Below, piece by piece: positions 1 to 64,000 of a stretch of DNA of 64,000 nucleotides. Both the position numbers and the translations under genes were made by a program. Source of the stretch: an uncultured Bacteroidales bacterium. Lineage in GTDB: Bacteria > Bacteroidota > Bacteroidia > Bacteroidales > Paludibacteraceae. Under the pieces are notes generated by a model. It had not been told where the DNA came from and did no database searches. It worked only from the letters and a program-made list of their open reading frames with translations. The stretch's first letter is position 1, and each line of letters starts with the position of its first letter. The stretch covers positions 1 through 64,000 of the forward strand of contig ONQO01000003.1 in NCBI GenBank assembly GCA_900319995.1. The letters are read 5' to 3'.

Positions 1-185
1 CCGTCATCCTCTACACCGTTACCATTCTCGTCAACCCACGTGGACAGCAAAATCTGGTCTCCCTGTTTCAGATTGACTACCAGACCACCATCCGTCGGCG
101 TAAAATCGTACACCGCGCCATACATTCCCAGCGTAACAAATACTACCGAAATCAACAACAGAATTCGTACCTTAAATTCTTTCAT
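1..185 (-). CDS. Exported protein, N-terminal part only
   Basis: The gene runs off the left edge; 61 codons are visible, starting at the ATG whose complement lies at 183-185. The first ~25 residues (MKEFKVRILLLISVVFVTLG) form a signal peptide or single membrane anchor. A segment rich in Asp and Gly follows, reading VDENGNGVEDDG at the edge, which is reminiscent of calcium-binding loops. A good promoter lies directly upstream at 236-267. The family is not recognised. The reading frame and start are supported by the promoter and the signal peptide; nothing can be said about function. Confidence 0.6.
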   Translation of the reverse strand, partial: MKEFKVRILLLISVVFVTLGMYGAVYDFTPTDGGLVVNLKQGDQILLSTWVDENGNGVEDD

Positions 186-235
186 TTTTAAACAGACTAT
201 ATTCATACTTTTTACTCGATTTACAAAAAAGTGTG

Positions 236-267
236 CAAAGTTACAAAAAAACGGGCACATATGCAAG
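236..267 (-). promoter_or_regulatory. Bacteroidota promoter for the left-edge gene
   Basis: On the minus strand the -7 element TAACTTTG (236-243) lies exactly 20 nt from a -33 element CTTG (264-267). The -33 element sits in the context TTGCATATGTG, the extended form seen at several other promoters in this window. Confidence 0.65.
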
Positions 268-314
268 TGTCCGTGCAAAAAATTGCATTAAAGTTGAGAA
301 AATCGCTCGATTTT

Positions 315-1520
315 TTATTTATTGTCGCTTTGAGCAAGCCATTCCGTTGGTGTATAACCCGTTTCGCGCGCAAACACACGACCAAAAACGGTAGCCGACG
401 AGAAACCGCAGCGCTCCGATATTTCCTGCATTTTCAGGCTCGGATTCTCACGCATTTGCTGCTTCGCCTCTGCTACTCGATAATTCGTCACAAAATGATA
501 GAACGAACAATCATATTCCACATTAATGAACTGCGATAGATACGTCCTGTTCATCGGCAACACTTGATGCAAATCGGTCAAACGGAAATTCGGATTGAGA
601 TAGGGCTTCTCTCGCGACATCCATTCCTCCAAGGCGCGACGGTATTCCGCATTCGACTCTTTATTCGACGCTACCTGCCCTACGTTCGACTCGGTCTCTA
701 TATCTTCCGCCTTCACCTCTTTCTCCGCATCCTCTATCCACGGCTTCGAACGGAAGATAATTTGGTCATTCGTATAGACAATGATAAAGAACAGCAACCA
801 TTGTTGCGTAAAGTATCGGTTAGGCTCCTCGGAGACACTGAGATAAACATAGGACAACCCAACAATGAAAAGCATTACCAGATAACGGATTATCCATCGC
901 TCGTCCGTCTCTTCTAAGGAACTGAAATTATCCTCACAATATTTGCGATAGGACCTTATATGATGGAACATCAGCGAAATCCATACAATAGGAACTATCG
1001 CCAATAGCCATCGCAAATCCCATGGAACAAAATAGTCACATATTCCTACTACTATTACCGGTAAGAGACGACTGAGCGCTTTCTTCCAACTCAACCACCC
1101 GGGGCGCAGCACTTCGGACGGATAGGCTAAAAACAACCATGCAAATATATCGCCGCCAACCAGTTCCCATCCTTCAAAACTAAATATCCCTTCAGAGGGC
1201 CGCAAATCTGCATTCACCATTTCACGATAGCCAGTACCGATTATCATCACCACGGACGTCGCCGCCATTATCCAGGCATACACATACCTCACCCTGATTC
1301 CGTTACAATGCCTCGCCATCGCCCACGTATTGATGACCGCTACTGTGATAATTGCGGTATTTTGAACAGGTGATATGATGGAACGGAATAAGCTCGACGG
1401 AATCAGCGGCGAGAGTACATAACTCGCCACTACGGCACAAAACAGCAGCAGTCCGAACACAAATTCCGAACGATATTCATAATAGAATACCCGGAGACCT
1501 TTTAGACTTTTTTCACCCAT
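315..1520 (-). CDS. Membrane-bound AraC-family transcriptional regulator
   Basis: A 401-residue protein. The N-terminal ~240 residues contain about seven hydrophobic segments (around residues 17-40, 48-68, 78-97, 120-137, 148-185, 210-228 and 235-252). The C-terminal ~105 residues are an AraC/XylS double helix-turn-helix: NPNFRLTDLHQVLPMNRTYLS for the first HTH, and the conserved second HTH with MQEISERCGFSSATVFGRVF followed by GYTPTEW. This architecture, a multi-pass sensor fused to an AraC output, is common in Bacteroidales. It suggests a membrane-sensed signal, but the ligand is unknown. The gene stands alone, and the repeat-rich region 1.5-2.7 kb lies behind its start. Confidence 0.85.
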   Translation of the reverse strand: MGEKSLKGLRVFYYEYRSEFVFGLLLFCAVVASYVLSPLIPSSLFRSIISPVQNTAIITVAVINTWAMARHCNGIRVRYVYAWIMAATSVVMIIGTGYREMVNADLRPSEGIFSFEGWELVGGDIFAWLFLAYPSEVLRPGWLSWKKALSRLLPVIVVGICDYFVPWDLRWLLAIVPIVWISLMFHHIRSYRKYCEDNFSSLEETDERWIIRYLVMLFIVGLSYVYLSVSEEPNRYFTQQWLLFFIIVYTNDQIIFRSKPWIEDAEKEVKAEDIETESNVGQVASNKESNAEYRRALEEWMSREKPYLNPNFRLTDLHQVLPMNRTYLSQFINVEYDCSFYHFVTNYRVAEAKQQMRENPSLKMQEISERCGFSSATVFGRVFARETGYTPTEWLAQSDNK

Positions 1521-1737
1521 TAGGATTCCTCCTTCTTTATTCTAATATATCTTACTTTTCACATCATTTCCACAATACACACCATTCTTCCACGCACTCA
1601 CAATTCTCACGCACTCACATTTCCTTCACTCTCAAAATTCCCGGCACTCGCCATAATCAAACACAAGCTATAATCTGGCACTCAAACCTTTCCTCGAAAT
1701 AGCACATTTTGGTACCATTCTGCAACATTCCCCAAAA

Positions 1738-1905
1738 CCTACAACACCAATTTGACGTACCGATCCTACAACACCAATTTGACGTACCGATCCTACAACA
1801 CCAACTTGACCTAACGATCCTACTACACTAATTTGACCTAACGAAAATACAGCATTAATTGAATTTGACGAAGAAAAAGCATTAATTGAATTTGACGAAG
1901 AAAAA
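1738..1905. repeat. 27-bp tandem repeat, six units in two sub-families
   Basis: Four units of the type CCTACAACACCAATTTGACG... (1738-1764, 1765-1791, 1792-1818, 1819-1845) are followed, after AATACA, by two identical units beginning GCATTAATTGAATTTGACGA (1852-1878 and 1879-1905). Both sub-families have a 27-bp period and share the core AATTTGACG/C. There are no unique spacers, so this is not a CRISPR array. Confidence 0.9.
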
Positions 1906-2009
1906 GCATATCTTTTTCTCTTGTACTTTTTCGATTAGAAAGCGCACAGATGGTTTATAATTCTCCTATACTATCTCTGATCATTTTTAATTATCATTCC
2001 CTCATCCCT

Positions 2010-2200
2010 TGTGTTTCTCTCATTCCCTCACTCTCTCATTCCCTCACTCTCTCATTCCCTCACTCCTTCATCCCTTTCATTCCCTCATCCCTTTCATTCC
2101 CTCATCCCTTTGTTTCTTTCGTTCCTTTGTGAACCATCAAAAACCCTCTCCCCTTAATTCCCTCATTCCTTCATCCCTTTCATTCCTTCATCACCTTTAT
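2010..2200. repeat. CT-rich low-complexity tandem repeat
   Basis: Degenerate reiterations of TCATTCCCTCA and TCATCCCTTTCATTCCC, about 190 bp, strongly strand-asymmetric (pyrimidines on the plus strand). Conceptual translations in this stretch (Ser/Pro/His-rich) are products of the repeat and are not annotated. Confidence 0.85.
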
Positions 2201-2596
2201 TTCTTCCGTAATTTACCCCAAAACACAAAGCAACAAACACAATCCTGCGAACCACACCTCAAATACAAAACTTCATCCTGATAATGCTAGACCATACCTA
2301 TACCATAACTAGACCATAACTAGACCATATACCTACCCTTACCGTACCGTTGAGCCTCCATGACCATCCCGTAACCTTTTGTTAACAAACATCCTAAAAT
2401 CTTTTCGGAATATAAAATAGGCTTGCTTTCTGAATTTCCCCGCAAAAGTACTACTTTTTTTTGAATTACGCAAATTTTATAGTAAAAAATTTCTTTAAAA
2501 AACAAAAAAATAGTAATTTAATATGTTACGAATTTTAAGACCTCAAAAGCGCTACTCGTTTTATACTGTACATCCACATTAGTCATCCTCTAAAAT

Positions 2597-2640
2597 AATT
2601 TCTTCTCTATACAATTATAATTTCTTCTCTATACAATTAT
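2597..2640. repeat. 22-bp perfect tandem duplication
   Basis: AATTTCTTCTCTATACAATT-AT occurs twice head to tail (2597-2618 and 2619-2640), 70 bp upstream of the tRNA promoter. Confidence 0.9.
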
Positions 2641-2710
2641 TTAGGAACATGCGTGCGCGCGCGACAAAAATGCTGAAAATGCATTTTTTTTGCATTTTTT
2701 TTGCAAAAAA

Positions 2711-2742
2711 TTTGCATATGTCAAAAAAAAGCAGTACTTTTG
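2711..2742 (+). promoter_or_regulatory. Promoter of the tRNA cluster
   Basis: The -33 element TTTG (2711-2714, context TTTGCATATGTC) is 20 nt upstream of the -7 element TACTTTTG (2735-2742). A/T-rich tracts precede it. It reads into the three tRNA genes starting at 2810. Confidence 0.75.
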
Positions 2743-2809
2743 CACTCGCTTTTGAAAGGAACACCTTTTGAGACGCACAAATGATCTTTATCGTAGAGGT
2801 AAAAAGAAT

Positions 2810-2882
<73 letters not shown>

Positions 2883-2921
2883 CTTTTTTTTTGCCGTTAG
2901 GCAAAAGAGGGTCCAATAAAC

Positions 2922-3189
2922 CTCGGGATGTAAAACGTAGTTTTGCAGACCGAAAAGCGTAGCACAATACGTAGGCGTAATCGAGCGGCGCGCCGCGAGT
3001 CACGCGAAGTATTGATGCAAGCGCGCCCAGATGGCGGAATTGGTAGACGCGTGCGTTTCAGGTGCGCATGCCGCGAGGTGTGCAGGTTCGAGTCCTGTTC
3101 TGGGCACAACGCTCTTTGATGGAGCGTCGATCTTTAATTTACGAAACTCGGGATGTAAAACGTAGTTTTGCAGACCGAAAAGCGTAGCA
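2922..3189 (+). repeat. Identical 43-bp blocks in the two tRNA spacers
   Basis: The block CTCGGGATGTAAAACGTAGT... is identical at 2922-2964 (after tRNA-Gly) and 3147-3189 (after the first tRNA-Leu). It is followed in both spacers by a looser match (GTCACGC-AAGT--T-ATGCAAGC) directly before the next tRNA. The spacers therefore look duplicated together with the tRNA units. Confidence 0.85.
3025..3106 (+). tRNA. tRNA-Leu (anticodon CAG)
   Basis: A class II tRNA of about 82 nt. The acceptor is GCCCAGA/TCTGGGC, the anticodon stem is TGCGT/GCGCA with loop TTCAGGT giving CAG, a long variable arm is present, and the T-loop is GTTCGAGTC. It reads CUG codons. Confidence 0.93.
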
Positions 3190-3248
3190 TGACACGGAGC
3201 GTTATACAAGCGTGAAACGCGCAGTCACGCAAGTGTCTATGCAAGCAC

Positions 3249-3332
3249 GCGCAGGTGGTGAAATTGGTATACACGCTACTTTGAGGGGGTAGTGGTCGCA
3301 AGATCGTGTGAGTTCGAGTCTCATCCTGCGCA
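3249..3332 (+). tRNA. tRNA-Leu (anticodon GAG)
   Basis: A class II tRNA of about 84 nt. The acceptor is GCGCAGG/CCTGCGC, the anticodon arm is CTACTTTGAGGGGGTAG with GAG in the loop, and there is a long variable arm and a GTTCGAGTC T-loop. It reads CUU/CUC codons. Confidence 0.93.
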
Positions 3333-3393
3333 CAAGGGTTGAAAATCAATAAGTTACGCGTAAGACGCGTAGAAATCGACCCAAAAACTGCCC

Positions 3394-3423
3394 AAATGAC
3401 TTTCACAGATGTGGAAGTCATTT
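3394..3423 (+). terminator. Possible terminator of the tRNA cluster
   Basis: The hairpin AAATGACTT...AAGTCATTT, 60 nt after the last tRNA, is followed by only a weak U-rich stretch (GTCGTTTAT). Confidence 0.4.
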
Positions 3424-3445
3424 GTCGTTTATAACATTGTTTAAC

Positions 3446-3490
3446 TTTTTTTCTCCCGCCAATCAGAAAAGGTTGGCGGAAGAAAAAAAA
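3446..3490. repeat. Extended inverted repeat with T-run and A-run arms
   Basis: CCGCCAA (3456-3462) pairs with TTGGCGG (3473-3479). The stem is prolonged by the T-run at 3446-3452 and the A-run at 3483-3490. On either strand the T-run lies before the hairpin, so it is not a typical intrinsic terminator. Confidence 0.5.
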
Positions 3491-3494
3491 TACT

Positions 3495-3614
3495 ATGTTG
3501 GTTCAAAATTTTGGAGCCCTAAAGCAATTTGTTCCGATGAGCGATTACGACGAGGAGAACGGGAACTACTTGCATGAGGAGGACTGGCTTTGGGGTAAGC
3601 CGCAACTCACATAG
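3495..3614 (+). CDS. Possible 39-residue ORF or gene remnant
   Basis: ATG at 3495 to TAG at 3612-3614 encodes an acidic 39-residue peptide (…MSDYDEENGNYLHEEDWLWG…). The frame directly after it (about 3614-3721) stays open and also looks protein-like (EFAKHRLSSIVDIIECTIIP...) but has no start. This fits a small gene broken by a frameshift or stop. No family is recognised, and the rest of 3333-3718 shows nothing else. Confidence 0.25.
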   Translation: MLVQNFGALKQFVPMSDYDEENGNYLHEEDWLWGKPQLT

Positions 3615-3718
3615 AGTTTGCCAAGCATCGCCTCTCCTCCATTGTGGACATCATCGAGTGTACCATTATCCCGACAGGAAGGTGTCTCTTTTGTGTCACT
3701 AACGCACAGATATATAGT

Positions 3719-4495
3719 CTATAAGGAGCGGAGAAGTTTGACATGCTCGTAGGCTTCGTTGATTGTTCGGAACTTTTCGGTAGCCTGCATGCGAATCTCC
3801 TCCGAAGCATTTGCCACTTTATCAGGATGATACTTCATCGCCATACGGCGATATGCTTTTTTCACCTCTTCATTCGTAGCGGAAGGTGTGATTTCCAATA
3901 CCGTATATGCCCAGTTCGGATCTTTGGCTTTGTTGTACATTGCTGCCAAAGAGTCAAAATCCTTGGCGGAAACATTCATAGCCGTAGCTATCCGCTCTAT
4001 CACTTTGTGCTCTTGCTTGGCGTACTCGCCATCCGCATTAGCGAGTTCAAGGAGCAGATGGATTAGTTCCAACCGTGTGGAATAATTGACATGCTGCGCT
4101 ATCTGATTCGACACAGCCACTACGTCTATGTTCTGCTGCAAGAGTTCTTTGAGCATCTGTAATGCTTCTTTGCCTCCTTCTTCTCCGTATGTTTTGAGCA
4201 AGAAGGGCTTAATATAATTGACTTCGGACTTGAGTACACGCCCATCGGCTTTCATGACACATGCTATCAGCACGAGAAGTGAGATACTGATATCCGCCTT
4301 TGTTGCCCGTTGCCGTGAACCCGTAGAAGCACGCCCCGTCGTCGTCTCATTTTCCGTTTCTGACGCAGGCTCACTTTCCGTCTGATAGCGTTGTGCTGAG
4401 TTATCCATTACGCTACCGATAATAACACCCACAACCGCTCCAATCGGTCCGCCCAGCACATAACCAAGTCCACCTAATAGCCATTTTGCTTTCAT
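3719..4495 (-). CDS. DjlA-like protein (TerB-like domain plus J-domain)
   Basis: A 258-residue protein. The N-terminus (residues 1-30, Gly-rich hydrophobic [20 protein letters not shown]) resembles the glycine-zipper membrane segment of DjlA proteins. A low-complexity Glu/Thr linker leads to an all-helical TerB-like domain (about residues 68-180, with [13 protein letters not shown] and [13 protein letters not shown], the paired acidic TerB motifs). The C-terminal ~65 residues are a J-domain with the invariant HPD (MKYHPDKV), which should stimulate an Hsp70 (DnaK) ATPase at the membrane. The gene is monocistronic with its own promoter. Confidence 0.85.
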
Positions 4496-4520
4496 TTCAC
4501 TCTTTTTTTAAAATCGTGTG

Positions 4521-4552
4521 CAAAGGTACAAAAAATAACTGACTTACACAAA
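4521..4552 (-). promoter_or_regulatory. Promoter of the DjlA-like gene
   Basis: On the minus strand, -7 TACCTTTG (4521-4528) and -33 TTTG (4549-4552) are separated by 20 nt, about 25 nt upstream of the start codon. Confidence 0.7.
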
Positions 4553-4617
4553 AAAAAGTGCCTAAATCAGCACTTTTTTCACTTTTGCATTCAGCTCTTG
4601 TCTGACTGCCTGTGTTT

Positions 4618-4887
4618 TTACTTACGAATACCGAGTTCTTTGATGATTGCGCGGTAACGCTCGATGTCTTTAGCCTTCAGATAATCCAACATGCGGCGGC
4701 GTTTACCTACCAAAGAGGTCAGCGCGCGCTCCGTACCGAAGTCCTTGCGGTTTTCCTTCAGGTGCTCGGTCAGGTGGTTGATACGGAAGGTGAACAATGC
4801 GATTTGGCTCTCTGCAGAACCGGTGTTTTTAGCGTCGTTGCCGTATTTTGCAAACAACTCGGCTTTTTTCTCGGAAGTTAAATACAT
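4618..4887 (-). CDS. rpsO: 30S ribosomal protein S15
   Basis: 89 residues, the normal family length. The sequence carries the S15 signature: GSAESQIALFTFRINHLTEHL, then the basic KDFGTERALTSLVGKRRRML segment and DYLKAKDIERYRAIIKELGIRK at the end. S15 binds the 16S rRNA three-way junction and nucleates assembly of the 30S platform. The gene is monocistronic, with a leader of about 130 nt (see 4888-5050) that contains a 15-bp repeat. No pnp follows within the window. Confidence 0.97.
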   Translation of the reverse strand: MYLTSEKKAELFAKYGNDAKNTGSAESQIALFTFRINHLTEHLKENRKDFGTERALTSLVGKRRRMLDYLKAKDIERYRAIIKELGIRK

Positions 4888-5050
4888 AAGTTAATGTACC
4901 ATTTGTTCATGTACCATTTGTTGCATGGTAAATGAGAGTTAAACAATGTCGGCAGAAGGAGCATCGCTTAGATAACAACTTCGCCGGATTTATTAAAGCT
5001 TACTTTTAAAAAAGCCTGCAAAGTTAATGCTTTTTTTTGAAACCACCAAA
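4888..5050 (-). promoter_or_regulatory. rpsO promoter and 130-nt leader
   Basis: -7 TAACTTTG (5019-5026) and -33 TTTG (5047-5050) are 20 nt apart. The leader between 5018 and 4888 contains two copies of a 15-bp unit, GTACCATTTGTTCAT (4896-4910) and GTACCATTTGTTGCAT (4911-4926), related to the in-gene repeat described elsewhere. In other bacteria S15 represses its own translation through the leader; whether that happens here cannot be judged. Confidence 0.6.
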
Positions 5051-5095
5051 TTTACAGGCATTTTTTGTGTATTTTCTTGCACTTTTATCGAAAAA

Positions 5096-5737
5096 TCATC
5101 GTTTTTCCGCTCCAATAGTCGTTATTTCTCCGTGTCCCGGATAAACGCGTGTATCGGGCGGAAGGGCGAAAAGAGTTTCCAACGACTCTATCAGTTGACC
5201 TATATTTCCTTCCGGCAAATCGGTTCTGCCATATCCCATTCGGAAGAGTGTATCTCCGGAAAAAAGCACTTTGTCTTGTGGGAAATACAGACTCACGCCG
5301 CCGGGAGTATGACCGGGAGTCTCAATAATGGAGAATTGAGAATGGAGAGTTGAGAATTGAGAATGGAGAATTGAGAATGGAGAATGGAGCGGTTCTATGG
5401 GAAATGATTCCGCTTGCATCCGGACGCCGAATAGGTCATATTGCTGCTGCATGAGATGCACCATAGGGATGTCCCGCTCATGGATAAGCACGGGCGTATG
5501 CCATGTTTCCGTTGCCCATTTGGCGCCCCATAGATGATCCAAATGACCGTGGGTAGCTATAATGGATACAGGGTTTGGGCAGACTGTCTGTTGATTTTCC
5601 ACATACTGAAACAATTGCTGCTGCTCGTAAGGAGTATAACACGCAGGATCGACTACAAGCACCTTCTGTTCGTTTATGGTTATGACATATGTGTTGGTCT
5701 GAAAAGGACCAAACACAAAACTCTTTATCTCCAACAT
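5096..5737 (-). CDS. Metallo-beta-lactamase-fold hydrolase, glyoxalase II-like
   Basis: 213 residues from the ATG at 5737, which overlaps the end of the upstream radical SAM gene (translational coupling). The zinc-binding motif ATHGHLDHLWG, the later GHTPGG and SGDTLF, and the terminal YPGHGE mark the glyoxalase II/MBL fold that hydrolyses thioesters. Between QAESFPIEPL and IIETPGHTPGG lies an insert (ILHSQF-type repeats) encoded by about nine copies of the heptamer GAGAATT/GAGAATG/GAGAGTT (5328-5389). Homologues normally have a short loop here. Heptamer gain or loss would shift the frame. It is the last gene of the marC-rpiB-radical SAM operon. Confidence 0.85.
   Translation of the reverse strand: MLEIKSFVFGPFQTNTYVITINEQKVLVVDPACYTPYEQQQLFQYVENQQTVCPNPVSIIATHGHLDHLWGAKWATETWHTPVLIHERDIPMVHLMQQQYDLFGVRMQAESFPIEPLHSPFSILHSQFSTLHSQFSIIETPGHTPGGVSLYFPQDKVLFSGDTLFRMGYGRTDLPEGNIGQLIESLETLFALPPDTRVYPGHGEITTIGAEKR
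5328..5389. repeat. Heptanucleotide array inside the MBL hydrolase gene
   Basis: Nine consecutive 7-bp units of the forms GAGAATT, GAGAATG and GAGAGTT, read in frame as (F/S)-S-I/T-L-H-S-Q. The unit length is not a multiple of three. Confidence 0.85.
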
Positions 5738-6717
5738 TCCTGACAAATTTTAGGTTTTTCCTTCATCGCTTCTCGTCTGAACTGCATCGCTTTATCGTTG
5801 CGAAAGAGTTCATTGAGCGGAGTATCCATAATATTCCCGTATGCATACGCATGCGCTTTGTCATAACAGCAAGGCAGGACCTCACCGGTGGTGGTGACCA
5901 CTACTCCACTCCACACGCGAAAACAGCCTTTGCCCATTTTTTTCCTGTGATAGTGCCCGTCTTCATCTTTGACGTAGCGGCTGTATCGTTTGTCCGACGG
6001 CATGAGCGGATGTCCGTCCGCATAGTGGTATAGTTGCGCTGTTTTGAAGACCAGGCGATCAGCTCCCAGTTTTTTATACTCCTTGCGAAAACGGTCCCAT
6101 TCATGTTCGTTGGTTTTCAGCCGCAGGCATTGGAGTTCGATTTGACATCGGGCTTGGGACTTTCCATATTTCTCTTTCGCGGAACGCAAGAAGAAGAGAG
6201 CCTGTTGGCATTTCTCCAGACTGCCTCCCACCCGATAGGCTCCGTAACTATCCTCTGTGAGTCCATCCATAGAGACTATTATTCTGTCCAATCCGGAAAC
6301 GACGATTTGGTCCGCAAGGTCCTCTGTAAGCGCTTGGGCGTTAGTACTGATGATGGTATAAAGACCCGCCTCATGGGCTTGAGCTATCATCTGCGGCAGT
6401 CTGGCGTTGAGCAAGGGTTCTCCCTGAAAATAAAACTGAATGATATGGGCATATGGCGCCGCCTCATAGAGCACCCGTTCCCAGACCTCCGAAGACATCA
6501 TACCATTTACCCTTTGTCTATTTTCCCGCATCCCCACAGGGCACTCCGGACAACGAAGTTGACAGATAGAGGACGGCTCGACGGATACGAACATCGGCAA
6601 ATGGGGTATATGACTTGGCTTATCTATGCAAAGCACTGAACCTAGGCGGTCCAGTGCATAACTTGCATAACACTTCAGCGCATTAATGCAACGCGATTTT
6701 GTTAACACGACGCTCAT
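5725..6717 (-). CDS. Radical SAM protein with C-terminal SPASM-type cysteines
   Basis: 330 residues. The radical SAM cluster motif CQLRCPECP (CxxxCxxC, about residues 53-60) binds the 4Fe-4S cluster used to cleave S-adenosylmethionine. FQGEPLL and ISTNAQAL follow, as in the MoaA/PqqE class. The C-terminus has CFRVW, LPCCYDK and CQECW, cysteines typical of a SPASM auxiliary-cluster domain. Such proteins modify peptides or small molecules. No precursor peptide gene is visible nearby, so the substrate is unknown. The gene overlaps rpiB upstream by about 35 nt and the MBL gene downstream by about 13 nt. Confidence 0.85.
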   Translation of the reverse strand: MSVVLTKSRCINALKCYASYALDRLGSVLCIDKPSHIPHLPMFVSVEPSSICQLRCPECPVGMRENRQRVNGMMSSEVWERVLYEAAPYAHIIQFYFQGEPLLNARLPQMIAQAHEAGLYTIISTNAQALTEDLADQIVVSGLDRIIVSMDGLTEDSYGAYRVGGSLEKCQQALFFLRSAKEKYGKSQARCQIELQCLRLKTNEHEWDRFRKEYKKLGADRLVFKTAQLYHYADGHPLMPSDKRYSRYVKDEDGHYHRKKMGKGCFRVWSGVVVTTTGEVLPCCYDKAHAYAYGNIMDTPLNELFRNDKAMQFRREAMKEKPKICQECWR

Positions 6718-7132
6718 GACGACCGCCTTCGAAATCCGTCTGGAAGAAGGTACGCACTATATCCAATGCTTTCGGCGCAGATATGAAATTAGCAGGCAAG
6801 CCGAGTACATTCGCGTTATTATGCTGACGTGCTAATTCCGCCAGTTTGGTCTCCCAGCACAAGGCGGCACGAATACCCTGGTGTTTGTTCGCCGTCATGG
6901 TGATGCCATTGCCCGTTGAGCAAATGACTATTCCGAAATCATACTCGCCTTTCTCTACTGCTTCCGCAAGAGGATGCGCGAAATCCGGATAATCGCAACT
7001 CTCGGTCGTATAGCAACCGAAATCCTTCACTTTAGCTCCGTTGTCCTCAAGGAACAACTGGACCTGCTGTTTAAGCGCAAACCCCGCATGATCGCTGGCT
7101 AACGCAATAGTCATTTCAGAAAAGTTTTTCAT
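6683..7132 (-). CDS. rpiB: Ribose-5-phosphate isomerase B
   Basis: Interconverts ribose-5-phosphate and ribulose-5-phosphate in the pentose phosphate pathway. The RpiB/LacAB signature is clear: IALASDHAGFALK, then CDYPDFAHPLAEAV, the catalytic-loop ICSTGNGITMTANKHQGIRAAL and NNANVLGLPA, plus GGRHERRVNKI at the end. Length (149) is normal. Two starts are possible: the ATG at 7132, overlapping marC by 17 nt, or the ATG at 7114, one base after the marC stop. The latter would begin MTIALASDHAG, closer to the usual family start. Confidence 0.93.
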   Translation of the reverse strand: MKNFSEMTIALASDHAGFALKQQVQLFLEDNGAKVKDFGCYTTESCDYPDFAHPLAEAVEKGEYDFGIVICSTGNGITMTANKHQGIRAALCWETKLAELARQHNNANVLGLPANFISAPKALDIVRTFFQTDFEGGRHERRVNKIALH

Positions 7133-7796
7133 CTGTATTGTTGTTTTCAGTTAGGATTACTGTTTCCTGTGGCTCCGCTTCTGTCTGTGATGGATGCAAA
7201 ACCTCTATAAAATTGGCGAACATCAGTTTGCAGGCGATGGCGAGCACTATGATTCCAAAGAATTTGCGGATGATATATAGCGACGTAGCACCCAGATATT
7301 TCGTCAGCCAGTTCGTCGCTATGAGCACTATATACAACACCAGCATACACAGCAGCAGGGATATACAGAGGTTGAATACCGTATATTCCGCGGTAATGGC
7401 GAGCAACGCCGTAAACGCTCCAGGCCCCGCGTACATAGGGAACGCAAGAGGAACTATCGTGCTCGCACTGGACAACTCCCCCTCCAACTTGTCATTCTGA
7501 AAAATCGTGATATCCAATATCATCTCCAATGCCATAAGGAAAATAATGAAACCACCCGCTATTGCAAAATACTGAATCTGTACTCCGAACAATTTCAGGA
7601 TCCATTCGCCAAGGAATAGAAACGACAGCAGAATGGTCAAACTCGCCATTACCACCCGGAATGGATGAATCTTGATCCCCTTCCGCTGCATTGATATCGT
7701 GATAGGTATATTTCCGAACGGGTCTATGATGGCTATCAGAAATACGAATGATGACAATACTTGCCATATGTCAAAACTACCAAAAAATTCTTTCAT
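7116..7796 (-). CDS. MarC-family integral membrane protein
   Basis: 226 residues with six predicted membrane segments in the MarC/UPF0056 arrangement. The conserved FVFLIAIIDPFGNIPI lies in the first helix, GGFIIFLMALEMI in the third, and PLAFPMYAGPGAFTAL in the mid-protein loop. Family members are inner-membrane proteins whose substrate is still unclear; the original antibiotic-resistance role of E. coli MarC was not confirmed. It is the first gene of a four-gene operon with rpiB, a radical SAM protein and an MBL hydrolase, transcribed from the divergent promoter shared with efp. Confidence 0.88.
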   Translation of the reverse strand: MKEFFGSFDIWQVLSSFVFLIAIIDPFGNIPITISMQRKGIKIHPFRVVMASLTILLSFLFLGEWILKLFGVQIQYFAIAGGFIIFLMALEMILDITIFQNDKLEGELSSASTIVPLAFPMYAGPGAFTALLAITAEYTVFNLCISLLLCMLVLYIVLIATNWLTKYLGATSLYIIRKFFGIIVLAIACKLMFANFIEVLHPSQTEAEPQETVILTENNNTDEKLF

Positions 7797-7824
7797 AACG
7801 CATACGTTTTAAAAAAATCGGGCA

Positions 7825-7872
7825 CAAAAGTACTAAAAAATTTGCATATATGCAAGAATTTTTGTAATTTTG
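7825..7872. promoter_or_regulatory. Symmetric divergent promoter, marC / efp
   Basis: The palindromic core TTTGCATATATGCAAG (7841-7856) supplies the -33 element of both directions. For efp (plus): TTTG 7841-7844, -7 TAATTTTG 7865-7872. For marC (minus): CTTG at 7853-7856, -7 TACTTTTG at 7825-7832. Both spacings are 20 nt. The same layout recurs at aroC/PCMD (62012-62059). Confidence 0.8.
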
Positions 7873-7930
7873 CGGCGATTTTCCAAAAAATAAGTCTTAA
7901 AATAGTAATTGAACTAATAGTAAAGTATTT

Positions 7931-8494
7931 ATGATTAACAGTCAAGACATCAAAAACGGCGTTTGTATCCGCATGGACGGCCGTTTGTATTTCGTAATTG
8001 AGTTCCTGCATGTAAAGCCGGGAAAAGGTAACACGATTATGCGTGTTAAATTCAAAGATGTAGTGGACGGTCGCGTTTTGGAGCGCCGATTCAACATTGG
8101 TGAGAAATTGGAAGACGTACGCGTTGAGCGTCGTCCATACCAGTTCCTCTATAAGGAGGGGGCTGACTATATCTTTATGAATAACGAGACTTTTGAGCAA
8201 GTGCCCATCGCTCATGACCTCATTACCGGTGTGGATTTTCTGAAAGAAGGAATGACCGTTGAGGTGGTATCAGACGCCACCACGGAGACGATTCTCTTCG
8301 CTGAACTGCCCACAAAAGTAGAGTTGGCTATCACTTATACCGAGCCGGGACTGAAGGGAGATACCGCTACCAACACGCTCAAACCCGCTACTTTGGAGAC
8401 CGGCGCGGAAATCCGTGTTCCGCTCTTTATCAACGAAGGAGAGATCGTGCGCGTGGACACTCGTGACGGCAGTTATTGCGAGCGAGTTCGCTAA
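7931..8494 (+). CDS. efp: Translation elongation factor P
   Basis: 187 residues, the standard length. Domain I contains FLHVKPGKGNTIMRVKFKD, the loop whose lysine (K32 here, equivalent to E. coli K34) reaches into the ribosomal P site and relieves stalling at polyproline. Domains II and III follow, with RRPYQFLYKEGADYIFMNNETFEQ, KVELAITYTEPGLKGDTATNTLKPATLETGAEIRVPLFINEGE and VDTRDGSYCERV. No EpmA/EpmB-like modification genes are in the window. Own divergent promoter and terminator. Confidence 0.97.
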   Translation: MINSQDIKNGVCIRMDGRLYFVIEFLHVKPGKGNTIMRVKFKDVVDGRVLERRFNIGEKLEDVRVERRPYQFLYKEGADYIFMNNETFEQVPIAHDLITGVDFLKEGMTVEVVSDATTETILFAELPTKVELAITYTEPGLKGDTATNTLKPATLETGAEIRVPLFINEGEIVRVDTRDGSYCERVR

Positions 8495-8523
8495 TACAAA
8501 CATTTACTCGTACGTACAAAAAA

Positions 8524-8561
8524 GAGGGTGTGTCATAACGAATTGGCACACCCTCTTGGTT
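8524..8561 (+). terminator. efp terminator
   Basis: The hairpin GAGGGTGTG...CACACCCTC is followed by TTGGTTTT, 30 nt after the efp stop codon. Confidence 0.8.
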
Positions 8562-8772
8562 TTAGGCACTCTGCCATTTATACCGGCGCAAATTTTATAT
8601 ATCGGCATGTCATGCCAAGCAATTGACGATAAAGAGACAGCACTAAAGACCCGCAAACAGAACGAAGAGGTTTGGTGACGCGATGATGCGACTAAAATAC
8701 GCAATGAAGCGAGGATGTGAGTTTCGATACACTTGGACCGGTCTTATAATCAATAAAGTATCCTATAGGGAA
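8562..8772. other. Gap between efp and the lipoprotein gene
   Basis: A short plus-strand frame (8608-8679, MSCQAIDDKETALKTRKQNE...) is open but has no promoter or recognisable relative. Nothing else is evident. Confidence 0.3.
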
Positions 8773-9582
8773 TCAATGGTTCAAGGCTTCATATTGTTCA
8801 TGGAACTTAGTTAACAACAGGTGACTATCATGATATTTATCATTAATACTATCGGATTGTTCGTTGCCGACAAAGGAGATAAACATTCCGTTATAAGTGA
8901 GCATTTCTTGAATCAGATCCTCTCCATAAACAATCTGTTGCCCGCATTCTTCGGATTTCTCTTGGTAAAAAAGAGCATCATTCAAGGTACGTACTGATGC
9001 CAGATCTAAATCTTGCATATACTCTCCATGAAACACAATCAATGCCAGATATTCAGCTTCCTGTGGAAGTGTAACAACCAACATTTCCTCTCCACTCGGT
9101 TTGCGATACAAGTCGAGACAAATAATATGCTTTTGCTCATCATCTACGAAATCGCTAAATATAATATATTGGTTTAATATAGGCTGTTTAGACCAATTTA
9201 TTGTATCGTTAGAGTCAGAAGTGGAATAATACCATGTATTGGACACATCAGACAAGCGCAAGGCAAGCGAATCAATGAAAAATCGCATCTCTTCCGGAGA
9301 ACAGCACTCTCCATAAAAGAACAAACTGCAGATATCTTGCGCCATGCTTTTCGCCACAATGCGAATATTTTCATCTCGGGAGGATTCAACATGGCTTTGC
9401 ATGCTGTCAATAAGTGTATAGAACGCATCTTGATAATCCAAGCAAGAGTAATTGGAATCAATGATGGCTCTAAAAACGACTTTTACAATAGAATCCATTT
9501 CGCTTTCAGGCTGTTCCAATTTAACAGGTTTACCACATGCTATCAGCGTAAGGAATGGTAAAATAAATAATAGTTTTTTCAT
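8773..9582 (-). CDS. Lipoprotein of unknown function
   Basis: 269 residues. The signal peptide MKKLLFILPFLTLIAC ends in a lipobox (LIAC), so the mature protein is probably lipid-anchored. The rest is acidic, with an IMELMAC-free, Ser/Asp/Glu-rich body and many Tyr and Cys residues, and no domain I recognise. A promoter matching the Bacteroidota consensus lies about 310 nt upstream (9891-9922), implying a long leader. It follows the terminator of the PUL and is not part of it. Confidence 0.6.
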   Translation of the reverse strand: MKKLLFILPFLTLIACGKPVKLEQPESEMDSIVKVVFRAIIDSNYSCLDYQDAFYTLIDSMQSHVESSRDENIRIVAKSMAQDICSLFFYGECCSPEEMRFFIDSLALRLSDVSNTWYYSTSDSNDTINWSKQPILNQYIIFSDFVDDEQKHIICLDLYRKPSGEEMLVVTLPQEAEYLALIVFHGEYMQDLDLASVRTLNDALFYQEKSEECGQQIVYGEDLIQEMLTYNGMFISFVGNEQSDSINDKYHDSHLLLTKFHEQYEALNH

Positions 9583-9890
9583 AGTTGCTTTTTAAAATTT
9601 GTTAATTAGTACTTTTACGATAAAATTAGGAAAAACAGACAAAAACTCTATGAGAGCTTTTGAACTTTGATCTATACGTAATTTACTACTAAATTTCATA
9701 ACCCTACAGGTTTCTGTTCTTTCATTTCCGGCAAGGCCTTGCGGAGTACTTCCGGCATATCTCCTGACGTAGTATATGGGCTAGACCCATCGGTTTTTGA
9801 TAATCCCGAACGACATATTCGACATACTATTTATTCGCGCTCTTAAATAACTATATTGTGATAGATACCCATCATATTTTTCGATGGCTG
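9583..9890 (-). other. Long leader region with an ORF-like remnant
   Basis: Between the promoter at 9891-9922 and the lipoprotein start. One minus-strand frame ending at the TGA at 9696-9698 stays open for about 45 codons without an early ATG (…CRICRSGLSKTDG… PEVLRKALPEMKEQKPVGL). It looks protein-like, so it may be the tail of a degraded gene. No riboswitch class is recognised. Confidence 0.3.
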
Positions 9891-9922
9891 CAAAGGTACA
9901 AATTTTTTCTGAATTACGCAAA
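9891..9922 (-). promoter_or_regulatory. Promoter upstream of the lipoprotein gene
   Basis: -7 TACCTTTG (9891-9898) and -33 TTTG (9919-9922) on the minus strand, 20 nt apart, lying just after the PUL terminator. Confidence 0.65.
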
Positions 9923-9948
9923 TAAATCTCTCTTTTTTCAACGGATAC

Positions 9949-9982
9949 AAAAAAATCTGCACTTCTGTGAGGGCAGATTTTA
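9949..9982 (-). terminator. Terminator at the end of the beta-glucan PUL
   Basis: On the minus strand the stem AAAATCTGC/GCAGATTTT with loop CCTCACAGAAGT is followed by a run of T, 25 nt after the GH3 stop codon. Confidence 0.85.
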
Positions 9983-10005
9983 GAATTTATCTTTTTCCCT
10001 GGAGA

Positions 10006-12267
10006 CTATTTGTCTTTAGGAACGAGCGGTTGGGAATACGGGAGGATGGCGAAGCGGAAGTCGGCGGAGTCGGTGGCAAACCAGACGCGGCTGGAAAGGC
10101 CGTCGTGAGACTCATGCCAGTAGCCCAGATCGTCGTCCGTGAGGGTGAAAGTCACCTCGCGCGTCTCGCCGGCAGGGATGAAAATCTTCTGGAAACCCTT
10201 CAGTTCGCAAAGCGGGCGAACCAAGTCTCCGGAGAGCTGGCGGACATAGAGTTGCGGAGTCTCGTAAGCATCATAGGAGCCGGTATTCGTAATGTACGAT
10301 TTGACGATGTACAATGTACTATTTGTCGATGCTTCGTCATTGATGATGGTGTCCACGACCGTTTCTCCGTACTCGAAGGTAGTATAGCTCAGTCCGAAAC
10401 CGAAGGGGAAGAGCGGTTCGGTGGGAGTCTCGAGCCAATAGGAAGATTGGCCGATGGAGAACTGCGGACAGCCGATAGGAATGGAGTCAATGAGCATCGG
10501 CGGGTCATACGACGGACGGCCGGTGTTATGGCGGTTATAATAGAGCGGAATCTGACCAACCATCTTCGGGAAAGTAATCGGCGTTTTGCCGGAAGGCACT
10601 ACTTTGCCTGTCAGGATGTTATACAACGCAGGACCCGCCATCGTGCCGCCATGAAAGGCGTAAAGGACTGCAGCGGCTTGATCAACCTGACGACCGATGG
10701 TCAGCGGACGACCAGCCATCACAATCATGACAACGGGTTTGCCGGTAGCCACAAGTGCGTCCATCATTTCTATCTGCGCACCCGGCAAATCGAGGTTCGC
10801 ACGGCAACGCGCTTCGCCGGAGAGGATGGCTTCTTCGCCGCAGAAATAAAGGATGACGTCGGCTTTTTTCGCTGCCGCAACGGCTTTCGCTATGCCGGCA
10901 GGGTTCTTATCACGAGAGTACGTGAGGCCGGGCTCGTAGATCAATTTACCATTTGGACATATACCATTTACCATTTGCTCAAAGGCCATAAGGGGCGTGA
11001 TACTCAAAGAGGTATCGCCGTCAAAGACCCAAGTGCCGAGTTGCTCTTTTTTCTGATCAGCCAAAGGACCCGTAATAAGAATTTGCGCGTTGTGATTTAG
11101 CGGCAGGATGCCGTTGTTCTTGAGCAGGACGGCGGATTCCTCGGCTACGCGGAGAGCGAGTTCGGTATCTCCAGGAGCCGGTGTATCTTCCGGCACATAG
11201 GGGTTTTCGAACAAGCCCAGACGGTATTTGAGACGGAGGATTGAGCGGACACATTCATCAATCTGCGACTCCTTCACTTTGCCTTCCGCTACCAGTTCCG
11301 CCAGATAATCGTTATAGATATTTCCCTGCATATCCATCTCCATGCGGGCATTGATGCAACGCAGCGCCGCGTCTTTCTTATCTGCACAGAGGCCATGCGG
11401 CACAAGGTCTGAACCCGAACCCCAGTCGCTGACGAGGAGCGCATCGGAGTGCCACTCGTCACGGAGGATATCTACATTCAGATGATGATTCGCAGACGAA
11501 GGAAGTCCGTTAAGATCGTTAAACGAGCACATCAGACTCATCGCACCGGCTTCTACTGCAGCTTTGAACGGCGGCAGGTAGATATCGCGGAGTTGGGTTT
11601 CGGGAATCCAAGTGGTGTTATAATCGCGTCCGCCTTCCGAAGCCGAATAGCCGGCAAAATGCTTGACGCAGGCAGCCATTCCAGGTACCATTTGGTCATT
11701 TACCATTTGGTCATTTTGGTATCCACGGACGGTAGCGGCGCCCATGACGGAGGTGAGATACGGATCTTCGCCATAGCCCTCTGCCACACGTCCCCAACGG
11801 GGATCATGCGCCACATCCACCATAGGCGAGAACGCCCAACGGATACCATACTGGTATGCCTCATTCGCAGTAGCTTGCGCCGCTTGCTCAATCAGTTCGG
11901 GATTGAATGTAGCGCCCTGTCCCAGTGGAATGGGATAGATGGTCTTGAAGCCGTGAATGACGTCACGCGCAGCCACCAAAGGAATGCCGAGACGGGTCTC
12001 CTCCACCGCCATCCGTTGCAAGCAGTTCACCTCTTTCGCACCGACGATATTGAAGATCGAACCCACTTTGCCTTCGCGGATAAGCGCCTCTTTCTCTTCG
12101 GCGTTCCACGAGGGGTCGAGTTGGTTCATCTGTCCGATCTTCTCCTCCAGCGTCATGCGGGAGAGGAGGTCATCGATAAAACGGTCTTCTTCACTCTTGT
12201 GGGAGCACGCACAGACGGCCATCAATAGTATAGACAGCACCGTTGCGCGAAATGTATATCTGGCCAT
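10006..12267 (-). CDS. GH3 beta-glucosidase lipoprotein
   Basis: A 753-residue BglX-type glycoside hydrolase family 3 enzyme that removes terminal beta-glucose from oligosaccharides, probably in the periplasm. A lipoprotein signal (ATVLSILLMAVCAC) is followed by the TIM-barrel (RMTLEEKIGQM..., VDVAHDPRWGRVAEGYGEDP, CVKHFAGY) with nucleophile D281 in LLVSDWGS. The alpha/beta sandwich and a C-terminal FnIII-like domain (about 640-745) follow. Two copies of NDQMV (residues 185-194), encoded by a 15-bp DNA repeat (11686-11715), are inserted before PGMAACVKHFAGY. A degenerate relative lies at 10945-10976. The first 77 nt overlap the 3' end of the GH81 gene in another frame. Last gene of the PUL. 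Confidence 0.93.
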   Translation of the reverse strand: MARYTFRATVLSILLMAVCACSHKSEEDRFIDDLLSRMTLEEKIGQMNQLDPSWNAEEKEALIREGKVGSIFNIVGAKEVNCLQRMAVEETRLGIPLVAARDVIHGFKTIYPIPLGQGATFNPELIEQAAQATANEAYQYGIRWAFSPMVDVAHDPRWGRVAEGYGEDPYLTSVMGAATVRGYQNDQMVNDQMVPGMAACVKHFAGYSASEGGRDYNTTWIPETQLRDIYLPPFKAAVEAGAMSLMCSFNDLNGLPSSANHHLNVDILRDEWHSDALLVSDWGSGSDLVPHGLCADKKDAALRCINARMEMDMQGNIYNDYLAELVAEGKVKESQIDECVRSILRLKYRLGLFENPYVPEDTPAPGDTELALRVAEESAVLLKNNGILPLNHNAQILITGPLADQKKEQLGTWVFDGDTSLSITPLMAFEQMVNGICPNGKLIYEPGLTYSRDKNPAGIAKAVAAAKKADVILYFCGEEAILSGEARCRANLDLPGAQIEMMDALVATGKPVVMIVMAGRPLTIGRQVDQAAAVLYAFHGGTMAGPALYNILTGKVVPSGKTPITFPKMVGQIPLYYNRHNTGRPSYDPPMLIDSIPIGCPQFSIGQSSYWLETPTEPLFPFGFGLSYTTFEYGETVVDTIINDEASTNSTLYIVKSYITNTGSYDAYETPQLYVRQLSGDLVRPLCELKGFQKIFIPAGETREVTFTLTDDDLGYWHESHDGLSSRVWFATDSADFRFAILPYSQPLVPKDK
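11686..11715. repeat. 15-bp unit, two tandem copies inside the GH3 gene
   Basis: TACCATTTGGTCATT occurs twice (11686-11700, 11701-11715), translated on the minus strand as NDQMV-NDQMV. The same unit lies in the GH81 and aroC genes. Confidence 0.92.
12191..12267 (-). other. 77-nt dual-coding overlap GH81 tail / GH3 signal peptide
   Basis: In one frame the DNA encodes the last 24 residues of GH81 (ending in the tail motif and LCVLPQE). In the next frame it encodes the GH3 lipoprotein signal peptide and its lipobox. Both readings match expected motifs. Confidence 0.85.
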
Positions 12268-15200
12268 TCTTTATAAATTTGAAATTTGAAATTTGAAATT
12301 TGAAATTTGCTTCTTCGATAGCGGTTATAATCGGGTCGCAGAGGCCTTCTCCATAGACCTCCAACTCCCACAGGGACGCGCCGTAGCCGGTGTTGCGGGT
12401 CTTGCAGAAGATGCGCACAAACTGTGCCTCCACGGGTTCGTTATTGATACGTATATCGTGGGTCTGCGTGCCGCCTTTAGCATCGGAAACGGATTTGACG
12501 GTCGTATAGTTCTCGCCATCGGAGCTGACCTGGATATCGAACGAAGTAGCATAAGCGTTCTCCCAGATGAGGCGCACCTGGGTCAGACGGTAACAATCCT
12601 CCAGATCGACCGCTATCCACTCGTTATCCTGGAAGCGGCTGGACCAGCGTGTTTTCATATCGCCATCCACGGCTTTTGGCGCTGCCGTTCCATCTCCTTC
12701 GGCTCCGGAAGCCTTTGCGGGTTTATGGAGCGCGAGGTTCACTTCCTCAAACGGCAGGACGTGAACGATCGCCGTGTCGGTTCTCTCAAAGCACGGGAAG
12801 ACGAGTTCGTGATCACCCACTTGGGTGGCAAGATAAACGGAGCGGCAGGTATCCATGACGTCGCCAAACTGATTGAGGATGGAGACGACAAACGTCTGCT
12901 GCGTACCGATCGGCATGGTCGCTTCGGCAGGTGTCACATCTGCTGTAACTGCCATCTCGGTCTCCATGACGATGATCGTGAGAGATGCCGAACAACCACC
13001 AACCGTGCGGGTCTCCGTGAAGAGACCGTAGTCGGGGTAGGTCTTCTGCTCCGAAGAGGTGGAGATGATTGCTCCGTTGAAGTTATACGCCGTTGTGGTG
13101 AGGGTGGTTGTCTGTCCCTGCTGAAGGACAGTGTCGGACGCAGAGAGTGCTACTGCAAAGACTGTTTCCGGGTCGCCGGTTAGCGGTCGTCCGTATGCCT
13201 CCAGTTCATAGAGCGAAGTGCCATACTGCGTAGCACGCTGGAGTCCAGTTAAGCGGATATATCGAGTCCTGGAGGGGCCTACCTCCTGCCCCTCCATAAA
13301 GGGAAGGGTGACTTTCTCCACTCCGCCGGCAGAGGCGTACGTAGCACGATGCCACGTCGTGCCGTCCGACGAGAGTGCGAGTTCATATTCGGACGCAAAA
13401 GCCGTCTCCCAGCGCAGGATTAGATGATCGATAAAACATACCTTGCCCAGATCCACCATCGCCCATTCGCCATCGTGATGCGTCGATCCCCAGCGGGTGT
13501 TCGTCTTACCGTCCGTGAGGTTTGCCGCCACACAACCGGCGTTCTCAAACGAAGAGACCGTCACGGGTTTATGGAGCGCGAGATTCGGATACGGCAAATC
13601 CCAAGCCATCGGGTCGGGTTCTATCGTCTCTTCTTCATTTTCGATGGTCGTGATTGTGCGGGTCTCTGCGCCGGAGATAAGCGTCAGACCATGCGGCACA
13701 GTGACCGTAGTATCTTTTGCACCGAAGAAATGCACGGATAGCGGCGTTTGAGCCACATTATAAACCGCATATGTCATGCGTCCGCTGAGGGTGTCCGTAT
13801 AAGCGCACGCCATCGGATGCGAAGCAAAGATATCATACCGCTTCTCGCCCAAGCCCTTATGCGAATGCGCGAGCCAATAAGTGATGCCACCCGTGTCGGG
13901 GTTCTTCGCCAGCGCCTTTCCCATCTGATCCATTCTGTCCCACACATGAATCGCCGAATCGGCATCGAAGAGCGAGAGGTACGACAGACACACATTGCCC
14001 AGACCTGACTCATCCCCCAAACCGCCTTGCGGGGCTTCGTAATTGCCGACCTCCTTGGTAGCGTACATCTGTGTGTAGTCCCATTTGGCGAAAGGCAGGT
14101 CTTCGCTGAAACAGTTGGTCAGTATCGGCGAGATAGGCAGCCATTGAATGGAATGCATCCATACCGGGTCGCCGGAGAACCATGTCCACCAGCCCACACC
14201 CTGCATCGTCAGGTTGCAGCAATAGGGGTGGTTATATTTGGTAAAATCAATATTGCGCCTTTTCTTGTCAAACCAATACTCCGATGTAGCACGTGTCTCG
14301 AGGGTATAACCCATGATTCCTGCTTCGAGCATCTTCTGGTCTTGCAGCGCGGCGCCTAAGAGCCACACGCCACCCCAGCCTTGTATCGCTTCCGAAGAGG
14401 ACTCCTGACCGTTTCCGTTACCTGCATTACCTAATCCGCCTGCAAACGAATGTCCGCAATAAGGATTGAACGTACGGAACCACGGTTCGTCCGCCGAGCG
14501 CTGCCAGTTGGCATAATCGCGTGCCACCTCCCGAGCCATCGGACCATATTGAGTCCGGAAATCGTCATCCAGCATGCACAGCAACGCCGAGGCATAGACA
14601 AAATAGCCGTAATGGAAATGGTGGTCATTGAAGGTATCCGAGTCATAGGAGGGATCCATGCCGATGAGCGCGCCCCATTTCGGGTAACGCGCAAAATAGT
14701 ACAGTTCTTCGCCCGGCGTGAAAGTGTACCAATTGACGAGCACTTCTTTCAAACGATTCTTCGCCATACGGAAAGTAGCGGTATCGCCCATCTGCAGCGC
14801 AAAAGTCATATAATGCGCCATCTGCGTCAGCCCCTTTCCGCCCCAATAGGTATCTCCACCGAACGAACCACGCTTGGCATAATCCGCATTGAGCGCTGCC
14901 ATACGAGCTTCGGAGAACTCTTCACCCCACTCCATTGGAGCCGGGAAGAACGGCAGGAACGAATGCACCGGATACGTAAACGTAAAATCGTTTCCCTCGT
15001 ACAGCCTCATCGTGCCACGAGGAGAGAGATAAGTACCATTGACCATTTGGTCATTTACCATTTGGTCATTTGAGTCGTAGTAATGATGCGGCAGGAAGCC
15101 CATGAGGACAGATTTGTCCACATGAAAAGTCGTTGTGAGCGACGAGGTAGCGGCATTATAAGCGTACGAGAAAGTGGTCTTACGCGGGATTTGGAACGCA

Positions 15201-15898
15201 TATGGCGCACATGCCGCTGCGTCTAAACCATCCGTAAGCAAAGCGATTGTGAGTTTATCCGTGTCCGTAAAGACCGCATATCGGGCACTATTGGGATTGG
15301 TAACCTGCATCGTGATTCCGGACGCCTCAAGCCAGACGAGCGGCGAACCTTCCATACATGTCACGCGCACCCAATCCTCGCCGTCCTGCATGATAAACGA
15401 CATCGCGAAATCCGACCAGCTATCGACGAGCGCTTCCTCAAAAGCTGCATTCTTGCCGGTAGCCGTATTGGAGAACGTCACCGAGAGCGGTGTGTCCCAT
15501 TTGACCTCATAGCCCGTGGGCTCCCAATAGGACGGATAACCGATTGTCAGTTCACCGTCTTTTGCCTCTGCCCAACCGGGATAGAACCACAGTTTTCCGG
15601 TCCATGTATTGACGAGTGCGTGCGTCCACCAATCATTCGTCGGCAGCGCCAGAGAGCCCTCTTGCGAACCATCGGGAGTACCCAACCGCGCCAAGAGCGA
15701 GTCCGGCAGATAGAGTCTGCGATGTTCCATCTGGTACGCCTGACAACCGCCGTGAGCCGAAGTGCGACTCTTGGACAGCGGCACATACGAAGCATACGAA
15801 CCCGCGCCAACAGACACAGGCGTTTGCGCGAGAGAGGAGACCGCTATCGCTGAAAGAAGAAAGACCGCTGCGCTCAAAGACAAAAGACTCCGTTTCAT
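12191..15898 (-). CDS. GH81 endo-beta-1,3-glucanase with two CBM32-like domains
   Basis: 1235 residues with a signal peptide (FLLSAIAVSSLA). The GH81 module spans about residues 60-770: LPTNDWWTHAL, FNDHHFHYGY (about 423-432), and the catalytic region GNGQESSSEAIQGWGG with E499 and E503. GH81 cleaves long beta-1,3-glucan chains internally. Two F5/8-type (CBM32-like) modules (about 800-935 and 1070-1200) flank an Ig-like segment. A 15-bp repeat encodes NDQMVNDQMV at residues 277-286. The C-terminus reads NGQIYISRNGAVYTIDGRL, a tail shared with other secreted PUL proteins. It is preceded by a GAAATTT heptamer array and is overprinted by the GH3 signal peptide. Confidence 0.92.
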   Translation of the reverse strand: MKRSLLSLSAAVFLLSAIAVSSLAQTPVSVGAGSYASYVPLSKSRTSAHGGCQAYQMEHRRLYLPDSLLARLGTPDGSQEGSLALPTNDWWTHALVNTWTGKLWFYPGWAEAKDGELTIGYPSYWEPTGYEVKWDTPLSVTFSNTATGKNAAFEEALVDSWSDFAMSFIMQDGEDWVRVTCMEGSPLVWLEASGITMQVTNPNSARYAVFTDTDKLTIALLTDGLDAAACAPYAFQIPRKTTFSYAYNAATSSLTTTFHVDKSVLMGFLPHHYYDSNDQMVNDQMVNGTYLSPRGTMRLYEGNDFTFTYPVHSFLPFFPAPMEWGEEFSEARMAALNADYAKRGSFGGDTYWGGKGLTQMAHYMTFALQMGDTATFRMAKNRLKEVLVNWYTFTPGEELYYFARYPKWGALIGMDPSYDSDTFNDHHFHYGYFVYASALLCMLDDDFRTQYGPMAREVARDYANWQRSADEPWFRTFNPYCGHSFAGGLGNAGNGNGQESSSEAIQGWGGVWLLGAALQDQKMLEAGIMGYTLETRATSEYWFDKKRRNIDFTKYNHPYCCNLTMQGVGWWTWFSGDPVWMHSIQWLPISPILTNCFSEDLPFAKWDYTQMYATKEVGNYEAPQGGLGDESGLGNVCLSYLSLFDADSAIHVWDRMDQMGKALAKNPDTGGITYWLAHSHKGLGEKRYDIFASHPMACAYTDTLSGRMTYAVYNVAQTPLSVHFFGAKDTTVTVPHGLTLISGAETRTITTIENEEETIEPDPMAWDLPYPNLALHKPVTVSSFENAGCVAANLTDGKTNTRWGSTHHDGEWAMVDLGKVCFIDHLILRWETAFASEYELALSSDGTTWHRATYASAGGVEKVTLPFMEGQEVGPSRTRYIRLTGLQRATQYGTSLYELEAYGRPLTGDPETVFAVALSASDTVLQQGQTTTLTTTAYNFNGAIISTSSEQKTYPDYGLFTETRTVGGCSASLTIIVMETEMAVTADVTPAEATMPIGTQQTFVVSILNQFGDVMDTCRSVYLATQVGDHELVFPCFERTDTAIVHVLPFEEVNLALHKPAKASGAEGDGTAAPKAVDGDMKTRWSSRFQDNEWIAVDLEDCYRLTQVRLIWENAYATSFDIQVSSDGENYTTVKSVSDAKGGTQTHDIRINNEPVEAQFVRIFCKTRNTGYGASLWELEVYGEGLCDPIITAIEEANFKFQISNFKFIKNGQIYISRNGAVYTIDGRLCVLPQE
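12275..12308. repeat. GAAATTT heptamer array in the 3' part of the GH81 gene
   Basis: One partial and four full copies of GAAATTT, read on the minus strand as NFKFQISNFKF, directly before the C-terminal tail and 8 nt upstream of the GH3 start codon. Confidence 0.92.
15041..15070. repeat. 15-bp unit, two tandem copies inside the GH81 gene
   Basis: GACCATTTGGTCATT (15041-15055) and TACCATTTGGTCATT (15056-15070), translated as NDQMV-NDQMV on the minus strand, the same as in the GH3 gene. Confidence 0.92.
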
Positions 15899-15901
15899 AC
15901 C

Positions 15902-17527
15902 TTATAGTTTCACCAATATTGTTTCTACACTATTCGCCGGCATCTCTACCGTTGCGCAGTATTCGCCAATCTGCAACGGGAAAGAAGCGGCCTCGCCGGT
16001 ATTGAGGATATTCACCGCTATCTGTCCCTCGGCATTCTTCGTTGCGCAGACAAAGATCTGATCGCTGATTTCTGAAGGCTGACAGCTGATCACCTGATCG
16101 CCCGGTCGCATGGAGCGGCTGAACTGCTTGAGCACAAAGTAATACGGCGTGTAGTAGATATCTTCCTTCTCGTAATCAATCATCACCGGTGCCGCAGCGA
16201 AGTTATTCACATGGTTCGGTCCGCCGATGGAGTCCAGCACGATATTCCAATCGATGAAACCCGTCAGCCAATGATTCATGCCTTCTATTATATAACGCGC
16301 ATAGCGGTGCACACCCGCGTATTTGGGATGTGTGTCACCTGCCCAGCGAGTCGAATACGCCCAATCGGTAGCCACTTTGTTCCACCAAAAAGCATCGTTC
16401 CCGAACCATCCGGACTCTTTGAATCCCTCCGGATCGGTTACACCGTCCCATGGCTCGCAACCCAGGTTATCAATACATCCCTCAGTATGCAGGATTGTTT
16501 TGTCGGGATAAAGCGCATGTACGGAATCCAGCACGTTCGGAAAACAGTCAATCGTCGAACCATACCAGTGTACCGCCATTCCTGTCGTCGCTGCATTGGC
16601 AAGCGAATCACCATAGATAGCTGCTGTGTAAGGACCCATCTCGAAGATATTCTGGTCGAAACCAAGGATCTTCACATCCTGAAAACCGCTTTCGTCCAAA
16701 CGCGGACGCATGTATTGACCGATGAACTCTGCTTCTACTGCCGGCCAGAAATCCATACTCTCCCATCCGCCGTCATTACCCATTGGTTCGTTCACAGGCG
16801 TGAGTGCCCAAATATCTACACCCTCAGCCTTCCATGCCTCTACGTATTTCGCCAGATAGCGCGCATAGGCATCATAGTATTCCGGCAGCAACGCACCGCC
16901 GCGATGAAAACCGTTCTCGCGCTCATAGTATTTCTTATTCTCTTTCATCCACGCCGGCGCCGTCCAGGTGTTCGCCACGATGCGGTATTCCTTATCCGTC
17001 TGATTTTGCTTGATCGCCCAGACATCTTTCATCAGATGGAAAAGGTCGTAGTTGCAGTCCTGAATCTGCGGATACTGCGCTTTGGCAAATCCCTCTTTGT
17101 CGCGGTCCAGCGTAAACGAACGCAACTCTACATCGCCGTCCTCTTCCGCCAGTGAATACTTGCCTTCGACAGAGAAATCCGATGCACCGATCTGCGTGCG
17201 GCTCATGGAGAAGTTGGCTCCATTTTCACCATATAATTCTTCCAACACCGCCTGACGTTTCTCTACAGGCAGACATGCCAACACAAAAGCCGAACTCTCC
17301 GTCAGCGAACCGCCGAAACCGTCAATCGTCTGCCTCGTCTCGGAGGGATTGATTACTACGGCATTCTCCGCCGTGCCTTTCTTAAACACAACGGTCTCTT
17401 TCTCGGCACATCTATCACCAGAGGCCGAAGTGAGCCAGACATGAGATGATGTTACTTTAGCTGTACAAGCTGTCAGAAGACAGACCGCTATCGCTGACAG
17501 AATAAAGATTATTGATTTAATTTTCAT
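15902..17527 (-). CDS. GH30 beta-glucanase/glucosidase lipoprotein
   Basis: 541 residues with a lipobox signal (ILSAIAVCLLTAC). The GH30 fold is recognisable from IDGFGGSLTESSA, MSRTQIGASDFS, NTWTAPAWMK, the acid/base E247 in TPVNEPMGN and the nucleophile E349 in ILHTEGC. A C-terminal beta-domain closes it. GH30 members in beta-glucan loci act on beta-1,6 linkages (subfamily 3) or as beta-glucosidases/glucosylceramidases (subfamily 1). I cannot assign the subfamily, but a role against beta-1,6 side branches of laminarin-type glucan fits the neighbours. It overlaps the upstream phosphorylase gene by 4 nt (ATGA), indicating coupled translation. Confidence 0.9.
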   Translation of the reverse strand: MKIKSIIFILSAIAVCLLTACTAKVTSSHVWLTSASGDRCAEKETVVFKKGTAENAVVINPSETRQTIDGFGGSLTESSAFVLACLPVEKRQAVLEELYGENGANFSMSRTQIGASDFSVEGKYSLAEEDGDVELRSFTLDRDKEGFAKAQYPQIQDCNYDLFHLMKDVWAIKQNQTDKEYRIVANTWTAPAWMKENKKYYERENGFHRGGALLPEYYDAYARYLAKYVEAWKAEGVDIWALTPVNEPMGNDGGWESMDFWPAVEAEFIGQYMRPRLDESGFQDVKILGFDQNIFEMGPYTAAIYGDSLANAATTGMAVHWYGSTIDCFPNVLDSVHALYPDKTILHTEGCIDNLGCEPWDGVTDPEGFKESGWFGNDAFWWNKVATDWAYSTRWAGDTHPKYAGVHRYARYIIEGMNHWLTGFIDWNIVLDSIGGPNHVNNFAAAPVMIDYEKEDIYYTPYYFVLKQFSRSMRPGDQVISCQPSEISDQIFVCATKNAEGQIAVNILNTGEAASFPLQIGEYCATVEMPANSVETILVKL

Positions 17528-20520
17528 ACTTCAACAATGATTTGTTTTAGTTCACCATCTCGTGCAAAGAGGTGGGCACTTTGATCTTTTGTAAGGGTTA
17601 CGGGTGAGGGGTTACGGGTTACGGGAGATTTCTTATATACAATCTCCGTACCGCAATAGGTAAAGCGAAGTTCACCATTGTTGAAATCCGCGTTGCTGAG
17701 CATTGTCGGTGCGAAGGAGATTTGTCCGTTGTGCACAGAGACCCCGAGTTCGAACCAACGTGAGATGACATCTTCTTTCACTTGTCCTGTCATACCGGGT
17801 TGTTGTACACCTGCCATGGTAGGTGTATGTGAATATGGGTCAAAGGGGAAAGCGCCATATTCGTCAGGTAGCTTATGCGAACCTATTCCTTCGCGAATGG
17901 CTCGGTAATGAGATACAAGCCTTCCCCATATCTCTCCCTGAGAGGCAGGATTCTTTACTGCCTCACGCTGAATATTCTCTCCTACCGCCAGCAGTAACTT
18001 GCTCACCATATGCCAGTAGATACATCCGAGGCCTTCGTACTTATAGAACGTGCCGGAACGACCAGTGAATGCGTGATGATGGAAGACCGATTCATATAGG
18101 TCCTTCAGTTCTTCCGGTAAGTTATTGGCATTGCGGTATTGCGCGTCAAAATGAATACCTCCGTCGCAGTCCCGTTTAAGAATAGAACCTAAGTATTTCT
18201 GCACAACAGGCAATTGCTCGGTCTCTTTAGGCAGGTTATTCATCTCCAGGAACGAAGGTCTTCTGCGGTTCGGATATAGCATATACGAACGTTGATCTTC
18301 GCGGTACAAATCAGAATGACGCATCACATCGAGTAAATCAGCAGCCTCTTCTCCGCTTAGGATTCCGGAAGACAGAACCGCTACTTGGCCTTCCAACATC
18401 TGATAGAGATGTGATATCTCAATATCGTCCTCTGCAAAACGAATGAGGTTATACGCTTCATACAGTCCATCTTCCCGTTTATTGGCGCGGATAGAGCTAT
18501 CGACCTTATGCAAAGTTGCGGTACAAAAGTCCTGCAGTTCGCCCCGCTCGAGAGTCTTCGTCTCACCGCTAAGACCGTTATAGACGGCATTACGATACCG
18601 TTCCCCAGCCGTACCGACAATATTAATAAACTGCTTTGCATTTCCGTTCAGATAAGCCGGCCGTATTGCACGTAGGAAGTCCAATGTCTCGGCTCCTACC
18701 TGCACGTCGGTGTCGAAGAGCGACAGCAGAAAAGCGACATATCGCCGCATATAACAGAGTGTCACCATCGAAGCGCCGTATCCCACAAGCGCGTTGTTGG
18801 CATCGTTCCATTCCGGTCTTAGGGTATTCATCCAAATACCAGCATTTGGCACAAAGTTCGACAGTTTGGTAAGGAGCGTTATCAGCAGTTTGTCGGCCAT
18901 GGTGGTACGGCGAATCTGCCCGTTCCCATCCAGCAGTAACTTGGCATCCGCGCCCATCTTCGGAATGAGGGCTTGGATACGCTTATGCTCCTCGTCATCA
19001 AACCGAATACTGTTCTTTGGGTCCGCTACAATCTCCGCATACGACTTGAGCCGATAGGGAACATTCGCAAACGCATAGCGAGGCTCGTTGAGCAAGGCAT
19101 GCAGTTTCTCCGGGTCATGGTTATAACTGATCTCCAGCAGTTTGAGCAGATATATGATCTGATGGTCTCCCCAATAGCCAATATTCGACCACGGGTTTTC
19201 AGGTTCAATCACTTCATAATCAATGCCTTCATTGGATATGCGATAGGGGTTATAACCGTCCGCTGTGGTGGCATTAAGGAACTTGGCAATGATATGGTTG
19301 ATATAGAGCGGATACGAATAAGAAAGAGCTTCCCAGTTTTGGAAGATATCCCGCCAGTTACCTTGATACGCCACGACGGGGTTGCCTTGTTCATCCTGCA
19401 CGCGGATGGAGAAGAGGTTCCACGGACGTGAAGGGTCACCGTGACGACGCCCGAATGTGAGCGGTAAATCTTCCTCGCCGCCTTTTTCGTCCGCCCGTGG
19501 CGGATACGTCAAATAGTACCCTCCGCGCATGGTATTGAACAGGACGTTCGCAAAATGCCGTGCATCGTTCGCTTCGTCGCCGGTGTGTTGTATTCCGTCG
19601 TTCTGAGCCACAATCCGTCTGAGCGCCTCGGTGGAAGCCGCCATCGCCGCCTCTATCTGATCTATCGCATCTGCTCGGGCGATAAAATGCATCAGCTCAT
19701 GGACCGCCACGGCATCTTTCGACACGTCGAGCACGTTGTACCAGGTAAGTGAATCCGTGAATCTGTGAATCTGTGAATGAGCCACGTACGCCCCGCGTAC
19801 TCCTTTGGACGGGGTCTTGTCATAGTCAACACCTGGTAAACCTAGACAATACACGGTATTACATGCTAATGATTCGCTAGGCTCCGCGCGGTCAACCAGA
19901 ATCGCTTCCATGCGGAAAAGCGCCAACGAAGTGCCGGGCACTAATTCCGTCCGTTTATAGCCGTCCACCAAAGTGGAAAACTCGTTCTGTGTCTTGCGCT
20001 CCACGCCGGCGGGCAATACATTGAGCAGTTTGTCCGTCAAATCGATCTCAAGCGCTTCGCCAGAGAGGTTCTCCAGTGTCGCCCGGCGAACCCAGCCGTG
20101 CTTGCCCGCAGGTGCCCATAGATACGAAAAACGCAAGCCTAATGTGTGGTTTTCTTCACAAAAGACAATCTGGTTACCGACGGTGGATTTGGCAATTTTG
20201 CGAGACAGTTCATACACAGGCTGCTGCTTGTCGCTGAACGGCAACCAAAGACACTTGCCGTGATTTTCCGGGCTTTTCACAACCAACTCTGTGTGCGGAC
20301 CGGTGAAAGCGAATCCTTCCGTGATCTTGTCGTCCGTGTAATAGGGGAAAAGCGCTTCTCCGGGACTGCGGCGACCACATGTCAGACCACCCGTGGAAGA
20401 CAAATACATCCACAAATCCGTATCGGACGCCAGCGAGATGAAGAACGGTTGCATCTCGTCATAATTGGCTATCTCGTAAAAACGATCGCCATTAATGGTA
20501 ATAAATTGTCCTTGTACCAT
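17524..20520 (-). CDS. Cytoplasmic beta-glucan phosphorylase, GH94/GH149 type
   Basis: 998 residues without a signal peptide. The clan GH-Q-like organisation is visible: an N-terminal beta-sandwich (SSTGGLTCGRRSPGEALFPYYTDDKI), then an (alpha/alpha)6 barrel with GDPSRPWNLFSIRV, YQGNWRDIFQNWEAL and NIGYWGDHQIIYLLKLLE. The length exceeds typical GH94 cellobiose phosphorylases (~800) and is closer to GH149 beta-1,3-glucan phosphorylases. The product would be glucose-1-phosphate from imported beta-1,3-glucosides. Two repeat-derived segments are in frame: HSQIHRFTDS (DNA about 19754-19785, GTGAATCT units) and SPVTRNPSPVT near the C-terminus (17595-17625, TTACGGG units). It sits next to the sugar transporter. 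Family number and exact chain length preference are inferred. Confidence 0.8.
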   Translation of the reverse strand: MVQGQFITINGDRFYEIANYDEMQPFFISLASDTDLWMYLSSTGGLTCGRRSPGEALFPYYTDDKITEGFAFTGPHTELVVKSPENHGKCLWLPFSDKQQPVYELSRKIAKSTVGNQIVFCEENHTLGLRFSYLWAPAGKHGWVRRATLENLSGEALEIDLTDKLLNVLPAGVERKTQNEFSTLVDGYKRTELVPGTSLALFRMEAILVDRAEPSESLACNTVYCLGLPGVDYDKTPSKGVRGAYVAHSQIHRFTDSLTWYNVLDVSKDAVAVHELMHFIARADAIDQIEAAMAASTEALRRIVAQNDGIQHTGDEANDARHFANVLFNTMRGGYYLTYPPRADEKGGEEDLPLTFGRRHGDPSRPWNLFSIRVQDEQGNPVVAYQGNWRDIFQNWEALSYSYPLYINHIIAKFLNATTADGYNPYRISNEGIDYEVIEPENPWSNIGYWGDHQIIYLLKLLEISYNHDPEKLHALLNEPRYAFANVPYRLKSYAEIVADPKNSIRFDDEEHKRIQALIPKMGADAKLLLDGNGQIRRTTMADKLLITLLTKLSNFVPNAGIWMNTLRPEWNDANNALVGYGASMVTLCYMRRYVAFLLSLFDTDVQVGAETLDFLRAIRPAYLNGNAKQFINIVGTAGERYRNAVYNGLSGETKTLERGELQDFCTATLHKVDSSIRANKREDGLYEAYNLIRFAEDDIEISHLYQMLEGQVAVLSSGILSGEEAADLLDVMRHSDLYREDQRSYMLYPNRRRPSFLEMNNLPKETEQLPVVQKYLGSILKRDCDGGIHFDAQYRNANNLPEELKDLYESVFHHHAFTGRSGTFYKYEGLGCIYWHMVSKLLLAVGENIQREAVKNPASQGEIWGRLVSHYRAIREGIGSHKLPDEYGAFPFDPYSHTPTMAGVQQPGMTGQVKEDVISRWFELGVSVHNGQISFAPTMLSNADFNNGELRFTYCGTEIVYKKSPVTRNPSPVTLTKDQSAHLFARDGELKQIIVEV
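17595..17625. repeat. TTACGGG-type short repeat in the phosphorylase gene
   Basis: GGGTTACGGGTGAGGGGTTACGGGTTACGGG, three copies of GTTACGGG at irregular spacing, read as SPVTRNPSPVT on the minus strand near the C-terminus. Confidence 0.8.
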
Positions 20521-20534
20521 AAACTTGTTTCCTC

Positions 20535-21983
20535 CTATTCATTATTGAGCCGGCTTGCTTCCAGTTCCTTTTTCATCTGTTCCATCGTTGTGTTATCGAG
20601 GTTGTAGAACGCGAGGAAGATGGCGCATGAAGCATACAGGACGCCAGGCACGATGCCAAACATCCAGTGGAACGTGTTCATCACCAGCGGTGTATGCTGG
20701 ATTTGGTCGATGGTCATCAGGTCGGCGTTATACCCGATAGCGGACATCACGACGCCGAACAAAGCAGCTCCGATGGACCAGCCTATTTTCTGCGCAAAGA
20801 CTGCGGCGGAAAGACACAGACCTGTCGTGCGTCGCTGGAACTTCCACTCGCCGTAGTCTGCTGCGTCAGCCAGCATCGTCCAGAGAAGCGAAATAGCCGG
20901 CGCGTAAGCGATTTTACCAAGGCAGTTGAATACGTTAATGAGCACGAAATTACGCCCTGCGAAGAAGAGCAGACAGAAGAACAAACCGGACAAGAGGGAG
21001 CAAACAATATATAGTTGCTTGGCGCCGAATTTCTTTACCAACGGCTTGGTCGTCGGAATGGCTATAATGAGGGCTATCGTTCCTAAGATGTTGAAAATCT
21101 GGCTCTTTGATTCAGCTCCCAAGAAATACTTGAAGTAGTAAGTTGCGGAAATATTCTGGATGGCGAACATGATGAAGGAGACGATACCGACCAGTGTCAG
21201 CACGACCCACGGACGGTTTTTGAACAGGTACTTGAAGTCTCGTCCGAGATGTGCGTCCTGCCGTTTGGGAGGTGCGACGCGCTCACGGGTGGTAAAGAAC
21301 GTGATGAGGAACAGCAGTACGCCCACGCAACCGAAAATAGCCACTAAATAACGGAAGCCGACGACATAGGATGCGCGTACCAGTTCGCCGTTCGCCGCAG
21401 CCTCTTCCATGAACGCTTTCCGTAAGGCGTCGTCGGCCATGATGGAATAGTCCATTCCCGAAGCGTGCGCCCCCAGGTAATACACGATATAGAGAGCAAA
21501 ACCTGATACGATAAGCTGCCCGATATTGGCTGCCACAAAGCGGTACGAGTTCAGTCCTGCGCGCTCGATGGAGTCATCCGTCATCACGGCGCCCAAAGAC
21601 GAATATGGTATGTTGACCAGCGCATAGACGATACGCAGACCGATGAACATCGGCAGGATGTACGCAATCAGCGCATTGCCCTGCAGATCAGGACCGAAGA
21701 ACGCCAGAAAAGCGAACAACGCAAACGGCACGCAACCGAACAGGAGGAACGGACGGAACTTGCCCCAACGTGTATTGGTCCGATCCGCCCAGATGCCCAC
21801 GATGGGGTCCATCACGGCGTCCATAATCGTTCCGAGAATAGCGATTGCCGTGGACCACGCCGGGCTGATGCCTAACACGTCCGTATAGTAGAAAATCAAC
21901 CAGAAATTGACGAGGTCCCACACAAAATGCGATGCGGTGTCACCCAAACTATAACCTAATTTTTCGCGAATAGATAGTTTCAT
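20535..21983 (-). CDS. GPH-family (MelB-like) sugar:cation symporter
   Basis: 482 residues with 12 predicted membrane helices. The N-terminal IREKLGYSLGDTASHFVWDLVNFWL and FYTDVLGIS, then DPIVGIWADRTNTRWGKFRPFLLFG, are diagnostic of the glycoside-pentoside-hexuronide symporter family, with the DPxxG-DRT-RWGKFRP loop. It would carry glucose or short beta-glucosides (such as laminaribiose) across the inner membrane by cation symport, delivering substrate to the phosphorylase encoded 15 nt downstream. The C-terminus ends in a charged helix (NTTMEQMKKELEASRLNNE). Substrate assignment rests on context. Confidence 0.9.
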   Translation of the reverse strand: MKLSIREKLGYSLGDTASHFVWDLVNFWLIFYYTDVLGISPAWSTAIAILGTIMDAVMDPIVGIWADRTNTRWGKFRPFLLFGCVPFALFAFLAFFGPDLQGNALIAYILPMFIGLRIVYALVNIPYSSLGAVMTDDSIERAGLNSYRFVAANIGQLIVSGFALYIVYYLGAHASGMDYSIMADDALRKAFMEEAAANGELVRASYVVGFRYLVAIFGCVGVLLFLITFFTTRERVAPPKRQDAHLGRDFKYLFKNRPWVVLTLVGIVSFIMFAIQNISATYYFKYFLGAESKSQIFNILGTIALIIAIPTTKPLVKKFGAKQLYIVCSLLSGLFFCLLFFAGRNFVLINVFNCLGKIAYAPAISLLWTMLADAADYGEWKFQRRTTGLCLSAAVFAQKIGWSIGAALFGVVMSAIGYNADLMTIDQIQHTPLVMNTFHWMFGIVPGVLYASCAIFLAFYNLDNTTMEQMKKELEASRLNNE

Positions 21984-22026
21984 CGGTTTATCGATTTGAT
22001 TGTTTCGGAATTACGTAATTACGGGA

Positions 22027-23001
22027 TTACGAGTTCTTTTTATACACCCGGATATAATCCACATACATTTTCACCGGCGTGCCATCTGCCGGCAAGGCCG
22101 TTACGCGTTGGAACGAGGGGTCGTCCGCAGTGATAAGAACCGGATATTTTTCCGCGGCAGGCATGTCCGGGAAGAATCCTCCCACTGACAGATTCAGCAC
22201 AAGATAGAACGGATGGTTGAAGTAATGGCCCGGTTCGTTGAGTTCCTTGCCGCGTAGCGACAGTTGGAAATACGGCTCCGTTTCAGGAAATTTGTCCCTG
22301 TCCAAGTACATTGCAATCGAGTCCTCTGTCCAAATCAGCGTGAACAAGTGAAAATCGCCTTGCACGGGGTAGTCGGCGGTATTAAACTGCCCGAGGTTCG
22401 GATAAGCGCCGTTGTTGAAGGACTCGCCCCAGTGACATGCGCCGTTGAAATAGCGGTCTTGCGTACCCGTTTCAATCCCCTTGTGGTGACCCATTTCGCA
22501 AATGTCTATCTCGCCGCATTTTGGCCATACAACGCGGCCTTCGGAAGCCAGTTGAGACGCCTTCTTGTCCACGTCGTCGTTATTGCCGAGGTGCTTTGCA
22601 AGGTTGTTGCCTAACATCCAGAATGCCGGCCATAAACCATCTGCGGTGTACGGAAACGCAATGCGTGCCTCCACTTTGCCGTACTCGACCGTCACTTTGT
22701 CCTGTGTGTTCAGCCGCGCAGAAGTACACGGACGGTTGCCGTAGTCCTCGCGCTGAGCGTTCAACACCAGACAGTTTTCGCCCGTAACAGGATGTTTCTC
22801 AATAGTGATGTTCTTCGGTGTATAGTACTGTAACTCAGCGTTTCCTCCGCCACGCGCGTTGTCCTCCACATTCCAATAAGCACTATTCAGCGTCGGGTCA
22901 TCAAACTCGTCGCTCCACACTAACTTCCACTCAGGTTTGCTGCAAGAATACAGAGTACAGACCGCTATCGCTGACAGAATACAGATAATTGTCTTTTTCA
23001 T
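22027..23001 (-). CDS. GH16 endo-beta-1,3-glucanase (laminarinase) lipoprotein
   Basis: 324 residues with a lipobox signal (ILSAIAVCTLYSC). Single GH16 domain: LVWSDEFDDPTLNSAYWNVEDN, GGGNAELQYYTPKN, WPAFWMLGNN and the catalytic GEIDICEM with nucleophile E164, D166 and acid/base E169, and a terminal MYVDYIRVYKK. The arrangement with the methionine after the second Glu is typical of laminarinases that retain the beta-bulge. It starts within the stop codon of the upstream GH16 gene (TAATG). Its signal-peptide DNA contains a 25-bp stretch identical to the GH30 gene. Confidence 0.93.
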   Translation of the reverse strand: MKKTIICILSAIAVCTLYSCSKPEWKLVWSDEFDDPTLNSAYWNVEDNARGGGNAELQYYTPKNITIEKHPVTGENCLVLNAQREDYGNRPCTSARLNTQDKVTVEYGKVEARIAFPYTADGLWPAFWMLGNNLAKHLGNNDDVDKKASQLASEGRVVWPKCGEIDICEMGHHKGIETGTQDRYFNGACHWGESFNNGAYPNLGQFNTADYPVQGDFHLFTLIWTEDSIAMYLDRDKFPETEPYFQLSLRGKELNEPGHYFNHPFYLVLNLSVGGFFPDMPAAEKYPVLITADDPSFQRVTALPADGTPVKMYVDYIRVYKKNS

Positions 23002-24032
23002 TATTCTACGATTTGTCCGGTTACAGTATAAATAGTTGTTCCGCGGCGAATCAGGAGTTGCCCGTTGTGAATCTCCTTTGTACTTTGTACTTCGTTACTT
23101 TGTACCTTCTCGATCCCTTGCGTTCCTTCCGGCTCTATTTCGTCCGATGCCGACGGGCAACTGAACGATTCGTTCGTGTCGCCGCGCTGGTAAATACGGA
23201 TCCAGTCTATATACATCGACCGCGAACCATTAGCCAGAGCCGTGATTTTATTGATATCGAAGAGACCTGGGAAATTGCCGCCTACTGCTACGTTGGCGAT
23301 GACAAAATTCGGTTTGCCGAACACCAACTGGCGGTTATAATCCGCATCCTCGTTCGGTTCCAAGTCGGCATGGAAATAAGGCCCGTTTTCCGGGTGCGCC
23401 TCTTTATCCATATACATATCTATTGAGGTGGGAGTCCACACCATGGAGACGATATGAAACGTATCTTGCAACGAATACGACCATGTAGCATCCTGCGCAT
23501 CGCACCAATCCGCATTCCATGCTCGTCCAATGTGCAAGGCTCCGTTGAAGAAACGATCCTGCGTGCCTTTGGAGAAAGCGTTCTGATGTCCCAGTTCGAT
23601 AATATCCGTCTCGCCGCATTTGGGCCAGCCCACCTGGTCGTAGTTATTGCCCATCTGCCAGAACGCCGGCCACAGACCGTTGGCGGTCGGAGGAAATTTG
23701 ATACGCGCGTCAATGCGACCAAACGTGTACGTCATTTTGTTTTTGGTATTCACACGTCCGGAGGTACATTTCTTACCCTGATAATCCTCTTTGGTTGCTG
23801 TCAGAATAAGACATTGCTTACCCGTTGTCGGCTCGGCTCCAACCGACACACCTTTCTCGCAGTAATACTGCAACTCGTTATTGCCGCCGCCGTCGCCGTT
23901 CACCTCAATATTCCAAACGGCATTATCCAATGCTCCATCCGTAAAATCTTCGTTCCAAACGAGCTGATAATCCTGAGCATAAACGACGAGCGCCAGAGTG
24001 CATAAAAACCATAGTGAATAAATCTTCTTCAT
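23001..24032 (-). CDS. GH16 endo-beta-1,3-glucanase with C-terminal sorting-like tail
   Basis: 343 residues, with signal peptide MKKIYSLWFLCTLALVVYAQ and no lipobox. GH16 motifs: LVWNEDFTDGALDNAVWNIE, NNELQYYCEK, WPAFWQMGNN and catalytic ETDIIEL (E141, D143, E146), an ETDI variant of the usual EIDI. After the GH16 fold, a linker with repeat-derived residues (KVQSNEVQSTKE, from ACTTTGTAC-type DNA at about 23083-23106) leads to HNGQLLIRRGTTIYTVTGQIV. This is the C-terminal tail shared with four other PUL proteins, so it may be exported and sorted rather than lipid anchored. It overlaps the next gene by one nucleotide. Confidence 0.92.
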   Translation of the reverse strand: MKKIYSLWFLCTLALVVYAQDYQLVWNEDFTDGALDNAVWNIEVNGDGGGNNELQYYCEKGVSVGAEPTTGKQCLILTATKEDYQGKKCTSGRVNTKNKMTYTFGRIDARIKFPPTANGLWPAFWQMGNNYDQVGWPKCGETDIIELGHQNAFSKGTQDRFFNGALHIGRAWNADWCDAQDATWSYSLQDTFHIVSMVWTPTSIDMYMDKEAHPENGPYFHADLEPNEDADYNRQLVFGKPNFVIANVAVGGNFPGLFDINKITALANGSRSMYIDWIRIYQRGDTNESFSCPSASDEIEPEGTQGIEKVQSNEVQSTKEIHNGQLLIRRGTTIYTVTGQIVE

Positions 24033-24038
24033 AGGATA

Positions 24039-25328
24039 CTATTTGATGTTTAGGGCGCTGAAATAACAACTGCCGGTGAATAGTTTCAATGTTACGGTAT
24101 GCTTGCCTTCTTTAACAACAAGAGATGTTTTTGCCTCAATCCATTCGGTGGAACTGCCATTTCGCGGCATTTCGATGAAATTCTGCGACACTCCGTCCAC
24201 CAGCACCTCGCAGATTGAATTACTATAGCCGCAATATCGCAAAGTAATCTCTTTGCTGTCCGCCGGCAGATAAAGTTGATAATCGATTTCCTGCCCTGCT
24301 GCAAAATTGGTAACCATCAGTCCTTCTTTTCTCGCCGCAGCCATAGCCGCCTCATCCGTAGAGGGCCTTAGCGGCATACTACCATTGGCCACACGCACAT
24401 ATTCGTGAGCCAAGATGGTTCTATTCGCCCGTAACCAAACGGTAGTGTCCATCGGCGAGAAATAGCAATACATCTTACCGAGTTCCGTCAACTCCGCCGG
24501 ATAATCATGTGTCAGAAGCTGGTTATACGGCACAGACTCCACTTTGCCGCCCATGCGCGGCATGAACCATGCATAGCGTTCTACCGACGGACGAGTCTCC
24601 AGATAATGAAGCACCGCGCACATATAATCCATCTGAGTGGGATAGCCGCTTGGAGCAGGGTCCCATGCGCAGAACTCTGTCAGCCAGATCGGTTTGTTGT
24701 ATTTCTCAAATTTCTCGATGTATCCCTGCACCGCCGAAGGCGAAGACATATAGCAATGAACAGCTATCGCATCCACATCGTCTAACGATACATTGGGCTG
24801 CGCGAAGAACTCATCCAGCCATTTGATCGGATCTGAATAGCCCGGCAGCGTGCCGTAGTTCATCGCCGGAGAAACTAATTTGAGGTTCAGTTCCTTCGCC
24901 AACTCTACCACAGGCGTCCAGATAGCTGCAGCCTCAGCAGGAGTCATACGCGCCTGATCGGTTAGATTCGGTTCGTTGAACGCCAACAGATACTTTGTCT
25001 TCGGATGCGCTGCTACGAAGGCACGAATCTTATCGGAGCTGTAATTGCCGTTCCAGCACATCGGACAGAAATCCATCTCATTGGCATCAAACCACAATGC
25101 CGCTTCGTTCGTAGGTGTATTGCCCCAGTTATAATCCCATGAGATATAGGGCGACAAGAGAGGCAAATCCGTCAGTTGGTTGAAATTGAACGACACACCG
25201 CGTTTGGCGGATTTCGGCATTACGTCCACCGGCTTGGCATCTTTGCCAGGATCCACGCCCGTGTTGTCGCACGCCGCCATCAGTATGGTGGTTGCCCAAA
25301 AGATTGTTATGATTGAAATATGCTTCAT
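24039..25328 (-). CDS. GH128 endo-beta-1,3-glucanase lipoprotein with C-terminal CBM-like domain
   Basis: 429 residues, lipobox signal ATTILMAAC. The N-terminal domain (about 40-265) has the GH128 (Asl1-like, glycosyl hydrolase catalytic core) pattern: KRGVSFNFNQ, ISWDYNWG, FCPMCWNG, LLAFNEPN with acid/base E119, IAVHCYMSS and IWLTEFCAWD with nucleophile E218. GH128 enzymes hydrolyse beta-1,3-glucan. The last ~130 residues (QEIDYQLYLPADSKEITLRYCGYSNSICEVLVDG... KHTVTLKLFTG) form a beta-sandwich like a CBM6/CBM35-type module. A GH128 alongside GH16 and GH81 gives the locus three unrelated beta-1,3-endoglucanase folds. Confidence 0.9.
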   Translation of the reverse strand: MKHISIITIFWATTILMAACDNTGVDPGKDAKPVDVMPKSAKRGVSFNFNQLTDLPLLSPYISWDYNWGNTPTNEAALWFDANEMDFCPMCWNGNYSSDKIRAFVAAHPKTKYLLAFNEPNLTDQARMTPAEAAAIWTPVVELAKELNLKLVSPAMNYGTLPGYSDPIKWLDEFFAQPNVSLDDVDAIAVHCYMSSPSAVQGYIEKFEKYNKPIWLTEFCAWDPAPSGYPTQMDYMCAVLHYLETRPSVERYAWFMPRMGGKVESVPYNQLLTHDYPAELTELGKMYCYFSPMDTTVWLRANRTILAHEYVRVANGSMPLRPSTDEAAMAAARKEGLMVTNFAAGQEIDYQLYLPADSKEITLRYCGYSNSICEVLVDGVSQNFIEMPRNGSSTEWIEAKTSLVVKEGKHTVTLKLFTGSCYFSALNIK

Positions 25329-25530
25329 TTTAGTAGGTATTGGTTCCCTTTTTATCCCGACTTAATCCCGATTCGATTCTCTCTCGTTAGTGTCTCGCCA
25401 GTCTGATTTACGCACATATAGTGCTTAATCATCGTGCGAGACGTTCTCAGTCGGCTTTGGCTCCCCGCCAGCCTTCCCTTTCGAAGCCAAAAGTCAATTG
25501 GCTTCTTCACACCAGTCTGATTTGGCTATG
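25329..25530 (-). promoter_or_regulatory. Structured intercistronic element between GH16 and GH128 genes
   Basis: About 200 nt without coding potential. It has a strong stem GAAGCCAA/TTGGCTTC (25483-25505), a longer-range pair GTCTCGC (25392-25398) with GCGAGAC (25436-25442), and the direct repeat CCAGTCTGATTT at 25398-25409 and 25512-25523 framing the structured part. It is probably an RNA processing, stability or attenuation element in the long PUL transcript. Confidence 0.5.
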
Positions 25531-26811
25531 TTAACGGGCTTCCTGACGTTGATAGACGCGTACCCAATCAACATACATGATTCGCTCTTGTTCAAAAATT
25601 GAATCGTCTATATGACCGCCCATGTTTCCTCCGATAGCGAGATTATAGATAATGAAGAACGGCTTGTTGAACGGCCAGTAGTCATTATTGTCGATTTGTT
25701 CTTCCCATACTTCCGCATACTGCAGGTCGTCCAGTGTGAAACGAATCACATCCTTTCCGTCCTTCTCCTCCTGCGCCCATTCGATGCCATAGACATGGAA
25801 ATCGGCGGAGAGGGGGTAATCAAACCATTTGGTACTCGACCAGTTATTACCTCGCGTACCGTTTTTCATTACGGTATGCACAGCGAACGAAGCTCGAGAA
25901 TCCATGTTGCCAACATGCTCAATGATATCTATCTCGCCGCAATTAGGCCATCCGCCGCTGTTGCCCATCATCCAGAACGCCGGCCATGTTCCGCCGCCGC
26001 CGGGGAACTTGATACGCGACTCAAACTTGCCATAAGTAAAAGTCTTCTTGTTCTTGCTCATGATGCGCGCGGAGGTATATTCGTTATTCTCATATTGTTC
26101 CTTGCGTGCCTCTATCTCCAACATACCGTTCTGTACACGTATATTCTCCGGACGCGAGGTATAATATTGCTTCTCATTATTGCCCCAGCCGTTTCCGCCG
26201 GTGTTATAACTCCAGGTATTCTCGTCCAGTGCATCGCCGTCAAACTCATCCGACCAGACCAGTTGATATGCGCCCCAGCTATGCGCTACAGCTACCCGTG
26301 CTGTCACGCTCTCCAAATTGGTTGCCAGCGTAATAATTGCATTTCCGGGCCCGACAGCCGTCAAATGACCGTTCTGGTCTATTGTAGCCACCTGAGTATC
26401 CGAACTACTCCACGTCAACTCCAAATCATAAGTATTGCCGTACTTGAAATCGAACGTGTCACCCGGACGAAGAGATACGATAGGAGGGCTGATGCGGAGG
26501 GAGGCTCCGTCGGTGCCAGTGACGAACACATTCGCCGTTGCCGACACTTTGCCCGAAGTAGCGGTAATCTCCGCCTTGCCTATCGCTTTAGCGGTTACCA
26601 CTCCGTAATAAACGGTAGCCACCTCTTCGTTCGAACTCTTCCACTCGATATTCGTCGCCGTGCCCGTAACATCAATAGTCGCCATTTCGCCTACCTTCAT
26701 CTGCAGCGTCACAGGATTAAGATCCAGCGTCACATTGCCCGGTCCCTGCGGGTTCTCGCATGCCCAAAATCCAACTGCGGCGAATAATAACCAATAAATC
26801 CGTATTTTCAT
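25531..26811 (-). CDS. GH16 beta-glucanase lipoprotein with two BIG2-type Ig domains
   Basis: 426 residues, signal LLFAAVGFWAC. Residues about 27-97 and 103-176 are two bacterial Ig-like (BIG2) domains (WKSSNEEVATVYYGVVTAKAIGKA and WSSSDTQVATIDQNGHLTAV). They probably act as spacers lifting the enzyme from the outer membrane. The GH16 domain (about 180-425) contains LVWSDEFDGDALDENTW, NNEKQYYTS, WPAFWMMGN and catalytic GEIDIIEHV (E293, D295, E298), ending MYVDWVRVYQRQ. It is the first enzyme after SusCD and SGBP, the usual place for the surface endo-glucanase that initiates degradation. Confidence 0.93.
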   Translation of the reverse strand: MKIRIYWLLFAAVGFWACENPQGPGNVTLDLNPVTLQMKVGEMATIDVTGTATNIEWKSSNEEVATVYYGVVTAKAIGKAEITATSGKVSATANVFVTGTDGASLRISPPIVSLRPGDTFDFKYGNTYDLELTWSSSDTQVATIDQNGHLTAVGPGNAIITLATNLESVTARVAVAHSWGAYQLVWSDEFDGDALDENTWSYNTGGNGWGNNEKQYYTSRPENIRVQNGMLEIEARKEQYENNEYTSARIMSKNKKTFTYGKFESRIKFPGGGGTWPAFWMMGNSGGWPNCGEIDIIEHVGNMDSRASFAVHTVMKNGTRGNNWSSTKWFDYPLSADFHVYGIEWAQEEKDGKDVIRFTLDDLQYAEVWEEQIDNNDYWPFNKPFFIIYNLAIGGNMGGHIDDSIFEQERIMYVDWVRVYQRQEAR

Positions 26812-26835
26812 TTTTTTCTTTTTTATTTGTGCAAT

Positions 26836-26855
26836 GGGGGAAAGCCAATCCCCCC
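26836..26855 (-). other. GC-rich hairpin after the SGBP gene
   Basis: GGGGG-AAAGCCAATC-CCCCC stem between the surface binding protein and the GH16 gene, without a U-run on the transcribed strand. It is possibly a partial stop or 3'-end stabiliser separating SusCD-SGBP expression from the enzyme genes. Confidence 0.45.
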
Positions 26856-26873
26856 AAAGCTAAAACTTACGTA

Positions 26874-27851
26874 TTATTCTTTCTCGTAGAAATAAACTGC
26901 ATCCAGGTTCAGTTGTGCACCAGAAGTTGCACCAGAACGGAAGCACATCATATTCATTCCCGATTTAACAGTTGCGTTAGCAATTGCGTTTGCGAACTGT
27001 GACATTGGTATATCAAATCCGTACCATGCGCCATCACGGACAAAGTCCCCTATAATTTCACCTTTACCATCAATTTTCTCAGTTCCTATATTGAAAAATA
27101 CAGCATCATCGAAAATTGATAATTGGTGAGTACCATTATTTGTAGCTTTTATTCCTACATGGAAGAAGAATTTATCAGGGTTTTCAATAATTGCGGCCTT
27201 CAGCACGTCTGCGGCTGCAATAGCATCAATATTTGTTATACAGAAGCCACCACCAGACCAAGTTGTACCATTAGCCACTTGTAAAGCAACATAGCCTTCA
27301 TTATTTCCAAAATAGTTAAGTCCTTTACCTTCGCCAGCAACATAAGTTTCTCCTTGAGACCATATGTAAAGGAAATTATCTACATCATTCACGCGGAAAT
27401 CACCCGCCAAAATTGTAGAATTTGCCTCAGCAGTTACGCCATCCAACACTACAGGCCAAATACGTTTAGCCTCGATTTTCTTGGTTCCTTCGCCGCCACC
27501 TTCGCCGCCGGCTTTCTTAACGGCTACGACACAAGTCTTAACCTGACCGCCTTTGGATTTAGCGGTAATGACTGCGCTACCCTCTTTGATAGCTGTTACT
27601 TTGGCACTCTTGCCGTCGTTAGCCGGAGTAACAGTAGCTACTGTCGGATCCGAGCTCTCAAAAGATACCTCGATAGTGGCGGTAATAGTTTCCTCGCCAC
27701 CTACCTCCAGCGAGATAGAAGTCTTGTCCAAAGCCAATGTAGCCTCGGTGTCTTCACCACCACCTTCGGGAGTGTTTTTGCCTTTACATGCATTGAAACC
27801 AACCAATGTCAGCGCTGCCAGCGCTACTGCAAAAATTTTGTTTGTTTTCAT
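26874..27851 (-). CDS. Surface glycan-binding lipoprotein (SusE/F-position), BIG2 domain
   Basis: 325 residues from the ATG at 27851. Signal KIFAVALAALTLVGFNAC has a lipobox. A Gly/Glu-rich linker is followed by one BIG2 Ig-like domain (about 40-112, FESSDPTVATVTPANDGKSAKVTAIKEGSAVITA), a second Gly-rich linker and a C-terminal ~190-residue beta-rich domain with many aromatics (YIWSQGETYVAGEGKGLNYFG, WSGGGFCITN, WYGFDIP), suited to binding glucan. Position directly after susD is that of SGBP-B/SusE-like proteins, which hold polysaccharide at the cell surface. Binding specificity is inferred from the locus. Confidence 0.8.
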   Translation of the reverse strand: MKTNKIFAVALAALTLVGFNACKGKNTPEGGGEDTEATLALDKTSISLEVGGEETITATIEVSFESSDPTVATVTPANDGKSAKVTAIKEGSAVITAKSKGGQVKTCVVAVKKAGGEGGGEGTKKIEAKRIWPVVLDGVTAEANSTILAGDFRVNDVDNFLYIWSQGETYVAGEGKGLNYFGNNEGYVALQVANGTTWSGGGFCITNIDAIAAADVLKAAIIENPDKFFFHVGIKATNNGTHQLSIFDDAVFFNIGTEKIDGKGEIIGDFVRDGAWYGFDIPMSQFANAIANATVKSGMNMMCFRSGATSGAQLNLDAVYFYEKE

Positions 27852-27887
27852 AATTGTTTTGTTTTTAAAAAGGTTAATATTCCTAGT

Positions 27888-27936
27888 TGAACTAGTTGAA
27901 CTAGTTGAGCAATATTCATTATTCATTATTCATTAA
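27888..27936. repeat. Two short tandem repeats at the susD/SGBP junction
   Basis: A 9-bp repeat (CTAGTTGAA, about 27888-27912) is followed by a heptamer repeat TTCATTA (three copies, about 27914-27936). The last heptamer contains the susD stop codon. Confidence 0.85.
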
Positions 27937-29558
27937 TATCCCGGATTTTGATCCATTGGTGTCGGATTGAGTTGCCGCTCTTCCTGCGGGATCGGGAAGA
28001 TCTCATGTTTGCCTGCCACGAACTCTTGGATATGATGCTGCACCTCAGCGCTCTCTTGAGCCTTATATGCATCCATATGTGCTTTCAGGCCGTTGCCTGC
28101 CACGCCTTCCCATCGTACGAGGTCAAACCAGCGGTGGCCTTCCATTGCCAACTCGCAACGACGCTCGTGACGCAATGCTGCATCGTCCGCCGCGGCAATA
28201 GGAGCCAGACCGACACGGTCACGCACCTGATCTATATAGGTCTTCGCCGTTCCTGCATCGCCTACGCCTAAACATGCCTCGGCATACATCAACAGCACGT
28301 CGGCATAACGGATCTGTTTGTTGTTCAGCGGACCGCGGCTGGCATGCAGACTCCATTTGCCGTAACCTCCACCTACATCCTCCGGATCGCGGTACATACC
28401 GTATTTGTTATTTACCATCGTGTTGCCCAGATAATTCTCGTCCGATTGCATCTGATAGGTAGCTACAACATCTGTACTCGGAACCAGAATTGCTACGTCG
28501 CGACGCGGATCACCGGCTTCAAACTCATCATACAGGTTCTTCGTCGGATGGTCGAAACCCCAGCCTCCGCCGATCTCGGAGTTACGGCAACGCATCAGAA
28601 TCTGGGTAAACGAACCAGCGGTAAAACCGAAGCCCTCGCCGTAATCGCCCCATGCCACTTCGGCGTACTGGATCTCAAAGACCGACTCTTTGCCGTTCTC
28701 GCCGGCTACTGTGAAATTATCTTCGTAATTCGGGCACAGCTCATATTCGCCGGAAGTGATGATCGAGTCGCCCCATGCTTTGGCGTCCTTGTAGCAATCG
28801 GCAGCCGCTTTGGTGAGGTTGTATTTCTGCCAGTAAGGAGAAGCCATATAGAGATTGACCTTCATCAGCATCGCTTGCGCGGCACCTTTGGTAGCACGCC
28901 CCATGTCTGCCTCCGCGTATTTGCTCTTCAGCCAGAGATTGGCATTCGCGAACTCCAGATCTTTTAGAATCTGGCTATATACCTCATCTACCGAGGCTCT
29001 CGGCATACCCCAGTCGTCCGACGAACGCAATACTTTCAGCGGCATCGGCACGCCTGCAAAAACACGTACCAGACGGAAATAGTAATAGGCACGCAGATAA
29101 TGAATCTCACCCAGCAGACGATTCTTCATCTCCGGCGTAAAATCTTCATCGATACCGATTTCCATTTTCTCGATATACTCCAGCGCCAAATTGCAACGAC
29201 CGATGCCTTGATATTGCGCGCGGTAGAAATTGAGCAGCAAGGTATTTTGGTCCGTCGTACGCCAGTTCTCGATATCGTATGCGTCAGACATGTCAGTGGT
29301 CGTTCCGCCGCCTTTCAGCGCATCGTCGCTGGCGATATCGCCGATAAACCACTCGCTGAAATAGGTATTATTATACTCCCACATCAGCGGGGTATAGCAA
29401 CCCGTTACATTCTGTACAGCTGCAGCCGTGGACGTATAGAAATCCTCCAGCAGCGTCGTTCCCGGCTCTATCTCCGTCAGGTAGTCCTTGCATCCGTTAA
29501 GGAATAAGGAGCAAGGGATAAGGACGAAGGACAAAATCTTAACTATATTCTTTTTCAT
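27933..29558 (-). CDS. susD-like: SusD-like outer-membrane glycan-binding lipoprotein
   Basis: 541 residues, signal FVLIPCSLFLNGC with a lipobox. The SusD/RagB pattern is complete: CKDYLTEIEPGTTLLEDFYTSTAAAVQNVTGCYTPL at the start, RCNLALEYIEKM and LLGEIHYLRAYYYFRLVRVFAGVPMPL in the TPR-like helices, and YADVLLMYAEACLGVG, DRVGLAPI, RRCELAMEGHRWFDLVRW and PIPQEERQLNP near the end. It forms the lid over the SusC barrel and binds oligosaccharides for import. The start of susC lies upstream in the same operon; the stop codon lies in a heptamer repeat. Confidence 0.96.
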   Translation of the reverse strand: MKKNIVKILSFVLIPCSLFLNGCKDYLTEIEPGTTLLEDFYTSTAAAVQNVTGCYTPLMWEYNNTYFSEWFIGDIASDDALKGGGTTTDMSDAYDIENWRTTDQNTLLLNFYRAQYQGIGRCNLALEYIEKMEIGIDEDFTPEMKNRLLGEIHYLRAYYYFRLVRVFAGVPMPLKVLRSSDDWGMPRASVDEVYSQILKDLEFANANLWLKSKYAEADMGRATKGAAQAMLMKVNLYMASPYWQKYNLTKAAADCYKDAKAWGDSIITSGEYELCPNYEDNFTVAGENGKESVFEIQYAEVAWGDYGEGFGFTAGSFTQILMRCRNSEIGGGWGFDHPTKNLYDEFEAGDPRRDVAILVPSTDVVATYQMQSDENYLGNTMVNNKYGMYRDPEDVGGGYGKWSLHASRGPLNNKQIRYADVLLMYAEACLGVGDAGTAKTYIDQVRDRVGLAPIAAADDAALRHERRCELAMEGHRWFDLVRWEGVAGNGLKAHMDAYKAQESAEVQHHIQEFVAGKHEIFPIPQEERQLNPTPMDQNPGY

Positions 29559-29613
29559 ATTAGTCTTTTTTCTTTTAGTGAAACGGTCTTTATTCTTTTA
29601 GCGAAGCGGTTTT

Positions 29614-32600
29614 TTAGAAACTTGCATTCAAACCAAAAGTAAACGTCCGGCTCTGCGGATAGTTGCCGTAGTCAACACCGCCGCCTACTTCCGGATCGTA
29701 ACCCTTGTAACCGGTAATGGTAAACAGGTTGCTTGCCGTAGCATACAGACGCAGACGGCTGCAGCGGAATTTCTGTGTCCACTTGAGCGGGAAAGTATAA
29801 CCGATCTGAACGTTCTTCAGACGCAGATAAGAGCCGTCCTCGATAAAACGGGTCGAGTTCTCTGTATTGGTCGGCGAACCTAACGGGTTAGGAATAGTAC
29901 CGTTGCGGTTCTCCAGTTCAAACGGGTTGACACCTGCGTTGATCATTGCGTTCTGTACGGCAGGAGTGTAACCCACCCATACATTGTCTTTCATATAGCT
30001 GGCGAGTGCATACCCGCTTCCGTCGCTCTCCAACATCTGGCGCTGCGCATTGTAAATCGAGTTGCCGGCTGCACCCTGGAAGAACAACTGGATATCCACA
30101 CCGTAGAAATCAATACCAAAATTCAGACCGTACGTCACTTTCGGGAACGGATTGCCGATTACCATCTTGTCGTCTTCGTTCAGCCTGCCGTCGCCGTTCA
30201 CGTCTTTATAACGGGCATCACCGGCGTGAACACCGATCGTGCCGGCATCAAAGGTATAGAGTTGCTCTAACGCTTCCTCGTCGGTCTGGTAAATACCTTC
30301 ATATTGGTACCCCCAGAAAGAGTTCAATGTCATTCCCTGGTCGATCTTCGTGCGGTCGCCCCACAGCGGAGAACCGCCGTTCAGCTTCGTCAACTCGTTA
30401 TGTAGGAAGGATACGTTGGCTCCGATACTGTAATGTACGGCGCCTACTTTGTTCTCGTGCCCGAGGGTGATCTCCACACCTTCATTCAAAATATTACCTA
30501 CGTTCTTAACCAACATATAGCGGTTTCCCACATGCGCAGGAGCATTTACGTATAGCAAAGCATCTATCGTGGAGCGGTGGAAATAATCAATCGTACCGCT
30601 TAACTTGCCGTTCCAGAAAGCGAAGTCGATACCGGCATCCCATTGCTGGTTCGTCTCCCATTTGCCGCCTTCGTCCACCAGCGTCAGCACGGCTGCTCCG
30701 CCGGTAGCGTTGCCAGCGTTTTGCTCCGGACCGAACGGATAACCATAGAATACATTAACCGATGAACCCATCGTGTATTGGAAGGCACTCGACGGAACGC
30801 CATCGTTACCCACTTGGCCGAAACCGGCGCGGATCTTGATATTATCCAGCCAGTCCAACTCCAAATCCTTTAGGAAATGCTCTTCGCTCAACCGCCATGC
30901 CAGTGCCAGAGAGGGGAAGAAACCCCACGGTTGCTTCGTGAATTTGGACGAAGCGTCTGCACGGAAGTTGACGGTAATCATATAGCGGCTGTCGTAGTTG
31001 TAGAATGCACGACCGAGGAACGACAGACGCCGCATACGGCTCATTCCGTCTGAAGCGTAGGTCTGGTCTTCCGTGGCACGGCTCAGATACCAGTTGCTCG
31101 GTATCGGATTCAGAATCTGCGCACCCGAACCGCCGATGCTGTAGTAGTTGTATTCCGACCATGTCTGACCCGCCATCACCGAGAAATTATGCTTACCGAT
31201 CTCGCGGGCATAGGTAACGGTCAGTTCCTCTAACAACTGAAGGCCACGGTTGATATTTGCGTCAATATGGTTCTTGTCCGAAGCATTGTAACTGGTATAG
31301 ATGTTCGGATAACCGAAGTTGCGGGCGCGGTTGACCGCGTAATCTGCAGAGATAGAAGGTCTGATGGTCAAGCCCTTCACCGGCGTTATCTCAAAATACA
31401 CATCTCCTACTGCGCGCTCCGTTCGGCTATTCGGCTCGTAGTTATATACCATCTGATAGGGGTTCGTCACATTCTTGAAGTTCGAGCCTGCGGAGTAATA
31501 ACCACTGATATCCTTACCGTTCTTGTTTACCGACCCTTGCGGATAATAAACCGGATCCCATGGTGCCATCGCCAATGCACCGGAGATAATGGATGCTCCG
31601 GCGGACGAACTGTTATTCATCGCAAAGCGTCCATAGGATGATACGATAGAGAAATGCTCGCCGATTTTCAACCATTCGCGAACCTTGAAATCCGAGTTCA
31701 GACGTAGCGTGAAGCGGTTGTAATCGCTACCTACAATCGTTCCCTGCTGGCCGAAATAGGATGCGGACAAAGCATAGTGGCCTCGATCGCCTCCGCCATC
31801 AAACGACAGGTTGTAGTTATGCATGAACGCATTCGGGCGGAACACCTCATCCTGCCAGTCTGTCTCTTGAGCCCCGTAGTCGAAATTGATAGGGAAATAC
31901 TCACTGATTTTTGTGATATCGGCATTGCCCAGCTTGTACATATTCAGCCAGGGGCGAAAACCGTTCTGCTGGTAGTATGCGATCTCTTCCGCTCCGTTAC
32001 GCATAGCGCCGATACGCAATTCAGTCTCTGCGAAATCGCGGCTCTTGAGCACATCCATCTTCTTCCAGCGGTTCTGGAATCCCCAATAGGCATCAAAATT
32101 GATGTTCACTTTTCCTTCCCCGCCGCTTTTGGTGGTAATCAGGATCACACCGTTCGCACCGCGGCTACCGTAGATAGCAGCAGCAGAAGCGTCTTTCAGA
32201 ATCTCCATCGATTTGATATCCGTCGGCGAGAGCCATTTGATATCGCCCGTAATCACACCATCTACTACATACAGCGGTTCATTACCGCCCATAGCCGAAC
32301 CGATACCGCGGATACGGATTGTTGCGCCTTCACCCGGCTGCCCCGAACCGTTTGTTACTGTCACACCTGCTGCACGGCCTTGCAAAGCCTGGTCCAAACC
32401 AGACACCGGAGCTTTCAGCAACTGGTCAGCGTTCACTGAAGCTACCGAACCTGTCAGGTCGCTCTTTTTCATTGTACCGTAACCGATGGCTACTACCTCT
32501 TGCAACTGCACATTGTCCGACACCAGCGTGATACGAAGCGGACCGCTTCCGGTTACCTTCACTTCCTGGGTCTTGTAGCCCATAAAAGATACTTGCAGCA

Positions 32601-32802
32601 CATCACCTGCCTTGGCCTGAAGGGAGAAGTTTCCGTCGAAATCGGTTATCGTACCGGTTGTCGAACCCTTCACCATCACATTGGCGCCAATCACAGGATC
32701 CGGCTCATCCTGAGCCATTACCACACCCGTCACAGTCAAACTCTGCGCCCACATTCCCAGCGCGAGCATAACCATTACGGAGATTGTCAAAATTCGTTTC
32801 AT
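29614..32802 (-). CDS. susC-like: SusC-like TonB-dependent outer-membrane transporter
   Basis: 1062 residues. Signal peptide (ILTISVMVMLALGMWAQ), a carboxypeptidase-regulatory-like domain (about 22-95, VTGVVMAQDEPDPVIGANVMVKG... GNFSLQA), a TonB box region LQEVVAIGYGTMKKSDLTGSV, the plug domain (PLYVVDGV, EILKDASAAAIYGSRGANGVILITTK) and a 22-strand barrel ending in GLNASF with the terminal Phe needed for barrel insertion. It imports beta-glucan oligosaccharides captured by the SusD lid, powered by TonB-ExbBD encoded elsewhere. The first gene after the CBM protein; it starts 108 nt downstream of that gene's stop. Confidence 0.97.
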   Translation of the reverse strand: MKRILTISVMVMLALGMWAQSLTVTGVVMAQDEPDPVIGANVMVKGSTTGTITDFDGNFSLQAKAGDVLQVSFMGYKTQEVKVTGSGPLRITLVSDNVQLQEVVAIGYGTMKKSDLTGSVASVNADQLLKAPVSGLDQALQGRAAGVTVTNGSGQPGEGATIRIRGIGSAMGGNEPLYVVDGVITGDIKWLSPTDIKSMEILKDASAAAIYGSRGANGVILITTKSGGEGKVNINFDAYWGFQNRWKKMDVLKSRDFAETELRIGAMRNGAEEIAYYQQNGFRPWLNMYKLGNADITKISEYFPINFDYGAQETDWQDEVFRPNAFMHNYNLSFDGGGDRGHYALSASYFGQQGTIVGSDYNRFTLRLNSDFKVREWLKIGEHFSIVSSYGRFAMNNSSSAGASIISGALAMAPWDPVYYPQGSVNKNGKDISGYYSAGSNFKNVTNPYQMVYNYEPNSRTERAVGDVYFEITPVKGLTIRPSISADYAVNRARNFGYPNIYTSYNASDKNHIDANINRGLQLLEELTVTYAREIGKHNFSVMAGQTWSEYNYYSIGGSGAQILNPIPSNWYLSRATEDQTYASDGMSRMRRLSFLGRAFYNYDSRYMITVNFRADASSKFTKQPWGFFPSLALAWRLSEEHFLKDLELDWLDNIKIRAGFGQVGNDGVPSSAFQYTMGSSVNVFYGYPFGPEQNAGNATGGAAVLTLVDEGGKWETNQQWDAGIDFAFWNGKLSGTIDYFHRSTIDALLYVNAPAHVGNRYMLVKNVGNILNEGVEITLGHENKVGAVHYSIGANVSFLHNELTKLNGGSPLWGDRTKIDQGMTLNSFWGYQYEGIYQTDEEALEQLYTFDAGTIGVHAGDARYKDVNGDGRLNEDDKMVIGNPFPKVTYGLNFGIDFYGVDIQLFFQGAAGNSIYNAQRQMLESDGSGYALASYMKDNVWVGYTPAVQNAMINAGVNPFELENRNGTIPNPLGSPTNTENSTRFIEDGSYLRLKNVQIGYTFPLKWTQKFRCSRLRLYATASNLFTITGYKGYDPEVGGGVDYGNYPQSRTFTFGLNASF

Positions 32803-32830
32803 TATTAGATTTTGTTTGTTTTAGTTACTT

Positions 32831-32893
32831 TAGTACCCTAGTATCCTAGTACCCTAGTTCTGGAAGGTATGAGCCGAACCAACGGCTCATACC
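32831..32893. repeat. 8-bp tandem repeat and perfect 11-bp hairpin upstream of susC
   Basis: TAGTACCC/TAGTATCC repeats (32831-32858), followed by a perfect stem GGTATGAGCCG (32866-32876) / CGGCTCATACC (32883-32893) with loop AACCAA. No U-run follows on the transcribed (minus) strand, so it is more likely an RNA processing or stability element than a terminator. Confidence 0.75.
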
Positions 32894-32910
32894 CAACATT
32901 TTTTTGCACC

Positions 32911-35436
32911 TTATTCAACGCGTACGCCCGTGATAGTGTAACGTTTTCCGTCACGAATAATAATCAACTGACCATTCTCAATCATCTTAACAGCCTTTGC
33001 GTCTATCACTGTGTTCTCGATAGCCTTGGTGTCGCCATCCTGAACGAAGAGTACGTTCTGAACGAAGCATACACCCTGTAGGTTGTTGCAGTTATAGAAA
33101 CCTATCTGCTCGCAGTTGGTCTTCTCGTTACCGTCGATACCAAGAGAGATATGGTTCCACTCATTAGCCGCGAGGTTGAAGGTGGTAGAAGCCTCACCTA
33201 TGCCGATCACCTGAATATCCAATACGGCGTTCTCTGCCATCGGATAGATATCCAACTCCAGTGCCTTATAAGCGGTAATGTCCATAGCAGGGAATGCCAG
33301 ACCAAAGCAGCTGCCTGCAGTCGTGTTCGGCGTGATACACAGCGCCTCGCGTCCGGCAGCCAGCAGTCCGGCAGAGATAGCCGGTCCGGCGTACCAGTCT
33401 TGAATACCCATCGCAACATCCGTATAGTTATCGGTATAAACGCCCTTCACGTTCGCAGCATCATACGTGGGCAGAGTAGCAGGAGCCGGAGCTGCCATCG
33501 TGTTAGCTGGTACAACTATAGGCTCTGCAGCATTGCCGTTCGCATCAAAAGCGATAACTGAGAATTCATAGGCTGCGTTTGCCTGCAAGCCCAGAACCGT
33601 GATGTGGGTCGTTGCACCCGATGCCCCTCCACCTGCAGCTACTTCCTGCTCACCGTCCAGCACGCGGTAGTTAACTACACCGCTGTTATCCTCTGCTGAA
33701 ACAGCCAAGGTAACCGAGAAATAACCGGAACCTGCAACAGAAGCCTGTACGTTCATTGGAGCATCGTCATCAACAATCGGTTCAGTGCGATAGAAGAACA
33801 GGTTGCCTAACCAGATCGTCAGGTTAGCTGCATTATCAATCTTGAACTGGAAGATACTTGCCATGTTCAGCCCCGCATAATCCGTAGCCAGATCCAGATC
33901 TATGCTATTCCATTGACCGCCAGTCAGGCTGATAACCTTACCATGCTTATCATCAGTATCCAGACCGGCACCGCCGTAGATAGGTACCAAACGAAGTGTT
34001 GCATCGTCAGCGATCCAGATATCTGCGTGCAGTTTCTCCATCAGCAGACAGTTCAGCGCAAAGCCGTCCAAACCGAAGTAACCGCCGTTTGCCAACGCGA
34101 ACTTCTTACCATACTCGGTTTCCGAATATGCCGTACCACTACCCCAGTCTTGGAAGTTGCAGTTTGCGTTATAGGTCGGGCTATAGATAGCCTTTACCTG
34201 TGCTGCAGGCCATGTCGGAGCGTCACATGTCGTTTGAGGCTCTGGCACAAAGGCATTCGTTGTAACGGATACCGCTTTCGACAATTCTGACTCTTTACCA
34301 ACTGCATCAATAGCGTAAACCAGGAAATAGTATGCGGTGTTTGCTGCCAGACCGGTTACTGTAATCTTACCGTTTTCCGGAGTAAAATAGGCATCAAAAC
34401 TTTGGGCCATATCTACTACATGGTATTTCACTATTTCGTTGTCGTCCGTTGCCTCTACGGCAATCACAGCGCTGTTATACGTCTGGTTGACCAAGGTCGC
34501 GCTCACCATGACAGGTTTCTCGGTGTCCGAAGCAGGAACCCATGCCTCGCCATATACGCGGAACTCGAAAATCTTCATTCCCCATTGTGTCGCGGCTTTC
34601 GTGCTCCAGAAACGGACATAGCGCACTTTCGTGTTGTTCGCCAAATCCGTCAGCTCGTCCGTACGACCATTCACACCGGGATTGCCCACGAAATTGAAGC
34701 CCTGTGCCCAATTGGTATTGTCCTCCGAGAAATCAATATGGTAATCCTGCGCGCACGCGCCCTCGAAGACTACATCTACTTTTTCTACATCGTACAAACC
34801 GCCGAGATCGACCACAAACCACGCATCGTACGTACGATCCTCGTCTGTATCCGGGGTTCCGTTGGTAGGCGAACCCTGCCACTCTGTTCCGGCATCGCCG
34901 TCCAACACGCGGTTGACATCGTTATAACCGGTCGAAGAAGCAGCTATTGTCAGTCCCGTAATCTGCGTATAAGTCTTCGGGGCCTCGCTCAGATAATACA
35001 CCTCAAACTCCCAGAACGACTGCCCATATACGGTTGCACGCTCAATACCCTGATACTTGATGTACTGAGCCGTAACAGGCGTTTCCAAATAAATCTTCTG
35101 CCAATTGGCATGATCAAGACCAGTCTCGGTATAAATGGCAGTGAAGTTCTCGCCATCGGCAGAAGCTAAGAGTTTGAACTGCTTGGCAAAAGCGCCCTCC
35201 CAATTGATTTTGATATAATTGAACGTACGGCTCTGACCCAAATCGAGCAGAAACCACTCGGCGTCTGCAAACTCACTCTCCCAACGAGTGCCTTGATTGC
35301 CATCAATGGCGTTTTCGGCTGTACCGGAGGATGCCGTTGCACTTGCTCCTTGAGAAGCCAACGCAAAGTTTACATCCTCTGCAAAACTCATGATACTGGC
35401 GCTAATGAAAGCGACTAAAAAGAAAATCTTTCTCAT
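32911..35436 (-). CDS. Secreted multi-domain carbohydrate-binding protein (CBM32-like, FnIII)
   Basis: 841 residues, signal peptide MRKIFFLVAFISASIMSFA. Two F5/8-type C (CBM32-like) domains (about 20-150, NFALASQGASATASSGTAENAIDGNQGTRWES; and 155-300, ending KIFEFRVYGEAW) are followed by FnIII domain 1 (about 305-395). A beta-sandwich module follows (about 400-550, WPAAQVKAIYSPTYNANCNFQDWGSG), then FnIII 2 and a second similar module (about 660-800). The C-terminus is the shared tail (IENGQLIIIRDGKRYTITGVRV). No catalytic motif is seen; it probably binds glucan at the surface or outside the cell. First gene of the susC transcription unit, with its own promoter at 35502-35533. Confidence 0.82.
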   Translation of the reverse strand: MRKIFFLVAFISASIMSFAEDVNFALASQGASATASSGTAENAIDGNQGTRWESEFADAEWFLLDLGQSRTFNYIKINWEGAFAKQFKLLASADGENFTAIYTETGLDHANWQKIYLETPVTAQYIKYQGIERATVYGQSFWEFEVYYLSEAPKTYTQITGLTIAASSTGYNDVNRVLDGDAGTEWQGSPTNGTPDTDEDRTYDAWFVVDLGGLYDVEKVDVVFEGACAQDYHIDFSEDNTNWAQGFNFVGNPGVNGRTDELTDLANNTKVRYVRFWSTKAATQWGMKIFEFRVYGEAWVPASDTEKPVMVSATLVNQTYNSAVIAVEATDDNEIVKYHVVDMAQSFDAYFTPENGKITVTGLAANTAYYFLVYAIDAVGKESELSKAVSVTTNAFVPEPQTTCDAPTWPAAQVKAIYSPTYNANCNFQDWGSGTAYSETEYGKKFALANGGYFGLDGFALNCLLMEKLHADIWIADDATLRLVPIYGGAGLDTDDKHGKVISLTGGQWNSIDLDLATDYAGLNMASIFQFKIDNAANLTIWLGNLFFYRTEPIVDDDAPMNVQASVAGSGYFSVTLAVSAEDNSGVVNYRVLDGEQEVAAGGGASGATTHITVLGLQANAAYEFSVIAFDANGNAAEPIVVPANTMAAPAPATLPTYDAANVKGVYTDNYTDVAMGIQDWYAGPAISAGLLAAGREALCITPNTTAGSCFGLAFPAMDITAYKALELDIYPMAENAVLDIQVIGIGEASTTFNLAANEWNHISLGIDGNEKTNCEQIGFYNCNNLQGVCFVQNVLFVQDGDTKAIENTVIDAKAVKMIENGQLIIIRDGKRYTITGVRVE

Positions 35437-35501
35437 GATAATGAATTTTTAGTTAAACGATATTGTTGATTAGTTGTTGCATTAACTTTGTTAATCGACT
35501 G

Positions 35502-35533
35502 CAAAATTACTGCTTTTTTTTGATATACGCAAG
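35502..35533 (-). promoter_or_regulatory. Promoter of the main PUL transcription unit
   Basis: -7 TAATTTTG (35502-35509) and -33 CTTG (35530-35533) on the minus strand, 20 nt apart, 65 nt upstream of the start codon at 35436. Confidence 0.7.
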
Positions 35534-35545
35534 AGTAAAGTCACG

Positions 35546-35565
35546 TTCTATGGCATAAAAGTACG
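35546..35565 (-). promoter_or_regulatory. Putative PUL operator, block 1 (copy A)
   Basis: TTCTATGGCATAAAAGTACG, 12 nt upstream of the -33 element. It matches 19 of 20 positions at 42794-42813, which lies the same 12 nt upstream of the other PUL promoter. Confidence 0.7.
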
Positions 35566-35618
35566 AAAAGTATATATTATTTTACTGATATTCAATTATT
35601 TGACACAGAAAAGGACGC

Positions 35619-35641
35619 AAAAAAAGTACGGCTTTTGTACC
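35619..35641 (-). promoter_or_regulatory. Putative PUL operator, block 2 (copy A)
   Basis: AAAAAAAGTACG followed by GCTTTTGTACC. It corresponds to AAAAAAAGTACG-TTTAAAGTACC at 42868-42890 and has almost the same distance from block 1 (54 versus 55 nt). Both blocks contain AAAAGTACG. Confidence 0.55.
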
Positions 35642-36518
35642 TTATCCGTGGTACTTTTCTCCTCTTTATTAGCTTCATTTTACCTCTATTTACGAGTCTC
35701 TATCGCGACCATTACGAGTGTGTGTCAAAAATCGATAATTGTTTTCTATTGGTTCGTCAAAAATTATCCAAAATTAACCAAAAATTCTTTATATTCGTCA
35801 ACCATACAGCGAAGCAGATCGTGCCTGTATGGCTAAGAATTAAAGACAATTATCAACCTGTCTTATTGCCTTATTTTTTTATTGTAATTGTACAGTCAGG
35901 TCGCGGGGAGGTCGCGGGGAGGTCGCGGGGAGGTCGCGGATATGAGTCGTAGTTGAGGGGTAGTTGAGCGTTTTTTGTCGGTTAGTCATTTGTCGTTTGT
36001 CTTTGGGCGTTGAGGGGTAATTGGATTGTAGTTGGGGAGACAGGCTGACTGCTGACAAGCTGACACCCTCGTATATAAACTCACACACGCGCGTACATGT
36101 GTATGTATTTTAGAAAAAGGGTGTCAGCCGTCAGCCTGTCAGCCTCTTCCTTCTATATTCCTATTAGCATTTATCTCTTCCATTTCCCGTTCTTGCACCC
36201 GCCATCCACGAACTTTGCCATCAAGACACTTTTGCATATACCCTGGTTTCTTCATCACCATCCCTAACCTATTCAACGGCATCGGTTGAGAGGTTCTTTC
36301 AGATTCCGTCTCGCGGCAAACACCCTTGCCTCCGGCTAGACGCTTCCCGCTATAAGGGCGCGTTAGGGACTTACACACGTTAGAGTTCTGCTGGACGAAC
36401 AAAAATAAAAAGGGTGTGTCTAAAAACAATAATTGGTATTTTATAGGTCAAAAATTATCCAGAATTATCCAAAAAATTCTTTATAGTCAACTATTAAAAA
36501 CAATTATCAATAATTATG
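35642..36518. other. Non-coding region between the two PUL operons, repeat-rich
   Basis: No gene is evident. Contents: an 11-bp array AGGTCGCGGGG (four copies, 35898-35939); a long interrupted inverted repeat, GACAGGCTGAC...GCTGACACCCT (36039-36070) against AGGGTGTCAGC-CGTCAGCCTGTC (about 36116-36146); and a divergent ~100-bp direct duplication. The duplication lies at about 35717-35860 versus 36411-36510, both with GTGTGTC-AAAA..., CAAAAATTATCC-GAATT-, AAAATTCTTTATA and AAAGACAATTATCAA-type segments. This looks like a recombination-prone joint between operons. Confidence 0.6.
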
Positions 36519-36560
36519 ACAAAAAAGAGGGCGCGTCAATAGTTTTGACACACCCTCTTC
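36519..36560 (-). terminator. Terminator of the upstream PUL operon
   Basis: On the minus strand AAGAGGGTGTGTCAA / TTGACGCGCCCTCTT forms a long stem followed by TTTTTT, 45 nt after the stop of the 47-residue ORF. The stem resembles the efp terminator. Confidence 0.85.
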
Positions 36561-36606
36561 CCAATACTTATAAACTTTAACCAATCACATATTGGTTGAA
36601 ATTACA

Positions 36607-36750
36607 TTACCAAATCTCGCTTCCTTCGCCGAAGCCACCGCCACCACCGGAGTGGTGAACAATACCGATGGAATCCATGATTACTTCACTACTGAATTGC
36701 ATTACCTCCATTTGAGGTGCTATATATACTTTACGCATAATTGTATTCAT
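36607..36750 (-). CDS. 47-residue Bacteroidales-type small protein with Gly-rich C-terminus
   Basis: ATG at 36748-36750 to TAA at 36607-36609. The peptide reads MNTIMRKVYIAPQMEVMQF..., then HHSGGGGGFGEGSEIW. Short proteins starting (M)KKxYxxPxxEVxxL/F with a divergent Ser/Gly-rich end are frequent in Bacteroidales and usually unannotated; I know of no demonstrated function. It lies 26 nt after the 1631-residue protein gene and before the operon terminator, so it is the third cistron of that operon. An alternative start is the in-frame ATG at 36735-36737. Confidence 0.65.
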   Translation of the reverse strand: MNTIMRKVYIAPQMEVMQFSSEVIMDSIGIVHHSGGGGGFGEGSEIW

Positions 36751-36776
36751 TTAAAGGGTTAGACAATTCATTTCTA

Positions 36777-39700
36777 TTATTGTACGCGCGTACCTTGTAT
36801 AGTATATACAGCGTCTCCGCGGCGGATGAACAATTGACCGTTTTCAATTACCTTTGTACATGGTACATTGTCGCCTTGTACATTACCGATGCCGGTTGCT
36901 GTCTGCTCGTTGCTGAATACGAAGCGTACGTGACGCGGAGCACCTGACGGACCACTGCTCTTCGGTAGCGGCAGGAATGCCTTTCCGGCAGGGATATACT
37001 GGCCCGTGTAGAGGAAGAATCCTGTCATCGAGTACAATTCCGAATAGCGGAGACAGAAGATATCGTTACTTGCTGCTACACTCGATATATCCGTACGTGC
37101 CGGGCAGCCTACCAGTGCGTTACCGCTCATATCCGGATCATCACCTTCTGAAGGAGTGAATACATACGTTGAGTTAGGCGCACCTCTGAGCAGTACACCT
37201 GCATTAGCAGGAATAACACCACCTATCTCCGACAAAATCAGCAACTCTTCATTACCATTCTTCTGGTATTCTGCCTTGTAAGCCTTGACACCCGAAGGAA
37301 TCTCCACTTTAATCGGAGCAGCGAATGTAGCCCAACCACCTGTCTCTTCTCCTGTTTGTTCCGGAGTAGTTTGTACGCCATAACTCCAGAAGAATACATT
37401 GTCAATCATCAGTTCGTCGCCTCCTACAGGGTTCATGAACTTGAACTGGAAGATTTTATTCCATTCAATATTGGCAGCCTCGTATTCACTCAGAGGAATA
37501 TCCACACTGGTCCAAGCACTTGCTGTAAGAGGAACATTGTAAGAACCTTCATGAGTAGGATCATGACTAATCGGAGTAAGGCTTACTTGCGTCATTTCAG
37601 TCGAATAGAAGTCCACATGGAGATATTGCATATCAGAAGCATCAATGTCTCCACCGCCCCAGCTATGCCAACCTGCCCAGTTGAAGTTCTGCACATAGAA
37701 CACTTTGTCTTTCGAATTAAGCGGTAGCCATTCAGGAATCGTGCTCTCTCCCCAACCACCGGATTGAATACCTGTCACAACACAAGTAGTAGCATCCGTG
37801 AATACCGGTATCACCTTTCTGCCGGTGAATACAGGATCCGGTGCCGGAGCAGGTACGGTTCTTGTAGTAGCGGCTACTTCTACGGGTTCAGCCTCATTAC
37901 CTGCTTCGTCCAAAGCCACTACATTGAAACTGTATGCTGTTCCGGATTTCAGACCGCTTACTGTAATCGTGGTAGCAACACCGCTTGCTGCAGCACCTGT
38001 TGCGACTTGTGCAGCACCGTTGCGGACACTGAAGTTCACAGAACCGCTATTATCTTCTGCTTGAGCTGTAATCTTAACCGAATAGAAACCTGCTTCTACC
38101 AAACTTGCACTTGCATTCGTCGGCATCTCGTTATCCACGATAGCCGTTGTGCGATAGAAGTATGCATTAGCTATCCAGAAAGTAAGACCATATGCCTGAT
38201 CTATCTTCATCTGATAGATATTGCCCCAATTGGTAACTTGATTATACTCTGTCAAGTCAATATCAATGCTATTCCACTGCTGACCGGTTAAACTTACCGT
38301 TACACCTTGTTCGGCACCTCCCCAAATAGGCACGATACGGATTGTTGCATCGTCTGCAATCCAAATGTCATAGTGCAGTTTCTCCATCTGGAGGCAATTG
38401 AGAGCAAATCCATCCGCGCCGAAATAACCTTGCGGAGCCGGCTGGGTAACATACTTGCGACCGAACTCATCAATCGTTGCAACAGTACCGCCACCCCAGT
38501 CCTGATGATTATAATCTGCATCGTATGTCGGACTGTAAAGAGCTTTCACTTGTTTTACAGGCCAAGTAGGAGCAGCACAAGCAGCTGCCGGAGCAGTAAG
38601 GTGAGCCGTTGTAGTTACACCTACCGACTTGCTGTTAGCAGACTCGTTGCCGAAGTAGTCAACAGCGGTGATAGTAAATGTATAAGTCGTACTACCAGCG
38701 AGACCGGAAACGGTGATATTGCCGCCTTCTGCTGCCAAATGAGCATCAATACTGTGACCTGCATCTACTACGTGGTAGTTGGCAACACCTTGATCATCGG
38801 TAGCAGCAACTGCGATAATAGCATGGCTGTCCGTATTGCTTACCAACGAAGCGGAACTCATTACCGGAGCCTCGGTATCAGCCGTTGCGATGCCAGAGCC
38901 ATATACACAGAATTCACGTATCTTACATCCCCATTGGTTATCATAAGTATTGCTTAAACTCTTGAAACGAACATAGCGAGCTACCTTTCCACCTATGTTG
39001 TATTCATTCAATGCGTAGTCACCTTGCGGCTCAACAGTAATTTCTGAGAGCGTATTCCATGCTCCGTCATCTGCTTTCTGCTCTACACTCGGAGCACTCG
39101 TTCTGCCTTGCAACAAGAAATGGTTACTACGTGCGTTTTCGAAACGGATGGTAATCCTATCAATATTATAGGTATTACCTAAGTCTACATACCACCATTG
39201 ATTAGCGAAATCAGCATTATTGCCAGTTTGCCAAAGAGTATTCAAACCATCATTTGCTTTACTTGCATCATTCGCTTCATCTAAACTACAACCAGCTTCG
39301 CAATTTTTGTTCAGAGCCAAATCTATAGAACCATCAAACGGAGTAGAAACTGCTACAACCATACTATTCTCAGACTCATTGTTAGATGCGTCTTTCGCAG
39401 TGATAGTAAAGTTATAGTTTGTTGCATGGGTCAAACCATTAATGGTGATTTTACCATCACTCGGTGTGAAGTTTGCATCAATTCCATTTACACCATCAAC
39501 CACATGGAAACGTGCTACCTCATCGTTATCCGTTGCAGAAACCGCTATAACGGCACTATTAATAGTACTGCTTACCAAGCTTGCGCTTACCATAACCGGT
39601 TTTTCTTCATCGCCGCTTGTCCACTCTGTTCCATACACTTCGAACTCATACAACTTCATACCCCAACCGGTAGCAGCCTTTGTGCTCCAGAAACGGACAT

Positions 39701-41672
39701 AACGTACCTTGGTATTATTATCCAAATCAGTCCAATAGTCATTGCGGGCATTGATTCCTTCTGCTCCTACGAGATTGTAACCCAAATTCCAATCGGTGTT
39801 ATTTTCTGAGAAATCAATATGATACAATTCTGAGCATGCACCCTCGAAATGCAAAGCAACGAGGTCTATATTGTAGAAAGCACCAAGGTCAACTACAAAC
39901 CAACAGTCATATTCACGAGAATCATCTACATTACCATTTGTCGGAGAACCTTGCCATACAGACCCCATATTGCCATCTACAGCATGGAAAGCATCTGTGC
40001 CGTTGGGAGTAAAATCCGACTGAGCTATGATCTTATTGTCGGTAGAAATATTAGTACTCAATGCCAAGTTAGCACTCGGTACACCAATAATATTCACAGC
40101 TGCTGAATATACGTCTCCATTGTATGCGCGGATAGTCGCGTTACCTGCTTGATCCGGAATATAAGTGCTTCCACTCATGTGACCAGCAGCAGCCGGAGTA
40201 ATTTCCCAGTTAAGTTCTGCCACCATATTTTGACCGTTTTGGTCTTTGGGAGTAACCGTCAAAGCGACACCTGCGCCACTTATTTGCGCGATGGTAGCCG
40301 GAGCAGTCAAATCAATAGAGGTCAGCACGCTGACACCAGGAAGAAGAACACGGAATTCCCAGAAGGAATAAGCCCATTGAGTGCCACGCTCTACACCTTG
40401 GAAGCGCACATAACGAGCTGTTTTATTAGCGTCTAAATCAATGGTTTGTTCATACGGGAATGGACCAGGAATATTTTGATTGCGGATTTCTTTTACTGTT
40501 GTCCAAGCATCTCCGTCATCGCTTATCTGGATGTCAAATGACTTTCCCCAAGCACCTTCCCAAACAATTTGTATTGTGTTGAATATACGACGTTGTCCTA
40601 AATCAACTTGCCACCACTGGTCGTTCTTTTCTTCATCTGTCATAGGCGCGTCAGTAGAAGACCACCAACGATCACCGGTATTGCCATTATTCGCCAAGCC
40701 CGCATCATTACCAGATTTAGCAGAAGCGACACCGCCTTGACTCTGTAAAGCAAAGTTCACATCATAAATCTCTGTAGGTTCGGGATCCGGATCAGGAGTA
40801 GGATCTACGCCACCTGCACATGCGGACAAACTCGTGAGTGGAACATCATTTAATGCACATTGCCAACGTCCACCCCAATCAGGATTACTCCATTGAATTG
40901 TAAAAGAAGTAGTTGCATTGGAATTTGTAAACGTTACAGAGAGTTCATCGTAAGCACTACCACCCTCGTCTGCACCAGCTTCTGCCGGATAAGGCGAGTT
41001 ACCACCTGCTATTACGTATAAATAGTCCAATTTTTTAGTAGCGCCATTAGCATAATTAGGCTTAATGGTCATTTTATACTCATTAGCATTGCCCGTCGGT
41101 TCAAGGGACAAGAGAATACGTCCATTAGCATCTCCAAAATTTGGGTTGCCTTCGTGTCCAGTCGGGAAATCACAATAAAAAACGGGATCAGGATCAGGAG
41201 TTGGATCTGGATCCGGAGTAGGATCACCACCGCCACCGGAGCATGCCTCAAGAGCACTTAAGTCTAAATTTTCCAAAGAACATTGCCAGCGGCCTGTCCA
41301 TTCTGGATAACTCCATTGGATTGTCATAGTGCTTACGCCTCCGGTATATGTAAACGTTGCGGATAATTCATCTTCAACACTGGTTTCGTCAGTACCTGCT
41401 TCAATAGGATAAGGAGTAGTTGTTCCTCCATCACCAATAATAGCATACAAATAATCCAGTTTTTTGACATTACCGTTTGCAGCGTTTGGCTTAATGGATA
41501 ACTGATACTCGTTGGCATTTCCTGTCGGTACGAGCGTCAACAAAATGCGTCCATTGGCGTCGCCAAAGTCAGCATTGTTTAAATGTCCCGTTGGAAAATC
41601 ACAGTACTGGACTGCCCAGCTCATCACACTTGCGCAGAGGAGCGCAAAGAGTAAAGTTAATTTTTTTCTCAT
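36777..41672 (-). CDS. Giant secreted multi-CBM/FnIII protein (1631 residues)
   Basis: Signal peptide LTLLFALLCASVMSWA. Residues about 22-145 and 165-290 are two copies of one module (each begins YCDFPTGH and contains FGDANGRILL, PTGNANEY, KKLDYLY and GRWQC), joined by PDPDP linkers. I do not recognise this module. Then come a CBM32-like domain (about 305-445), a BIG-type Ig domain, CBM32 no. 2 (about 530-680), FnIII, CBM32 no. 3 (about 780-925), FnIII, a beta-sandwich module (about 1030-1180) shared with the 32911-35436 protein, FnIII, and another such module. A C-terminal beta domain and the shared tail (VIENGQLFIRRGDAVYTIQG) follow. No catalytic residues are evident. It probably binds glucan extracellularly. 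Confidence 0.82.
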   Translation of the reverse strand: MRKKLTLLFALLCASVMSWAVQYCDFPTGHLNNADFGDANGRILLTLVPTGNANEYQLSIKPNAANGNVKKLDYLYAIIGDGGTTTPYPIEAGTDETSVEDELSATFTYTGGVSTMTIQWSYPEWTGRWQCSLENLDLSALEACSGGGGDPTPDPDPTPDPDPVFYCDFPTGHEGNPNFGDANGRILLSLEPTGNANEYKMTIKPNYANGATKKLDYLYVIAGGNSPYPAEAGADEGGSAYDELSVTFTNSNATTSFTIQWSNPDWGGRWQCALNDVPLTSLSACAGGVDPTPDPDPEPTEIYDVNFALQSQGGVASAKSGNDAGLANNGNTGDRWWSSTDAPMTDEEKNDQWWQVDLGQRRIFNTIQIVWEGAWGKSFDIQISDDGDAWTTVKEIRNQNIPGPFPYEQTIDLDANKTARYVRFQGVERGTQWAYSFWEFRVLLPGVSVLTSIDLTAPATIAQISGAGVALTVTPKDQNGQNMVAELNWEITPAAAGHMSGSTYIPDQAGNATIRAYNGDVYSAAVNIIGVPSANLALSTNISTDNKIIAQSDFTPNGTDAFHAVDGNMGSVWQGSPTNGNVDDSREYDCWFVVDLGAFYNIDLVALHFEGACSELYHIDFSENNTDWNLGYNLVGAEGINARNDYWTDLDNNTKVRYVRFWSTKAATGWGMKLYEFEVYGTEWTSGDEEKPVMVSASLVSSTINSAVIAVSATDNDEVARFHVVDGVNGIDANFTPSDGKITINGLTHATNYNFTITAKDASNNESENSMVVAVSTPFDGSIDLALNKNCEAGCSLDEANDASKANDGLNTLWQTGNNADFANQWWYVDLGNTYNIDRITIRFENARSNHFLLQGRTSAPSVEQKADDGAWNTLSEITVEPQGDYALNEYNIGGKVARYVRFKSLSNTYDNQWGCKIREFCVYGSGIATADTEAPVMSSASLVSNTDSHAIIAVAATDDQGVANYHVVDAGHSIDAHLAAEGGNITVSGLAGSTTYTFTITAVDYFGNESANSKSVGVTTTAHLTAPAAACAAPTWPVKQVKALYSPTYDADYNHQDWGGGTVATIDEFGRKYVTQPAPQGYFGADGFALNCLQMEKLHYDIWIADDATIRIVPIWGGAEQGVTVSLTGQQWNSIDIDLTEYNQVTNWGNIYQMKIDQAYGLTFWIANAYFYRTTAIVDNEMPTNASASLVEAGFYSVKITAQAEDNSGSVNFSVRNGAAQVATGAAASGVATTITVSGLKSGTAYSFNVVALDEAGNEAEPVEVAATTRTVPAPAPDPVFTGRKVIPVFTDATTCVVTGIQSGGWGESTIPEWLPLNSKDKVFYVQNFNWAGWHSWGGGDIDASDMQYLHVDFYSTEMTQVSLTPISHDPTHEGSYNVPLTASAWTSVDIPLSEYEAANIEWNKIFQFKFMNPVGGDELMIDNVFFWSYGVQTTPEQTGEETGGWATFAAPIKVEIPSGVKAYKAEYQKNGNEELLILSEIGGVIPANAGVLLRGAPNSTYVFTPSEGDDPDMSGNALVGCPARTDISSVAASNDIFCLRYSELYSMTGFFLYTGQYIPAGKAFLPLPKSSGPSGAPRHVRFVFSNEQTATGIGNVQGDNVPCTKVIENGQLFIRRGDAVYTIQGTRVQ

Positions 41673-41694
41673 AATATTAGTTATTTTTGATTAG

Positions 41695-42570
41695 TTATTT
41701 GATTTCTGTTCCAAGGGCATTGTAACGGATGCCGTTCTTGATAACATACAACATTCCGTTCTCAATCACTTTACGCGTGCGCGATTCATTATGGATAAAA
41801 TCTAAAGCGCTGGGTTGCGGTTCTTCATTGCTTGCACCTACGGTATAACCGGTAATCTCGATACGCGCAGCGCCTCCGGCATATGCCATGTAGAAGAATG
41901 TATCATTCAAGGTCTCGCCGTCCGTGAAAGTAGCCGTTGTTGTGAAACGCGCTACTCGCTCCTGCGCCGGCATCGTAGTAAATGCACCATTGATACATAC
42001 CTGCGGAACCGAACCAACGATGTCGCTCGACCAGGACAGTTCAAACGTCAGCGTAGCATCGGCATTACGGGTAATAGCCCAGTTGAAAGTTACATCAGCA
42101 CCTGCACAAGTAACCACCTCAGAACCATGATAAGTAGCCGGCGTCAAGTCGCCTCCCGGCTGCGGGTCACCTCCCGGTTGCGGATCATCGGGAATCTCAC
42201 CTGTTCCATCCTCGAAATAGACTTGAAAATCATAACTGACTCCACCTGCTAATACGGACACAGCGGTTACTTTCTCCGTAAAAGCCGACAGATACAAAAT
42301 CATTCCTGCGCCGTCAATCACGTAGTCGCCCTCATTGAGCGTACAAGAAGAGATACCGGCAGGGAAATTCGTGTAGATACCCGGCGCAGCTGCAAAACCC
42401 GGTTGCTGAATGTTAATCACATTCTGACCAAAAGCAGCCGCGACCTTGTACTTATTGGCATAAGCGCCGTCTCCGGCTCCATCCGCCAAATAAGCAATGC
42501 TGCTCCAATCAACCGCAAAACTCATCATAGATGCACAAAGCAAAACTGAGAGTAATGATAACTTTTTCAT
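41695..42570 (-). CDS. Secreted protein of unknown fold with shared C-terminal tail
   Basis: 291 residues, signal peptide SLLSVLLCASMMSFA. An N-terminal domain (about 20-125, WSSIAYLADGAGDGAYANKYKVA) is followed by a PGGDPQPGG linker and a second beta-rich domain (about 140-255, FNWAITRNADATLTFELSWSSD, MAYAGGAARIEITGYTVG) that resembles the non-catalytic modules of the neighbouring giant protein. The C-terminus is RKVIENGMLYVIKNGIRYNALG, the tail shared with other PUL proteins. It is the first cistron of the operon, 22 nt upstream of the giant gene. Function is unknown; glucan binding is plausible from context. Confidence 0.7.
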   Translation of the reverse strand: MKKLSLLSVLLCASMMSFAVDWSSIAYLADGAGDGAYANKYKVAAAFGQNVINIQQPGFAAAPGIYTNFPAGISSCTLNEGDYVIDGAGMILYLSAFTEKVTAVSVLAGGVSYDFQVYFEDGTGEIPDDPQPGGDPQPGGDLTPATYHGSEVVTCAGADVTFNWAITRNADATLTFELSWSSDIVGSVPQVCINGAFTTMPAQERVARFTTTATFTDGETLNDTFFYMAYAGGAARIEITGYTVGASNEEPQPSALDFIHNESRTRKVIENGMLYVIKNGIRYNALGTEIK

Positions 42571-42749
42571 ATGGATAAATTTTGATGTTATGTATTTTTG
42601 TTTACTTGACGTATTTTGTTACGCTCACAACAATGCAGCAATACCTGAAATAATCAGGTAACACCTGTCGTTTTCGTTTGTCTTTGATGTTGGGAATTGC
42701 GCATTCATGGTCATTTCTTTTGTTTACTACAATTCTTAGAATTGCGGTG

Positions 42750-42781
42750 CAAAGTTACTGCTTTTTTCGCACATACACAAA
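42750..42781 (-). promoter_or_regulatory. Promoter of the first PUL operon
   Basis: -7 TAACTTTG (42750-42757) and -33 TTTG (42778-42781) on the minus strand, 20 nt apart. The leader to the start codon at 42570 is about 175 nt. Confidence 0.75.
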
Positions 42782-42793
42782 CATTTTATTATA

Positions 42794-42813
42794 TTCTACG
42801 GCATAAAAGTACG
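42794..42813 (-). promoter_or_regulatory. Putative PUL operator, block 1 (copy B)
   Basis: TTCTACGGCATAAAAGTACG, 12 nt upstream of the -33 element, matching the block at 35546-35565 in sequence and spacing. Confidence 0.7.
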
Positions 42814-42867
42814 TGAAAAACAGAACATTACTATTGATTTTCTGAATGTTACGATTTCTGACATCTT

Positions 42868-42890
42868 AAAAAAAGTACGTTTAAAGTACC
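42868..42890 (-). promoter_or_regulatory. Putative PUL operator, block 2 (copy B)
   Basis: AAAAAAAGTACG followed by TTTAAAGTACC, the counterpart of 35619-35641, with inverted GTAC motifs. Confidence 0.55.
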
Positions 42891-43105
42891 ACCTAAGGAC
42901 AAGTAACAACTTCCAAATTCTATCAGAAGGGCGAGTCAAACCCGCGCGTGACGTCCGCAATGCGAACGAGATGCGAACGAGATTATCTGGTGATTGGCAG
43001 GTAGTTGGAAAGATAGTTGGAAGGGAATTGGCTTGTCAAAAGAAGAGGAAAACGACGGAGAAAGAAAGGAGAAAGGCACATTTTAATTAAAAAATTAACT
43101 TTTTA

Positions 43106-43137
43106 TTTGCACATGTGGAAATTTTGTTGTAATTTTG
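43106..43137 (+). promoter_or_regulatory. Promoter of the DUF6377 regulator
   Basis: -33 TTTG (43106-43109, context TTTGCACATGTGG) and -7 TAATTTTG (43130-43137), 20 nt apart. The start codon at 43159 lies about 15 nt downstream of the expected transcription start. Confidence 0.8.
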
Positions 43138-43158
43138 CAGCGTCAAAAATTACACATT

Positions 43159-44694
43159 ATGTACAAACGGTTATTTGTTCTTTGTTTTGTATCTGCTATG
43201 ACCATCACAGCAGTTGCCATGTCCACATTAGATTCGCTACTGACTGTTTTTTATGATGAAGTGAGCCAGACATCGGTCTATTGCGAACGCCACCAACGAA
43301 AGATTGATTCGCTATGTCATATACGTCCGATGACGCATGCTTTGGAGATTCAAATAGCGCGCGAGTATCAATATTTTCAAAGTGATAGCGCGCGTGTGTG
43401 GTATATGCGACTGATGAATGCCGAAGAGCCCTATCGCACGCAGGCATACACAGGACTTGTCCAATTGGCTTCCTCTATAGGCAAATATGCCGACGGCATG
43501 ATTCTTCTACCAGACATAAAGGAGACGCCAGACAGTCTTCGTGTCAACTGGATAGAAGCGATATGGCGTTTGCATACAGAAGCATTAGCCAATACAGAAA
43601 TACCGGCTTTGCGTGAGCAATTGGCCACAACGGCACAATTTTACTACGACTCGTTGCTACGTGAGATGGACAGCCAGGCTCCATACTCCGTATCTATCCG
43701 TTTGAGACGCAACATCTTATCTGCGATTGATTCTGGCGATATAGACGAAGCTCTTCTTATAAACGATTCCATTTTGAGCCGAGTTCCCGAATGGTCCCAT
43801 CCTTTTGCCATCGAAGCATACAACCGCTCAACGCTCTATGAGCGAAAGGGCGAAAGTCGAAAACGTTTGGAGTGGTTAGTCCGGTCAGCCATAGCAGATG
43901 TGCGATGCGGCATCACGGATAACGGTTCCTGCTGGTTGGTAGCCAAAGAATGCTACGAATCCGGAGACCTTGAACGAGCCTATCATTTCAGCAATTATTC
44001 ACTCACGAACGCGTCCTTTTTTAATGCTCCGACTCGATTCATCCAGACCTATTCGCTCGGGCACAACATATCCAACAGCTACGAGCAACGTTTACAAAAA
44101 TCGTCAGCCATACTCACTATTGCACTTATTGCATTAGCAGTCGTGTTAGCGATAGTAATCATCGCCGTTCTGTTCGCGTGGCGTCAAAACAGACGTCTCC
44201 ATTCTCTCAACCGTGAGATGAACAGTATGAACGAGCAGTTGCGTTCCATCAACCGCCAATTGCGCGATTCAGACAAAGTAAAAGAACAGTATATCTGTCG
44301 GTATTTAGAGGTATATAGCGATTATATTCGTCGCCTGACAACGATGGCGCGCAAAGCAGGCGAGAAAGATTCTGCTGCCTTTATGGACCGCGAGATGGAG
44401 AATTTCTACCGTTCTTTTGACGACACTTTTCTGTCGCTATACGGTTCCTTTGTACAGGATTTCAATGCCTTACTCAAGCCTGAATCGCGTATTACACCCA
44501 AGCCTGGTGAGCGCATGACGGTGGAGATGCGGATCTTCGCGCTTATCCTGTTAGGCATTACCAGTTCTGCAAAAATAGCCGAGTTGCTGTGCTATAGTCC
44601 GAACACCATCAGCAACTACCGTGTAAAGATGAAAAATGCCGCCGCCGGAAACAGGGATACCTTTGAAGACCGAGTCCGCCAAATAGGAAATTGA
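43159..44694 (+). CDS. DUF6377-type membrane-anchored transcriptional regulator
   Basis: 511 residues from the ATG at 43159 (the upstream TTG lies inside the -7 box and cannot be the start). The signal-like N-terminus is followed by a helical TPR-like periplasmic region (about 20-305), one transmembrane helix (about 312-337, ILTIALIALAVVLAIVIIAVLFAW), a coiled coil (RLHSLNREMNSMNEQLRSINRQL) and a cytoplasmic C-terminus. The C-terminus has a LuxR/GerE-like helix-turn-helix (MTVEMRIFALILLGITSSAKIAELLCYSPNTISNYRVKMKN). This is the architecture of DUF6377 regulators that often flank SusCD loci. It is divergent to the PUL and probably controls it; the ligand would be a glucan oligosaccharide in the periplasm (inference). 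Confidence 0.85.
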   Translation: MYKRLFVLCFVSAMTITAVAMSTLDSLLTVFYDEVSQTSVYCERHQRKIDSLCHIRPMTHALEIQIAREYQYFQSDSARVWYMRLMNAEEPYRTQAYTGLVQLASSIGKYADGMILLPDIKETPDSLRVNWIEAIWRLHTEALANTEIPALREQLATTAQFYYDSLLREMDSQAPYSVSIRLRRNILSAIDSGDIDEALLINDSILSRVPEWSHPFAIEAYNRSTLYERKGESRKRLEWLVRSAIADVRCGITDNGSCWLVAKECYESGDLERAYHFSNYSLTNASFFNAPTRFIQTYSLGHNISNSYEQRLQKSSAILTIALIALAVVLAIVIIAVLFAWRQNRRLHSLNREMNSMNEQLRSINRQLRDSDKVKEQYICRYLEVYSDYIRRLTTMARKAGEKDSAAFMDREMENFYRSFDDTFLSLYGSFVQDFNALLKPESRITPKPGERMTVEMRIFALILLGITSSAKIAELLCYSPNTISNYRVKMKNAAAGNRDTFEDRVRQIGN

Positions 44695-44715
44695 AGAAAA
44701 AAGGGAGAAAAGTGT

Positions 44716-44755
44716 CATACACTCTTGTGTATGTCATTTTTTTTTTGTACCTTTG
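44716..44755 (+). terminator. Regulator terminator overlapping the next promoter
   Basis: Hairpin CATACAC-TCTT-GTGTATG (44716-44733) followed by TCATTTTTTTTTT. Within it, CTTG (44724-44727) and TACCTTTG (44748-44755), 20 nt apart, form the promoter for the gene at 44791. Confidence 0.8.
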
Positions 44756-44790
44756 CAGCCGATTTGGAAAACAACACTAAGTTACATATT

Positions 44791-45852
44791 ATGAAACACA
44801 CAATTAAGTATGTAGTAGCGGCTATGCTGATGCTTGCCGTTACAGCGAAAGCGCAGCAGCAACAATATGTCCGCTGCATTGCATTCTACAATTTGGAAAA
44901 CCTGTTCGACACCATTCATGATGAGGGCAAGAACGATTATGAGTACCTTCCTGACGGAGGTATGAAATGGACGTCCATGAAGTACGAGCACAAAATCAAG
45001 AATATGGCATATGCCGTTTCTCAATTGGGCACGGACTATGACCCGCGCGGAGCCGCTTGTATCGGTGTGGCAGAGGTAGAGAATATCGGTTGTCTGGAGG
45101 ACTTGTGCGCAGAGGCAAATAGCAAGTATGGTCGCCGGCTCAAACCTATTCTGTTAGAAGGTCCGGACAGACGAGGCGTGGATGTCGGTTTCCTGTATGA
45201 CACCATCATGTTCAAGCCGGCGCATGTAGCCGGTTATGAGTTAAAAGCTCATTATGCGGACGGCGGCGAAATCAAGACGCGACTTCAACTGCTTGTGTCC
45301 GGATATCTAATGGGCGACGGCAAGCCGGAGAAGATTCACATGATTACGAACCACTGGCCGAGCCGCTATGGCGGAGAGCTATCTTCCCGTCCGGGTCGCG
45401 ACACAGCAGCCATGCTCTGCATGCATATATGCGACTCTATTTATCAAAAAGAGCCGAAAGCCAAAATCATCATTATGGGTGATTTGAACGATGATCCGGA
45501 CAATCATTCCTGCAAAGAGGTCATCAAAGCCCGCAAAAAACCGATACAAGTGGAAGAACAAGGATTCTACAACACGATGTGGGTACATCTTTCCAACGGA
45601 ACGGGCACACTGTTCTACAACGGCGGATGGAATCTGTTCGACCAAATCATCATCTCTGAGCCGCTGCTGAACGAAGACAAGAACAGCGGCAAATGGGCAT
45701 ACTGGAAATCGCAGGTATTCAACAAACCCTTCCTAACCGTTCAAGAGGGTAAAGACAAAGGAGCTCCACTCCGTACTCACAAGGCAGGCGTATGGCAGGA
45801 CGGCTACGGAGATCACTTCCCAACAATGATTTATCTCATTAGGAAGAAATAA
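44791..45852 (+). CDS. Endonuclease/exonuclease/phosphatase-family protein, exported
   Basis: 353 residues from the ATG at 44791. A signal peptide (YVVAAMLMLAVTAKA) precedes the EEP fold: FYNLENLFDTIHDE (metal-binding Glu), GVAEVENIGCLEDL, RRGVDVGFLYDT, ITNHWPSRYGG with the catalytic His, IIIMGDLNDDPDNHS and the terminal GDHFPTMIYL. Members hydrolyse phosphodiesters in nucleic acids or phospholipid/inositol substrates. With a signal peptide, this one acts in the periplasm or outside. The substrate is unknown. Transcribed from a promoter at 44724-44755 and probably co-transcribed with the next three genes. Confidence 0.85.
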   Translation: MKHTIKYVVAAMLMLAVTAKAQQQQYVRCIAFYNLENLFDTIHDEGKNDYEYLPDGGMKWTSMKYEHKIKNMAYAVSQLGTDYDPRGAACIGVAEVENIGCLEDLCAEANSKYGRRLKPILLEGPDRRGVDVGFLYDTIMFKPAHVAGYELKAHYADGGEIKTRLQLLVSGYLMGDGKPEKIHMITNHWPSRYGGELSSRPGRDTAAMLCMHICDSIYQKEPKAKIIIMGDLNDDPDNHSCKEVIKARKKPIQVEEQGFYNTMWVHLSNGTGTLFYNGGWNLFDQIIISEPLLNEDKNSGKWAYWKSQVFNKPFLTVQEGKDKGAPLRTHKAGVWQDGYGDHFPTMIYLIRKK

Positions 45853-45877
45853 AGACCAATAATAAGATAGTAATATT

Positions 45878-46192
45878 ATGACATTACAATTAAACCGCAA
45901 TACGGCGCCAATCCGAATGCGCAATTACGGGCGCATCGTGCAGGACATGGTCAAATACGCCACGACGCTGGAACCGGGTATTGAGCGTGATTCATTAGAA
46001 GTGTATATCGCTCATTGTATGCGTCAACGCAACATGGTATGGAACCGGGACCAAGAAGCCGGCGTGCAGCGAGTACGGGAAGACATCATGCGTCTCTCGA
46101 ACGGAGAACTCAAATGCTCATCACCCGCTTTTGAGCGTTTCATGACCCAACCGAATGCCTCTATCTCAGGGCTGAAGAAAAAGAAAAAATAA
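45878..46192 (+). CDS. Short DUF4290-like protein
   Basis: 104 residues. The N-terminus (LQLNRNTAPIRMRNYGRIVQDMVKYATTLE) resembles the start of DUF4290 proteins, a Bacteroidota-specific family of unknown function usually around 200 residues. This one is about half that length and ends in a Lys-rich tail (SGLKKKKK). It is 25 nt after the EEP gene and 6 nt before prs, so it belongs to their operon. The assignment rests only on the N-terminal pattern. Confidence 0.6.
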   Translation: MTLQLNRNTAPIRMRNYGRIVQDMVKYATTLEPGIERDSLEVYIAHCMRQRNMVWNRDQEAGVQRVREDIMRLSNGELKCSSPAFERFMTQPNASISGLKKKKK

Positions 46193-46198
46193 TTTTCT

Positions 46199-47158
46199 AT
46201 GGAAACGAACAATCAGTTCAAGATTTTTGCCGGATCGAAAGGTGAAGCTCTCGCCCAACGCATCTGCACCGAATTGGGGTGCCAGTTAGGCAAATTATGC
46301 ATCGACCGGTTTTCGGATGGTGAGTTTTGTACCTATTTCGAGGAGTCCGTTCGCGGGCAATCAGTCTATCTGGTTCAACCCACTTGCCCATCGAGCGACA
46401 ATCTTATGGAGCTTCTGCTTATGATTGATGCCGCCAAACGTGCCAGCGCGTACAAAGTGATAGCCGTTATTCCCTATTTCGGTTGGGCTCGTCAGGACAG
46501 GAAGGACAAACCGCGTGTATCCATCGGCGCCAAGTTGGTGGCAAACATGCTTCAGACCGCGGGTGCCGACCGCGTCATCACCGTGGACCTGCACGCCGAC
46601 CAAATACAAGGGTTCTTCGACATTCCAGTTGACCATATTTACGGGTCCAATGTGCTTGCTCCGTATATAGCCAACCTCAACCTGAAGAAACTGATTGTAG
46701 CCTCGCCCGATGTGGGAGGTTCCAAACGTGCGTCCAATTTTGCCAAAAAGTTACACACCATGACAGACAGGGAAGTTCCTATGGTCATTTGTTACAAGAA
46801 CCGCCCGGACTTCAACAAAGTGTCTGAAATCCGTGTATTGGGTGACGTGTATGGCAAGGATGTTGTACTATATGATGACATAGCCGACACGGCAGGTACG
46901 CTATGCAAGGCAGCAGAAGTGATGACAGCAGCCGGCGCCAAATCAGTACGCGCAGTAGTGACACACGGTGTGCTCAGCGGCAATGCATGCCAGCGGATAG
47001 ACGAATCCTCCTTGGAAGAGTTGATATGCACCGACTCCATTCCATTCAATCTTAACTGCTGCTCCAAGTTGCATGTAGAGAGTCTGGCTATACCTATCGC
47101 CGAGACTATCCGTGCCATCCAAAACCATACCAGTGTTAGTGAAATGAATATCAGATGA
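46199..47158 (+). CDS. prs: Ribose-phosphate pyrophosphokinase
   Basis: 319 residues, standard length. Makes PRPP from ribose-5-phosphate and ATP for nucleotide, His and Trp synthesis. Motifs: FAGSKGEALAQRICTELG, FSDGEFCTYFEESVRG, PYFGWARQDRKDKPRVSIGAKLVANML (ATP and flexible-loop region), VDLHADQIQGFFDIPVDH, and the PRPP-binding loop VLYDDIADTAGTL. The stop overlaps the start of the M28 peptidase gene (ATGA). Confidence 0.96.
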   Translation: METNNQFKIFAGSKGEALAQRICTELGCQLGKLCIDRFSDGEFCTYFEESVRGQSVYLVQPTCPSSDNLMELLLMIDAAKRASAYKVIAVIPYFGWARQDRKDKPRVSIGAKLVANMLQTAGADRVITVDLHADQIQGFFDIPVDHIYGSNVLAPYIANLNLKKLIVASPDVGGSKRASNFAKKLHTMTDREVPMVICYKNRPDFNKVSEIRVLGDVYGKDVVLYDDIADTAGTLCKAAEVMTAAGAKSVRAVVTHGVLSGNACQRIDESSLEELICTDSIPFNLNCCSKLHVESLAIPIAETIRAIQNHTSVSEMNIR

Positions 47159-48186
47159 TACAGACGAAAGAAAGTAAAAAATGTTTGAGCATAGCAGTTC
47201 TGTGCCTTATTTTGTTTGCTGCCTGCTCTCCCAAATCCAAGACAGAAACCCGTCCTTCCTTCAACGCCGATTCCGCCTATGCCTATACCGAGGCGCAAAT
47301 GGCATTCGGTCCTCGTGTTCCCAATAGTGCAGCGCATATGCGATGCGCCGTATGGTTGATTGAAAAATTGCGGGCTTGCGGTGCAGAAGTGGAATTACAA
47401 AAAGGTTTTATGCCTGATTATCGAGGCAATAACCAGCAGATTTACAATATCATAGGGCATTTTAGAGTTGCTAATTCTAACCGTCCTCGTATATTGCTGG
47501 CTGCACACTATGACACACGTCCATGGTGTGACGAGGAAGAGCTACAATCAGACCGCACATACAATGTGCCCGGAGCCAACGATGGCGCATCCGGAGTGGG
47601 TGTCTTACTTGAAGTTGCCCGCCAACTCGGACTAAAAGCCAGCAGCCAGCAGTTAACCGCTAATGTGGACATCATCTTCTTCGACTGCGAAGACTCTGGC
47701 ACGCCCCGTTTCTACACCGGAATGGAACGCGAGCACACATGGTGTCTTGGCTCACAACTATGGGCGACCACTTACGCAAACATGTCAGACGAATCCGGTC
47801 TGTCTTCCGACTCTGAAACGAAGCAACCAGTGAAGCCCACTTACCAATTCGGCATTTTGCTTGACATGGTGGGAGCACCTGATGCCGTTTTCCCATTGGA
47901 ATACTTCTCCACACGTTATGCGCAGAACTACCAGCAACAGATTTGGCGCAAGGCCGGACAGTTAGGACATGGTTCTCTTTTCGTCAACAAACAGGCCTCG
48001 CCCATTACCGATGATCACTATTATATCAACACGATTGCCGGTATTCCATGCGTGGACATTATTCACTATAACATGAATAGCGCCACCGGATTTGCCTCCT
48101 GGTGGCATACGCGGCAGGATAATATGGATAATATCTCCCGTTCAACCCTTCAGGCTGTGGGAGAGGTGGTCATGAGCCAACTTTAA
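47155..48186 (+). CDS. M28-family metallopeptidase lipoprotein (glutaminyl cyclase-like)
   Basis: 343 residues, signal AVLCLILFAAC with a lipobox. The catalytic domain belongs to the M28 peptidase/glutaminyl-peptide cyclotransferase-like group. Zinc ligands are recognisable in LLAAHYDTRPW, VPGANDGASGVGVLLE, IFFDCEDSG and the terminal PITDDHYYINTIAGIPCVDIIHYN. Bacterial members of this subgroup either cyclise N-terminal Gln or act as aminopeptidases. The enzyme is periplasmic or surface-exposed. Overlaps prs by 4 nt. Confidence 0.87.
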   Translation: MIQTKESKKCLSIAVLCLILFAACSPKSKTETRPSFNADSAYAYTEAQMAFGPRVPNSAAHMRCAVWLIEKLRACGAEVELQKGFMPDYRGNNQQIYNIIGHFRVANSNRPRILLAAHYDTRPWCDEEELQSDRTYNVPGANDGASGVGVLLEVARQLGLKASSQQLTANVDIIFFDCEDSGTPRFYTGMEREHTWCLGSQLWATTYANMSDESGLSSDSETKQPVKPTYQFGILLDMVGAPDAVFPLEYFSTRYAQNYQQQIWRKAGQLGHGSLFVNKQASPITDDHYYINTIAGIPCVDIIHYNMNSATGFASWWHTRQDNMDNISRSTLQAVGEVVMSQL

Positions 48187-48209
48187 AAATTGTAATCACT
48201 TTGTAACGA

Positions 48210-48959
48210 ATGAATAAACTACTTGAAATAAAAGACCTTCATGCGTCCATCGGCGGCAAAGAGATTCTCAAAGGCGTCAACCTCGTCATCAACGAAGGCG
48301 AAGTGCACGCTATCATGGGTCCCAACGGCGCCGGCAAGTCAACACTAAGCGCTGTGCTGACAGGTAATCCTGCCTATGAAGTGACGAGCGGAGAAGTTTA
48401 TCTGCGCGGAGAAAACCTGCTGGCTATGGAGCCCGAAGTACGCGCACGCGCAGGCGTGTTCCTTTCTTTTCAATATCCCGTAGAGATACCCGGCGTCAGT
48501 ATGACTAATTTCATGCGCACAGCTCTTAATGAGAAGCGAAAATACGAAGGTAAGACAGAATTATCCGCGCGTGAGTTTCTGGCTTTGATGCGCGAGAAGA
48601 AAAAAATGCTCGAACTGCCCGACAAACTCAATAATCGTTCTGTAAATGAGGGTTTTTCAGGTGGAGAGAAGAAGAAAAACGAGATCTTCCAGATGGCGAT
48701 GTTGGAGCCGTGTCTGGCTATTCTCGATGAGACAGACAGTGGTTTGGATATAGACGCGTTGCGCATCGTGGCAGAAGGTGTAAACCGTTTGAAAAGCCCG
48801 GAGAATGCATCCATCGTCATTACCCACTACCAGCGGTTGCTGGATTATATTGTGCCGGATTTTGTACACGTCCTCGCGGATGGCAAGATCGTCAAAACAG
48901 GCGATAAGAGCTTAGCCCTTGAGCTGGAAGAAAAGGGATATGAAGGAATTGAGAATTGA
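48210..48959 (+). CDS. sufC: Fe-S cluster assembly ATPase SufC
   Basis: 249 residues. ABC ATPase of the SUF system that partners SufB/SufD in building Fe-S clusters. Walker [10 protein letters not shown] (37-45), signature [10 protein letters not shown] (149-158), Walker [13 protein letters not shown] (169-180) and the H-loop [11 protein letters not shown]. The last codons and the stop (EGIEN) are formed by the first units of a GAGAATT heptamer array that runs into sufD. No sufB is visible in the window; it would normally sit directly upstream. Confidence 0.96.
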
Positions 48960-49016
48960 GAATTGAGAATTGAGAATTGAGAATTGAGAGTTGAGAATTG
49001 AGAATTGAGAGTTGAG
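48953..49016. repeat. GAGAATT heptamer array across the sufC/sufD junction
   Basis: About nine consecutive 7-bp units (GAATTGA phase, with GAGAGTT variants) from the sufC stop to the first codons of sufD. The same unit occurs in the MBL gene (5328-5389), and a short version lies before exuT (59090-59112). Confidence 0.92.
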
Positions 49017-49694
49017 ATTTCTATACATAGCGGAGAGGTATTTGAGAAAGTGTTTCTCAATGAGCCGGAAGTAAACTTGCGCATTGTACAAGAAGCGGGT
49101 TCGCATGTGAAGATTCATGTGCTGAACATGCCTTTTGATAAACCGATAGATCAACATACCGATATATCGAAGCTATCGTGCCCGTCAGAGGCAAAGAATA
49201 ATATCGTCATTGAGCAAAAAGGTTCCGGCTGTTCTACCGAGATTTATGCCCTCGCGTTTTTGCATGGCGAAGAATCGGTTACTACGGAGACTCACGTTTT
49301 GCACGCAGTGGGAGGCGGAACATCTAACCAGTTGATTAAGTTTGTGTTAGCAGACAAATCCCGCGGTCGTTTTGTAGGAGATTTGAAGATAGCACAGGAT
49401 GCACAGCAAACCGAGGCACATCAGACGAATCGCAATCTGCTTCTCTCGGAGACCGCGGAAATACGCACACAACCGCAGTTGGAGATCTACGCCGATGACG
49501 TCAAAGCGACCCACGGCGCTTCGACAGGACAACTGGATGAATCGGCGCTTTTCTATATGCAGCAACGCGGTATTGGTAAAGAAAAAGCGCGTCAACTGCT
49601 TGTCGGCGCGTTTATGAAAGATGTCCTCGCAACTATCAGCGATGAGCAATTAAGAGAACAATTACTGAACGCGGTTGATGGCGTAATCGAGTAA
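49005..49694 (+). CDS. sufD: Short SufD-like protein (C-terminal half)
   Basis: 229 residues, against about 430 in typical SufD. The conserved SufB/D beta-helix end is present: GKGSG-like VIEQKGSGCSTEIYALAFLHGEE, QTNRNLLLSETAEIRTQPQLEIYADDVKATHGASTGQLDESALFYMQQRGI with the conserved His (about residue 170) and the RGI helix. The N-terminal half is absent. The frame opens after a stop at 48999-49001. The only nearby starts are TTG (49005, chosen) and GTG (49050), both next to or inside the heptamer array. It may be a naturally minimal SufD or a gene eroded by repeat expansion. Its end overlaps the convergent polyprenyl synthase gene by 33 nt. Confidence 0.75.
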   Translation: MRVEISIHSGEVFEKVFLNEPEVNLRIVQEAGSHVKIHVLNMPFDKPIDQHTDISKLSCPSEAKNNIVIEQKGSGCSTEIYALAFLHGEESVTTETHVLHAVGGGTSNQLIKFVLADKSRGRFVGDLKIAQDAQQTEAHQTNRNLLLSETAEIRTQPQLEIYADDVKATHGASTGQLDESALFYMQQRGIGKEKARQLLVGAFMKDVLATISDEQLREQLLNAVDGVIE

Positions 49695-50654
49695 ACCGAT
49701 GAGGCTCTTTTTCTCCTCTGAGTCACGGAATATGCTTAAGGCTTCCGTGGCTTTCTTTTTGTATTCTAACATCTTCTGTACTGCATACTCGTCACCCTTA
49801 AAGCGAAGTACGAACGACTTGATTTCTTCCAGCGCTTTTCCTGTATCTTGCGTCTCGCTATGCGCCGCTAATAGTTCGCCTATCTCGCGTATGTGTTCTG
49901 CTTCTTCCTGAGGTGCACGCCTTAACGCTTCTATGAGGGGCAATGTCACTTTACCGTCACGCAGATCGCTCATAGTCGGCTTACCAATCTCTTCCAAATC
50001 GCTATAATCGAAAATATCGTCCTTTACCTGAAAACAAAGTCCCAACATACGTCCGTACTCGCGCAACGCAGCTCTCTGCCGCTGAGTGCAACCGGCACTC
50101 TCAGCCCCAGCCTCGGCACACGCCTGAAACAGTTGAGCGGTTTTCTGCTCAATGACTTGGAAATAGCGTTCTTCATCGATCCACATGCTTTGTCCCACAT
50201 GCAGTTGAACCATCTCGCCACTAGAGAGGCTTTTGCCCAGATTAGCCACTATCTCCAATATACGTATATTACGAACCTCGGCTGTCAATCCAATTACTTT
50301 CGCTAACATATAATCACCGACAAGCACCGCCACTTTATTCGTCCATTTCGTATGCACTGCCGATACTCCTCGCCGTGTGTCCGAACTATCCACAACATCG
50401 TCGTGTATCAAACTCGCGGTGTGCAGTAACTCTAACGCCACCGCCGAACGAAGTGTCTTATCCGTCACAGGATTACATATCTGCGCTGACAGCAACACTA
50501 ATAACGGCCGCAGCTGTTTACCGCGACGCGAACCCACATAACGAAGCACCTCCTGCTGCAGTTTGTTGTCAGCACGAAGCGAAGTCTCCATAAGGCGCTC
50601 GTATTGCTTCCATTCCGCCTCTATCGGTTGCCGTATATCGGATAAATTTGCCAT
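49662..50654 (-). CDS. Trans-polyprenyl diphosphate synthase
   Basis: 330 residues. Condenses isopentenyl diphosphate units onto an allylic primer, probably for the menaquinone side chain. The first Asp-rich motif IHDDVVDSSDTRRG, GKQLRPLLVLLSAQ upstream of it, and the second Asp-rich motif QVKDDIFDYSD are all present. The chain length cannot be read with certainty. The gene is convergent with sufD and overlaps its 3' end by 33 nt. Promoter at 50673-50704. Confidence 0.92.
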   Translation of the reverse strand: MANLSDIRQPIEAEWKQYERLMETSLRADNKLQQEVLRYVGSRRGKQLRPLLVLLSAQICNPVTDKTLRSAVALELLHTASLIHDDVVDSSDTRRGVSAVHTKWTNKVAVLVGDYMLAKVIGLTAEVRNIRILEIVANLGKSLSSGEMVQLHVGQSMWIDEERYFQVIEQKTAQLFQACAEAGAESAGCTQRQRAALREYGRMLGLCFQVKDDIFDYSDLEEIGKPTMSDLRDGKVTLPLIEALRRAPQEEAEHIREIGELLAAHSETQDTGKALEEIKSFVLRFKGDEYAVQKMLEYKKKATEALSIFRDSEEKKSLIGLLDYAINRVQ

Positions 50655-50672
50655 TTTACTCTAAAAACGCCG

Positions 50673-50704
50673 CAAAGATAATACTTTTTCGTGACATGTG
50701 CAAA
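50673..50704 (-). promoter_or_regulatory. Promoter of the polyprenyl synthase gene
   Basis: -7 TATCTTTG (50673-50680) and -33 TTTG (50701-50704, context TTTGCACATGTCACG), spacing 20 nt, minus strand. Confidence 0.7.
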
Positions 50705-50725
50705 TTTTGCGTCAATTTTTCTACA

Positions 50726-50753
50726 TTGAATTGTCAAAATTGTTGTACCTTTG
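50726..50753 (+). promoter_or_regulatory. Promoter of uxaC
   Basis: A clear -7 element TACCTTTG (50746-50753). The -33 element is weak (TTGA at 50726-50729, spacing 16), which would fit a regulated promoter. Confidence 0.5.
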
Positions 50754-50823
50754 CACCCGGTAAAGTATATATATACTTTTGATACACAATATATTCATTT
50801 AACTAAATATAAATTTAACTCTT

Positions 50824-52170
50824 ATGAAAGCTTTCATGGACAAAGATTTCCTGCTGCAGACAGAGACCGCGCAGGAGTTGTATCACAATCATGCGGCTAA
50901 AATGCCGGTTATCGATTGTCACTGCCACCTTATCCACCAGATGGTTGCCGAGAACAACGGAGTGGACGAGCGTTTCTGCACCGGCAAGGACACCACCGAC
51001 TGGGAGAAGTTCGAGAAATGGGCGGAGACCGTTCCGTACACCTTCCGTAACCCGCTTTATCACTGGACTCATCTGGAACTCAAGACCGCTTTCGGCATTG
51101 AGGAGCGTCTGAATCCCGAGACCGCACGTGCTATCTATGACAAGTGCAACGACCTGATTGCCAATGATCCGAAGTTCTGTCCGCGTGGACTCATGAAGCA
51201 CTACCACGTAGAGCTCGTCTGCACGACCGACGACCCGGCTGATAGCCTCGAGTGGCACAAGATGGTCAAAGAAGATCCGACCGCAGAGGTACGCATGTTG
51301 CCGACATGGCGTCCGGACGCCGGCATGAACATCGAAGCCGCTACTTGGAAAGCCTACATCGAGAAACTCTCCGCGGTTAGCGGTGTCGCAATCGCCACAT
51401 TTGGCGATTTGGTAGATGCGCTCCAGAAACGCCATGACTTCTTCGAGTCGATGGGTTGCCGTCTCTCCGACCACGGTATTGAGGAGTTCTACGATGAGCC
51501 GTACACCGACGCAGAGATCAACGCTATCTTCCAAAAAGCCCTCGCCGGCAAGGAACTCTCCGTCTATGAGATCCGCCAGTACAAGCACGCTTACCTGCAC
51601 GCGCAGGCGGAGATGGACTACGCTTCGGGCTGGACGCAGCAATACCACTACGGTGCAATCCGTAACAACAACTCCAAGATGTTCGCGCAACTCGGCGCAG
51701 ACACCGGTTTCGACTCCATCGGTGAGTTCACGACGGCTAAGGCAATGAGTCATTTCCTCGATGAGATGAACAGCGAAAGACACCTCGCCAAGACCATTCT
51801 CTATAACCTCAACCCGTGTGCAAACGAAGTAATCGCAACTATGTTGGGTAACTTCCAAGATGGCTCTGTTCCGGGTAAGATTCAGTTCGGTTCAGGCTGG
51901 TGGTTCCTCGATCAGAAAGACGGTATGGAGAAGCAGATGATGGCACTCTCCAACCTCGGTCTCTTGAGCCGCATGGTAGGTATGCTGACCGACAGCCGTT
52001 CGTTCCTGAGCTACCCGCGTCACGAGTATTTCCGCCGCACGCTCTGTAACGTCCTCGGCAATGACATCGAGAACGGCATGATCCCGTACACCGGCTACGA
52101 GAAAGCCCGCGTTCAACAGATGGTTGAAGACATCTGCTACAACAACGCGAAGAATTACTTCAAGTTCTAA
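50824..52170 (+). CDS. uxaC: Glucuronate/galacturonate isomerase
   Basis: 448 residues. First step of hexuronate catabolism, converting D-glucuronate to fructuronate (or D-galacturonate to tagaturonate). UxaC motifs: FLLQTETAQELYHNHAAKMPVIDCHCHL with metal-binding His, TDWEKFEKWAETVPYTFRNPLYHWTHLEL, LVCTTDDPADSLEWH, VRMLPTWRPD, the terminal SRMVGMLTDSRSFLSYPRHEYFRR and CNVLGNDIENG. Slightly shorter than the usual ~470. The remaining pathway genes (kdgK, eda, exuT) lie 5 kb downstream beyond an accessory island. Confidence 0.96.
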   Translation: MKAFMDKDFLLQTETAQELYHNHAAKMPVIDCHCHLIHQMVAENNGVDERFCTGKDTTDWEKFEKWAETVPYTFRNPLYHWTHLELKTAFGIEERLNPETARAIYDKCNDLIANDPKFCPRGLMKHYHVELVCTTDDPADSLEWHKMVKEDPTAEVRMLPTWRPDAGMNIEAATWKAYIEKLSAVSGVAIATFGDLVDALQKRHDFFESMGCRLSDHGIEEFYDEPYTDAEINAIFQKALAGKELSVYEIRQYKHAYLHAQAEMDYASGWTQQYHYGAIRNNNSKMFAQLGADTGFDSIGEFTTAKAMSHFLDEMNSERHLAKTILYNLNPCANEVIATMLGNFQDGSVPGKIQFGSGWWFLDQKDGMEKQMMALSNLGLLSRMVGMLTDSRSFLSYPRHEYFRRTLCNVLGNDIENGMIPYTGYEKARVQQMVEDICYNNAKNYFKF

Positions 52171-52182
52171 ATGACTACGCAT

Positions 52183-52218
52183 CCCCGCTTGCCTCTCAAT
52201 CCCGAGAGGCGGGCGGGG
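52183..52218 (+). terminator. Probable uxaC terminator
   Basis: A long GC-rich stem CCCCGCTTGCCTCTC / GAGAGGCGGGCGGGG, 12 nt after the stop codon, followed by a modest AATTATT tract. Confidence 0.65.
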
Positions 52219-52263
52219 AATTATTAACGTGTAGATTTTGCACGTTATTAAACAAAGGATATA

Positions 52264-52368
52264 TTGGTTGTTGCAAAAAATGCGACTACCAAGAATAACA
52301 AAGCAACCGTCAAGGAATACTTGATAGTTCAAATTGATGGCAAATACCAGAAGAACGAAGGGTTGTAA
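52264..52368 (+). pseudogene. Possible gene remnant at the island border
   Basis: An open frame of 34 codons from TTG 52264 to TAA 52366-52368 (…KATVKEYLIVQIDGKYQKNEGL). The end resembles a true protein C-terminus, but there is no convincing start. It may be the tail of a gene left when the downstream island was acquired. The family is unknown. Confidence 0.25.
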
Positions 52369-52396
52369 TATTGGAAATGTAAATCATTAGAGAAGA

Positions 52397-52888
52397 ATGA
52401 TAGAATATAAACACATATTTGTTGATTTTCCAGATGAGAAGGAGGTTGAAGTGCTCTCTTTGAATATTTCAGATACTTATTCTGGAGGTCTGGAAGGTCC
52501 GTGTCGTAGTGTTTCTGTTCGCAAAATATGTGATTTATTAGCAAAAGCCAAAGAAGAAGGTTTTTATTTCCGATTAACTAAGAATCAATTAGTAAAAGAA
52601 GAGCAAGTTAATATGCAGCAACATTGGATAGAAAGAGAACAAGAAAGGGAGAGAATGTATATTGCTGAATATAAAGCAGAAGTGCAGGTTTTGCAGTCTG
52701 ATGATGTGCTGAAACCATATTGCTACGATCTTTCTCTTGGAGACAAAAATCATAATAGCCATTTGACGATGGTTTGGTTTGACGAAGCCCCCAATATAAA
52801 TATGTCACTAAATGACATTATTTTACCACATATTCAGTCAATCAATTACCATGACTTTGCAAGGGTAATAGACTGGGATAATTTTTAA
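52397..52888 (+). CDS. Hypothetical protein, first gene of the DUF262 cassette
   Basis: 163 residues, not recognised. The N-terminus is a short alpha/beta segment (KHIFVDFPDEKEVEVLSLNISDTY), the middle a highly charged helix (HWIEREQERERMYIAEYKAEVQVL), and the C-terminus Asp/Asn/His-rich (YDLSLGDKNHNSHLTMVWFDEAPN). It is soluble, with no signal peptide. The gene is AT-rich like the next two and lies 26 nt upstream of the DUF262 gene, so it is probably co-transcribed and may be a partner or regulator of it. Confidence 0.6.
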   Translation: MIEYKHIFVDFPDEKEVEVLSLNISDTYSGGLEGPCRSVSVRKICDLLAKAKEEGFYFRLTKNQLVKEEQVNMQQHWIEREQERERMYIAEYKAEVQVLQSDDVLKPYCYDLSLGDKNHNSHLTMVWFDEAPNINMSLNDIILPHIQSINYHDFARVIDWDNF

Positions 52889-52914
52889 AGACTTAATGGA
52901 TTAAATCAATATAT

Positions 52915-54744
52915 ATGGAAACATTTGACACCACAAAGAAACCATTAGCGGATTTATTATCCGATATTAAAGTAGGAAAGATCCAGCTCCCTGATTTTCA
53001 AAGAGGTTGGGTGTGGGATGATAACCGGATAAAAGGATTAATAGCTTCGGTAATTAAATCCTTCCCTATTAGTGTAGTAACCTTATTAGAAACAGGAGAA
53101 AATACTTCTTTTAAAACAAAACCAGTTGAAGGAGTAATGCTTTCCGGCAATATTAAACCGGAATATTTGATTCTTGATGGTCAGCAACGTTTGACGAGTT
53201 TATATCAAACAATAGTGTCAAATAATGTAGTTAGAACAAGAGATTCCAAAGGGTACGAAATTAAGAGGTGGTACTATATAGATATGCAGAAGGCATTGAA
53301 TCCAGATTTGGATTTAGAAGAAGCTATATTCTCCATTAATGAAACAAAAATAGCTACTCGAAATCTTGGAAGAGAGATTATATGCGATCTGAGTACGCAG
53401 GAAAAAGAATTTGAGCAAATGATGTTTCCTGTGTGCATGATTGATGAATTTAGCGAATGGCGTTGGCGTTTTGAGGAGTATTGGAACTACAATACTGAAA
53501 AATTAAAATTCTTGAGTCAATTTGAGCGTTATGTTATAAACAATTACAGCCATTATAGTGTGCCTGTAATAGTAATGAAAAAGGAAAATAGCAAAGAAGC
53601 CGTATGTCAAGTATTTGAAAAAGTTAATACAGGTGGCGTATCATTAACAGTTTTTGAACTCATGACAGCAACTTATGCAGCAAGTGGATTTGACCTAAAG
53701 AAAGACTGGGAAGAAATTCGGTTGTTATTTAATGAGCATAAAGTGTTAAGGAATACAAGCAATACTGATTTAATTCAAGCAATTACACTTCTCTCTACAT
53801 ACAAAAAGAAAATGGCCGCTATGAAATGTAGTACGGAAAGCGATAAATTACCGGCTGTTAGTGCGAAAAGAAAGAGCATGCTTGAATTAAAGGTAGAGGA
53901 CTATAAAAATTCTCGTGGAGAAATAGTGAGTGGTTTTATTAAGGCTGCCAAGATATTGATTGAGAATCATATTTATTCTGCACGTGACCTTCCTTATACA
54001 TCCCAATTGATACCAATGTCAGCAATAATCGCCGTTTTAGATAAAGAAATTGAGAGTGCCGGAAATATTAATAAGTTAATGCGTTGGTTTTGGTGTGGTG
54101 TGTTTGGAGAATTATATGGCTCCGCTAACGAAACGAGATACGCATTGGATATTCAACAAGTAGTTGGTTGGATACTTAATGATGAAAAGGAACCTCAGAC
54201 GATATATGATGCTGTATTTTCTCCATCTCGTTTACAAACTTTAAGAACACGCAATAGTGCTGCATATAAAGGGATATTCGCATTGTTAATGGATGAGAAT
54301 ACGAAAGATTGGCTTTCAGGAAAAGGAATCAATATGATGACATATTTTCAGGAATCTATTGATATTCATCACATATTCCCTCAATATTGGTGTAGAAAGA
54401 ATAATATTCCCAAGAGTGATTATGATACAATCATTAATAAAACCCCGTTGTCAAAAGGAACTAATGTTTTTGTGGGAGGAGAAGCTCCTAGCAAATACCT
54501 AGTCAGATTGGAAAAGAGGGCGAAAGTTTCTTCGGAAGAGATTGACAATCTGTTGCGGACACATATAATTAATCCTGATGTAATGAGGTCTGATGATTTC
54601 TATGCATTTATAAATGACAGAAAAGAAGCAATATTTAAACTAATAGAAACAGCGACAGGAAAGCCAATAATCCGAGACGCTCAAAGTACTATTGATGAAA
54701 GTCTTTTTATTGAAGATGGTGTTGAGGAAGAAGAACAGGAATAA
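52915..54744 (+). CDS. DUF262/HNH protein (GmrSD-like, probable defence nuclease)
   Basis: 609 residues. The N-terminal DUF262 (ParB/Srx-like) domain has QLPDFQRGWVW (24-34) and LILDGQQRLTSLY (85-97), the DGQQR motif implicated in nucleotide handling in GmrS/SspE-type proteins. A helical middle follows. The C-terminus holds an HNH-like nuclease site, DIHHIFPQYWCRKNN (H485-H486), then NKTPLSKGTNVFVGGEAPSKYL, and an acidic tail (EDGVEEEEQE). GmrSD-family proteins are type IV restriction enzymes cutting modified phage DNA. This single-chain form fused in the order DUF262-HNH is similar to SspE/BrxU. Flanked by two unknown genes in the same direction; the whole block is markedly AT-richer than neighbouring genes, suggesting acquisition. 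Confidence 0.82.
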   Translation: METFDTTKKPLADLLSDIKVGKIQLPDFQRGWVWDDNRIKGLIASVIKSFPISVVTLLETGENTSFKTKPVEGVMLSGNIKPEYLILDGQQRLTSLYQTIVSNNVVRTRDSKGYEIKRWYYIDMQKALNPDLDLEEAIFSINETKIATRNLGREIICDLSTQEKEFEQMMFPVCMIDEFSEWRWRFEEYWNYNTEKLKFLSQFERYVINNYSHYSVPVIVMKKENSKEAVCQVFEKVNTGGVSLTVFELMTATYAASGFDLKKDWEEIRLLFNEHKVLRNTSNTDLIQAITLLSTYKKKMAAMKCSTESDKLPAVSAKRKSMLELKVEDYKNSRGEIVSGFIKAAKILIENHIYSARDLPYTSQLIPMSAIIAVLDKEIESAGNINKLMRWFWCGVFGELYGSANETRYALDIQQVVGWILNDEKEPQTIYDAVFSPSRLQTLRTRNSAAYKGIFALLMDENTKDWLSGKGINMMTYFQESIDIHHIFPQYWCRKNNIPKSDYDTIINKTPLSKGTNVFVGGEAPSKYLVRLEKRAKVSSEEIDNLLRTHIINPDVMRSDDFYAFINDRKEAIFKLIETATGKPIIRDAQSTIDESLFIEDGVEEEEQE

Positions 54745-54811
54745 TATCCTATACAATGTACGTCTATTGTGGAGAAGATAGTATTAGAGACCGAATTTGT
54801 CAAAATTAGAA

Positions 54812-55405
54812 ATGAGTCCGTTGGATAATAGGGAAGCAGGTCGTTTGGCACGAGAGTTATATTTTACTTTTGAATTAAAGAGATATAAAAAGGGACAAGA
54901 CTTGCTTGTGCAAATTAAAAAACTTGAGAATGCAGGAAAATATGATAAAGGTTTGCAAACAATATGCCAATTCCTTGTAAAAGAATTCTGTAAATATAAA
55001 CAAGCTCCTTTATGGGGATTAAAATATTGTGATATAGAGTGGTATCCTGATGATAAAAAGGCAAGTATAATTTTGTTAATTGATAATATATATAGGTTAA
55101 ATGAAAATGACAAAGACTACATAAGTGTAGTAAAGGAGACAAATAAAATAATGGATATATATAGATTTGATTTATACGTAATATTCAACGATATGTATAA
55201 CTACAGACAAGGTTTTAAGAATTATCTAACCCATCATAAAGCAATTGAGCCATATATAACAGAAAGAGAATATATCGAAACATTACAATACATAAAACAA
55301 AATATCAAGACACCAATATATTTATGGACAGAGCAAGATGTGCTATATTATTTCTCCAAATTTAGAGTAATATATGAGGAAGACCACATCATAGTAACTG
55401 AATAG
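54812..55405 (+). CDS. Hypothetical protein, third gene of the DUF262 cassette
   Basis: 197 residues from the ATG at 54812 (a TTG five codons upstream is also open). Mostly helical, Lys/Tyr-rich, no signal peptide or membrane segment. It begins LDNREAGRLARELYFTFELKRYKKGQDLLVQI and ends YLWTEQDVLYYFSKFRVIYEED. I recognise no family. It lies 67 nt after the DUF262 gene with the same AT-rich composition, so it probably belongs to the same cassette. Confidence 0.55.
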   Translation: MSPLDNREAGRLARELYFTFELKRYKKGQDLLVQIKKLENAGKYDKGLQTICQFLVKEFCKYKQAPLWGLKYCDIEWYPDDKKASIILLIDNIYRLNENDKDYISVVKETNKIMDIYRFDLYVIFNDMYNYRQGFKNYLTHHKAIEPYITEREYIETLQYIKQNIKTPIYLWTEQDVLYYFSKFRVIYEEDHIIVTE

Positions 55406-55454
55406 TCTGACTTTGAGCGAGATATTCTAATATGAAGGCGAAGTGGGAGATGTT

Positions 55455-55487
55455 CCCGAATACAATTCGGGGCTAATGAACGGAGGA
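55455..55487 (+). repeat. REP-like hairpin, copy 1
   Basis: CCCGAAT-ACA-ATTCGGG (perfect 7-bp stem) followed by GCTAATGAACGGAGG. It lies inside the duplicated ORF start. Confidence 0.85.
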
Positions 55488-55543
55488 AACAAGTACTTAA
55501 GAAAATAGCATAAATAAGAGATATAAAGAAGAGAGATAAATAA

Positions 55544-55897
55544 ATGAAAGCGAAGTGGGTGAATATAGTGGATAGTTTGCAGGGGAAGGTGGATCAGAGA
55601 CATTATGCACGGCGGATTCCGGGAAATGGGGAATATGGGGCGGTGTGCGCGAAGCCGGAGTTAAGCAAGAAAACAAAGAAAGCCAAAGCAGAACACCCCA
55701 CGGCAAAAGCCTTTGCTGAGTTGATGGCAGAGACAAAGGCAATCATGCATGATCCGGTGCGTAAGGCGGAGTGGCAGGCACGATATGAGGAGGCTGTGCG
55801 GAAGGCAAGGAAATATAACAAGCCTATACAAGGGAGGCTGTACGATTATATCAAACATGAGTTGAGCGAGGAGAGAAAGCAGGGTGTTCTCCCGTAG
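55544..55897 (+). CDS. Basic 117-residue protein accompanying the RAYT gene
   Basis: Begins MKAKWVNIVDSLQGKVDQRHYARR and has a conserved-looking core (NGEYGAVCAKPELSKKTKKAKAEHPTAKAFAELMAETKAIMHDP) and a C-terminal amphipathic Lys/Arg helix (KAEWQARYEEAVRKARKYNKPIQGRLYDYIKHEL). It is very basic and probably binds nucleic acid. Similar small proteins next to RAYT-type genes occur in gut Bacteroidales, to my recollection, without a known role. 270 nt upstream of the transposase-like gene, same strand. Confidence 0.6.
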   Translation: MKAKWVNIVDSLQGKVDQRHYARRIPGNGEYGAVCAKPELSKKTKKAKAEHPTAKAFAELMAETKAIMHDPVRKAEWQARYEEAVRKARKYNKPIQGRLYDYIKHELSEERKQGVLP

Positions 55898-55921
55898 ATG
55901 TTACGGTGTCGTCATAGTGAA

Positions 55922-55965
55922 CACCCGATCAGCATCCGATGAGCACCCGATCAGCATCCGATGGA
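55922..55965. repeat. 22-bp tandem duplication
   Basis: CACCCGATCAGCATCCGATG-AG repeated at 55922-55943 and 55944-55965, within the gap between the 117-residue ORF and the palindromes. Confidence 0.88.
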
Positions 55966-56041
55966 AACAGGCGGAAGAGTCGAGGAAGGGAGGGAGAGAG
56001 AAGGAAAACCCAAGCGGTTAGTACCACTACCCAACTGACCA

Positions 56042-56145
56042 GGGGACAAATTGTCCCCATGTAAAAATAGGATGAAGGAAGGGGACAAAATGTCCCCAGC
56101 CTTAAGAAAAAAGCATAGTTTGACAAGGGGTACAAATTGTACCCC
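56042..56145. repeat. Three related palindromes upstream of the RAYT gene
   Basis: GGGGACAAATTGTCCCC (56042-56058), GGGGACAAAATGTCCCC (56081-56097) and GGGGTACAAATTGTACCCC (56127-56145). Spacing is 39 and 46 nt between starts. All have G4/C4 ends around an AAATT core. They end 22 nt before the RAYT start codon at 56168 and may be transposase targets or an operator. Confidence 0.9.
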
Positions 56146-56167
56146 CACTCGAAAACTAAAAGAAGTT

Positions 56168-57259
56168 ATGGCTGAACAAGAGGCATGGAAATGGCAAGAA
56201 ATGGGAACGGCATGGAGAGGTGTCGGCATTTACCATGTTACGCTAGTTGTGCCAAGCAGAGAGGCTTTGCTGGGGAGGCTTGTTATTCCGGAGAATGATC
56301 CGAAACAAGCGGTGGTGAAAAGGACGGAACTTGGGGACCGGATAACAGAAGAAGCATTACGCATCAATCATTACTATCCGGAGATAAAGGTAATACAGCA
56401 TTGTTTGATGCCCGATCACTTGCATGTAATATACTATGTCACCAAGCCGATGACACAAAGTATAAATAATGTAATCCGCAGTTTGTGGCAGGGCGTTAAG
56501 AAAATAGGACGGGCATATTCTCCGTTGATTTATCCCGAATTAAATTCGGGGCTAATGGACGGAGAGGGAATGGCAAATAATGCGAGAGAAGGGAATGGAG
56601 GTTTCCCATTTCCAATATTCACAGAGCGCCCGTTTGTGCGTCCAATGTCACACAAGGGACAACTACAAACGATGATCCGCTATGTGCAGATGAACCCGCA
56701 GAGGTTGGCAACAAAACGGTTAATGCCGGGGTATTTCAGAGTGCAGCCGGATATAGAGATTGCGGGACAGAAATATAGCGGCGTGGGAAATATAGGCATT
56801 TTACAGGCGGAGAAGTTCTCGCCGGTGCATGTACGGAGAATTTGGGTGGAAGATGCAGAACAACACGGAGACGCGACACGGTTACGCGAGTATATGAACG
56901 GTTGTGTATTGGCGGCTCGCAAAGGAACAGTGATGGTGTCGCCGTTCATCAGCCCGAAAGAGAAAGAGGTTTTGGAGGTATTGCTGCGCGAGAAACACAC
57001 CATTATTTATATAGCGGACAATGGATTTGGGGAGTATTACAAGCCGGCAGAGGGATTGTTCGAAGCGGTTGCTGAGGGGCGGATGTTGATACTATCGCCG
57101 TGGCAGCACGATCCGGATAAGCCCCATGTGACACGAACCGAGTGTGTGGCAATGAATAAAATGGCAGAAGAAATATGCAAGGCTATGAGCAACCCCGAAT
57201 ATAATTCGGGGTTAATAGACGGAGAATCATCCTCACAAAAAATAAATAAAGACAAATAA
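56168..57259 (+). CDS. RAYT-like Y1/HUH transposase with extra C-terminal domain
   Basis: 363 residues from the ATG at 56168 (an upstream in-frame ATG at 56051 would translate through the palindromes). Residues 20-180 are a Y1 (IS200/REP-associated) domain: GIYHVTLVVPSRE, LMPDHLHVIYYV with the HUH-type H84-x-H86, and RYVQMNPQRL with the probable catalytic Tyr172. Such enzymes nick and mobilise REP hairpins. The C-terminal ~140 residues (GTVMVSPFISPKEKEVLEVL, IIYIADNGFGEYYKPAEGLFEAVAEGRMLILSPW) look like a Rossmann-type SLOG/DprA-like domain, not found in standard RAYTs. Two REP copies lie in frame, giving NSGLMDGEG (about 126-134) and NSGLIDGES near the C-terminus. Confidence 0.8.
   Translation: MAEQEAWKWQEMGTAWRGVGIYHVTLVVPSREALLGRLVIPENDPKQAVVKRTELGDRITEEALRINHYYPEIKVIQHCLMPDHLHVIYYVTKPMTQSINNVIRSLWQGVKKIGRAYSPLIYPELNSGLMDGEGMANNAREGNGGFPFPIFTERPFVRPMSHKGQLQTMIRYVQMNPQRLATKRLMPGYFRVQPDIEIAGQKYSGVGNIGILQAEKFSPVHVRRIWVEDAEQHGDATRLREYMNGCVLAARKGTVMVSPFISPKEKEVLEVLLREKHTIIYIADNGFGEYYKPAEGLFEAVAEGRMLILSPWQHDPDKPHVTRTECVAMNKMAEEICKAMSNPEYNSGLIDGESSSQKINKDK
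56534..56567 (+). repeat. REP-like hairpin, copy 2 (inside the RAYT gene)
   Basis: CCCGAAT-TAA-ATTCGGG (56534-56550) followed by GCTAATGGACGGAGA. It is read in frame as PELNSGLMDGE, between the HUH and Tyr motifs. Confidence 0.88.
57194..57227 (+). repeat. REP-like hairpin, copy 3 (3' end of the RAYT gene)
   Basis: CCCGAAT-ATA-ATTCGGG (57194-57210) followed by GTTAATAGACGGAGA. It is read in frame as PEYNSGLIDGE, 10 codons before the stop. Confidence 0.88.
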
Positions 57260-57333
57260 AACCAAACGAAACCAAATAAAGACAAACAACAATAATTAAC
57301 AACAATATTAACCAATTTTAATTCATTTAACCT

Positions 57334-58359
57334 ATGGCTAAAATTATTACATTGGGCGAGATTATGCTCCGCCTGAGTCCTGAAGGACAAGACCGTTTCA
57401 TTCAATCTGATCACTTCCGTATCATCCCCGGTGGTGGTGAGGCTAACGTAGCTATTTCGTGCGCCAACTACGGTCACGAGGCTTATTTCGTTACCAAACT
57501 GCCGAAACATGAGATCGGTCAGATTGCAGTTAACTCGCTGCGTCGTTATGGCGTGAACACCGAGTACATCGTTCGTGGCGGTGACCGCGTAGGTTTGTAC
57601 TACTGCGAGACCGGTGCTTCGATGCGACCGTCGAAAGTTATCTACGACCGTGCTCACAGCGCCATCGCTGAGGCTGATCCGAAGGATTTTGACTTCGACA
57701 AGATCATGGAAGGTGCAGCATGGTTCCACTGGAGCGGTATCACTCCGGCAATCTCGGACAAGGCTGCAGAGATCACGAAGCTCGCTTGCGAGGCTGCAAA
57801 ACGTCACGGCGTAACCGTTTCGGTTGACCTGAATTTCCGTAAGAAACTGTGGACCAGCGAGAAAGCTATCTCTATCATGCGTCCGCTGATGAAGTACGTA
57901 GATGTATGTATCGGCAACGAAGAGGATGCAGAGCTCTGTCTCGGCTTCAAGCCCGATGCAGACGTAGAAGGCGGCGAGACCAACGCTGAGGGCTACAAGG
58001 GCATCTTCGAGCAGATGATGAAAAAGTTCGGCTTCAAGTACGTTGTTTCGACGCTGCGCGAGAGCTACAGCGCTACCTTCAACGGCTGGAAGGCTATGAT
58101 CTACAACGGCAAGGAGTTCTACCAGAGCAAGCGTTACGAGATCAACCCGATTATCGACCGCGTAGGCGGTGGTGACAGCTTCTCCGGCGGTCTGATCCAC
58201 GGTATGCTCAAATACCCGGACAACCAGGGTCAAGCTCTTGAGTTCGCAGTAGCAGCTTCGGCTCTGAAGCACACTATCAACGGCGACTTCAACCTCGTAA
58301 GCGAGGATGAAGTGCTGAGCCTTGCAGGTGGTAATGCGAATGGACGAGTACAGAGATAA
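57334..58359 (+). CDS. kdgK: 2-keto-3-deoxygluconate kinase
   Basis: 341 residues. Phosphorylates KDG to KDPG in hexuronate breakdown. PfkB/ribokinase fold: IITLGEIMLRLSPEGQDRFIQ at the start, GGGEANVAISCANYGHEAYFVTKLP (substrate lid region), SVDLNFRKKLW and the catalytic DRVGGGDSFSGGLIHGML near the end (family GAGD motif as GGGD). The leader (57260-57333) is A-rich with CAAA-type reiterations and no recognisable promoter. The gene would originally have followed uxaC before the island. Confidence 0.93.
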   Translation: MAKIITLGEIMLRLSPEGQDRFIQSDHFRIIPGGGEANVAISCANYGHEAYFVTKLPKHEIGQIAVNSLRRYGVNTEYIVRGGDRVGLYYCETGASMRPSKVIYDRAHSAIAEADPKDFDFDKIMEGAAWFHWSGITPAISDKAAEITKLACEAAKRHGVTVSVDLNFRKKLWTSEKAISIMRPLMKYVDVCIGNEEDAELCLGFKPDADVEGGETNAEGYKGIFEQMMKKFGFKYVVSTLRESYSATFNGWKAMIYNGKEFYQSKRYEINPIIDRVGGGDSFSGGLIHGMLKYPDNQGQALEFAVAASALKHTINGDFNLVSEDEVLSLAGGNANGRVQR

Positions 58360-58366
58360 AAAATTC

Positions 58367-58396
58367 GTAATTACGTAATTACGTAATTACGTAATA
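58367..58396. repeat. GTAATTAC octamer array between kdgK and eda
   Basis: Three full copies and one partial copy of the self-complementary octamer GTAATTAC in the 57-nt intercistronic gap. A related ATTACGTAATTACG tract precedes the GH16 stop at about 22007-22030. Confidence 0.9.
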
Positions 58397-58416
58397 ACGA
58401 AAAAACAAAGATTAAG

Positions 58417-59085
58417 ATGGCAAAATTTGATAAATTTCAGGTGATGGCGAAGATTGCCGCTGCACCGATGGTTCCTGTGTTCTATCACAAGGACGTGGAA
58501 GTTTGTAAAAATGTGATAAAGGCTTGCTACGAAGGTGGCGTACGTGCGTTTGAGTTTACCAACCGCGGCGATTTCGCACACGAGGTGTTCGGCGAGTTGA
58601 GCAAGTGGGTGGCTAAAGAGTGCCCGGAGCTGGCTCTCGGTATCGGTAGCGTTGTGGACGCTCCGACTGCTGCGCTCTATCTGCAACTGGGCGCTAACTT
58701 TGTGGTTGGTCCGTTGTTCAACAAGGATATTGCGGTGGTTTGCAACCGTCGTTGCGTGACCTACTGTCCGGGTTGCTTGACGCCGAGCGAGATCGGTGCG
58801 GCGCAGGAGGTAGGCTGCGACTTCACAAAGGTGTTCCCGGGTGACGTAGTAGGTCCGAACCTCGTGAAGGGGCTGATGGCTCCGATGCCGTGGTCGAAGA
58901 TCATGGTTACCGGCGGTGTGGCTCCGGAGAAAGAGAACCTCGAGAAATGGTTTGCAGCAGGTGTTTACTGCGTAGGTATGGGCAGCAAATTGTTCCCGAG
59001 CGACAAGGTAAAAGCCGGCGATTGGAAGTACGTTACCGACAAGTGCAAAGAGTGCTTCGACATTATTTCCGCGTGCCGGAAATAA
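58417..59085 (+). CDS. eda: 2-keto-3-deoxy-6-phosphogluconate aldolase
   Basis: 222 residues. Cleaves KDPG to pyruvate and glyceraldehyde-3-phosphate. Class I aldolase pattern: [35 protein letters not shown] (catalytic Glu in FEFTNRG), [56 protein letters not shown] with the Schiff-base Lys in FTKVFPG, and [29 protein letters not shown]. Lies between kdgK and exuT, same strand. Confidence 0.94.
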
Positions 59086-59113
59086 TGTCAATTGAGAATT
59101 GAAAATTGAAAAA

Positions 59114-60670
59114 ATGAAAATTATGAATGACGTTAAAAAAGCTGTCATGACCAATTGGCGTTGGGTCATGTGTGCGATGCTTTTCTTCGCCACTACGGTT
59201 AACTATATGGACCGCCAGGTTCTTAGTTTGACATGGGAAGAGTTCATCAAACCAGAATTTAACTGGACTGACGACAACTACGGAACAATCACCGGCATAT
59301 TCTCCATTGCGTACGCTATTTTCTGCTTGTTTGCAGGTAAGTTCATCGATTGGATGGGGACCAAAAAAGGTTATCTATGGGCAATTATTATATGGTCCAT
59401 TGGTGCCGTTATGCATGCCGGTTGCGGAATTGTTACTACGTGGCTAATACCGGAAATTTCCTCTGTAGATATGCTAAAAGATATGGGGTACCAATGCAAG
59501 GATGCAGCAGATGCCGTATTAGCAAATGGAGGTACAGCGGAGATGGCAGAAGCGGCTAAGATTGCTGTTGCTACCAAATTCGGTGTTGCAGCAGAAATAT
59601 TGGGGACCATTACCACTATCAGTGTATGGCTATTTGTAGCCTGCCGAATGATTTTAGGTCTTGGTGAAGCAGGGAACTTCCCTGCTGCTATCAAAGTGAC
59701 AGCAGAATATTTCCCGAAGAAAGACCGTGCTTTTGCTACCTCTATTTTCAATGCAGGTGCTTCGGTGGGCGCTCTTGCCGCTCCTGCCACCATTCCTTTG
59801 TTAGCAAAAGCCATGGGATGGGAAATGGCATTTATCATCATCGGTGCTCTTGGCTTTATCTGGGCAGGCATCTGGATTTTTGTCTATGACAAACCACAGA
59901 GTTCCAAGCATGTAAATGAAGCCGAGTTAGCATACATTAATTCTGACGAAAAAGAGGCTCCGGAAGCAGAGGAGAAAAAAGAAAAACAGATGTCCTTTAT
60001 GGAGGCTTTCAAGCACCGCCAGACATGGTCCTTTGCATTTGGTAAGTTCATGACTGATGGTGTATGGTGGTTCTTCCTGTTCTGGACGCCAAGCTATTTT
60101 GACAACACTTTCCACATTAAGGCTTCTGATCCTGAGGGAGTTGCATTAATTTTCACGTTATACGCCATCGTTACCGTTATTTCCTTGTTCGGAGGTTACT
60201 TGCCGAAGATCTTCGTAGAGAAGAAAGGCATGGAGCCGTACGCAGGTCGTATGTTGGCGATGTTGATTTTTGCATTCTTCCCTATCTTGGCTCTCTTTGC
60301 GCAACCTCTTGGAAACGCATATGGTCCTTGGATTGTAGCTATTATCATCGGTATTGTTGGAGCAGCTCACCAAAGTTGGAGCGCCAATATCTTCTCCACT
60401 GTAGGTGATATGTTCCCGAAATCCGCAATCGCGACTATCACAGGTATAGGTGCGATGGCAGGTGGTATCGGTTCTTTCCTCATTAACAAAGGTTCGGGTA
60501 TGCTATTTACGCACGCAGAAAAAGCCGGAGAGGCTTTCCAATTTGCTGGCTTCAGCGGTAAGCCCGCGGGTTACATGATTATCTTCTGCGTTTGCGCCGT
60601 GGCTTATCTGATTGGCTGGAGTGTAATGAAGACGCTGGTTCCGAAACACAAACCGGTTGTTGTTAAATAA
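59114..60670 (+). CDS. exuT: Hexuronate transporter, MFS (ExuT-like)
   Basis: 518 residues from the ATG at 59114; the ATG at 59123 is equally possible, and a short GAGAATT/GAAAATT repeat lies just upstream. 12 membrane helices of the anion:cation symporter family: FFATTVNYMDRQVLSLTWEEFIKPEFNWTDDNYGTITGIFSIAYAIFCLFAGKFIDWMGTKKGY is the typical ExuT/GudP start, followed by RMILGLGEAGNFPAAIKVTAEYFPKKDRAFATSIFNAGASVG. A ~70-residue insert with Ala-rich helix after helix 3-4 (SVDMLKDMGYQCKDAADAVLANGG) is longer than in proteobacterial ExuT. Imports glucuronate/galacturonate for UxaC-KdgK-Eda. Confidence 0.92.
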   Translation: MKIMNDVKKAVMTNWRWVMCAMLFFATTVNYMDRQVLSLTWEEFIKPEFNWTDDNYGTITGIFSIAYAIFCLFAGKFIDWMGTKKGYLWAIIIWSIGAVMHAGCGIVTTWLIPEISSVDMLKDMGYQCKDAADAVLANGGTAEMAEAAKIAVATKFGVAAEILGTITTISVWLFVACRMILGLGEAGNFPAAIKVTAEYFPKKDRAFATSIFNAGASVGALAAPATIPLLAKAMGWEMAFIIIGALGFIWAGIWIFVYDKPQSSKHVNEAELAYINSDEKEAPEAEEKKEKQMSFMEAFKHRQTWSFAFGKFMTDGVWWFFLFWTPSYFDNTFHIKASDPEGVALIFTLYAIVTVISLFGGYLPKIFVEKKGMEPYAGRMLAMLIFAFFPILALFAQPLGNAYGPWIVAIIIGIVGAAHQSWSANIFSTVGDMFPKSAIATITGIGAMAGGIGSFLINKGSGMLFTHAEKAGEAFQFAGFSGKPAGYMIIFCVCAVAYLIGWSVMKTLVPKHKPVVVK

Positions 60671-60687
60671 CGCAATATAACCACATG

Positions 60688-60719
60688 AAAAAAGCGGGCT
60701 GAAAAGTCCGCTTTTTTTG
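60688..60719 (+). terminator. Terminator after exuT (bidirectional with pspC)
   Basis: AAAAAAGCGG-GCTGAAAAGT-CCGCTTTTTTT, 15 nt after the exuT stop. The A-run lets it serve the convergent pspC gene as well. Confidence 0.9.
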
Positions 60720-60953
60720 TTATCCAACTACTTCCGCATCGTCAAAGCCCTTGCTGCTATCATCCGGCCGCTCAGGCACAATGAGAAGCAGAATAATGTA
60801 AAGCAATATTCCCGGAAAAGCTGCCGAGAACAACGTCAACGCCGCATAGATGACACGGATAATTGTGGGATCTACATTCAAATAATCGGCGATACCGCCG
60901 CATATACCCGCCAACATCTTGTTGGACGAGCGAGTTAATTTTTTTGTTGCCAT
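60720..60953 (-). CDS. PspC-domain membrane protein
   Basis: 77 residues. KKLTRSSNKMLAGICGGIADYLNVDPTIIRVIYAALTLFSAAFPGILLYIILLLIVP is the single PspC domain: a basic amphipathic start, the GICGGIADYL motif and two hydrophobic stretches. Such proteins are envelope-stress-related membrane components. No pspA is nearby. Confidence 0.9.
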   Translation of the reverse strand: MATKKLTRSSNKMLAGICGGIADYLNVDPTIIRVIYAALTLFSAAFPGILLYIILLLIVPERPDDSSKGFDDAEVVG

Positions 60954-60990
60954 AATACTATTGTATTTTCATTTACCATTTTTCATTTCT

Positions 60991-61992
60991 TTACAAAAAT
61001 TGTACCAAAGCGAGGGCTGTCATAGCCTCAACGACAGGAACAGCGCGAACAGCGACACAGGCATCAGAACGATTTACCATTTTGACATTTACCCTTTGGT
61101 CATTTAGTTTTTTCAGCGCTTTGGGGGTTGTGGGTGTGGGTTTGAAGACACATCGGAAGACTATTTCGGAGCCATCAGAGATACCTCCTGCGATGCCGCC
61201 GGAGATGTGGTTGATAACCGACCCGGGTTCTGTGACACCTTCAAAACCGGTGCCGTACGCAAAACCTTTGCAGGCGTTGATACTCATGACAGCGAAAGCC
61301 AGTTGTGCTTGTAGTTTATCAAAAATGGGTCCTCCTGTTCCGACAGGCAGGCCATCTATCCGACATTCCACGATGCCGCCTATCGAATCACCGTCCTTTT
61401 GATAAGCCGCAATCGTCTCTGCGAACAGAGCAGGATCTTTTTCTGCTCCTACCTGAACGAGTTCCGCATGAATAGTAATGCCTTTTTCCTCTAATTGCTG
61501 CTTGGCTAAACAACCAGCCACTACCCTTCCTGCCGTTTCCCGTGCGGACGCTCTGCCGCCTCCACGCCAATCGCGGATTCCGTATTTTTGCTCATAAACC
61601 TTGTCCGCATGACCGACACGATACGTATGCTTCAACCACTCGTAATCCTCCGGCCGCGCATCTTTGTTACGAATAAGAAAAGCGATCGGGGTTCCAAGGG
61701 TAACTAACCCCTTTGTCCGTTGGTCTTTTGTCACTTCGTCACTTTCTATGACTCCGCTCAGCCATTCCACCTCATCGGGTTCGCGCAACGCCCTTGGCGA
61801 AACACCTGTCTCCCTTCCTTTTAGGGATGGATCGAGGTTGGGCTTCCTGCCTGCACGCTTTTCCAACTCTTCTCGAATCATATCAAGACTGATATGCAAA
61901 CCGGCAGGCACTCCGTCAAGCACGCCTCCAACTGCCGCTCCATGCGACTCACCGAAGCTTGTAAAAGTCCATTTTTCTCCAAAACTGTTCAT
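60991..61992 (-). CDS. aroC: Chorismate synthase, with repeat-derived segments
   Basis: 333 residues; usual length about 355-360. Last step of the shikimate pathway: EPSP to chorismate, using reduced FMN. Signatures FGESHGAAVGGVLDGVPAGL, RVGHADKVYEQKYGIRDWRGGGRASARETAGRV and MSINACKGFAYGTGF are intact. Unusual features: an extra ~8-residue stretch before EPDEVEWLSGV, another (ESDEVTKDQRTKGLVT) before LGTPIAFLI, and near the C-terminus NDQRVNVKMVNRSDAC in place of the usual segment ending GRHDPC. The last is encoded by the 15-bp repeat (61075-61104). The protein ends soon after AVPVVEAM. Divergent promoter shared with the PCMD gene. Confidence 0.9.
   Translation of the reverse strand: MNSFGEKWTFTSFGESHGAAVGGVLDGVPAGLHISLDMIREELEKRAGRKPNLDPSLKGRETGVSPRALREPDEVEWLSGVIESDEVTKDQRTKGLVTLGTPIAFLIRNKDARPEDYEWLKHTYRVGHADKVYEQKYGIRDWRGGGRASARETAGRVVAGCLAKQQLEEKGITIHAELVQVGAEKDPALFAETIAAYQKDGDSIGGIVECRIDGLPVGTGGPIFDKLQAQLAFAVMSINACKGFAYGTGFEGVTEPGSVINHISGGIAGGISDGSEIVFRCVFKPTPTTPKALKKLNDQRVNVKMVNRSDACVAVRAVPVVEAMTALALVQFL
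61075..61104. repeat. 15-bp unit, two copies inside aroC
   Basis: TACCATTTTGACATT (61075-61089) and TACCCTTTGGTCATT (61090-61104), the same family as in GH3 and GH81, read as NDQRV-NVKMV. Confidence 0.85.
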
Positions 61993-62011
61993 GGTTTGCG
62001 TATTTTCGGTG

Positions 62012-62059
62012 CAAAAGTACTAAAAAGTTTGCATATATGCAAAATATTTTGTAACTTTG
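62012..62059. promoter_or_regulatory. Symmetric divergent promoter, aroC / PCMD gene
   Basis: The palindrome TTTGCATATATGCAAA (62028-62043) provides both -33 elements. Plus: TTTG 62028-62031 and -7 TAACTTTG 62052-62059. Minus: TTTG 62040-62043 and -7 TACTTTTG 62012-62019. Spacing is 20 nt in both directions, the same design as 7825-7872. Confidence 0.82.
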
Positions 62060-62109
62060 CAGCGTTTTTTTGAAAACTGAAAGGTAAAAATTGTAAATTG
62101 GTAAAGAAT

Positions 62110-63180
62110 ATGAGAAGATTTTTAAGCATAATAGTCATCGCGTTACCATTCGTTTATATGTCGGCGCAACAGTTACCGAACTCGAATTTCGAGAGTTGGA
62201 ACCGGACATATAACGGTGATGCCCAGCCTGATTACTGGAACGGTTCCAACGTATCTCAGGTAGGATTGAAATTCACGTTTGTCTACAAGAAACCCGGCCG
62301 CTCCGGATATTGCATGTATGTAGCTGACCGCGAAGTAGGAGCAGTGGGCATTACCGAGACCGCTCCCGGATATGTCTCGCTCGGACAACCTTGGCAATAC
62401 CTCAAAGGGCTCAATGTCAAGGGCGCAACTGCTGGCACAGAAGGAGGTATTGCGTGGAAATACCGTCCGGACACCATGTCTGTTTGGATCAAAAGAACAG
62501 GCGATTTTACAAGGAAGGAAGATTTTCATCTGCTCTATTATGCATGGTCAGGCACCGCCAAGAGTACCAAATACAAGAACAAAGCGAGAAAATATACGGT
62601 GACCGAACGCACAAACGAGGAGAGCGATATACGACAGGCTACGGATGGCAACGAGTTTGGCGTGGATCAACCGGCACAACAGATTGCCGAAGGATGGTAT
62701 CGCGCGCGCGCTAAATATAATGAATGGACACAAATCAAAGTGCCGGTTTTCTATATGAGCGACAAAGAGCCAACCATGTGCAACGTAATTTTCTCTGCCG
62801 GCAATTACCCTGCTTTCCGAGCCAACGATGGTCTGTATGCCGGTAACGCACTTTTTATCGACGATGTAGAAATGATTTACTCCTCCCGCATTGACAAACT
62901 GGTGATTAACGGGCAGGTATGGGCGGATTTCAATCCTGACAGCGAGGAAGTGCAGACCTGCAAATTATCCAGCACGAAAAACGTGCAGATTGAGGGATTC
63001 CGCGGCATCGGATCGCTTACGAATATCAAAGGCGAAACAGCAGTATTCAACGGGCGCAAACTGGACAACCGGGAAATGACAATTACACCCGGTGTCATCA
63101 ACGGGAAACCGTGGATTATTACTGTCAAAGCGGAAGATAATTCTTCTGAACATACCTACAAAATTAAATTCTCCATTTAA
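62110..63180 (+). CDS. Exported PCMD-domain protein
   Basis: 356 residues from the ATG at 62110. Signal peptide (FLSIIVIALPFVYMSAQ), then LPNSNFESWNRTYNGDAQPDYWNGSN, the opening typical of the Bacteroidota PCMD (putative carbohydrate metabolism) beta-sandwich. The C-terminal ~90 residues (IDKLVINGQVWADFNPDSEEVQTCKL... NGRKLDNREMTITPGVINGKPWIITVKAEDNSSEHTYKIKFS) form an Ig-like domain. No catalytic motif is apparent; it is probably a glycan-binding or adhesin-like surface protein. The stop is followed by one TTACCATTAGGTC unit. Confidence 0.8.
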   Translation: MRRFLSIIVIALPFVYMSAQQLPNSNFESWNRTYNGDAQPDYWNGSNVSQVGLKFTFVYKKPGRSGYCMYVADREVGAVGITETAPGYVSLGQPWQYLKGLNVKGATAGTEGGIAWKYRPDTMSVWIKRTGDFTRKEDFHLLYYAWSGTAKSTKYKNKARKYTVTERTNEESDIRQATDGNEFGVDQPAQQIAEGWYRARAKYNEWTQIKVPVFYMSDKEPTMCNVIFSAGNYPAFRANDGLYAGNALFIDDVEMIYSSRIDKLVINGQVWADFNPDSEEVQTCKLSSTKNVQIEGFRGIGSLTNIKGETAVFNGRKLDNREMTITPGVINGKPWIITVKAEDNSSEHTYKIKFSI

Positions 63181-63204
63181 TCATTTACCATTAGGTCTTC
63201 TATT

Positions 63205-64000
63205 GTGTCGTTTAGTGATCTGAAAATATTGGACTGGGTGCTCATCGGGGCGTTGGTAGTGCTCTTCGTCGCGCAGGTTTATTGGTACAGCCGATATATG
63301 GCTGCGGTAGCTCGTCGGATCCGTAAAGATAAAAAAATGCGGACAGACAGCCAGCTATCGCCGACGGATGCTCCCGGAGTTTCGGTCATTTTGTGCGCAC
63401 ACAATGAACGGGAAAATCTATCCAATTATCTGCAGGCACTTTTGACGCAGAACTATCCAACCTACGAGGTGATTGTGGTGGATGATGGTTCTGAAGATGA
63501 CACGCGGGCGATTATTGAGCGCTATATGGTTCAGGACCCGCGTCTGCATATGACTTTTGTTCCCTATGGAGCGCGAGTGCTCTCTACCAAAAAACTGGCT
63601 CTTACGCTGGCAGCCAAGGCGGCACAATACGAGTATCTCCTGCTCACGGACGCAGATTGTGTGCCGGAAAGCAACCGGTGGATTTCTGAGATGATTCAAC
63701 CGCTTCTCAAAGAAGGTAAAGAAATATCGCTCGGCTTCGGTGCGTATTTTGAGGAGAAAGGTCATATCAACCGGCTTGTGCGCTTTGACACTCTCTTCAA
63801 CGGCTTGCATTATTTGGGAGCTGCTATATGCGGCCATCCTTATATGGGCGTGGGACGGAATCTGGCTTACCGCAAATCGCTGTTCTTCGACTCTGGCGGA
63901 TTCACACATATGATGAACAACAAAGCCGGCGATGATGATTTGTTTGTCAACCATGTTGCCACAAAACGAAACACCGCGGTGGTGGTCAGCAGAGACAGTT
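63205..64000 (+). CDS. Family-2 glycosyltransferase, membrane-anchored (3' end missing)
   Basis: At least 265 residues, running off the right edge. An N-terminal transmembrane helix (WVLIGALVVLFVAQVYWY) precedes a GT-A domain: VSVILCAHNERENLSNYLQALLTQNYPTYEVIVVDDGSEDDTRAII (nucleotide-sugar binding), LLLTDADCVPESN (DxD-like metal site), and later NKAGDDDLFVN, the acceptor-side ED/DD motif. Such proteins transfer sugars to lipid or envelope glycans. The best start is GTG 63205; the frame is open back to the PCMD stop without an ATG, and the first ATG at 63298 would remove the helix. Confidence 0.88.
   Translation, partial: MSFSDLKILDWVLIGALVVLFVAQVYWYSRYMAAVARRIRKDKKMRTDSQLSPTDAPGVSVILCAHNERENLSNYLQALLTQNYPTYEVIVVDDGSEDDTRAIIERYMVQDPRLHMTFVPYGARVLSTKKLALTLAAKAAQYEYLLLTDADCVPESNRWISEMIQPLLKEGKEISLGFGAYFEEKGHINRLVRFDTLFNGLHYLGAAICGHPYMGVGRNLAYRKSLFFDSGGFTHMMNNKAGDDDLFVNHVATKRNTAVVVSRDS

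Follow-up and report, generated by a model that had tools for sequence, protein, structure and literature searches.

The window analysed here, a stretch of 64,000 nucleotides from an uncultured Bacteroidales bacterium of the Paludibacteraceae, carries on its minus strand a beta-glucan utilisation row composed of GH149, GH30, GH81 and GH3. The features considered in this work are the following:

17524..20520, minus strand: GH149 beta-1,3-glucan phosphorylase, in the same gene row
15902..17527, minus strand: GH30 gene, upstream of GH81 in the same gene row
12191..15898, minus strand: GH81 gene (ORF of 1235 aa), the upstream partner of GH3
12317..12325, minus strand: T-A-I of GH81 (residues 1192-1194), resembling the Prevotella intermedia CTD cleavage motif PT/GI
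12275..12309, minus strand: heptamer array AAATTTG x5, coding for a flexible linker of low pLDDT ahead of the GH81 tail
12194..12280, minus strand: GH81 tail KFIKNGQIYISRNGAVYTIDGRLCVLPQE, likely a short T9SS C-terminal signal (52.7 bits with a profile that includes the GH81 tail itself; predicted small beta-sheet)
12191..12267, minus strand: double-coding stretch of 77 nt (frame 0, GH81 C-terminus; +1 frame, GH3 N-terminus)
12205..12267, minus strand: predicted GH3 lipoprotein signal peptide up to the lipobox Cys, MARYTFRATVLSILLMAVCAC, assigned by pattern
10006..12267, minus strand: GH3 beta-glucosidase-like gene (ORF of 753 aa), the downstream partner, starting inside GH81

The GH81 protein is made up of a signal peptide, the GH81 domain, two F5/8 type C stretches and a C-terminal tail, with Pfam matches to Glyco_hydro81C (1e-41) and to the two F5/8 type C stretches; the GH3 protein matches GH3 N (1.8e-65). 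The first-pass annotation had proposed that the final 77 nt of GH81 also code for the N-terminus of GH3, and this is confirmed: over 12191-12267, frame 0 ends as ...KFIKNGQIYISRNGAVYTIDGRLCVLPQE followed by the stop codon, and the +1 frame starts as MARYTFRATVLSILLMAVCAC followed by SHK. Its description of this second frame as a lipoprotein signal with a lipobox agrees with the pattern, and the signal is treated here as predicted.

A 15-bp tandem repeat (NDQMVNDQMV in the protein) is found within both GH3 (11686-11716) and GH81 (15037-15071), and similar repeats occur at 10944-10989 and 61072-61106, as if a small repeat were spreading through coding and non-coding DNA.

Overlap of GH81 and GH3 across the genus

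The search for GH81 covered 178 genomes of the same genus, that of the window included, and 46 of them contain GH81 at E<=1e-80. The same-register +1 overlap between GH3 and the tail is present in 21 of these 46 genomes, including the window, as well as in three genomes without a full GH81. Its length is 71-80 nt in all 21 loci. The GH3 start coincides with the xATG of the tail in 20 of the 21 loci, and the lipobox pattern, by which the charged start, the hydrophobic core and the lipobox Cys were checked, is passed by 19 of them, given that L044 has a Phe at the position of the lipobox Cys and L051 has an atypical lipobox. These loci are related and do not count as independent trials, with GH81 at least 86% identical in ten of them, the window included. 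This conservation is new with respect to the observation made in the first-pass annotation. In L034 the NG of the tail has changed to EG, and an ATG one codon upstream replaces the start and is a possible start of GH3.

The remaining readable loci are of three kinds. In two genomes (G089, where the start and the stop share ATGA, and G124), GH3 is adjacent to GH81 and has its own signal peptide. In four loci (L048, L050, L055 and L056) the tail is present and GH3 is not downstream; their genomes (G165, G108, G073 and G075) are outside the 68 that have a GH3 match at E<=1e-150. For the 17 other GH81 loci, no GH3 was found within the approximately 1.5 to 3.5 kb read behind GH81, and a few of these genomes have a GH3 elsewhere.

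The genomes are multi-contig drafts, the named ones mostly metagenome-assembled, and a sequencing or assembly frameshift could for this reason be suspected. The probability of such an artefact is negligible, given that 21 genomes, belonging to different species, show the same overlap, as do 12 of the 14 named public loci that were fetched (partly the same genomes as the 21). The named loci stem from metagenome assemblies of the rumen and of other gut material that carry the label Bacteroidales or Paludibacteraceae. The sequencing error that the first-pass annotation had named as a possible refutation is itself refuted by this conservation.

The entries of GH3 in the database offer a different reading of the same DNA, namely that GH3 truly starts at the internal Met of MAVCACS and that the +1 reading upstream of it is accidental. 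Among the best 120 database relatives, 54 begin at or near this Met, at most a few residues from the lipobox Cys, and 20 more start at the hydrophobic core, so that 74 start inside the signal peptide; of the others, the whole overprint signal is present in 4 and a separate signal in 32, and 10 form a last class, mostly starting behind the signal. Nonetheless, a start at MAVCAC leaves the signal peptide without its charged and hydrophobic portions, whereas related GH3 proteins with separate starts have full lipoprotein-type signals, and synonymous recodings fall far short of the +1 reading, which is itself conserved (see below). Moreover, the part of the Prodigal paper relied on here gives a maximum same-strand overlap of 60 bp, a value that is surpassed by all 21 overlaps. 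The internal start is therefore regarded as very unlikely, and we infer that a limit of the Prodigal type caused the truncations of GH3 in the database. With GH3 starting at the xATG of the tail, this would be a systematic annotation error, by which 74 of the best 120 relatives of a predicted lipoprotein beta-glucan enzyme are listed with an incomplete signal peptide, and the truncated entries would misplace the enzyme in models of gut glucan use.

The C-terminal tail and the heptamer array

As had been noticed from the sequence of the window, the tail is common to other proteins, being found in four other ORFs of the window (23001, 32911, 36777 and 41695). A tail profile of 12 rows and 25 columns, which includes the window's own tails, matched the own genome at 68 places at E<=0.001 and at 103 places at E<=1, where five of the 68 are the tails of the window that are in the profile. 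For the 30 best tail matches, an [A/G]-[I/V/M] motif was seen by eye ahead of the tail in 20 of the 30 linkers. By a loose pattern, the tail ends 113 of the best 120 GH81 homologues (of 1225 database matches). Seven were missed by the pattern: the ends of P0093 and P0102 are tail-like by eye, the proteins P0074 and P0118 end within the domain, P0087 and P0100 lose the frame in the middle of the protein, and P0112 alone looks like a possible out-of-frame tail. The frame break of P0100 lies near a heptamer-like stretch (TTFNFQLSTFNFRL), and repeats may also break GH81 away from the tail.

The genome contains PorU (1012 bits, over the cut-off), and the classical T9SS tail TIGR04183 is matched at 13 other places of the genome at E<=0.001. 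GH81 itself gave no NCBIfam family at E<=1 and so no TIGR04183 tail, for which reason its export by the T9SS is given here as a prediction. The AlphaFold2 model, obtained with an alignment of 31 loci, has a folded F5/8 domain, a flexible linker with pLDDT of 55-65 and a tail that forms a small beta-sheet, with blocks of 75-85. The GH81 tail is likely a short signal of the T9SS type, with predicted export and cleavage. The tail type, with 68 places in one genome, is then a candidate short T9SS signal outside Prevotella.

Tail matches of the own genome with an open frame shorter than 110 residues were also considered; five were read (L187-L191), the other two lying on C59 and C116. L189, L190 and L191 are ends that lie beside a contig edge. 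L187 and L188, which are tails without an adjoining coding frame and may be debris, give no evidence of a switch; L187 (C78:26580-26645) is possibly a remnant of a lost cargo gene.

Directly ahead of the overlap, the heptamers noticed in the first-pass annotation form a perfect AAATTTG array of 5.0 copies at 12275-12309, 7 nt before the GH3 ATG. It had been proposed that slippage in this array toggles GH81 between tailed and untailed forms with GH3 remaining constant, and GH81 does leave the tail frame when a single 7-bp unit is removed or added in silico: with one unit lost GH81 ends at a TAA just before the GH3 ATG, and with one gained it has a non-tail end. In addition, the GH81 linkers are periodic at p<=0.02 in 12 of 34 cases (lag 7 in nine, lag 8 in two and lag 6 in one), against none of the 34 control stretches taken 150 nt upstream. 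The comparison with relatives speaks against slippage. All 44 readable GH81 C-termini of the genus (the 46 minus L081, which is at a contig end, and L086, which is uncertain) have the tail in frame by eye, and L004 and L006, two species with GH81 86% identical, share the same AAATTTC array with the same copy number. The units of the array differ by species, as though arrays had expanded and degenerated and had always returned to the frame. The heptamer switch is thus possible but unsupported, and we consider it unlikely.

Periodic linkers are also found in the own genome, in 7 of the 30 best tail matches, five of them with period 7. Since several of the units resemble, by eye, copies of the first codons of the tail, AAATTT, the arrays may grow from there. 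Other heptamer arrays occur in the window (GAATTGA x10.3 at 48946-49017, AATGGAG x9 at 5327-5389 and AATTGAA x4.6 at 59090-59122), some of them at gene boundaries.

Constraint on the two reading frames

The dependence of each frame on the other was evaluated by synonymous recoding. In test A the tail protein was kept fixed and synonymous codons were redrawn from the GH81 gene of each locus. The fraction of recodings giving an open +1 frame with at least the observed hydrophobicity is not above 0.0046 for 20 of the 21 loci and is 0.022 for L057. The probability of obtaining the ATG by recoding alone is approximately one half, so the ATG by itself says little for each locus. In test B the signal peptide was kept fixed, codons were redrawn, and frame 0 was scored against a profile of 12 non-overlap tails: the observed tails score 17-36 bits, compared with means of -21 to -1 for the recoded ones, and the fraction of recodings reaching the observed score is not above 0.002 in all 21 loci.

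The combination of an ATG, an open frame and a hydrophobic core occurs in 20 of the 21 overlap loci, compared with one of 13 non-overlap GH81 tails (L056, with no GH3 behind it), and it is absent from all 29 of the other tails that score best in the own genome. The third position of tail codons 14-22 is a T in 143 of 189 cases for the overlap loci versus 63 of 261 in the control. Substitutions counted on the GH3 tree by tail codon position are 47/41/56 over 18 overlap codons, and in single-coding sequence they are 38/21/126 for GH81 and 18/13/97 for GH3, over 24 codons each. In the four genomes where GH3 is missing, the tail is kept in all four and the +1 ATG is absent in three; the +1 frame is still hydrophobic in two (L050 and L056).

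These data support the view that both readings are conserved beyond what either alone would force. Of the proposal that one DNA stretch fixes two targeting-type signals with a heptamer switch ahead of them, the first part stands on this ground and the switching of GH81 finds no support.

It could be argued that the tail is a passenger, unneeded by GH81 and conserved only because selection acts on the signal peptide of GH3. In the overlap species the stop has moved, adding a few extra residues to the tail (CVLPQE), and between L004 and L006 three changes in the overlap alter the tail and leave, by eye, an identical signal peptide. Against this, the frame-0 score is rarely reached with the signal peptide fixed, such tails end nearly all of the best GH81 homologues as described above, the four genomes without GH3 retain the tail, and G104, which has lost most of GH81, retains an open frame of signal peptide plus tail (see below). 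A tail without function for GH81 is for these reasons quite unlikely.

Natural deletions and the probable origin of the signal peptide

Several genomes have lost one of the partners. Compared with its relative G153 (L041), G104 shows a first match of 528 nt (97%) that extends to the GH81 signal peptide and a second of 213 nt (98%) from the GH81 end, with 3.4 kb missing between the two. What remains (L094) is an open frame of 104 residues, from stop to stop, in which only a few residues separate the GH81 signal peptide from the tail, while the signal peptide of GH3 is undamaged. It is possible that the 104-residue frame is a protein or that it is debris. In G127 the DNA matches the window up to the start of GH81 and resumes from the tail onward. 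This deletion joins MKRSLLSL, which is the start of GH81 in the window, to LLSILLMTVCAC, so that the GH3 signal reads MKRSLLSL and then RAALLSILLMTVCAC, and the other frame contains a fossil tail, AVYTIDDRLCVLPQE. The matches overlap by 11 and 12 nt at the deletion joints (11 nt for G104), as in deletions between short repeats. No second GH81 was found in G104 or G127 in the search of same-genus genomes at E<=1e-80.

In five other genomes without GH81 (G177, G016, G162, G012 and G112), GH3 is directly behind a GH30-like end. The upstream partner can also be exchanged: in G003 the tail that overlaps GH3 belongs to a GH16 protein, and G200, whose upstream end is identical to that of G003 over the stretch read, also has the tail on a gene other than GH81. 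GH3 signals that stand on their own resemble the overprint signal peptides more than shuffled sequences do (p<=0.004) in G127, G177, G016, G162, G012, G170 and G141. The resemblance is borderline in G031 (0.011) and absent, by the same comparison, in G161, G027, G006, G112, G089, G147, G013 and the four outgroups tested. Some of the ingroup GH3 signals therefore seem to have been freed from the overlap, and others seem to be replacements or original signals.

In the GH3 tree, with 56 rows, a branch (100/100) sets the 14 outgroup rows apart, and each of them, G124 and G130 included, has a separate signal. G013, the first ingroup branch, has its own signal. Within the ingroup, overlap and own-signal GH3 alternate, with G031 beside G079 (100/100) and G161 beside G182 (88/93), and for this reason room must be left for separate signals gained later, or for an overlap that was gained more than once. 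Counts of changes on the tree cannot separate gain from loss, hence the direction is one that we infer: the identical register argues for one gain of the overlap followed by several later replacements. The tail is probably older than the signal peptide, because it ends most of the best GH81 homologues by the loose pattern and recurs throughout the genome, and because the GH3 proteins of the 14 outgroup rows have separate signal peptides.

A likely origin would be that GH3 became joined to the tail through a deletion or a fusion. The conserved [N/D/H]-G of the tail, written xAT-Gxx, would have given the ATG, and the tail codons that end in T would have given the hydrophobic core, because a T in the third place is the second base of the codon in the next frame, which then codes mostly for L, I, V, F or M. 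From such an arrangement GH81 would probably be exported and anchored by the T9SS, for which PorU is present, and GH3 would be translated from the internal start in the same message and probably lipidated. In genomes that lost GH81, the tail DNA or the signal peptide persists in several cases, and the tail persists in the four without GH3.

In 21 species of the genus, GH81 thus ends and GH3 begins in a single stretch that is open in two frames, with a likely T9SS tail in frame 0 and a predicted lipoprotein signal in the +1 frame, and it is probable that this signal peptide was born by overprinting the tail. A wider reading, which we consider reasonably probable, is that a single cassette provides one protein with its export signal and the following one with its lipoprotein signal, is kept in many species of the genus with a changeable upstream partner (GH81 or GH16), holds the partners together given that neither is cleanly deletable, and has been hidden from gene callers by the length of the overlap. 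If true, any gene behind such a tail could gain a signal peptide likewise, since the N-G or D-G that such tails conserve may read as ATG one frame further on. It would also be a clean, genus-wide case of a signal peptide arising from coding DNA of another frame, where natural losses of the partners separate the two constraints.

Same-strand overlaps of bacterial genes are mostly short. The arrangement of GH81 and GH3 is like such overlaps in that a 3'/5' stretch is shared in different frames within an operon-like row, and unlike the usual ones in that it spans 71-80 nt, above the Prodigal limit, is conserved, and has a targeting-type signal in each frame.

According to the portion of PMC11969387 used here, Prevotella intermedia has short T9SS domains with the cleavage motif PT/GI and a predicted three-stranded sheet. 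The GH81 tail is similar in length, with 44 residues from Thr1192 to the end compared with approximately 40-55 from the cleavage motif to the end in P. intermedia, in the predicted small beta-sheet that is not a full sandwich, and in the presence of PorU in the genome. Unlike those CTDs, as they appear in that portion, it is set beside them by length, fold and T-A-I and not by motifs B, D and E, and its cleavage is a prediction. Phase-variable heptamer loci such as HMW1A, as presented in the section of PMC8262952 drawn on here, also have a tandem repeat, with a copy number that can alter expression or the reading frame; here, on the contrary, all 44 readable loci keep the tail in frame and no variation is seen.

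No report of a bacterial signal peptide overprinted on the secretion tail of another protein was found among the titles and abstract starts of open-access PMC articles. A comparison can be made with the overprinted orphan genes of Escherichia coli, which in the part of PMC4683798 considered here are likewise a new second-frame reading of an older coding sequence. The present case differs from these in that the second frame gave rise to no new gene but to a signal peptide for one that already existed, and in that many species of a genus have conserved it.
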